A DNA stretch of 32,142 nt, taken from positions 1 to 32,142 of the forward strand of contig JAFGCQ010000030.1 of assembly GCA_016932555.1 (NCBI GenBank), in the 5' to 3' direction. This DNA comes from Candidatus Zambryskiibacteriota bacterium (GTDB lineage Bacteria; Patescibacteriota; Minisyncoccia; Phycocordibacterales; WO2-35-19). A program made the translations under genes and the position numbers. The notes beneath the pieces were generated by a model that made no database searches, had not been told where the DNA came from, and saw only the letters and a list, made by a program, of their open reading frames with translations. Positions 1-32,142 of this stretch are shown piece by piece (the first letter of the stretch is position 1; every line of letters begins with the position of its first letter).

Positions 1-210
1 ACTTGGCAAAAAATAAAAAAATATACCAGAATTGGATTTGGTGTTGTATTGATTATTTTAGGTATTGGTGGCCTTTTCCTGCCAATTTTACAGGGTATAT
101 TGTTAATAATTTTAGGAATTTTTATAGTTTCTCCTCAAAAAGGTAGAGAAATTATAAGAAAATTTAAAATTTGGCGTTCAAGAAAAAATAAAAAAGATAA
201 TTTTATTTAA
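1..210 (+). CDS. C-terminal part of a small membrane protein (5' end outside window)
   Basis: Frame 1 is open from base 1 to TAA at 208-210: TWQKIKKYTRIGFGVVLIILGIGGLFLPILQGILLIILGIFIVSPQKGREIIRKFKIWRSRKNKKDNFI*; two hydrophobic segments and a basic tail. Confidence 0.65.
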   Translation, partial: TWQKIKKYTRIGFGVVLIILGIGGLFLPILQGILLIILGIFIVSPQKGREIIRKFKIWRSRKNKKDNFI

Positions 211-973
211 TTTTAATACTGTCTTCAATCTTATAATCCCCCACTCGGTTTCTTTTGATAGAAAGAGTAGTAGCGCCACAACCTAAGGTAGCACCCATAT
301 CATTCACTAGAGAACGGATATAAGTACCACTTGAGACGTGAGCATTAAAATGTCCCAAATAAATTTTATTTTCAGGATTTTTTAAAAGAATGTCTTTCCA
401 TAAAGCTAAAATTTCTTTTTGTCTAAACTCCCCATTTACTTTGGAAATATCGGTAAATAACCGCCAAAAAAGTTTTTTGTGAGTTAGGGTTTCTAATCTC
501 TTGAGTTCAAGTTGGTAGATAGTAATATCCTTAATTAGAGCCTTTTCAAGGTCAAATTCCGAATTTGATTCTTTATCTTTTAAAATCTTTTTTTTAGAAA
601 TTATTTTAGAAGAATATTTTGGATATTTTTGTTCTCTCTTACCCTCATAAATCATCGCTACTTTCCTAACATCCATAATGTTTATATCTTCAACACTTTC
701 TTCTTTAACTACTTTGCCCAAAACATCATAAGTATCAGTGGCAAAACCAAAAATTGCTGCGAAATCATACTCTTTGTCTAAATTAAAAAATCTCTCACGA
801 TTTTCTTGTTTAGTATCTTTACCATTACCCAAAAGTAATACTCCTTCAGCTAGTGGATCTAACCTTCCTAAATAAGTCATTTTTTCCTCACTTAAATTAG
901 GATCATTCTTGACAAACCTCTCTAAACATTCTAGAGGGGTCTCACCACGGTCTTTATAGACATTATAAACCAT
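203..973 (-). CDS. truB: tRNA pseudouridine(55) synthase TruB
   Basis: YLGRLDPLAEGVLLLGNGKDTK matches the TruB catalytic motif (G.LDP.A.GVL); C-terminal SSGTYIRSLVNDMG matches TruB motif. Confidence 0.88.
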   Translation of the reverse strand: MVYNVYKDRGETPLECLERFVKNDPNLSEEKMTYLGRLDPLAEGVLLLGNGKDTKQENRERFFNLDKEYDFAAIFGFATDTYDVLGKVVKEESVEDINIMDVRKVAMIYEGKREQKYPKYSSKIISKKKILKDKESNSEFDLEKALIKDITIYQLELKRLETLTHKKLFWRLFTDISKVNGEFRQKEILALWKDILLKNPENKIYLGHFNAHVSSGTYIRSLVNDMGATLGCGATTLSIKRNRVGDYKIEDSIKIK

Positions 974-1007
974 AATACGTCAAAACTAAGACAAATAACG
1001 CCAATAG

Positions 1008-2198
1008 TCAAGATTTGTAATTTTTCAAAAATTCTTCTTTAAATTCGCTGAATTTATCGTTTAAAATAGCTTCGCGGATTTGGGACATTAAGTTGTTTAG
1101 GAAATAAAGGTTATGAATAGTGGCTAAGGTTGCTGCCAACATCTCTTTAGCCCTAAAAAGATGAGCTAGATAAGATACTGTATAATTTTGACAAGTATAG
1201 CAACCGCATCCTGTTTCTATAGGCGACATTTGGTTTCTAAATTTTGCATTTAAAATATTTATCTTGCCTTTTCTGGTATAAAGAGTGCCGTTGCGTGCCA
1301 TTCGAGTAGGTGCTACACAATCAAAAGTATCACATCCATTTTCCACCCCCAAAATGAGGTCAATCGGTTCGCCTACTCCAAGTAAATGTCTGGATTTTTC
1401 TTCGGGTAATATTTCATTGACCCATTTAACTGCAGTAGCCATATCTTCTTTAACAAACGAACCACCGATGCCAAAACCATCGAAATCTAGCCGGGTGATA
1501 AATTTGGCGCTTTTTTTACGTAAGTCTTCGTAGCGACCACCCTGAACAATGCCGAAAAGTTGTTGCTGATTGGGAGTAAGATTTTTGAATTCTTCCAAAC
1601 ATCTCTCCGCCCATCGATGTGTCCTCTCCATTGCCTCGCGCAAATACTCTTTAGAAGCATGTGGCGAAGTACATTCATCAAAAGCAAAAATTATATCGGC
1701 ACCTAAATCATTTTGGATTTGAATAGATTTCTCTGGTGTAAAGAAATGCAAGCTTCCATCTATTACCGAACGAAATTTCACTCCATCTTCGGTTACTTGC
1801 GCTTTCTTTTCTTTATTTTCGCTATAGGCTTCATCTAAATCATCTCTTTCTGGAGCGAGAGTTCCGATAAACTTATTTATACCACTACCATAAGCCACAC
1901 CCAATGAAAACGCCTGGAAACCGCCCGAGTCAGTCATCATAGGCCCAGACCAATTCATAAATTTATGTAGTCCCCCACTTCTTTTAATTTGTTTTTCGCC
2001 CGGTTCTAAATAAAGATGGTAAGTATTGGTCAAAACAATTTGCGAGCCAGCATCTTTTATCTGTTCTGGTGTCAAAGATTTAACAGTAGCTTTTGTACCC
2101 ACCGCTACAAAAGCAGGGGTTTTTATTTCACCATGCGCAGTCTGCAAAACTCCCGCTCTGGCTAAAGATTTCGAGATTTTCTTTTCTATTTTGAACAT
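1008..2198 (-). CDS. tgt: queuine/preQ1 tRNA-ribosyltransferase (TGT)
   Basis: MTDSGGFQAFSLG, FGIVQGGRYEDLR, GIGGSFVKED, HLLGVGEP, and Zn site CGCYTCQNYT. Confidence 0.95.
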   Translation of the reverse strand: MFKIEKKISKSLARAGVLQTAHGEIKTPAFVAVGTKATVKSLTPEQIKDAGSQIVLTNTYHLYLEPGEKQIKRSGGLHKFMNWSGPMMTDSGGFQAFSLGVAYGSGINKFIGTLAPERDDLDEAYSENKEKKAQVTEDGVKFRSVIDGSLHFFTPEKSIQIQNDLGADIIFAFDECTSPHASKEYLREAMERTHRWAERCLEEFKNLTPNQQQLFGIVQGGRYEDLRKKSAKFITRLDFDGFGIGGSFVKEDMATAVKWVNEILPEEKSRHLLGVGEPIDLILGVENGCDTFDCVAPTRMARNGTLYTRKGKINILNAKFRNQMSPIETGCGCYTCQNYTVSYLAHLFRAKEMLAATLATIHNLYFLNNLMSQIREAILNDKFSEFKEEFLKNYKS

Positions 2199-2205
2199 TT
2201 AAAAA

Positions 2206-2715
2206 CTAATCAGCAAAATCAATAGGCAAATCAATTTGCTCAGACGAAGAGACATCTAAAAGCTCAACTGTAAAAACCAAGGTAGAATTTGGTGGAATAG
2301 GTCCTGCCTGATTGGCGCCATAACCCAGCTCCGGAGGAATAACAATAGTCCGTACACCGCCGACTTTCATACCAACGAAACCTTGTTCCCAGCCCTGAAT
2401 AACTTCTCCAACACCCAAAGTAAACTGAAAAGGCACACCGAAATCTTTTGAATTTTGAATAGCAGTACCATCAGAAAGAGACAGAGAATAATGAACCGTC
2501 ACCAAATCCCCAGATCTTACTTCAGTGCCATTACCGATTACAATATCATTTATAACAACCCTGTCAGATAAAACTCCAGACACATTAGCCAAAGAATCTC
2601 CATTCATAGCACTTTTTCTAAATAAATTAATAGCATCTGCTCCAAACAAAGTATAACCCACTAAAATTACGCCTACCGCTACCGCAATCCACTCTTTTTT
2701 TGATAGTTTTCTCAT
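2206..2715 (-). CDS. membrane-anchored FKBP-type peptidyl-prolyl cis-trans isomerase
   Basis: N-terminal TM segment; VTVHYSLSLSDGTAIQNSKDFGVPFQFTLGVGEVIQGWEQGFVGMKVGGVRTIVIPPELGYGANQAGPIPPNSTLVFTVELL is a canonical FKBP domain. Confidence 0.93.
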   Translation of the reverse strand: MRKLSKKEWIAVAVGVILVGYTLFGADAINLFRKSAMNGDSLANVSGVLSDRVVINDIVIGNGTEVRSGDLVTVHYSLSLSDGTAIQNSKDFGVPFQFTLGVGEVIQGWEQGFVGMKVGGVRTIVIPPELGYGANQAGPIPPNSTLVFTVELLDVSSSEQIDLPIDFAD

Positions 2716-2812
2716 ATTCTTAATTTTAAACTTCTAAATTAAATTTTTAATAACATTATCATATTGCTTAATTATTTAAAACTATTAAAATGTGAATATA
2801 AACCTAAATACA

Positions 2813-3574
2813 ATGAAAACAGATAAAGATAATAGGCCCATGACTTTATTAGAAATAAGTCAAGCAGCTATAAAAAGAGTTGACCTTATATCTAAGGAAT
2901 TTAGGAAGGGTTTTGAGTTTATAAAAAACTATCCTCGTTCTGTCACTTTTTTCGGTTCAGCCAGAACTAAGGAAGATAATATTTATTACCAAAAAGCTCG
3001 TGATTTAGCTGCTAGAATTGTAAAGGAGTTACATTATTCTGTTGTGACTGGCGGTGGACCTGGTATCATGGAAGCAGCAAATTGCGGCGCTTTTGAAGCT
3101 GGCGGTAATTCACTCGGGCTTACTATTGAGTTACCACATGAACAGATGGACAATCAATATATGACTGGCAAAGAAAATTTCCATTATTTTTTTAGCCGCA
3201 AAGTTTGTCTTTCGTTTTCGGCTGAGGCTTATATCTTTTTCCCCGGTGGTTTTGGTACTTTAGATGAAGTTATGGAGATATTGGCTTTAGTACAGACTAA
3301 CAAAATTCCTAGGACGCCAATAATTTTATTCGGCATAGAATTTTGGTCTCCCTTAGAAAATTTATTCAAAGAAGTTTTGCTCAGATATGAAACTATTGAT
3401 AAGGAAGATCTAGATTTATACAAAATTACTGATAATGAAGAAGAAATAATAGAAATTATAAAAGCCGCACCAGTCAGAGTAGGGCTCAAATATAAAGATG
3501 ACTCCAAATCTGAAAAACAAAATATAAACAATACTAGCGCTTTATCTGGTTTATTTAAAAAAATAGGATTTTAA
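2813..3574 (+). CDS. LOG family (TIGR00730-like, 'lysine decarboxylase-like') Rossmann protein
   Basis: VTGGGPGIMEAANCGAFEAGG...FFPGGFGTLDEVMEIL are LOG motifs (PGGxGTxxE). ORF track starts at GTG 2792; ATG at 2813 is an alternative start. Confidence 0.88.
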   Translation: MKTDKDNRPMTLLEISQAAIKRVDLISKEFRKGFEFIKNYPRSVTFFGSARTKEDNIYYQKARDLAARIVKELHYSVVTGGGPGIMEAANCGAFEAGGNSLGLTIELPHEQMDNQYMTGKENFHYFFSRKVCLSFSAEAYIFFPGGFGTLDEVMEILALVQTNKIPRTPIILFGIEFWSPLENLFKEVLLRYETIDKEDLDLYKITDNEEEIIEIIKAAPVRVGLKYKDDSKSEKQNINNTSALSGLFKKIGF

Positions 3575-3578
3575 TTTG

Positions 3579-3649
3579 TGGACCTACGGAGAATCGCACT
3601 CCGGACTCGTCCATGCCATGGACGCGTGTTACTACTATACCATAGGCCC
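3579..3649 (-). tRNA. tRNA-Ala (anticodon GGC)
   Basis: Minus strand GGGCCTA TG GTATAGTAGTAACACG CGTCC ATGGCAT GGACG AGTC CGGAG TGCGATT CTCCG TAGGTCC A. 7-bp acceptor with G3-U70 (Ala identity), anticodon loop ATGGCAT, 5-bp T stem. D and T loops are atypical. Confidence 0.85.
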
Positions 3650-3690
3650 TTGCTCTCCAATTTTATATAAAAATAACCGAAAATCAAATA

Positions 3691-3732
3691 AAAATCCCTC
3701 ACTTTTGATGAATCATCAAAAGTGAGGGATTT
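3691..3732 (-). terminator. intrinsic terminator of the 3737-4123 gene
   Basis: About 20-bp perfect inverted repeat AAATCCCTCACTTTTGATGA/TCATCAAAAGTGAGGGATTT, followed on the minus strand by a T-rich tail (TTTTTATTTGATTTT). Confidence 0.75.
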
Positions 3733-3736
3733 GGGG

Positions 3737-4123
3737 TTAGGCCAGCGAAACCCTTTCAATTGGGATATTGTAGTATTTATGAGGCCGGCCTTTTTCCGGC
3801 TTTTCTGCGAGTCGGACTCTCACCGCCTCTCTTGCCGGGCAGACTCGAACTAAATCCAGTCGAGCCATCCTTCTGAGAGAAGGCACAAACATACTAAAAT
3901 GTTTTGGGACTTCTTTCATTCCTGAAGACCGAAGAAGAATTTCCTTCTCCAGAAATTGCGGAATACTCTGTGCAATCTCTGGTTCTTCTGGTTCTTCAGA
4001 TTCTAAATCGATGATTCTCAAGGGCGGCAAGGGTACTATTCTCGGTCTTTCTTTTTTATCCAAATAAAGAGAAAAACAGAGATAAACTACTAAAAAAACC
4101 AAAACCGCGATAAAAATCCCCAT
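3737..4123 (-). CDS. small single-TM hypothetical protein
   Basis: MGIFIAVLVFLVVYLCFSLYLDKKERPRIVPLPPLRI...; good SD (AAAAGGAGGAGTTATG) upstream of the internal ATG at 4123, preferred over the track start at 4162. Confidence 0.7.
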   Translation of the reverse strand: MGIFIAVLVFLVVYLCFSLYLDKKERPRIVPLPPLRIIDLESEEPEEPEIAQSIPQFLEKEILLRSSGMKEVPKHFSMFVPSLRRMARLDLVRVCPAREAVRVRLAEKPEKGRPHKYYNIPIERVSLA

Positions 4124-4204
4124 AACTCCTCCTTTTAAAAAAATTAAAAGCTTTAAAATCAATTCTGTTTAAATCTTAGCATATTAAATTAATAATGTCA
4201 ATAG

Positions 4205-4235
4205 AAAAAGCCGCTTCAGTAAAAAGCGGCTTTTT
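4205..4235. terminator. bidirectional hairpin terminator
   Basis: AAAAAGCCGCTT cagtaaa AAGCGGCTTTTT: 12-bp arms with A and T tracts on both sides. Confidence 0.7.
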
Positions 4236-4328
4236 ATGGCTTAAATTAAACCTTTTTACATATTTGGTATCCCATTAACAAAATTACAAGGGCGCCCCTT
4301 GTAAGTTAAATAAAAAATAATCAAAAAC

Positions 4329-4378
4329 TTGCTTAATATTATCTGATATGTTATAATCTAAAACAGATAAAAAAGGAG
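4329..4378 (+). promoter_or_regulatory. promoter and SD of the 81-aa ORF
   Basis: TTGCTT (4329) - 17 nt - TATAAT (4352-4357); AGGAG (4374-4378) 7 nt before ATG 4386. Confidence 0.6.
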
Positions 4379-4385
4379 CATTCCT

Positions 4386-4631
4386 ATGCAGACAAAAAAA
4401 GAAAAACATTACCCGAATGTGGAAGCGGCTATTATTATGGGAGACCATGCAAAGCTTTCAACTCTTGGTACAATAGGCGGCATACGAAGCGGAGAAGCAA
4501 GAAGAGCAAAAAGAGACACCAAACTGGAAGCCGAAGAAGAGCTTCAGCAGATAAGAAAAGAGGAGTTCAATCGAGAACTCCTCGAAAAATTGAATCAGGC
4601 CAACGAAATTGTTTGCCCGCCTCCCGAATAG
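4386..4631 (+). CDS. small charged hypothetical protein (81 aa)
   Basis: ORF with promoter, SD and a strong terminator at 4648; contains LGTIGGIRSGEARRAKR, resembling KGG-like 'GGxxxGxARRAKR' repeats. Confidence 0.7.
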   Translation: MQTKKEKHYPNVEAAIIMGDHAKLSTLGTIGGIRSGEARRAKRDTKLEAEEELQQIRKEEFNRELLEKLNQANEIVCPPPE

Positions 4632-4647
4632 TTCTTTATCTCACCTG

Positions 4648-4676
4648 AATGGGCCAGTCGCTTGCGACTGGCCCAT
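4648..4676 (+). terminator. intrinsic terminator
   Basis: AATGGGCCAGTCG CTTG CGACTGGCCCATT followed by ATTTTTA. Confidence 0.8.
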
Positions 4677-4681
4677 TATTT

Positions 4682-7438
4682 TTATAAACCTTTAAATTTT
4701 TCCAAAATCATTTCTTCTACTTCCTGTCGAGGTCGGCCGTATTTGAGATATGACATTTCTTTCAATTTTTCGACTTGATTTGCATTACCTTCACTTGGCG
4801 GTAAAGTTTCTATATTAAAAGGTTTAGCCGGCTTGCCGTTCACCAAGAGCCGCATATGGGCATTGTAATTGTCTATATTCATCAAATCATCAGCTGAAAA
4901 AGTTGGCTCAAACTGGCCCTCTAATTCTTCGGCATCTTCAGCACCGACACGGAAAGCGCACATAGAGCCTACATTGCCAAATACTGCGTCTTTTATTTTC
5001 TCTTCCAATTGAGCGATAAACTGATGTGCTACCGTCAAAGATAATCTATATTTCCTAGCCTCGGAAAGAATAGTTGAAATAGAATCGGTAGTGACATTTT
5101 GGAATTCATCAATATAAAGATAAAATGGTGGTAAATTTTGGCGGAGAGAGTCAGCTCGGGAAAGGGCGGCAATCAGTATTTTGCCTACCAAAATTAAGCC
5201 TATAAGATTAGAGTTTATATCACCTAATCTACCTTTAGAGAGATTGACCAACAAAATTTTTTGATTATCCATAATATCTCGAAAATTGAAGGATGATTTT
5301 TCTTGAGCGATGACTGGTCGCATAATTTCGTTGGCCAGGAATACGTCAAATTTACTGGTAACATATTGTACATAGTTGGCCAAACCTTGTTCACCAGTAG
5401 TTTGTTCAGCATTTATCCAAAATTGTTTTATTAGAGGATTTTTACATTTAGAAATTTTGTAATCTCGATAGCGCTTATTTGATAAGACTCGAGACATATC
5501 AACCAAAGTATTACCTGAGGCCGGATCATCCATTATCAGCAAAGCTGAGTTGCGGAAATATTGCTCAAAAGCCGGCCCCATTGATTCGGGTATCGCTCCA
5601 TAGAGCTTTTGGAAAATACTAAACAATTCATTAACCACAAAAGTTTTTTGTTCAGGATAATTTTCATCATACTCAAGCATATTAAGCGCCATAGGCCGCG
5701 CCGTAAAGGCTGGATCAAAATAAATCACTTCTTCGAAACGCTCGGGTGGTACATTAGCCAAAATATCTTGGATATCAGATCCGTGTGGATCAATCATACA
5801 AACCCCATGACCCATTTCTATATCTTGAATTATCATTTCCTTAAGTAAAACAGATTTACCCGTACCGGTCTGGCCAATACAATAAAAGTGTCGCAAACGA
5901 TCTTCTGTAGATATTCTAATTTCAGTCTCTTTATTTTGATGTTTGTTAAAACCTAAGAGGATACCTTCGGGGCTTAAATTAAAGGGGGCTGCTGCTGAAG
6001 TTACTCTATTTTGACGCAAACCTTCAGCACTACCCAGACTTTTGGTATGAAAATGGACAATTGAAGTCATTTCTCGCAAATTCATAGGAATAGCCGTATT
6101 AGCATCAAAAATTCTGAAAGTGAAATTTCTAACTAAAGATCGCAAATCACCTCTTTTGAACTCTTTCCAATTAAAAGAGTTGCCAAGGGTGTTTTCAAAT
6201 TGATTAAAGCTAGATTTTAAGCTATTCAATATCTCTTGAGCTTCATTTTCAGTTTTTGAAGAAGCTAAAATCCGTAGGTTACACTTAGTTATAGGAAAAG
6301 CTATTTTTTTATTTATCTCTTCTACTGTTTTCTCATCAATCAGCTCTTTTTGTTTATTTTCTTCATCAGTTGGTAAATTTCTTTTAGATGATTTGAATAA
6401 ATCTTTAAAAGTGCGAACAATTTCGCTTGAAATATCGTCTGGAATATCAATCGCTTCTTTGATAGGAACTCCTTCTCGGATCTTATCAAGAGCCGATTTA
6501 TATTTTTTAACATACTTATCACCCATTGGAGACCAAATAAGCTGGATAGCGGCTCCTTCGCCGTTTGTATTAACTTTAGAAAACGAAGAGAGAATAGAGT
6601 TCAGAGGATCGTGAATAAAATTTTCGTAGGTTTTGATAGGATAAATAGGATTTTGATTGAATTCTGCACAAGCTCCTAAAGTTACCCCGGCTTCATTAAA
6701 TATATTATAATCATCGGGCTGTTCGATTATTTTCGCGTTATGAAAAACTGAAATAATATGCTTTTCAAAAAGTCGCTTTTTAGCAGTCGGTACTGCTACA
6801 TAAAATACGATTTCTTCAGAAGAATTAGCATTTGCGATTTCCAAAGACATCCAGTTTTCAGAAAGCCTTTTAGGATCAGAAATTGAAAGCATGCCAGAAT
6901 AAAATTGCTCCATACTAGAAATGACTTCTTCTAGACTAGATTTTGATTCACTTTTATTAATTTCTTCTAATATCAAAATCTCATATAAAGACATATCCAA
7001 ACCTTTGAAAATCATCTCTCTGGTATTGAGTCCAGGAATAGTAAAGCCCTCTTTTATGTATTCAGAGATATAGCGGTGAAAATCATCAGTGAGGTGAAAA
7101 TTTTGCATTTTTTCTACCACACTTAGGGCATTTTTGATACCTTTTTTTTCAGCTAATCTTACCAGTTCTATAATTTGCTTATCATGCTCTTCGGGTGAGA
7201 GTCGGAGTACTATTTCTTTTTTTTCTTCTTCATTAATTGCATACTCAGGATGAAGCACTTCATAATCTGATATTTTTTTATACTGAGATAAAGTTTCTCG
7301 AGCAGATTTTAAAGATTCTTGCTTTACACCAAGATTTTCTAAATTTTTTTCTTTTTCAGCAACTAATCTGCGCAGATGAGCAATTTCATCTTCAGGATTT
7401 TTAAATTGATTTTTGGGCAACTCAAAAGCACTTTTCAT
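4682..7438 (-). CDS. type IV secretion / conjugative-transfer-type ATPase (DUF87 / TraM-recognition-like)
   Basis: Walker A GQTGTGKSVLL, DPHGSDIQDIL, Walker B FYLYIDEFQNV, SLTVAHQFIAQL. Start set at MKSAFELPK; the track start is 7459. Confidence 0.85.
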   Translation of the reverse strand: MKSAFELPKNQFKNPEDEIAHLRRLVAEKEKNLENLGVKQESLKSARETLSQYKKISDYEVLHPEYAINEEEKKEIVLRLSPEEHDKQIIELVRLAEKKGIKNALSVVEKMQNFHLTDDFHRYISEYIKEGFTIPGLNTREMIFKGLDMSLYEILILEEINKSESKSSLEEVISSMEQFYSGMLSISDPKRLSENWMSLEIANANSSEEIVFYVAVPTAKKRLFEKHIISVFHNAKIIEQPDDYNIFNEAGVTLGACAEFNQNPIYPIKTYENFIHDPLNSILSSFSKVNTNGEGAAIQLIWSPMGDKYVKKYKSALDKIREGVPIKEAIDIPDDISSEIVRTFKDLFKSSKRNLPTDEENKQKELIDEKTVEEINKKIAFPITKCNLRILASSKTENEAQEILNSLKSSFNQFENTLGNSFNWKEFKRGDLRSLVRNFTFRIFDANTAIPMNLREMTSIVHFHTKSLGSAEGLRQNRVTSAAAPFNLSPEGILLGFNKHQNKETEIRISTEDRLRHFYCIGQTGTGKSVLLKEMIIQDIEMGHGVCMIDPHGSDIQDILANVPPERFEEVIYFDPAFTARPMALNMLEYDENYPEQKTFVVNELFSIFQKLYGAIPESMGPAFEQYFRNSALLIMDDPASGNTLVDMSRVLSNKRYRDYKISKCKNPLIKQFWINAEQTTGEQGLANYVQYVTSKFDVFLANEIMRPVIAQEKSSFNFRDIMDNQKILLVNLSKGRLGDINSNLIGLILVGKILIAALSRADSLRQNLPPFYLYIDEFQNVTTDSISTILSEARKYRLSLTVAHQFIAQLEEKIKDAVFGNVGSMCAFRVGAEDAEELEGQFEPTFSADDLMNIDNYNAHMRLLVNGKPAKPFNIETLPPSEGNANQVEKLKEMSYLKYGRPRQEVEEMILEKFKGL

Positions 7439-7493
7439 AATATATTTTAAATTATACAAAAAAACTGCCCACTAAAGAAGTTTTTAGGTGTAT

Positions 7494-7540
7494 AAAAAAG
7501 CCGGCTGGTCAGGATTCAAATGAATTGCCTGCCAGCCGGC
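7494..7540 (-). terminator. strong intrinsic terminator
   Basis: Minus strand GCCGGCTGGCAGGCAATTCATTTGAATCCTGACCAGCCGGC TTTTTT; long GC-rich hairpin and U tract. Confidence 0.8.
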
Positions 7541-7740
7541 GGATGAGCGGACCTCGCCTGTCCTGGAGTGCTCCAGGTTAAACTTATCCCGACAAATTTC
7601 CGGGTAAGGTAGCGGGAGCTTCTCGGAGGAGGAATGATTTGCTGTGTTCCAATTTTAAATCACTCCTAGCAACAGCCAGATGCTCGAGAGCCAGTCCACT
7701 CGAATTAAAGGGAATGAAATGTTCCAACCTGTTTATACGT
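7494..7740 (-). ncRNA. candidate structured non-coding RNA of unknown family
   Basis: GC-rich block in an AT-rich region with no credible ORF. TTGACA box on the minus strand (7759-7764) and terminator at 7494-7540. Hairpins include CCTGGAGCACTCCAGG, CTTACCCG..CGGGATAAG and GGAGTGATTT..AAATCATTCC; long-range pairing GAGTGGAC with GTCCGCTC. Confidence 0.55.
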
Positions 7741-7858
7741 TATCAAACTCTAAACTTTTGTCAACTACCAATAACCTGCCTCTATCTTTGGCAATTTGCC
7801 GAAAACCTTGCAAGATTTTAGGCAAATTAGAGAAAATCTGTTATAATAAGCCGTGATT

Positions 7859-7930
7859 GGCCCTATCGTCTAACGGTTAGGACATCGGCTTCTCAAGCCG
7901 GCAATCAGGGTTCGATTCCCTGTAGGGTCA
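7859..7930 (+). tRNA. tRNA-Glu (anticodon CTC)
   Basis: GGCCCTA TC GTCTAACGGTTAGGAC A TCGGC TTCTCAA GCCGG CAATC AGGGTTCGATTCCCT G TAGGGTC A; TATAAT-like box just upstream (about 7842). Confidence 0.95.
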
Positions 7931-8026
7931 CACCACTCAGCCTTTTTATTATCAAAATATATGTCGTAATAAAGCCTAGAAATAGGCGTTTTACGTTTCC
8001 ACAGAAAATACTATTTTTGTCAAAAA

Positions 8027-8050
8027 AAGTAAACCCCACAGGGAATCGAA
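8027..8050 (-). repeat. inverted partial copy of the tRNA-Glu 3' half
   Basis: Minus strand ATCAAAATTCGATTCCCTGTGGGG vs tRNA ATCAGGGTTCGATTCCCTGTAGGG (20/24 by eye). Boundaries approximate. Confidence 0.55.
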
Positions 8051-8114
8051 TTTTGATACTCAATCAATTCTTTTTCCGATGTTTTTCTTCTTTTTTTAGA
8101 ACTTAAAAACTATA

Positions 8115-9458
8115 TTAAAATATACAAAGCTTTGACACAATTTCCGTAAAAAACCGCCCACGTTCTTCAAAATCGCTGAATTCTCCATAGCTTGGGGATG
8201 CTGGCGAAAGTAGGACTACATCACCAGCTTCTGCAACAGAAATGGCTTTGGAGACTGCAGACTGCAGGTCAGCAGAATAACTTGTATCAAAATGATAATT
8301 TTTGAATTGTATTTCTTGGAAAACACGATTGCCTGAGTCTCCAGTGAATATAATGTGCCTAACTTTTTCGTTATCTAATAATTTCAGAAACGCATCAAAT
8401 TGAAGGCCCCGATCCTTTCCTCCCAAAATCAATATTATGGGTGAAGGCCGAAAAGCTCTTACAGCCGCCAAGGAGGAGTCAGTAGTAGTAGATATAGAAT
8501 CATTTATAAACTGTATACCCCGCCAATTGAAGACCGTCTGTAATCGGTGGTCAAGAGGTGTAAAGGACATAAGGGTTTCTGCTAGTTTCTTCGGATCCGC
8601 ATCAAGTTTGGCATATGCGACAGTTAATGCAGCACATATATTGGATAAATTATGCCTGCCACGTAGTTGAAAATCCTTTAAAGATAAGAGTTTATCTTGA
8701 GCAAACATTATTGAATTCTGATCTGCCCAAAATCCAGAATCTTGCTGGTCATACCAAACAATATCAGATCTATGTTGCAAGCGCGATCGTAGTTCCTTAT
8801 TTGAAAAGCAAGCAACTTTCATTTGGATACTAGGTAAATCGAGCAATCGAAGTTTATCAAGAAAGTAATTTTCCTTGGTTTTATGCCAATCTATATGCTC
8901 TTGGAAAAGATTGAGTACAACACCAACAGCGGGACCAATTGTTAAATCGGCAATTTGATAGCTTGAGGCTTCAATAATAGTGTGGGCAGGTGGTTTATTG
9001 CAGCTTAGCATTGGAATTCCTATATTGCCTATCAATATGGCGTCCGTCTCCATACTACGAAATATATGATAAATGAGACTTGAAGTAGTACTTTTCCCTT
9101 TGGTTCCAGTAACTACAATTGGGAATGTTTGTTCCCGGAATGTTGAAAGCCATAGGTCCAGAGAAGTGTGTATTGGAATACCGACTTTTCGAAGTTCCAT
9201 CATCTCCTGTCTATAAATGCTGACACCCGGAGATCGGATTAGACAATCTATTTGATGATTCCGCAGTTTTGTAAGTGCTTTAGTAAAAGAATAGAAGTTG
9301 GAGGCAAATTCGTCATCTTCAGGTATTACGTTCTCATCGAACGTAATTATCTTTGCAGTTGGAGCCAGATCCTTTATTTCTCGGAAGGTTTGTTTTCCAT
9401 CCCTTCCCAAGCCCCATATAGCAATACTCTTGCAGGATGTAAGATCAGAGAGTTTCAA
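8115..9458 (-). CDS. murD2: UDP-N-acetylmuramoyl-L-alanine--glutamate ligase, MurD2-type (probable L-Glu-adding)
   Basis: Mur ligase P-loop VVTGTKGKSTTSSLIYHI, GNIGIPML, EASSYQI, FINDSIS, SPASPSYGEFSDFEERG. TTG start overlaps the upstream murL stop (TTGA). Confidence 0.82.
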   Translation of the reverse strand: MKLSDLTSCKSIAIWGLGRDGKQTFREIKDLAPTAKIITFDENVIPEDDEFASNFYSFTKALTKLRNHQIDCLIRSPGVSIYRQEMMELRKVGIPIHTSLDLWLSTFREQTFPIVVTGTKGKSTTSSLIYHIFRSMETDAILIGNIGIPMLSCNKPPAHTIIEASSYQIADLTIGPAVGVVLNLFQEHIDWHKTKENYFLDKLRLLDLPSIQMKVACFSNKELRSRLQHRSDIVWYDQQDSGFWADQNSIMFAQDKLLSLKDFQLRGRHNLSNICAALTVAYAKLDADPKKLAETLMSFTPLDHRLQTVFNWRGIQFINDSISTTTDSSLAAVRAFRPSPIILILGGKDRGLQFDAFLKLLDNEKVRHIIFTGDSGNRVFQEIQFKNYHFDTSYSADLQSAVSKAISVAEAGDVVLLSPASPSYGEFSDFEERGRFFTEIVSKLCIF

Positions 9459-10825
9459 ATTAAATTAAATAAGTAAGTAAGTAGTTCTTTGGAAACATTA
9501 TGGTCATCTGAATGGAAAAATGATTCAACCTTTGCCTGTTCAATTCTTTTCTGCTTATCCTGAAGTCTTTCCCACAAGTGCGCAACTACAACATCCGATT
9601 TCCAAACGCTAGACTCTGCAAGAATGCCGATTGCAGCAGCAGACTCTTCTATTTCCCCCACACATTCCCAAGGCTTGTGTCCAGATATTCCAACCAATTC
9701 GGAATAGCTTGGAATATTCGCTGGATTGTCAAGAAGATTACTTCCAAAAATATTGATGAGCCTTTTCTTCTCAAATGAGGTAGCAAGGGATAGAAATGCA
9801 AAGTGACATTTTGGACACTCACCACACCACAATCGGTCTGTTTGGGGATTTCGGATTTTGAAGACTCGATTGCAGCTGGTAAAAACATCATCATATTCCC
9901 TCTGACTCGAAAACAATCTGGCTATACTTAATTCAGACAATGGCCGAAGCAAAGAAAAATAATTGATTCCGCAAGCACCATCTTCATTGAGAAGTTTTCT
10001 TAAACGATTCTCAAAATCAAGAGATTTGCTGTATTGATGATTTACATCAATTCCAAAAGCTTTAAGATTACCCTCATTAGCAGAACGCTCGTTTGACATT
10101 ACTATGTCTTGAAATCCATGCCAAATTGCCGTAAAGCAAGCAATTAAGCTAATAATACCAGTTATTGGTATATGACCGTTAAGATATCCTACTTCGTTAA
10201 GTGAAAACAGATTAGGAGATAGCGTACGATAGACCTTCACCAAGGGTACACGGGCAATCTTAGCGAACTTAAGAATTACGCGAGAAGGATTAACAGAAAA
10301 CAGGGAAAACTCTCGCCCAGCTTCTTGCATGATTTTTACAGATGTAAGAGAATCCCTTCCCCCACCAATTGGGATTAGTGCTCTGTTGAGTAATTTGGTA
10401 TGGATAGCCTTAGCCTTCCTTGTCGGACTATAGAATGTAATTCGATCAGTTAGATCACAATGATTCCGATAGGCAAACTCAGCTAACCCTTGAAAATAAA
10501 GATTTCTAAAAAATTCACGAGCAATTGGGCTGAGGGGCGTCTTCACCAGGAGTACCGGTGGTAATGCAGCTTTGTAGTAACTTACGCCACAGGCGATATG
10601 AAGAAAGCAAGCAATTCTTTCAAGAGCTTTCCAATTTACCAAATCGGGATTTTGAGATTTCCCAAATTCTATCTTCTCGACAAATGATAAACCGTTATCC
10701 CATAAGTATTTAAGTGTAAGTATCCCCGATTGACTATTGAAATCCCATGAATCAAATATAAATTCAGAGACTTTATTCGAATCTCCGATCTTGTGCGATA
10801 TTTCTTTACAGATTGCTTTGGGCAT
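9455..10825 (-). CDS. murL: UDP-N-acetyl-alpha-D-muramoyl-L-alanyl-L-glutamate epimerase (MurL)
   Basis: MurL-like motifs: FAYRN, IPIGGGRDSLTS (PP-loop-like), NGHIPITG, SNERSANEG, VNHQYSKSLDFE, SLLRPLSELSIARLF, SCNRVFKI, WCGECPKCHFAFLSLA, LINIFGSNLLD, HKPWECVGE. Directly upstream of and overlapping murD2. Confidence 0.85.
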   Translation of the reverse strand: MPKAICKEISHKIGDSNKVSEFIFDSWDFNSQSGILTLKYLWDNGLSFVEKIEFGKSQNPDLVNWKALERIACFLHIACGVSYYKAALPPVLLVKTPLSPIAREFFRNLYFQGLAEFAYRNHCDLTDRITFYSPTRKAKAIHTKLLNRALIPIGGGRDSLTSVKIMQEAGREFSLFSVNPSRVILKFAKIARVPLVKVYRTLSPNLFSLNEVGYLNGHIPITGIISLIACFTAIWHGFQDIVMSNERSANEGNLKAFGIDVNHQYSKSLDFENRLRKLLNEDGACGINYFSLLRPLSELSIARLFSSQREYDDVFTSCNRVFKIRNPQTDRLWCGECPKCHFAFLSLATSFEKKRLINIFGSNLLDNPANIPSYSELVGISGHKPWECVGEIEESAAAIGILAESSVWKSDVVVAHLWERLQDKQKRIEQAKVESFFHSDDHNVSKELLTYLFNLI

Positions 10826-11259
10826 TTACTTATACGTTTTAATTAGGCTTAATTAGAAATCCTAGTTACCCTGAAAGAGCATATTTTTGTATTAGTTACA
10901 GGTAGCTTTTAACCCAACTGAATACTATATGTCAAGACTAGGAAACACGAATCCCACTATAAGAAATCGGCTGATTTCGTAAAATCCAAAGAATTTTCTT
11001 CCAGCTAATCCTAGATTTCCCATCAATTTTATCAATTTCTCAGCCAAAATTGCGAAAAATTTGGTTGATATTAAGACATCTCTCAGATCAATCTTAAAAA
11101 ACCAATTTTAATTCTAGCAAATTTTAGCAATTCCATAAAACGAGTCAATGGTGGATAAATGCTGGTAGATGCTGGCGCGGCACCTGATTCTTTTCCCAAG
11201 CCGGCAACTTTATCCTTCTTTTATCTCACTTCCAGCTTGTTATCCTTATAATTCCATAA

Positions 11260-11541
11260 CAGAATATCAAGCAGCTGCCTATTTACAGAGAAAATGATTA
11301 TGTAATTTTTAAATATGGTCACGGTAGGGTAGAAAAATATACCTCAAAAATATTAAAGAAAATTGAGAGGAATTTAAATGGTTTTAAAATATTTACCCCA
11401 CCGGTTGAATCTCTGAAAGAAAAATTTAGAAAACATATTGAGGACCGACCTAATAAGATTAAGTGTGAAAAGATTAAAATCGATGCCAAAGCATTGTTTA
11501 CAGACGAAGAAATTAAAGAAATGGGATGGAATGTAAATTAG
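11260..11541 (+). pseudogene. 5'-truncated ORF remnant of unknown family
   Basis: Open frame without a plausible start: QNIKQLPIYRENDYVIFKYGHGRVEKYTSKILKKIERNLNGFKIFTPPVESLKEKFRKHIEDRPNKIKCEKIKIDAKALFTDEEIKEMGWNVN*. Confidence 0.4.
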
Positions 11542-11787
11542 AAATATTTTATCATTACGGCAAAATTTCCCCTCTTTCAACGACTATCCAACTTGCTATC
11601 CTTAAAATCAAAACCGAATATCACGCTGTTTGACGGAGTTTCCTCTCTTCCAGCTCTTTCCGCTCGAAATATTTCCAGAGGTCATCAATCAATTTATCCA
11701 AGACCGGGTTCTTTGAGTTGTCCGATTGGGAAAAAGCTTGTCCTGAGCTTGTCGAATGGGTTCGAGGTACGTCCCGAAACGGGTCAC

Positions 11788-11833
11788 AAATTATACCACA
11801 CCAAAAAAGCCAAAGAGCATCTTTGACATATTA
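11788..11833. repeat. dispersed repeat copy 1 (with terminator-like hairpin on minus strand)
   Basis: AAATTATACCACACCAAAAAAGCCAAAGAGCATCTTTGACATATTA; near-identical copy at 30166-30213. Confidence 0.65.
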
Positions 11834-11842
11834 CTAAAAACA

Positions 11843-11865
11843 TCAAAGACTTTTTTGGTCTTTGA
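11843..11865 (-). terminator. intrinsic terminator downstream of the 29-aa ORF
   Basis: Minus strand TCAAAGAC CAAAAAA GTCTTTGA followed by TGTTTTT. Confidence 0.6.
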
Positions 11866-11899
11866 TATCTTTAGTCTCAATAAATTAGAGATAGTTTTG

Positions 11900-11989
11900 C
11901 TATTCAGCAGCTGGAGTCTCCTCTTCAGGAGCAGCCATAGGATCTTCACCTTCAGCGGTGGTTTCTTCCTCTTTCTTTTCTTCGTCCAT
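11900..11989 (-). CDS. 29-aa highly acidic small protein
   Basis: ATG...TAG reads MDEEKKEEETTAEGEDPMAAPEEETPAAE*; terminator immediately downstream. Below the size cutoff of the ORF track. Confidence 0.45.
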   Translation of the reverse strand: MDEEKKEEETTAEGEDPMAAPEEETPAAE

Positions 11990-12098
11990 AGTAATATATA
12001 TTATTACGGCTGATAATTCGTCGTAAATAACCGACAATTAAATATTATCAATATTTTATAATCCTGGCAAGTCTTTCTGTGTATTACGACACATTTTT

Positions 12099-13808
12099 TT
12101 AAATAACGTCTTCCGGTCTATCTGGTGAGATTTGGTAGTAGTTTATAATAAATTTAGTAATGTCAAAAAATGGATCAGTTAGAGTTTCAGATGCATAGCG
12201 TACATTTTGGGGATTAATATGGAATAAGAAGATTAAAAATCTTGGATTATAAGCTGGGAAATAACCGAAAAACGAATGCAAATATTTACCTTCAACATAA
12301 CCAATTTCGCCTTCATTAGTCATTTGAGCTGTACCGGTTTTGGCTGCCACTGAATAGCCAGGAATTCTCATTTGCCCATTTTTAAGAGAAGTATCTACTA
12401 CTTTGACTAACATCCGAGTGATTTCTTCTGAAGTTTCTTTTTTAATAATTTGTTTGCTGGGAGCAAAAGATGTTTTTTGAGAGAGCCCATCTTGGTATTC
12501 TATTTTTTTTACGATGTGAGGAGTAATTAATTTACCACCATTAGCTAAGACCGAAAGCGCTCTAACAGTTTCAATGGGAGTTATCGCGATACCATGACCA
12601 TAAGCGGCTGTGGCTATTTCAATTTCACGACCACTATCAAAATTTTTTATAAGACCCCTAGTCTCGTTGGGTAAATCTATGCCGGTTTCAGTGCCAATAC
12701 CAAAATTTTTCATATATTCTATAAATTTCTCATTACCCATTTTCAAAGCCACAAAAGCCGCTCCAGTGTTCAGAGATTGATTTAAAACTTCTTGCATATC
12801 AACAGTTCCCCTGCCTCTATTATCATAATTTGAAATGCGTTTATTATTTAAAACTAAAAAACCAGCATCATAATAAGTACTATTAGCAGTTATGGTGCCG
12901 TTATCAATACCGGCTGCTATAGTTATGGGTTTTATAATAGAACCCATTTCGTAAACTCCTTCGACTAAGAAATTGCCAAAAAAATTAACATTGCTTTCTT
13001 GAAAATTATTTAAATCAAAAGAAGGGTCCCAGGCCATGGCAATAATTTCTCCATTTATTGGGTTAATTATTATACCACCAGCACTATTACTGCCCCATTT
13101 TTCCCTAGTTTTTACTAACTCATCTTCCAAAAAAAGTTGAACCGCAGGTTCAATAGAAGTAATAATGCTGCCCTCTTTTTTAGGATGATCACTAAAAGTA
13201 TCCTTGACATTAGATAAAAACTCAGCAAAAAAGTTATTATAGGCTTTTGAAGAATCGATTTTTAAAATATCCTCATAATAACGCTCTAAACCGTAACGCC
13301 CAGCTAATTCATCATCCTTAAAACCTACAAGACCAATTACATTAGCGGCTAATTTTCCGCCGGGATAAAATCGCCATTTATCAATTGAGAGAGTCACTCC
13401 ATAAAGATTAAGATTTTTTATTTTTTCAGCAGTATCAGAATTTAAGTGTTTCGCGATTTCTTCATAAGGATCGTCTTGTTTCCGGGCTTTAGTCATAAAT
13501 TCTGATTTATCTAAAACCAAAATTTGATTTAGTTCATTATAGATCTCCTCTGGATTCTTTATAATTTCAGGATTTATAGCTATTGTAAAACCAGAACGTG
13601 AAATTGCCGCTGGAATTTTTTCGCCATTTTTGTTTTCAAAATAAATAGTTTCTCTATCATAAAGAATTGTGCTTTCGTTTATGTTTTGCCTTTCAGCTTC
13701 AGTTTTAAAAGTTTTACTATTTACAACTTGGATTTGATAAAGACGAAAAGTTATAACTAGTGCTACCAGTACGATAATCACTGAGATGAAACGGATCCTT
13801 CCCAACAT
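12099..13808 (-). CDS. ftsI: peptidoglycan transpeptidase FtsI / PBP3-like
   Basis: YEMGSIIKPITIAAGID (SxxK), SLNTG (SxN-like), AAKTGTAQM (KTG); position in dcw cluster. Confidence 0.9.
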   Translation of the reverse strand: MLGRIRFISVIIVLVALVITFRLYQIQVVNSKTFKTEAERQNINESTILYDRETIYFENKNGEKIPAAISRSGFTIAINPEIIKNPEEIYNELNQILVLDKSEFMTKARKQDDPYEEIAKHLNSDTAEKIKNLNLYGVTLSIDKWRFYPGGKLAANVIGLVGFKDDELAGRYGLERYYEDILKIDSSKAYNNFFAEFLSNVKDTFSDHPKKEGSIITSIEPAVQLFLEDELVKTREKWGSNSAGGIIINPINGEIIAMAWDPSFDLNNFQESNVNFFGNFLVEGVYEMGSIIKPITIAAGIDNGTITANSTYYDAGFLVLNNKRISNYDNRGRGTVDMQEVLNQSLNTGAAFVALKMGNEKFIEYMKNFGIGTETGIDLPNETRGLIKNFDSGREIEIATAAYGHGIAITPIETVRALSVLANGGKLITPHIVKKIEYQDGLSQKTSFAPSKQIIKKETSEEITRMLVKVVDTSLKNGQMRIPGYSVAAKTGTAQMTNEGEIGYVEGKYLHSFFGYFPAYNPRFLIFLFHINPQNVRYASETLTDPFFDITKFIINYYQISPDRPEDVI

Positions 13809-13810
13809 TT

Positions 13811-14134
13811 TTATTCTACATTAAGAGACAAGGCGGTTTTTTTGTTTTCTTTGATTATAAAAGTTTGATGATTTACTTCTATAAAACCCAAAGCTAGAGC
13901 CTTTTCTAAATCTACTTCATTTTCCAGAGCTAAACGTTTCGATTCCATCTCGCTGACTTCAATACTCAAAGACTGCATTTCAACTTTGGATTTCTCTAAA
14001 ATCGTCAAGGTTCTAACAGCTACACCAGCAAAACAAACATACAAAAAAGCGACTATTATAATGAAAGCTAATAATATAAAATTAGTACTTTTCTTTAGCA
14101 CTAATGTTAATGTTTTGTTTTTTATATTAGCCAT
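13811..14134 (-). CDS. FtsL-like small single-TM protein
   Basis: N-terminal TM then coiled-coil-like segment, between rsmH and ftsI as expected for ftsL; identity by synteny only. Confidence 0.6.
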   Translation of the reverse strand: MANIKNKTLTLVLKKSTNFILLAFIIIVAFLYVCFAGVAVRTLTILEKSKVEMQSLSIEVSEMESKRLALENEVDLEKALALGFIEVNHQTFIIKENKKTALSLNVE

Positions 14135-14161
14135 TTCACTTGCTTTTTTATTTTTTATAAT

Positions 14162-15073
14162 TTATCCTGATATTTTTTTAAGAAATCTGAGTTTAGCGCT
14201 TCTGGCTCGGGAATTTATTTCTATTTCTTTATTGCTTGGAACAATAGGTTTTTTATTTAAAATTTTTCCCCATTCTTTATTAGCCAAGTTTCTAAAAAAT
14301 TGCTTTACAATTCGATCTTCTAGACTATGAAAAGATATAACCCCTATTATTCCTCCTCTTTTTAAAATACAGAAAGCTTTTTGGAGACCGATCTTTAAAG
14401 TCTGTAACTCATCATTTACTGCAATTCTTATAGCTTGAAAAGTCTTAGTGGCTGGATGAATTCTACCGAAACGATAAAATACTGGAACTGCTTCTTTAAT
14501 AATTTTGGCTAATTGATCTGAAGTTTTTATAATTTCTCTTTTTCTGTTTTCAACAATAGCTCTGGTAATTCTTCTTGCATATTTTTCTTCACCATAACCA
14601 TAGATAATATCCGCCAGATTTTTTTCATCCCATTTATTCACTATGTCATAAGCAGTAGTATCTTCCTTATTAATATCGTTCTTAAAAGTCATGATTAATG
14701 GTTCATTTCTCTGGAAACTAAAACCTCGGCCAATTTTACCCTCTGGAGTATCTAATTGATCAGAGCACCAACCTAAATCAAATAAAATTTTAGTAGGATT
14801 TTTAATGCTAAAAATTTCTAAAATTTTGTCGATATTTCTGAAATTTAATACTGCTAACCTTGGTTTGGCTCCCGCCAAATTCAACCTTTCTCGAGTAATA
14901 TCAACAGAAGTCTCATCTGCATCAATACCATAAAGTTCAACTCGATTAGACATTTTATTCCAAACAGCTTCCATGTGACCACCGCTACCCACAGTAGCAT
15001 CTAAATAAATATCTCCTTCTTCAAAGGAAAAACCTTCTAATATTTCTTTTAAAAGAACACTTTCGTGAGCCAT
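14162..15073 (-). CDS. rsmH: 16S rRNA (cytosine1402-N4)-methyltransferase RsmH
   Basis: HESVLLKEILEGF, YLDATVGSGGH, LFDLGWCSDQLD, RGFSFQ, VISFHSLEDRIVKQFFR. Confidence 0.95.
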   Translation of the reverse strand: MAHESVLLKEILEGFSFEEGDIYLDATVGSGGHMEAVWNKMSNRVELYGIDADETSVDITRERLNLAGAKPRLAVLNFRNIDKILEIFSIKNPTKILFDLGWCSDQLDTPEGKIGRGFSFQRNEPLIMTFKNDINKEDTTAYDIVNKWDEKNLADIIYGYGEEKYARRITRAIVENRKREIIKTSDQLAKIIKEAVPVFYRFGRIHPATKTFQAIRIAVNDELQTLKIGLQKAFCILKRGGIIGVISFHSLEDRIVKQFFRNLANKEWGKILNKKPIVPSNKEIEINSRARSAKLRFLKKISG

Positions 15074-15510
15074 TACATTAACCCCAAGTCTGATAACTTC
15101 TCGGCCAAACTATCAGCTTTTTTTTCTACTTCTTTCTTGTAATCAGTCCACGACTTTTCGTTCCATATTTCCAACCTGTTTTGCACTCCTATCAAAACTA
15201 CTTTCGTTTTGAGATTGGCACGTCGGGCAAGGAAATCCGGAACCAAAACTCGCCCAATGCTATCTACTTCAATTTCGCTAGCTCCCCCAAACATATATCT
15301 GGTAAAACTACGCATATCAGAAGAAAGCATTGAGGAATTTTCCGAGAGCTTGTCTGCAATTCTCTCCCAATCTTTGAGAGTGAATGCAAATAAGCACTGG
15401 TCTAAACCTGGTGTGATAACTATCTTCTTGCCCATAAGGAGTCTGAATTTAGACGGCAAAGAGACCCTATTCTTGTTGTCTATATTATGTGTATATTCCC
15501 CAATAAGCAT
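15073..15510 (-). CDS. mraZ: transcriptional regulator MraZ
   Basis: MLIGEYTHNIDNKNRVSLPSKFR...DSIGRVLVPDFLARRANL; upstream of rsmH. Confidence 0.95.
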   Translation of the reverse strand: MLIGEYTHNIDNKNRVSLPSKFRLLMGKKIVITPGLDQCLFAFTLKDWERIADKLSENSSMLSSDMRSFTRYMFGGASEIEVDSIGRVLVPDFLARRANLKTKVVLIGVQNRLEIWNEKSWTDYKKEVEKKADSLAEKLSDLGLM

Positions 15511-15528
15511 GTTTTACTGAAAATAATT

Positions 15529-15563
15529 TACCACTCTTTCCCACTTGGTTCCATTTTATACCA
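15529..15563 (-). promoter_or_regulatory. MraZ operator (four 10-bp-phased TGG repeats)
   Basis: Minus strand TGGTA-TAAAA-TGGAA-CCAAG-TGGGA-AAGAG-TGGTA directly upstream of mraZ. Confidence 0.75.
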
Positions 15564-15593
15564 CTAAGATAACCGAGTCCACTACTTTGTTTC

Positions 15594-15610
15594 TGTGGAT
15601 AAGTGGATAA
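15594..15610 (-). promoter_or_regulatory. two DnaA-box-like sites
   Basis: Minus strand TTATCCACTTATCCACA: one consensus TTATCCACA and one single-mismatch TTATCCACT, overlapping by one base. Confidence 0.4.
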
Positions 15611-15659
15611 CTAAAAACCCCTTTATTTGAGGGAGATTTTAGCAATTTTTGTAAAAACT

Positions 15660-17252
15660 TTAAATATTCAACAGTTTTAATATCTGATTCCTATCAACTG
15701 CCCATAGAAAGGTAGAGAGACGGGGACCAGCATTTTTGCCAACAAGAAGATTGTAAATGTGTTTGAAAAATTCCTTTTGGGCCGGTGCGTTTTCCTCATT
15801 GCTTTTGCTTTCATGTTTAGGTATAGAATAAATTAATCTTTCTAATTCTTTTATAGATTGGTATTCCCTAGTTTCCAATTCTGTTTTTAATTTTCTCACT
15901 TGTTCTTTAGATTTTTCAGACATATTTGGTACATAATCTTTATTTACTGAATCCAAAAGTTTTATAGTTTCTTTTGGATTATATTTCAAGAGCCAATTGC
16001 GCGCTTTCATCAAACGCCTTTGAATAGAAGAGCTGTCATATTCAGTTTCCAAAGCGGAAAGTAGATTTTCTATTTTATTTTTGTTCCATTGAGTTATTTG
16101 ACCTAAGGCCACTGCTTGCTTAAATGGAATCGGGTTTTTGTAATCGGGCGGATTACTAGACAAAAGAGCCATGCTGTCTTTTTTATTTTTTAATTCCTTA
16201 TCAAACTCATCGTATTGTCTATAAATCTCTGTATCAAAAGCCAAAGAAAAAGCCTGATTGGGATTCCGACGTAAATATAACCATTTAAGAAGCGCCGGTT
16301 CATAAATTTCTAATAATTGTTCTGGAGAAACTACATCACCTTTAGAGCCGGACATTTTTGATCCTTCACCTTGGATACCTACAAACTTATATTCCATAAA
16401 GACTGGTTCCTTTATGCCAAAAATATTTTTGGCCAAACTACTGGACACGTCAAAGCTGCTACCCGGTGAAGCGTGATCATGCCCACCTGGTTCAAAAACC
16501 ACATTTTCAAATTTCCAACGCATTGCCCAGTCTACTTTCCAAGCTAATTTAGCAATTCTTTCTTTGGATAAATCAACAGACTCGATCTTTTTGGTATCCG
16601 CACAATAATAGGTAATAGACGTATTTTCATCGAAATCTGTAACATTAGTGTTGTCTTTGCCGGTAAATCGTGAGTATACTGAAATTGGATAATAATTTTC
16701 TATAAATTCTTCCTCTACTATTCCTTGATTTTTTTTGCCTTTTTCCGTCATAAAAGAAAGTAAAATTTTAGCGATCTCTTTTCGATTTTTCAGAGCAAAA
16801 AATATGAGTTCATCATATTTCCCGCTTTCGTACTCTTCAGTTTGATATCTATATTCAGGTTCAATACCAAGCTCCTTCAAAGCTTTTTCAAACGGCTTTT
16901 GAAAATATTCGGCATATGAAGAAAATCCTGATGTCGGGCTTGGGATTTTAGACAAGGGCATGCCGATATATTTTTCAAACTCCTCCGGCACGCCTTTTGG
17001 CACCTTACGCAAGCGGTCAAAGTTATCCCAAGATAAAATAAGTCTAGCATTTAAACCAGAGTTCTTAAGCTGCAGATAAACCGCATAGGAAGTTATGACA
17101 TCCCTAAAATTACCAAAATGAACCACCCCGGAAGGACTGATTCCAGCGGCAGTAGTGTAAATCAAAGTGTCGGGAAATTCCTTCTTTATGTTCTCTGCTA
17201 CTGTTTCGCTCCAATACTTTCCCTGATTTTCTTTTTCAAATCTCAATTTCAC
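15660..17252 (-). CDS. lysS: lysyl-tRNA synthetase, class I
   Basis: TAAGISPSGVVHFGNFRDVITSYAV (HIGH-like), WDNFDRLRKVP, GGHDHASPGSS, GEGSKMSGSKGDVVSPEQLLEIY (KMSGS). Confidence 0.93.
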   Translation of the reverse strand: MKLRFEKENQGKYWSETVAENIKKEFPDTLIYTTAAGISPSGVVHFGNFRDVITSYAVYLQLKNSGLNARLILSWDNFDRLRKVPKGVPEEFEKYIGMPLSKIPSPTSGFSSYAEYFQKPFEKALKELGIEPEYRYQTEEYESGKYDELIFFALKNRKEIAKILLSFMTEKGKKNQGIVEEEFIENYYPISVYSRFTGKDNTNVTDFDENTSITYYCADTKKIESVDLSKERIAKLAWKVDWAMRWKFENVVFEPGGHDHASPGSSFDVSSSLAKNIFGIKEPVFMEYKFVGIQGEGSKMSGSKGDVVSPEQLLEIYEPALLKWLYLRRNPNQAFSLAFDTEIYRQYDEFDKELKNKKDSMALLSSNPPDYKNPIPFKQAVALGQITQWNKNKIENLLSALETEYDSSSIQRRLMKARNWLLKYNPKETIKLLDSVNKDYVPNMSEKSKEQVRKLKTELETREYQSIKELERLIYSIPKHESKSNEENAPAQKEFFKHIYNLLVGKNAGPRLSTFLWAVDRNQILKLLNI

Positions 17253-17257
17253 TAAGA

Positions 17258-17743
17258 TTATTTTATATCAATTATTTTATAAGAGATAGAACCGGAAGGT
17301 GCATTAAAAGTAAAAGATTCTTTTTTCTTCTTGCCAACGATAGCCCTGCCAAAAGGTGAATGAATTGAAATTTTGCCACTAGAAAGATCAGATTCTTCTC
17401 CGCCAACTAAAGTATAAACTTTTTTATCACCATCTTTTTCCACTGTTACCACTGAGCCAACCGCTACTTCATTAGTACTATGAGAAGATATTACTATGGC
17501 ATTCTTGAGAATTTCTTCAATTTTTTTGATTCTATCTTCAACCACACCCTGCATGTCACGAGCTTCATGGTATTCGGCATTTTCAGACAAATCACCTAGA
17601 GATTTAGCATATTCAAGCTTCTCAGCAACTTCTTTGCGTTTAGTCTTTTTTAAGTATTCGAGCTCTTCATTCAGAGCCTCATATTTTTCTTTGGTTAGAT
17701 ATTCTTTTTCTTCCATTCTGCGGAAATTAAACAATAAAGGCAC
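17258..17743 (-). CDS. greA: transcription elongation factor GreA
   Basis: YLTKEKYEALNEELEYLKKTKRKEVAEKLEYAKSLGDLSENAEYHEARDMQ; SPFGRAIVGKKK. Confidence 0.95.
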   Translation of the reverse strand: MPLLFNFRRMEEKEYLTKEKYEALNEELEYLKKTKRKEVAEKLEYAKSLGDLSENAEYHEARDMQGVVEDRIKKIEEILKNAIVISSHSTNEVAVGSVVTVEKDGDKKVYTLVGGEESDLSSGKISIHSPFGRAIVGKKKKESFTFNAPSGSISYKIIDIK

Positions 17744-17769
17744 TATTTTATTTTATTTGGAGGAAAAAG

Positions 17770-18951
17770 TCAACCTTTGTTCTTTTTATCCATCCACTTT
17801 TTATCTTGCCTAACTAATTTGGAAATATCCGCTCGATTAGCTAAAAGTGGCTTTATAGCTTCTTCAGTAAAAACACCATTTTGCGAACCTTTTACTAGAA
17901 CAACAGCTTTTTCTCTTATCTTTTCCTTCGCGAAATTGCCAGCATCAAGAGCATCTCGAGATTCATAAACCTGACAACCTTGACTTCTAGCTGCTAAAGC
18001 TAAAAAAGCATTAGCATCTCTACCAATAGTTATCACCCAATCTAAAAGCTCTGGTTTGCAATATTCTCCCACTTTTCTATGTTCAGATTCAGACATTTCA
18101 CCCAGTTCATTCATCATGCCTAAAATTGCGATTCTCTGAGACGTTTCAAAAGCATAGATAGCATCTAGCGCCATTTTGAGAGCTTGAGGGCTAGAATTAT
18201 AGGAATCATCAATGATAATTGAATTTTTAATACCTTTTAATTTTTGCATCCGTCCAGCAAAATTTGATATTTCATTTAAAGCCTTACTTATTTTCTCTTT
18301 TGAAATTTTCAAATATTTAGCAACTGAGACAGCAGCACTGGCTGAATAGTTTTCCGCTTGAGAAAAAGTTTTTAATCTGTAATTTTGATCAAGTTTACTG
18401 TAAAATTTTACTTGATTAGAATTTAAATCTAGTGGCAAAATTTGGCAAAGATCTCGATTCGCAAAAATCTTTTTGCTAAAAAATCTCACATTCCATTCTT
18501 CCACCATTACCGCTTCCAAGGTTTTAAAAAATTCCATGTGTTCGGGAGTAACAGCTGTCACCACCGCTATATCCAGAAGAAGATACTTTTTAAATTTTAT
18601 GATTTGTCCAGGAGCATCAGTGCCCAACTCGACAACCACAATGTCGAAAGGAAAGTTTGAAGTTATTTGAAATTCATTTTTTATAATGATCCCGAACCAA
18701 GCAAGAGCATTAAAAAGAGTTGGCATTTTTTGACCAAAAAATATCAAAGGTACGCTTACAATGTCGTTGTAATTGCCCTTCTGGTATCTGACTCTTTTAT
18801 CTGATTCTAAAACTTTAGCGATAGCCAATTTAGTTGAAGTTTTTCCAATTGAGCCTACTATACCAATAGTTTTGAAATTATGTTTCTTATACAACCTTTT
18901 CACTTGCCAACCTAGTATTCCCACCAAAATATTTTTAAATATTGTCTTCAT
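17770..18951 (-). CDS. murF: MurF-like Mur ligase (UDP-MurNAc-tripeptide--D-Ala-D-Ala ligase)
   Basis: IGIVGSIGKTSTK P-loop, VTAVTPEHMEFF, IIDDSYNSSPQALKMALDAI, AILGMMNELGEMSESEHRKVG, VLVKGSQNGVF. Confidence 0.85.
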   Translation of the reverse strand: MKTIFKNILVGILGWQVKRLYKKHNFKTIGIVGSIGKTSTKLAIAKVLESDKRVRYQKGNYNDIVSVPLIFFGQKMPTLFNALAWFGIIIKNEFQITSNFPFDIVVVELGTDAPGQIIKFKKYLLLDIAVVTAVTPEHMEFFKTLEAVMVEEWNVRFFSKKIFANRDLCQILPLDLNSNQVKFYSKLDQNYRLKTFSQAENYSASAAVSVAKYLKISKEKISKALNEISNFAGRMQKLKGIKNSIIIDDSYNSSPQALKMALDAIYAFETSQRIAILGMMNELGEMSESEHRKVGEYCKPELLDWVITIGRDANAFLALAARSQGCQVYESRDALDAGNFAKEKIREKAVVLVKGSQNGVFTEEAIKPLLANRADISKLVRQDKKWMDKKNKG

Positions 18952-18960
18952 TTATTTTGT

Positions 18961-20700
18961 TTAATTATTTTTTAAATATTCAGGAATATTTATAGTCATC
19001 CAATCAAAAAGTTGGCGCATAACATAAGTCGCACCGACCAAATTGGTGGAAGGACCACGTTCCATCACTACTGCAAAAGCGTACTTTGGTTTTTTATAAG
19101 GCCAAAAACCTACCACCCAAGAATTTACAAACTGTTTTCTTGAACCTAGCTCTGCCGTTCCGGTTTTGCCCGCTATTTCCGCTAATCCGATATTGAGTCC
19201 TGAGGCGGTACCCTCTAGGACGGCCATTCTCATGCCCCCTTTCACTATTTCAAAATGTTCTTCCTCACTCTTTATTTTTGATCCCAAAGCTTCAGTGCTA
19301 GTAGCTGTAAATAATATTGAAGGCCTCAGAAGTTTGCCATTATTAGCTAAAGCCGCGGTAGCCACCACCGCTTGAATTGGAGTAATTTGCATACCATATT
19401 GTCCAATAGCGGTGTTGTAGGTGTCTCCTAAGCGCCAAATATCGCCAAAAGTGTTATATTTCCATTCAGGATCCGGTATTACACCATTCTCCTCTCTTTC
19501 CGGATCAAAGCCAGTGATTTTAGTAAAATTGAATTTTTCTAAATATTCCTTTATTCTATCAATACCTAAACCCTCTTGAGATTCAAAACCCCCACCTATT
19601 TCATAAAAATAAACATCAGAAGAAACCGCAATAGCTTTTTTCATATCTACTGCTCCATGTGCTTTCCAGTCTTTAAAAATAGTTGGATTTTCAGGATCAT
19701 ATGGATTGGGGATGATTAATTCACCCGTACTAATAATTTGTTTTTCTGGAGAAATTATATCTTCTTCTAGAGCAGCAAAGGCTAAAAAGGGTTTGATTAT
19801 CGAACCAGGAGCATAAAGACCAGATATTGTTCTATTTAAAAAGGGGTTGTTGTTGTCTTTATAATAACTCTCTATCTTTTCTGCATCTTTACCTTCAGTC
19901 ACTACCTCAGAATCATATTCAGGAAAACTTGTCATAGCTAAAATTTCTCCTGAATCAACATCCATTATTACGCCAGCACCACCTTTAAAATTTTTCTCTA
20001 GAGATAAATTTTTTATCTCTTTAAAAAGTTTACTTTGTATTCTGGAATCTACAGACAAGACAGCGTTAATACCATTTTGGGGTGGTTCTATTATACTTTG
20101 AGTAACTATGTCGCCATTGACTGAAATTTCTATAAGTTTTAATCCATTCTTACCAGAAAGAATTTCATTTAGGTAAAGCTCTGCGCCATCTTTAGGTACA
20201 AATTCCTCTTCATAATAGAAACCAGCTTTATCTTTAGATGGATATTTCAAAAAACCTAATAAACTAGAGAAACCTTCGGTATCTACATATTTACGCAATG
20301 GGAATTCAGATTCACTGTTAGATTTTTCATTCCAGGCTAATTTTATTCCATCTCGACTATATATTATTCCCCGAGACGCCACTAAGAGAATTTGTTTAAG
20401 CTTATTATTTTCACTCCTTTCTCGATAAAAAGCTCCTTGGACAATTTGTAAAGAACTGAGCCGTGTTAAAAAAACCCCAAAAACCAAAAGACAAATTAAG
20501 ATTAAGATTGGAAAAACTCTTGATGAAATTGGTTTCTCTAATCGGCCTTCAAATTGATGCAAATCAAACTCTGGTAAATTTTTGGAATCAAGAAAAATTT
20601 CGTCAGGATTAATCTCTTTATAATACTTTTTTCCCCAGTTGTTAAATATCTTTTTGAAAATGTTTCTTTTCATTTTTACTTTTATATAATTTTCTGCCAA
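18961..20700 (-). CDS. mrdA: penicillin-binding protein 2 (elongasome transpeptidase)
   Basis: ISGLYAPGSIIKPFLAFAALEE (SxxK), SSDVYFYEIGGG (SxD), AGKTGTAELGS (KTG); adjacent to mreDCB. True start may be the later MKRNIFKK. Confidence 0.88.
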   Translation of the reverse strand: MAENYIKVKMKRNIFKKIFNNWGKKYYKEINPDEIFLDSKNLPEFDLHQFEGRLEKPISSRVFPILILICLLVFGVFLTRLSSLQIVQGAFYRERSENNKLKQILLVASRGIIYSRDGIKLAWNEKSNSESEFPLRKYVDTEGFSSLLGFLKYPSKDKAGFYYEEEFVPKDGAELYLNEILSGKNGLKLIEISVNGDIVTQSIIEPPQNGINAVLSVDSRIQSKLFKEIKNLSLEKNFKGGAGVIMDVDSGEILAMTSFPEYDSEVVTEGKDAEKIESYYKDNNNPFLNRTISGLYAPGSIIKPFLAFAALEEDIISPEKQIISTGELIIPNPYDPENPTIFKDWKAHGAVDMKKAIAVSSDVYFYEIGGGFESQEGLGIDRIKEYLEKFNFTKITGFDPEREENGVIPDPEWKYNTFGDIWRLGDTYNTAIGQYGMQITPIQAVVATAALANNGKLLRPSILFTATSTEALGSKIKSEEEHFEIVKGGMRMAVLEGTASGLNIGLAEIAGKTGTAELGSRKQFVNSWVVGFWPYKKPKYAFAVVMERGPSTNLVGATYVMRQLFDWMTINIPEYLKNN

Positions 20701-20954
20701 TGAATCCTTTTAATTAAAAATAAAGCCAGTACTATTGAAATAATCGAGAAAAGAGCTAAAACATGAGCAGCAATAAAAGCGTCACCAAAATAAAAAACTT
20801 CGTCAAGTATAATTCCTGCAAAAATTATTTCATAAGGCAATTTCACTAAATAAATCAGAACTAAAGCTAAAACCGGGAATAGCCACCAACCAAAAATTGT
20901 CGGGATTATTATAATAGCTAAAAAACAAAAAAATCTGGTTATAACTTTATTCAT
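20682..20954 (-). CDS. MreD-like small membrane protein
   Basis: MNKVITRFFCFLAIIIIPTIFGWWLFPVLALVL...; hydrophobic, between mreC and PBP2. Start set at the internal ATG 20954; track start is 21047. Confidence 0.6.
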   Translation of the reverse strand: MNKVITRFFCFLAIIIIPTIFGWWLFPVLALVLIYLVKLPYEIIFAGIILDEVFYFGDAFIAAHVLALFSIISIVLALFLIKRIHWQKII

Positions 20955-21762
20955 TATTAAGAGGATATATAAAAACAGTGTTAAGTTTATAAATATCGGT
21001 CGGTAAAGACATAAAAACGTTCTTAAAACCCGAGAGCCGATCCTCATCTATAACACCAGCCACTGCGGCGATAAAATTGAAAGAACCACCAATCATTATT
21101 TCGTCCCCAACTTCTATATCAAAATCAATAGGTAAGTTGGCTTTCATATTGCCTCCGCCGCTGCCTTTTATTTCAATTGGCTCATTAGTTCTAGCCACAA
21201 AACCATAGGTATATACATCTACAAAAGAATTCAGTTTAATTGTAGAACTGTTGTTGTTAGATTTGGCGATTCGACCAATTAAAATTCTATCGCTAGCCAA
21301 AACTAAATCCCCAACCTTTATGTTTTCATTAATACCCTTATCTAAAATTAAGGAATCCAAAGCCACTTGGGGAAATTTAGCTATAATAGATGCTGCTAAA
21401 AATTGACCGGATAATTTTATACTCAATTCTTCTCTTAATCTTTGGTTTTCGTAATTTAAAGCAATAATATTAACTAAATTAAGATGATTTTGGTTTATTT
21501 CTTCTAAAAGTTCTTGGTTTTCCTTTATTAAAATAAGTTTATCAGAAAAAAATTTAGGTATTTGATTTAAGTTTTTATAAAAAAAATTTCCAGTTTTTAA
21601 AAACGGATTCAAAACCTCTGTAAGTAAAGAATTCGCAAAAATATTACCAATTAAAAATGCAAAAATTAAAACCACCAAAAAAAAGGAGACTAATCTAAAG
21701 GTTTTGTTATACCAAATACTTTTTTTATTACGTTTTATTGGATATATCATTTTCATCAGCAA
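20947..21762 (-). CDS. mreC: rod shape-determining protein MreC
   Basis: N-terminal TM, coiled coil, ASIIAKFPQVALDSLILDKGINENIKVGDLVLASDRILIGRI; downstream of mreB. Confidence 0.85.
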   Translation of the reverse strand: MLMKMIYPIKRNKKSIWYNKTFRLVSFFLVVLIFAFLIGNIFANSLLTEVLNPFLKTGNFFYKNLNQIPKFFSDKLILIKENQELLEEINQNHLNLVNIIALNYENQRLREELSIKLSGQFLAASIIAKFPQVALDSLILDKGINENIKVGDLVLASDRILIGRIAKSNNNSSTIKLNSFVDVYTYGFVARTNEPIEIKGSGGGNMKANLPIDFDIEVGDEIMIGGSFNFIAAVAGVIDEDRLSGFKNVFMSLPTDIYKLNTVFIYPLNNE

Positions 21763-22792
21763 TTAATATATCTTTATATTCTTCAAGTTTCTCAAGGATA
21801 ATGCCAGTACCTCTAACTACACAAGTTAATGGGTTATCAGCTATATAAACTGGTATCTTAGTTTCTTCGCTCAAGATATCAGAAAGACCTTTAATTAAAG
21901 CACCTCCACCAGTTAAATAAACTCCTCGGCGCATAATATCTGAAAGCACTTCAGGCGGAGTAACTTCTAAAACTTCTTTTACAGCTTCAATCAATGCTTC
22001 AACAGAATGAGAAACAGCATCTCTAATATCAGAATCAGTTACCATCACTTCTTTAGGTAGTCCAGTGACTAAATCACGACCTCTGGCTTTAGTTTCTAAA
22101 GGTATTTCACCAGATAATAAAGCAATCACACAAGTTTTAACATTTTCAGCAGTTTTTTCACCGATAATTATTTTAAATTCATTTCTTATATAAGAAATAA
22201 TATCGTTGTTAAGTTTATCACCAGCGATTTTTACATTCTTGGAACTAACCACTCCACCCAAAGAAATAATAACAATATCAGCAGTGCCCCCACCTATATC
22301 TATCACCATATTACCAACTGGATCCCGTATTGGTAGATGCATACCAATAGCTGCCGACATGGGTTCTTCAACTATGTGCACTTCACTAGCTCCTGCATTT
22401 TTAGTGGCATCTCGCACAGCTCTAGTTTCAACATTAGTTATACCAGAAGGCACCCCCACTAAAACTCTAGGTCCTAAAATTTTTTTAGAAACTGTCTGGG
22501 CTTTATTAAGAAGATAATGAATCATTTCTTCAGTAACTTCAAAATCAGAAACCACACCTTCGACAATTGGTCTCACGGCTATAATATGTGGCGGTGTTCT
22601 CCCTAACATATTTTTGGCTTCAATACCAACAGCTACTACTTGGCCAGTTTTTTGATTTACAGCTACCACCGAAGGTTCATTTAGGATAATACCTTTACCC
22701 TTAACATAAACCAGCATATTAGCAGTTCCTAAGTCAATGCCTATATCATTACGCAAAAAACGCATCCATTGTTCCCATTTATTTTTGAACAT
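21728..22792 (-). CDS. mreB: rod shape-determining protein MreB
   Basis: DIGIDLGTANMLVYVKGKGIILNEPSVVAVN, MVIDIGGGTADIVIISLGGVV, YLTGGGALIKGL. Confidence 0.95.
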   Translation of the reverse strand: MFKNKWEQWMRFLRNDIGIDLGTANMLVYVKGKGIILNEPSVVAVNQKTGQVVAVGIEAKNMLGRTPPHIIAVRPIVEGVVSDFEVTEEMIHYLLNKAQTVSKKILGPRVLVGVPSGITNVETRAVRDATKNAGASEVHIVEEPMSAAIGMHLPIRDPVGNMVIDIGGGTADIVIISLGGVVSSKNVKIAGDKLNNDIISYIRNEFKIIIGEKTAENVKTCVIALLSGEIPLETKARGRDLVTGLPKEVMVTDSDIRDAVSHSVEALIEAVKEVLEVTPPEVLSDIMRRGVYLTGGGALIKGLSDILSEETKIPVYIADNPLTCVVRGTGIILEKLEEYKDILIADENDISNKT

Positions 22793-22801
22793 ACGGATAA
22801 T

Positions 22802-24043
22802 TTAGCACAAATTTGGGAGTTCGTCTTCTGAAATCATTTTGACTTCTCCAGTTTTTCGATCTTTAAATTCAAGTTTATTTGAAGCTATATTTTTTTCACT
22901 TATTATAATTTGTAGCGGCATACCTAAAAGATCAGCATCATTAAATTTTTCGCCGGCTCTAATATTTCTATCATCATATAAGACATTATCTTCGCCTAAT
23001 TTTTCGTAGATTTTCAATGATTTTTTCTTAACCTCGTCGCTTTCACTCGGGATTTCAATTAAATGGATTTTAAAAGGTGCTACCGACTCTGGCCAGACAA
23101 TACCCTTATCATCTGACAAAATTTCTACAATAGCACCCATCAACCGACCAAGACCAATACCATAAGAACCCATGAAAACTAGTTGATTTTCACTTTTTTC
23201 ATTTTTATATTTGAGATCAAACGGTTCTGAAAATTTGGTGCCAAGAGTGAAAATATTTCCAACTTCAATCGCTTTTTTTTCTACAAGTTCTTCTTTTTTT
23301 AAATTCAAACTTTCAATAACTTCATCATTATAAACTTCTTTATTTACTGCTATTCTCTTTTTCTCATCAACATAAATAATATCTTCACCAGCTTCAGTTA
23401 TAGTTTGAAATTCGTGAGAAAATTTAGAAAAAGTACCACCAGATGAAAAAGTAGTATATGTTAATGACCCGATACCAACTTTTTCAAAAATATTTTGATA
23501 AGCTTGTTTAGCTTTTTCATAAAAAGTGTTATGTTCGATTTCATCCTTAGAAAAAGAATACAAAGCTTTCCAATAAAACTCCCTGCCTCGCATAATACCA
23601 GACTTGCTTCTAGCTTCATTCCTAAAAATCTCTTTGAAATCATAAGCATAAACAGGTAAATCTTTGTAAGAATTTATGTACTGTTTTAAAACATTAGTAA
23701 AAGTCTCTTCGTTAGTCCAAGACAAACCTATTTCTCCACCATTTTTCAATTTGGTCTTAAACCAACTATCTGCCACATTATCATCCCATCTGCTTGATTT
23801 TTCCCAAACTTCTTTATTTTGAAGTATAGAAGTTTTCATCTCGATACCTCCTATATTGTTCATTTCCCACCTTATGATATCTTCAATTTTTTTGATTACT
23901 CGAAGTCCTAGTGGTAAATATGAATAAACCCCTGCCATCTCCTTATGAATATAGCCGCCTCTTATTAGAAATTCGGCATTTTTAGCTGTCTCATCAGACG
24001 GCGCCTCGCGCCTAGTTTTTGTAAAAAGCTCAGATTGTCGCAT
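22802..24043 (-). CDS. proS: prolyl-tRNA synthetase (short form)
   Basis: MRQSELFTKTRREAPSDETAKNAEFLIRGGYIHKEMAGVYSYLPLGLRVIKKI, SWTNEETFT, FRNEARSKSGIMRGREFYWKALYSF, GSYGIGLGRLMGAIVE. Start at ATG 24043 preferred over the track start 24100. Confidence 0.92.
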   Translation of the reverse strand: MRQSELFTKTRREAPSDETAKNAEFLIRGGYIHKEMAGVYSYLPLGLRVIKKIEDIIRWEMNNIGGIEMKTSILQNKEVWEKSSRWDDNVADSWFKTKLKNGGEIGLSWTNEETFTNVLKQYINSYKDLPVYAYDFKEIFRNEARSKSGIMRGREFYWKALYSFSKDEIEHNTFYEKAKQAYQNIFEKVGIGSLTYTTFSSGGTFSKFSHEFQTITEAGEDIIYVDEKKRIAVNKEVYNDEVIESLNLKKEELVEKKAIEVGNIFTLGTKFSEPFDLKYKNEKSENQLVFMGSYGIGLGRLMGAIVEILSDDKGIVWPESVAPFKIHLIEIPSESDEVKKKSLKIYEKLGEDNVLYDDRNIRAGEKFNDADLLGMPLQIIISEKNIASNKLEFKDRKTGEVKMISEDELPNLC

Positions 24044-24101
24044 AATTAAATAATACCTTAAACCCCAAATTTGAGCAAAACAATAATAAACTGATAACAT
24101 T

Positions 24102-24126
24102 TTTGACGGCCGTCTATTTTGTTAAT
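24102..24126. repeat. palindrome-containing direct repeat, copy 1
   Basis: TTTGACGGCCGTCTATTTTGTTAAT; identical to 24649-24673. Confidence 0.9.
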
Positions 24127-24141
24127 GATATAATATAAGGT

Positions 24142-24644
24142 ATGAGTTTAACCATGGAAATACTGGAAGGACTTTGGCACACTACTGCTTATTACAAAGG
24201 TATGAGAGTAAATATTTTTGGATTCCCTATGCCTTGGAAACCAAATGAGAATCCTACATCAAATTCTCCAAGAAGTATTGTATCGAGATTGAAAAAAATA
24301 ATTTTATAGAGGTAAAAAATGGAAAGTGGTCGTTAACAGAAGAAGGTAAAAAATATTTTGAAAATAAAAATAAATTATCAATAAAATTTCCTTCGCCCTT
24401 TCCTTTAAATGCTCCTAAAAATTTACTACTGATGTTTGATGTACCGGAATCAAAAAGAGCTGAGAGAAATTGGCTTAGATGGCATCTTAAAGAATTCCAA
24501 TATCATATGATCCAACAAAGTGTCTGGGTCGGACCTAGTCCTTTACCCAAAAAATTTAAGGAACATATAAAAAATATGAAGCTTGATAAATGTATAAAAA
24601 TTTTCAAACTTGCCAAATCTTATAGAATTGCAAAAAATTATTAA
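24142..24644 (+). pseudogene. frameshifted winged-helix + Cas2/PaaX-C-like protein
   Basis: Frame a: MSLTMEILEGLWHTTAYYKG...SPRSIVSRLKK; shift at the A7 run 24292-24298; frame b: NNFIEVKNGKWSLTEEGKKYF...LLLMFDVPESKRAERNWLRWHLKEFQYHMIQQSVWVGPSPLPKKFKEHIKNMKLDKCIKIFKLAKS. C-terminus resembles the PaaX/Cas2-like domain. Confidence 0.65.
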
Positions 24645-24673
24645 CAAATTTGACGGCCGTCTATTTTGTTAAT
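24641..24673. repeat. palindromic repeat copy 2 (32-bp near-perfect palindrome)
   Basis: TTAACAAA TTT GACGGCCGTC TAT TTTGTTAA; overlaps the stop codon of the preceding gene. Confidence 0.9.
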
Positions 24674-24698
24674 AAGAATAACTAATAAAAAATAATAA

Positions 24699-24730
24699 AA
24701 GCTGCCTGTCTTTATAAGCCCAGGCAGCTT
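24699..24730 (-). terminator. intrinsic terminator of the rseP/frr operon
   Basis: AAGCTGCCTG tctttataagcc CAGGCAGCTT; T-rich (TTTTATTATTTTTTATT) on the minus-strand 3' side. Confidence 0.7.
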
Positions 24731-24813
24731 CTTTGATAAGATAAGAGATTCTCCTTTGTGTACAATGGATTTAAAACACATCCACTTAATTTAAGTGTAC
24801 AAAAAATTAATTT

Positions 24814-25911
24814 TTAAAACAATCTCAAAATGTCACGATAAGTAACAATAAGCATAAGTCCTATAAGAATAAAAAAACCAACCGTGTTGACATTGCTGGC
24901 CACCATGGGGTTAATCGGCCTCTTGATAATACCTTCGATAGCTACAAATAAAATTCTGCCCCCATCAAGTGCTGGGATTGGTAAAAGATTTAAAATAGCC
25001 AAGTTAATAGAAATCAGAGCAGTAAAAGAGATGAGATAGGCAAATCCTAATTTTGAAGCATCACCTACTAAACCAGCAATACCAACTGGACCGGCAATAT
25101 TAGAAACATCAGCCTGGCCTTTAAAAACGTCATAAATTAGATTAGAAATTCCTACTACCATTACTTGAGTAAGATCTATAGTGGCTCGGCCGCCTTCGTA
25201 AATCGCTTTATGTAGCGGTAAGGTTAAAGTACCGACCATATTCATATTAATACCGATAATTTTGCGACCGGTTTCTATTTCCGCATTTGGTAAAATATCA
25301 AAATTTAAAATTTTCCCACCCCTATCTACCTCAATAGAAATTTTATTTTGAGATTGATTTATAAATTGAGAGACTTTTTCAGCATTAATATCTTGCAAAA
25401 ATTCATTTTCAGAAGAAAGCATTTTTATTTTATCCCCAGATTTCAGACCCGCTTCTTTAGCTGGTGAATCATCTAAAACATTAATAATAGTTAAGCTTGA
25501 ATTTTTAACTTCGTTACCATAAATGCTATCAATGGAAGTCGGTAAGCCAATCATAAAGCCCACGCTAAACAAAAACCAAGCAAAAAGTATATTAAAAATT
25601 ACACCAGCCGCTAATATTGCTGCCTGCCATTTTTTGGATACATTAGTGAATTTTTTTCCAATCCCTGTTTCTTTTCTATCATCGTCTTTTTCTTCATAGT
25701 TTTCTCCCCAAATTTTGACAAAACCACCAAATGGAATCCAGTTTAAAGTAAAGAGGGTTCCCCATTTTTTACCGATTTTAACTGCTCTGGGTGGATAACC
25801 TAGTCCAAATTCATCAACCCTAACGCCAGCTTTTTTAGCAGCCAAAAAATGCCCGAGTTCATGGACAAAAACAAGAATTCCTAAAACAATTACAAAAATT
25901 ATTACCGCCAT
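24814..25911 (-). CDS. rseP: RseP/site-2 protease family M50 membrane metalloprotease
   Basis: FVHELGHFLAAKKAGVRVDEFGLGYPPRAVKI, PDZ segment, NLLPIPALDGGRILF. Confidence 0.93.
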   Translation of the reverse strand: MAVIIFVIVLGILVFVHELGHFLAAKKAGVRVDEFGLGYPPRAVKIGKKWGTLFTLNWIPFGGFVKIWGENYEEKDDDRKETGIGKKFTNVSKKWQAAILAAGVIFNILFAWFLFSVGFMIGLPTSIDSIYGNEVKNSSLTIINVLDDSPAKEAGLKSGDKIKMLSSENEFLQDINAEKVSQFINQSQNKISIEVDRGGKILNFDILPNAEIETGRKIIGINMNMVGTLTLPLHKAIYEGGRATIDLTQVMVVGISNLIYDVFKGQADVSNIAGPVGIAGLVGDASKLGFAYLISFTALISINLAILNLLPIPALDGGRILFVAIEGIIKRPINPMVASNVNTVGFFILIGLMLIVTYRDILRLF

Positions 25912-25913
25912 TA

Positions 25914-26462
25914 TTAAGATTTAATTTCAGTTTCTTTCTTGGCTGCTAATTCTTCAAGTTTTTTATTACTTGCATCAACAATTTTTTGCATTTCGTCTTT
26001 AAATCTAAATTTATCATCTTCGCTCATACCACCTTCTTTTTCTTTATCTTCAATAGTTTTCCAAGTTTTGTCTCGTAGATTACGCAGAGAAATTTTTCCT
26101 TCTTCAAGCTTATTTTTCACAATCTTTGTAAATTGATCTCTACGCTCACTAGTTAATTCAGGAAAAATAACTCTAAGACCTTTATCAAAAGGTGATACTG
26201 AAAGACCTAAATTAGAAGAAAGAATAGCTTTTTCAATATTTTTACCAATATTCATATCCCAAGGTTCAATTCTTACGCTTTTTATACTTTCAACGGTAAT
26301 ATTAGCTAATTCTCTTATGGACATTTTAGAACCATAAGCTTCTATTCGAATAAGATCAAGAATAGTAGCATTAGCCCTTCCAGTACGAATAACCGAAAGC
26401 TCTTTTGAGAACCATTCTTCTACCTCTTGAGATTTATTTTTTAATTCTGAAAAATCAAACAT
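25914..26462 (-). CDS. frr: ribosome recycling factor
   Basis: LSVIRTGRANATILDLIRIEAYGSKMSIRELANITVESIKSVRIEPWD; typical Frr. Confidence 0.95.
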   Translation of the reverse strand: MFDFSELKNKSQEVEEWFSKELSVIRTGRANATILDLIRIEAYGSKMSIRELANITVESIKSVRIEPWDMNIGKNIEKAILSSNLGLSVSPFDKGLRVIFPELTSERRDQFTKIVKNKLEEGKISLRNLRDKTWKTIEDKEKEGGMSEDDKFRFKDEMQKIVDASNKKLEELAAKKETEIKS

Positions 26463-26477
26463 GTTTATTTTTAGTTA

Positions 26478-27131
26478 TTATAGCATACAAGATAGCCACT
26501 CTAAAATAATTTTAGGGGAAGACCCTTTACTGGAAACCAATATTTTAGCTTTTGAAATATATTCAAAACTTTTAGGGTTTAATTTATCATTACGATAAGC
26601 GTATCTCTCTAGATTTTTAATTAAATTTTTCATAGCATTTTTATCTTTCTTTTTAGTAAGGAAATTAATTATGGAAAATCTCTCATTAATATTTGATTGT
26701 AAAAACTCTGCGGCATAATTATCATCTAGTTCTTTTTCTATTTCAACATTTAAAATTCTAACTCTAGACATAAAAGTCGGTAGGAGTCCACCTAAATTTT
26801 CAATATTGATAAAAATATAAGTGCCAAATGGCGGTTCTTCTAAAACTTTTAATAATGCGTTTTGAGCTTCATGAGTTATTGATTTTGTAATGATAAAAGA
26901 AACTTTGATATCTTTTATTAAAGGTTTGCCTATGATCCATTTTTCAAAATTTCTAGCATCATCAATACCAAAAAATTGATTTTCAAAAAGTAAAAAATCC
27001 GGATTGGCCTGTACTTTAAAATTTAGATGAGTTTTTAGAATAGTAAATATATGTTGCCGACAATCTCCGCCGACAACAATATTAGCGTGATGTATTTTTT
27101 TTATTTTAATATTCGTATCATTAGATTTCAT
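26478..27131 (-). CDS. DNA polymerase III delta'-like subunit
   Basis: FIITKSITHEAQNALLKVLEEPPFGTYIFINIENLGGLLPTFMSRVRI (SRC/clamp-loader-type motif); no N-terminal Walker A seen. Confidence 0.7.
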   Translation of the reverse strand: MKSNDTNIKIKKIHHANIVVGGDCRQHIFTILKTHLNFKVQANPDFLLFENQFFGIDDARNFEKWIIGKPLIKDIKVSFIITKSITHEAQNALLKVLEEPPFGTYIFINIENLGGLLPTFMSRVRILNVEIEKELDDNYAAEFLQSNINERFSIINFLTKKKDKNAMKNLIKNLERYAYRNDKLNPKSFEYISKAKILVSSKGSSPKIILEWLSCML

Positions 27132-27148
27132 TCGTTGATATTCATATA

Positions 27149-28165
27149 TTATCTTTTAGTAATTATCATGCGTTTATAAGCAGTTAAATGATCAAGAGCA
27201 ATACCCGTACCTCTAGCCACGCAATAAAGTGGTTCTTTGGCTAAAGTGGTTTTAACTCCAACTCTTCTAAAAATAAGTTCTGTCAAATTTTGCAAAGATG
27301 AGGTACCGCCAGTCATAATTATACCTTGATCTATAATATCGGCGGCCAATTCAGGTGGGGTCTCTTGTAAGACATCTTTAATAGTTTTTATAATTTCCCG
27401 TAATTCCTTAGAAATAGCTTTAACAATTTCATTGGTTTTAACTTCTACCGATCTCGGCAAACCAGACATAAGGTCACGGCCTTTAATAACCATTGATTGT
27501 TCCTTATCTACTGGCAGAGCTGAACCGATTTTTATTTTTGTATTTTCAGCCATTTTTTCACCAATAGCTAAATTGAAGGTTTTTTTAATATAATCTGCAA
27601 TACTATCATCTATTTTATTACCAGCGCATTTCAGTGATTTAGAAGAGACAATGCCGCCTAAAGAAATAACGGCCACATCTGTCGTGCCACCACCAATATC
27701 AGCAATCATATGACCCCTAGCCTCATAAATAGGTATACCAGCACCAATCGCTGCTAAAATAGGCTCTTTTATGACATAAGCATTTTTGGCACCTGCTTTT
27801 ATAGCTGCTTCTATGACTGCCCTTCTTTCAGTTGAAGTTACGCCCGCTGGCACAGAAATCAAAACTTCTGGCTTTACAAAACTCCAACCCCCCATGGCTT
27901 TTTTTATATAGTAAGAAAGCATGGCCTCAGTTACTTTATAGTCGGCTATAACTCCATCTTTCATTGGTTTATAAGCCACAATAGCATCTGGAGTACGACC
28001 AATCATGGTTTTAGCTTCGTTACCTACCGCCAAAATTTTGTTATTTTCCAAAAGAATTGCCACTACCGAAGGTTCGTTCAAAACCACTCCCTTGCCAGGC
28101 ACAAAAACCAAAGTATTAGCTGTACCCAGATCAATGCCCAGTTTTTTAGATAAAAACGCCATCAT
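27149..28165 (-). CDS. mreB: second MreB paralogue
   Basis: KLGIDLGTANTLVFVPGKGVVLNEPSVVAIL, MIADIGGGTTDVAVISLGGIVSSKSLKCAG, IMTGGTSSLQNL. Confidence 0.93.
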   Translation of the reverse strand: MMAFLSKKLGIDLGTANTLVFVPGKGVVLNEPSVVAILLENNKILAVGNEAKTMIGRTPDAIVAYKPMKDGVIADYKVTEAMLSYYIKKAMGGWSFVKPEVLISVPAGVTSTERRAVIEAAIKAGAKNAYVIKEPILAAIGAGIPIYEARGHMIADIGGGTTDVAVISLGGIVSSKSLKCAGNKIDDSIADYIKKTFNLAIGEKMAENTKIKIGSALPVDKEQSMVIKGRDLMSGLPRSVEVKTNEIVKAISKELREIIKTIKDVLQETPPELAADIIDQGIIMTGGTSSLQNLTELIFRRVGVKTTLAKEPLYCVARGTGIALDHLTAYKRMIITKR

Positions 28166-28241
28166 TTTTGAATAATATACTGCTTGTCGCTTTCTTTCAA
28201 CTTGACTTGAAAAATTAGAGGTTTTAGCCTTAACTTAATAT

Positions 28242-30167
28242 ATGTTTAAAATTGATTGCTTACCATTTTCAAAAGGTTTGACTAAAGAATCTCTATCTTA
28301 CTTTAGCGCTAAAAATTTGAGGCCTGGTACCTTGGTGAAAGTAAAACTCCGAACAAGAAATGTGCCGGCCATAGTTCTCAAAAGCACAAGTGTATTAGAA
28401 GCTAAAACAGAAATAAAATCAGCCAATTTTAGACTTAAGAAAGTTTCAGCTGGTAATGTAGTAGTCAAGCCTTTTTTACAAGAAGAGTTTTTTGAAGCTG
28501 TAGAAGAGTGCGCTAAATATTTTGCAAGTAATCCCGGTAATATTTTTTCTCATCTTATTCCCGCTTTTGTTTTGGAAAATCCAAGTATACTTTCAATATT
28601 AAAAACAAACAAAATTCAAAAATCTAAAAATAATATCAAAAAAAATATTTCTATCCTACAGTCACCAGATGAGGAGCGTTTTATACATTATCGCTCTCTT
28701 ATTAGAGAAGAATTCGCCAGAAAAAAATCGATATTTCTCTGCTTACCACAAAACGAAGACATAAAATATGCAAAGGAAAAATTGGAAAAAGGTATTGAAT
28801 CCTATGTCTGCCTCTTACATAATGATATGGAAAAGAAGAAATTAAAGGAGGAGTGGAAAAAAGCTTATACTACTTCCCACCCAGTTCTTATAATTGCTAC
28901 TGCTAGATGGTTGTTTTTGCCGCGTGAAGATATTGGTACTATCGTGATAGATAAAGAAAATCGTAATGGCTGGAAAACTTTATCAAGGCCTTTTATTGAT
29001 TTACGCACTTTTGCCGAAATTTTAGCCAAGCAGAGAGGTATCCACTTAGTTTTGGGTGACACATTTTTGCGGACCGAAACTTTGTATCGCTATAAACAGG
29101 GCGAGCTTTATGAATTTGAAAATGTAAAATGGCGATTAATGCCGGAATTTAAAATTACTATAGCTGATATGAGAGAAGTTACAAAAAAAGAAAGGGAATT
29201 TAAAATTCTTTCCCCAGAAATTCGAGAGTTTATAAAAGAAATCGCTGATAGAGGTTCACATATGTTTATTTTTGCCGCTAGAAAAGGCCTCTCTTCAGTT
29301 ATTATTTGTAGAGATTGTGGCGAACAAGTTAGATGTTCCAATTGTTCTTCACCAGTAATTTTGTATCGCGCTAAAGCTTCTTCCGGTCAAAGCACTGAAA
29401 CCGGAGGTATTTTTAAATGTCATCAATGTGGTGAAGTTAGAGATGCGGCAGAAGTTTGTCAAAATTGTCAAAGCTGGAAATTGGAAGCTTATGGAGTGGG
29501 TATTGATATGGTCTCAGAGGAAATTAAAAAAGAAATTTCTGGAGTGAGTCTTTTTGAAATCCATAAAGATATTACCCCGACTAGTATTAAAGCTTCTGAT
29601 ACAGCTCAAAAATTTTATGATACTAAAAGTTCTTTGCTTCTAGGTACTGAAATGGCCTTTCCATATCTTCGTAAAAAAGTTTCTTATTCAGCTATTGTCT
29701 CTTTTGATTCCCTTTTTTCTATCCCTGACTTCCGCATCAAAGAAAAAATATTCGGCATTATTTTACAAACTAGAGATATGGCTAGAGAAAAATTCTTGAT
29801 TCAGAGCCGTAATCCAGAAGATCCTGTAGTAAAATTTGCAGTAAGTGGTAACTTGCTAGAATTTTATAAAAAAGAAATAGAAGATCGTAGACTGCTAAAT
29901 TATCCACCTTTTGGTATTTTTATAAAAATTACTGTGCGCGGCACCAAAGGCTTTGTTTCCAGAGAAGCTGAAAGGCTGCAAAAAGCTCTAAAAAATTTTG
30001 AGTCCACTATCTTTAATTCTATTCAAGAAAAAAAAGGTGGCCAAGCTGCTATAAATGCTGTTATTAAATTGAAAAGAGAAAATTGGCCCGATCAAAATCT
30101 TATCAAGATTCTTAAATTCCTCCCGCCTCATTTTGAAATCAAAATCGACCCCGATAGTCTCTTATAA
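28242..30167 (+). CDS. priA: PriA-like primosomal protein N' (apparently ATPase-degenerate)
   Basis: Eight-Cys zinc region CRDCGEQVRCSNC...FKCHQCG...CQNC; C-terminal LLNYPPFGIFIKITVRG; no GxxGxGKT found. Confidence 0.8.
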   Translation: MFKIDCLPFSKGLTKESLSYFSAKNLRPGTLVKVKLRTRNVPAIVLKSTSVLEAKTEIKSANFRLKKVSAGNVVVKPFLQEEFFEAVEECAKYFASNPGNIFSHLIPAFVLENPSILSILKTNKIQKSKNNIKKNISILQSPDEERFIHYRSLIREEFARKKSIFLCLPQNEDIKYAKEKLEKGIESYVCLLHNDMEKKKLKEEWKKAYTTSHPVLIIATARWLFLPREDIGTIVIDKENRNGWKTLSRPFIDLRTFAEILAKQRGIHLVLGDTFLRTETLYRYKQGELYEFENVKWRLMPEFKITIADMREVTKKEREFKILSPEIREFIKEIADRGSHMFIFAARKGLSSVIICRDCGEQVRCSNCSSPVILYRAKASSGQSTETGGIFKCHQCGEVRDAAEVCQNCQSWKLEAYGVGIDMVSEEIKKEISGVSLFEIHKDITPTSIKASDTAQKFYDTKSSLLLGTEMAFPYLRKKVSYSAIVSFDSLFSIPDFRIKEKIFGIILQTRDMAREKFLIQSRNPEDPVVKFAVSGNLLEFYKKEIEDRRLLNYPPFGIFIKITVRGTKGFVSREAERLQKALKNFESTIFNSIQEKKGGQAAINAVIKLKRENWPDQNLIKILKFLPPHFEIKIDPDSLL

Positions 30168-30213
30168 AATTACACCACATCAAAAAAGCCAAAGGGCATC
30201 TTTGACATCTTAT
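30166..30213. repeat. dispersed repeat copy 2
   Basis: AAAATTACACCACATCAAAAAAGCCAAAGGGCATCTTTGACATCTTA; matches 11788-11833. Confidence 0.65.
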
Positions 30214-30237
30214 AAATTATGCTAATATTAAAATACA

Positions 30238-30804
30238 ATGGGAAATGAAATTGTACAAAAAGATGATAAGTCTTTACGACAAAAATCGAAGGAGATACCG
30301 ATTGAAGATATAAAAAGCCGCCGAATTGAGACTATTATCAATAGGATGAAAAGAGCTGTAGAAAGCCAAGATGATGGTGTAGCTTTGGCGGCACCACAAA
30401 TTGGTGAGAATTTACGAATTTTTGTCATTTCGCATCGCCTCTTTGAATTTATGGAGGAAGAAAAATTGAGAAGTAAAGATACAACTGACAGGGAAAAATT
30501 GGATGCCTTTGAAAAAAGCCAAAAAGAATTTAAAGATATGGTTTTCATAAACCCGGAAATTATTAAGACTTCTAAAGAACAACAAGAATTAGAAGAAGGC
30601 TGTCTTTCAGTACGTTGGCTTTACGGCAAGGTTAAAAGAGCCAAAAAAGCAACCATCAGGGCTTATGATGAAAATGGCAAGCTCTTTACTATGGGTGGTG
30701 TGGGTCTTCTTGCTCAGGCTTTTCAGCATGAAGTTGATCATTTAAACGGGGTGCTTTTTACTGATAAAGCTAAAAGTCTGGAGGAATTACCTCCTCAAAT
30801 TTAA
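30238..30804 (+). CDS. def: peptide deformylase
   Basis: DDGVALAAPQIGENLRIFV, LEEGCLSVRW, QHEVDHLNGVLF. Confidence 0.95.
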   Translation: MGNEIVQKDDKSLRQKSKEIPIEDIKSRRIETIINRMKRAVESQDDGVALAAPQIGENLRIFVISHRLFEFMEEEKLRSKDTTDREKLDAFEKSQKEFKDMVFINPEIIKTSKEQQELEEGCLSVRWLYGKVKRAKKATIRAYDENGKLFTMGGVGLLAQAFQHEVDHLNGVLFTDKAKSLEELPPQI

Positions 30805-30809
30805 TTTCC

Positions 30810-31673
30810 ATGAAATTCGTATTTTTTGGATCATCAGATTTTAGTGTCTACGTTTTAAATGAGCTTAAATCTCATAATATTATTCCTGATTTAATAATTA
30901 CTACTCCTGACAAACCTAAAGGTCGTAAGCTTATTTTGACTCCAACTTCGGTAAAAATCTGGGCTGGACAAAATAATATAGAAGTTATTTCTCCAAATTC
31001 CCTCAAAAACAATCCCAGTCTTGTCTCTAAGCTTAAAGCTTTAAGTCCTAAGCTTTTTCTTGTTGCTTCTTACGGTAATATAATTCCTAAAGAAATTTTT
31101 GAAATACCAGGAAAAAAGACTCTGAATATTCATCCTTCACTTCTGCCTAAATACCGCGGTGCCTCACCTCTTCAAAGTCAAATTTTAAACAATGAAAAAG
31201 AAGTTGGAGTAACAATAATACAAATTAATCAAGAAATGGATGCGGGACCAATAGTTGCAAAGCGACAACTTTCAACTTTCAACTTTCAACTTTCAATTCC
31301 AGGTAGAAAAGAATTAGAAAAGAAATTAGCGATTGAAGGTGCACAGCTCTTTGCTCATATTTTACCAGAATGGCTTAAAGGTACAATCAATCCAATAATG
31401 CAAAACGAAAAAGACGCAACTTATTGCCAAAAAATTGAAAAAAGGGACGGCGAACTTCAGATTGATCTAGAAAATTTATCAAAAAATGCGCAAGAAAATT
31501 TTCTTAAAATAAAAGCTTTTGAAGATTGGCCAGGAACTTATTTTTTCTCAAAAAATAAAAGAATTATTATTACCAACGCCATCCTGGAAGATGATAAATT
31601 AAAAATTTTGAAAGTAAAACCGGAAGGTAAAAGTGAAATGACTTTTGAAGACTTTCTGCGAGGTATTAAATAA
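30810..31673 (+). CDS. fmt: methionyl-tRNA formyltransferase
   Basis: FFGSSDFSVYVLNEL, LNIHPSLLPKYRGASPLQSQILN, GVTIIQINQEMDAGPIVA. Confidence 0.95.
   Translation: MKFVFFGSSDFSVYVLNELKSHNIIPDLIITTPDKPKGRKLILTPTSVKIWAGQNNIEVISPNSLKNNPSLVSKLKALSPKLFLVASYGNIIPKEIFEIPGKKTLNIHPSLLPKYRGASPLQSQILNNEKEVGVTIIQINQEMDAGPIVAKRQLSTFNFQLSIPGRKELEKKLAIEGAQLFAHILPEWLKGTINPIMQNEKDATYCQKIEKRDGELQIDLENLSKNAQENFLKIKAFEDWPGTYFFSKNKRIIITNAILEDDKLKILKVKPEGKSEMTFEDFLRGIK
31267..31296 (+). repeat. 7-nt tandem repeat (AACTTTC)x4 + AA inside fmt
   Basis: AACTTTCAACTTTCAACTTTCAACTTTCAA read directly; encodes LSTFNFQLS. Confidence 0.95.
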
Positions 31674-31692
31674 CTCACCCTGGATGAGTTAT
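31670..31692. terminator. hairpin at convergent fmt/hpf stop codons
   Basis: ATAACTCA ccctgga TGAGTTAT overlapping both stop codons; no strong U tract. Confidence 0.4.
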
Positions 31693-32054
31693 CGCCTTCC
31701 AAACTTAATTAAATTTTTGATTTTAGCACCACCGCGGCGGATCAGATCTAGAGTTTTTTTCCTTTTGGATGTTAATTTGCGCACTATATCATCTTTAACT
31801 TTATCAATAGAAGCATAAAGATCTTCAGTTTCCGCACTGGTATAATATTCTTTACCTCTAGCTCGCAATTTGATTTCTGCTCTAAATATATCTCCAGATT
31901 TGTGATGCTGAGTGGTTTTACCAACTTCTACGTCAACTATCACATCTTCCATTTCATCGTAAAATTTTTCCAGCACTTCCAGTTTTTTTTCAATATAATC
32001 TAAAATGGCTGGGGTTAATGATATTTCCGTAGCTTTTGTATTTATTTTTATCAT
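31689..32054 (-). CDS. hpf: ribosome hibernation promoting factor (HPF/RaiA family)
   Basis: MIKINTKATEISLTPAILDYIEKKLEVLEKFYDEM...GDIFRAEIKLRARGKEYYTSAETEDLYASIDKVKDDI. Confidence 0.92.
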   Translation of the reverse strand: MIKINTKATEISLTPAILDYIEKKLEVLEKFYDEMEDVIVDVEVGKTTQHHKSGDIFRAEIKLRARGKEYYTSAETEDLYASIDKVKDDIVRKLTSKRKKTLDLIRRGGAKIKNLIKFGRR

Positions 32055-32056
32055 AG

Positions 32057-32142
32057 TTAATTAAATATATTAATTAAATAATTATTAATAGTGCGCTGGT
32101 CTAGATCATAAAAATATTGGTCATCCTCATTAAGTCGTTTGG
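32057..32142 (-). CDS. C-terminus of an unidentified protein (truncated by window edge)
   Basis: Minus frame KRLNEDDQYFYDLDQRTINNYLINIFN* open to the window end. Confidence 0.4.
   Translation of the reverse strand, partial: KRLNEDDQYFYDLDQRTINNYLINIFN

What the first reader, a model, noticed from the sequence alone, without database searches (positions are those of the whole stretch)
8115..10825. MurL-MurD2 alternative D-glutamate pathway in a Patescibacteria-like genome
The 456-aa ORF carries the motif series I associate with MurL (GGGRDS, NGHIPITG, SNERSA, VNHQYSKS, SLLRPLSEL, WCGECPKCHF, NIFGSNLLD, HKPWECVGE). It overlaps a MurD homologue by 4 nt (TTGA stop/start). In Xanthomonas, MurD2 adds L-Glu and MurL epimerises the terminal L-Glu to D-Glu, bypassing MurI. 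This pair would let a reduced genome make D-Glu-containing peptidoglycan without glutamate racemase.
Basis: partly seen in the sequence, partly recalled or inferred. Interest (0 to 1): 0.8.

Follow-up and report, generated by a model that had tools for sequence, protein, structure and literature searches.

The report
MurL–MurD2 cell-wall D-glutamate gene pair
A very small-genomed bacterium of the Patescibacteria carries, in place of the usual glutamate racemase or D-amino-acid transaminase, the two-gene MurL–MurD2 route to the D-glutamate of its cell wall, apparently acquired recently next to a tRNA gene; the route is known from Xanthomonas but turns out to be common in this phylum, sometimes as one fused protein.

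Summary
The 456-aa ORF matches the NCBIfam MurL model over its whole length (E 5e-126). It overlaps by 4 nt a MurD homologue that carries the MurD2-type residues Glu187 and Arg350 (E. coli D182 and K348), plus Ile322 and Pro422. The draft genome (608 kb, 93% complete) has no glutamate racemase, no class-IV aminotransferase and no second MurD. MurL–MurD2 with L-Glu is therefore the best-supported D-Glu route (about 0.88); no activity has been shown.

Three of them, and one same-family genome, have a D-amino-acid-transaminase-like gene beside a canonical MurD. At the window's site the relatives have ftsI–tRNA-Glu–virB4-like; the pair lies between ftsI and the tRNA-Glu, has higher GC than its neighbours, and its MurL groups with alphaproteobacterial MurLs rather than the other Patescibacteria (AU p 0.08). 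That points to recent horizontal replacement.

In the phylum sample 44 of 287 genomes have MurL and none of them a strong MurI; eight have MurL–MurD fusions. The predicted MurL fold is closest to QueC, suggesting a PP-loop adenylating core.

Caveats: no MurC was found in the draft; specificity is inferred from sequence.

The parts
9455..10825 (-). [quoted passage not shown]
   Evidence: NF041275 E 5e-126; AF2 model mean pLDDT 90.8; best fold matches QueC 2pg3 and 3bl5
8115..9458 (-). [quoted passage not shown]
   Evidence: TIGR01087 303 bits; only full MurD in the genome; MurD2-type residues E187, R350, I322, P422, Y424
9455..9458 (-). 4-nt stop/start overlap TTGA between murL and murD2 (translational coupling inferred)
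   Evidence: sequence
10349..10366 (-). GGGRDS (MurL 154-159), PP-loop-like ATP-binding motif
   Evidence: GGGxDS in 121 of 126 MurLs
9806..9877 (-). SC(N)...CGECPKC (Cys318, 334, 337, 340), QueC-like four-cysteine, probably zinc, site
   Evidence: pattern in 118 of 126 MurLs; E. coli QueC has TCYNGFKGDGCGHCAAC
8898..8900 (-). MurD2 Glu187 (E. coli MurD Asp182 position)
   Evidence: specificity residue in Xanthomonas MurD2
8409..8411 (-). MurD2 Arg350 (E. coli MurD Lys348 position)
   Evidence: specificity residue in Xanthomonas MurD2
7932..12098 (.). segment that separates ftsI from tRNA-Glu here and holds the murL-murD2 pair; relatives have only short intergenic DNA there
   Evidence: GC of the two genes 38.7 and 39.4% against 34.5% for the window
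7859..7931 (+). tRNA-Glu (CTC), at the conserved place between ftsI and the virB4-like gene; its 3' end faces the inserted pair
8033..8050 (-). 18-nt inverted copy (17 of 18) of tRNA-Glu positions 53-70; possible trace of integration, function unknown
12099..13808 (-). ftsI (division transpeptidase), left flank of the insertion point; 70-75% identical in same-genus genomes
4682..7459 (-). VirB4/TraC-like ATPase gene, right flank; 68-75% identical in same-genus genomes
   Evidence: identity and order; family named from general knowledge of the sequence, not from a library scan
17770..18951 (-). murF-like ligase (peptidoglycan context)
   Evidence: TIGR01143 E 1e-49, below its cut-off

Best explanation
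The two genes encode the MurD2–MurL route to D-glutamate-containing peptidoglycan precursor. [quoted passage not shown] MurL, using ATP and giving AMP, then inverts the terminal L-Glu to D-Glu, so that MurE and MurF can continue; no free D-Glu, MurI or D-amino-acid transaminase is needed. Mechanism proposed for MurL: a QueC-like PP-loop domain adenylates the alpha-carboxylate of the L-Glu, the acidified alpha-carbon is deprotonated and reprotonated, and hydrolysis of the adenylate makes the reaction one-way. In this species the pair stands in for the Dat–MurD module seen in related species and was probably acquired horizontally, at the 3' side of a tRNA-Glu gene beside ftsI. Shown here by computation: family membership, gene order, the genome's lack of the other D-Glu sources, the residue signature, the conserved empty site in relatives, and the fold match. 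Inferred: substrate specificity, catalysis, mechanism, direction and donor of transfer.
For: MurL model E 5e-126 over the full length, MurD 303 bits. No MurI, no PF01063 aminotransferase, single MurD in a 93%-complete genome. E187/R350 match the two residues whose swap converts Xanthomonas MurD2 to D-Glu use. Among MurDs linked to MurL, 107 of the 112 with a letter have Arg at the K348 position, against 0 of 31 MurDs from genomes of the phylum not linked to MurL; Ile at the K319 position 83 against 0; Pro at the A414 position 86 against 0. In the phylum sample 44 of 287 genomes have a strong MurL and none of these a MurI over cut-off, against 73 of the other 243 (Fisher p 7e-7; p 1.5e-8 at a 100-bit limit). 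39 of the 44 have MurD next to or fused with MurL. Related species have a transaminase of the Dat/BCAT class next to a canonical MurD. Synteny of the empty site. Fold: QueC E 5.8e-5 and 4e-4.
Against: Score is below NF041275's curated cut-off (421 against 700 bits), though a Devosia MurL, from a genus the review names as having the pathway, scores only 371. Arg at K348 alone is not decisive: G287 and G294 MurDs beside a transaminase also have Arg, and so does S. mutans MurD. No MurC found in the draft, so the substrate of MurD2 is not accounted for; three same-genus genomes (G287, G291, G289) do have MurC, in G289 split at a contig end. Four same-genus genomes have no MurD, MurL or MurI at all, so D-Glu supply in this genus may rest partly on uptake. 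AU test does not formally reject one clade of the window with other Patescibacteria MurLs (p 0.08).
Confidence: 0.88

Rival explanations
1. The ligase is an ordinary MurD that uses D-Glu scavenged from a host or from neighbours, and MurL does something else or is redundant.
For: Patescibacteria often live as symbionts (general knowledge); four same-genus genomes lack every known D-Glu route tested and MurD itself; MurC was not found.
Against: Residues Glu187, Arg350, Ile322 and Pro422 follow the MurL-linked MurDs and not the phylum's unlinked ones; MurL and strong MurI never co-occur in 287 genomes; the two genes are neighbours or fused in 39 of 44 MurL genomes.
Confidence: 0.07
2. MurL here has drifted to another PP-loop activity (a QueC-like adenylation of another carboxylate) while MurD keeps peptidoglycan synthesis.
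For: Closest fold is QueC; score below the equivalog cut-off.
Against: Full-length match at E 5e-126, higher than that of a Devosia MurL; coupled to MurD by a 4-nt overlap; no other D-Glu source in the genome.
Confidence: 0.03
3. The contig is misbinned or chimeric, so the pair does not belong to this organism.
For: No same-genus genome has MurL; GC of the pair is higher than that of its neighbours.
Against: Genes on both sides, within one contig, are the genus's own in the genus's order: ftsI 70-75% and virB4-like 68-75% identical, and tRNA-Glu at the expected place.
Confidence: 0.02

Closest known systems
MurD2–MurL pathway of Xanthomonas oryzae (XOO_1320/XOO_1319; reviewed in PMC8788868 and PMC5808125)
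   Same: Full-length MurL match, adjacent MurD-type ligase with E/R specificity residues, and no glutamate racemase or D-amino-acid aminotransferase in the genome
   Different: Here a 608-kb Patescibacteria genome; the pair sits next to ftsI and tRNA-Glu; relatives in the phylum include single-chain MurL–MurD fusions; activity untested
Canonical MurI–MurD route
   Same: [quoted passage not shown] same ligase superfamily
   Different: No MurI in the genome; the ligase has MurL-linked residues; murI lies within 2 kb of murD in 22 of 60 MurI genomes of the phylum that were compared, where this species has murL
D-amino-acid transaminase (Dat)–MurD route
   Same: Seen in same-genus and same-family relatives (G287, G291, G292, G294), next to murD
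   Different: No PF01063 protein in the window's genome
QueC, 7-cyano-7-deazaguanine synthase (PP-loop ATPase)
   Same: Fold match, GG-x-DS motif and the C...CG-x-C-x-x-C pattern
   Different: MurL has extra N- and C-terminal parts; only about 220-245 alignment columns at 14% identity; profile comparison weak; other substrate

Membership tests
[quoted passage not shown]
   NF041275, profile 4-441 of 447, E 5e-126
[quoted passage not shown]
   420.8 bits. The model is named for and fits the Xanthomonadales: Rhodanobacter passes (765), Devosia, Solirubrobacter, Microbacteriaceae and all 44 phylum members do not, so this marks lineage rather than function
[quoted passage not shown]
   4-nt overlap
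[quoted passage not shown]
   needs enzyme assay
[quoted passage not shown]
   TIGR01087 303 bits, cut-off 212
[quoted passage not shown] coli D182 and K348 positions (E197, R358 of X. oryzae MurD2) | tested here: met
   E187, R350; roles from PMC8788868
[quoted passage not shown]
   needs enzyme assay
Alternative D-Glu pathway | No glutamate racemase or D-amino-acid aminotransferase in the genome | tested here: met
   the draft is 93% complete, so absence is not absolute
Alternative D-Glu pathway | Rest of the Mur ligase pathway present | tested here: inconclusive
   MurE and MurF found, MurC not
PP-loop ATPase superfamily, QueC-like | Fold and PP-loop motif | tested here: met
   Foldseek QueC E 5.8e-5 and 4e-4; GGGxDS in 121 of 126
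PP-loop ATPase superfamily, QueC-like | Recognised by sequence profile | tested here: not met
   no significant Pfam match; hhalign to E. coli QueC covers the PP-loop only, E 0.014

The most novel reading that the evidence does not exclude
MurL–MurD2 is a transferable, self-sufficient D-glutamate cassette that repeatedly replaces MurI or Dat modules across the Patescibacteria, in several lineages as a single fused ligase–epimerase, and MurL is a QueC-type PP-loop adenylating enzyme turned into a peptide epimerase.
Probability: 0.5. Interest if true: 0.65.

Novelty: new member of a known kind. Interest (0 to 1): 0.52.

Why it matters
The review read here describes the MurD2/MurL route as limited to relatively few genera of Proteobacteria and Actinobacteria. 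It is present in about 15% of the sampled Patescibacteria genomes; annotation that looks only for MurI would take such genomes as unable to make D-Glu. The same-genus contrast (Dat–MurD against MurL–MurD2 at a defined insertion site) is a clear example of exchange of an essential step. The fused MurL–MurD proteins and the QueC-like fold give concrete handles on how MurL, whose mechanism the reviews call unclear, works.

Tried and rejected
Contamination: rejected, because both flanks and the tRNA-Glu are in the genus's own order on the same contig. Other D-Glu sources: PF01177, TIGR00067 and PF01063 gave nothing in this genome. A second MurD: the other matches are MurE (C21) and MurF (C8). Arg at K348 as a stand-alone marker: dropped after G287 and G294 MurDs proved to have it; the joint pattern is used instead. 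Sequence-only link of MurL to PP-loop families: weak, kept only with the fold result. A solved MurL structure: none found by sequence. A terminal direct repeat of the tRNA on the ftsI side: none found. One family scan failed because of wrong coordinates. Literature: full-text searches for MurL or D-Glu together with CPR/Patescibacteria or MurL terms found no paper on MurL in this group; one reference to racemase activity in Saccharimonas aalborgensis was seen.

Full report
Observation. The window carries two minus-strand ORFs, 9455-10825 (456 aa) and 8115-9458 (447 aa), that share the four bases TTGA. [quoted passage not shown] Pfam has no model for it. The second is a MurD-type ligase (TIGR01087, 303 bits).

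Is it MurL? It scores 421 bits, under the model's cut-off of 700. That cut-off marks the Xanthomonadales: a Rhodanobacter protein scores 765, while Devosia, a genus that the review names as having the pathway, scores 371, Solirubrobacter 402 and Microbacteriaceae 335. No relative in the phylum passes it either. So the failure is one of lineage, and I file the protein as a MurL homologue with function inferred.

Is the ligase MurD2? In X. oryzae MurD2, Glu197 and Arg358, at the places of E. coli Asp182 and Lys348, control L-Glu specificity; swapping both makes the enzyme use D-Glu (PMC8788868). The window's protein has Glu187 and Arg350 there. In an alignment of 118 MurL-linked MurDs and 31 MurDs of the phylum without linked MurL, Arg at K348 occurs in 107 of 112 against 0 of 31, Ile at K319 in 83 against 0, Pro at A414 in 86 against 0; Glu at D182 is less clean (84 of 118 against 8 of 31). 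Some loci overlap, so a few sequences are counted twice. The unlinked set is mostly the best-scoring canonical MurDs and so is biased, and two MurDs beside a transaminase, from G287 and G294, also carry Arg, so Arg alone does not decide. The joint pattern places the window's enzyme with the MurL-linked group.

Genome context. The genome (608 kb, 33 contigs, 93% complete) has no match to PF01177 or TIGR00067 (glutamate racemase) or PF01063 (D-amino-acid aminotransferase), with the controls ringing as expected, and only one full MurD. MurE and MurF are present, the latter in this window with ftsI, a PBP2-type protein, two mreB, mreC, mraZ and mraW. MurC was not found. G287, G291 and G289 of the same genus do have it, in G289 broken at a contig end (the G287 one is judged from its MurD-model and Mur-ligase matches only); five other relatives show none. 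So absence in the window's draft may be real or a gap, and the MurD2 substrate is not accounted for.

The genus. Seven same-genus genomes and one of the same family have neither MurL nor MurI. In G287, G291, G292 and G294 a transaminase of the Dat/BCAT class lies next to a canonical MurD: the ordinary Dat route. G288, G289, G290 and G293 have no full MurD. In the relatives where the locus could be read, ftsI is followed by tRNA-Glu(CTC), and where the contig runs on (G287, G288, G291, G292) by the virB4-like gene; in G287, G288 and G292 these are only 0.3-0.9 kb apart. In the window the same three landmarks are there, but murL–murD2 lies between ftsI and the 3' end of the tRNA-Glu. An 18-nt inverted copy of the tRNA's 3' part lies at 8033-8050; a classical attachment site would be a direct repeat, and none was found, so integration at the tRNA is only suggested. 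GC is 38.7 and 39.4% in the pair against 34.5% in the window.

Origin. In a tree of 68 MurLs, 36 Patescibacteria sequences form one side of a branch (100/97) that leaves the window's MurL on the other side, among alphaproteobacterial MurLs, with Devosia as nearest neighbour at moderate support (92/83). Holding it together with the others costs 31.9 log units, AU p 0.08, so transfer from a proteobacterial-type donor is likely but not proven. With the empty site in relatives, recent acquisition by this species is the simplest account.

The phylum. 44 of 287 sampled genomes have a strong MurL; none of them has MurI over cut-off, against 73 of 243 others (p 7e-7; p 1.5e-8 at a 100-bit limit). These counts are not corrected for relatedness: MurL is concentrated in some families, such as f78. 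In 39 of the 44 MurD lies beside or within the same ORF; eight are single ORFs with MurL at the N-terminal and MurD at the C-terminal side (731-907 aa; one runs off its contig). Named records of Falkowbacteria, Moranbacteria and another Patescibacteria bacterium show the same fusion. murI likewise lies within 2 kb of murD in 22 of 60 genomes compared, so the D-Glu supplier, whichever it is, tends to travel with murD.

Mechanism. The AlphaFold2 model of MurL (mean pLDDT 90.8) has QueC as its best PDB matches (2pg3 E 5.8e-5, 3bl5 E 4e-4), followed by other PP-loop enzymes. GGGxDS and a C...C-x-x-C-x-x-C pattern are near universal among MurLs, and E. coli QueC has the same arrangement. Sequence profiles alone do not show the link. 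QueC activates a carboxylate with ATP, giving AMP (general knowledge), as MurL gives AMP (PMC8788868, PMC5808125). This supports the adenylate mechanism that the discoverers proposed while stating that MurL lacks known domains. Whether others have noted the fold elsewhere could not be checked here.

Verdict. Activity, substrate and mechanism remain inferred.

Noticed in passing
L083:439-4461 (G077) and L084:1448-5485 (G233): ORFs of 1341 and 1346 aa in which the window's MurD matches two or three successive stretches; they look like multiple Mur-ligase fusions.
   Followed up: no
same-genus genomes G288, G290, G293: Only MurE- and MurF-type ligases found, no MurC or MurD, MurI or MurL; they may take up an early precursor or have a reduced pathway.
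   Followed up: partly
window:10826-12098: 1.27 kb without a convincing gene between ftsI and murL; a stretch of 51 nt in it is 90% identical to window 30167-30216, a possible dispersed repeat.
   Followed up: partly
L131 (Saccharibacteria) and L151 (actinobacterium MAG): A Saccharibacteria MurL that groups with actinobacterial ones rather than with other Patescibacteria, and a MurL–MurD fusion in an actinobacterial bin; further transfers or binning errors.
   Followed up: no
G109, G157, G110, G178, G269 and others: MurL genomes with weak, mostly partial hits (25-55 bits) to the glutamate racemase model, probably other Asp/Glu-racemase-superfamily proteins.
   Followed up: no
window:21728-22792 and 27149-28165: Two MreB paralogues in one 32-kb window of a 608-kb genome.
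   Followed up: no
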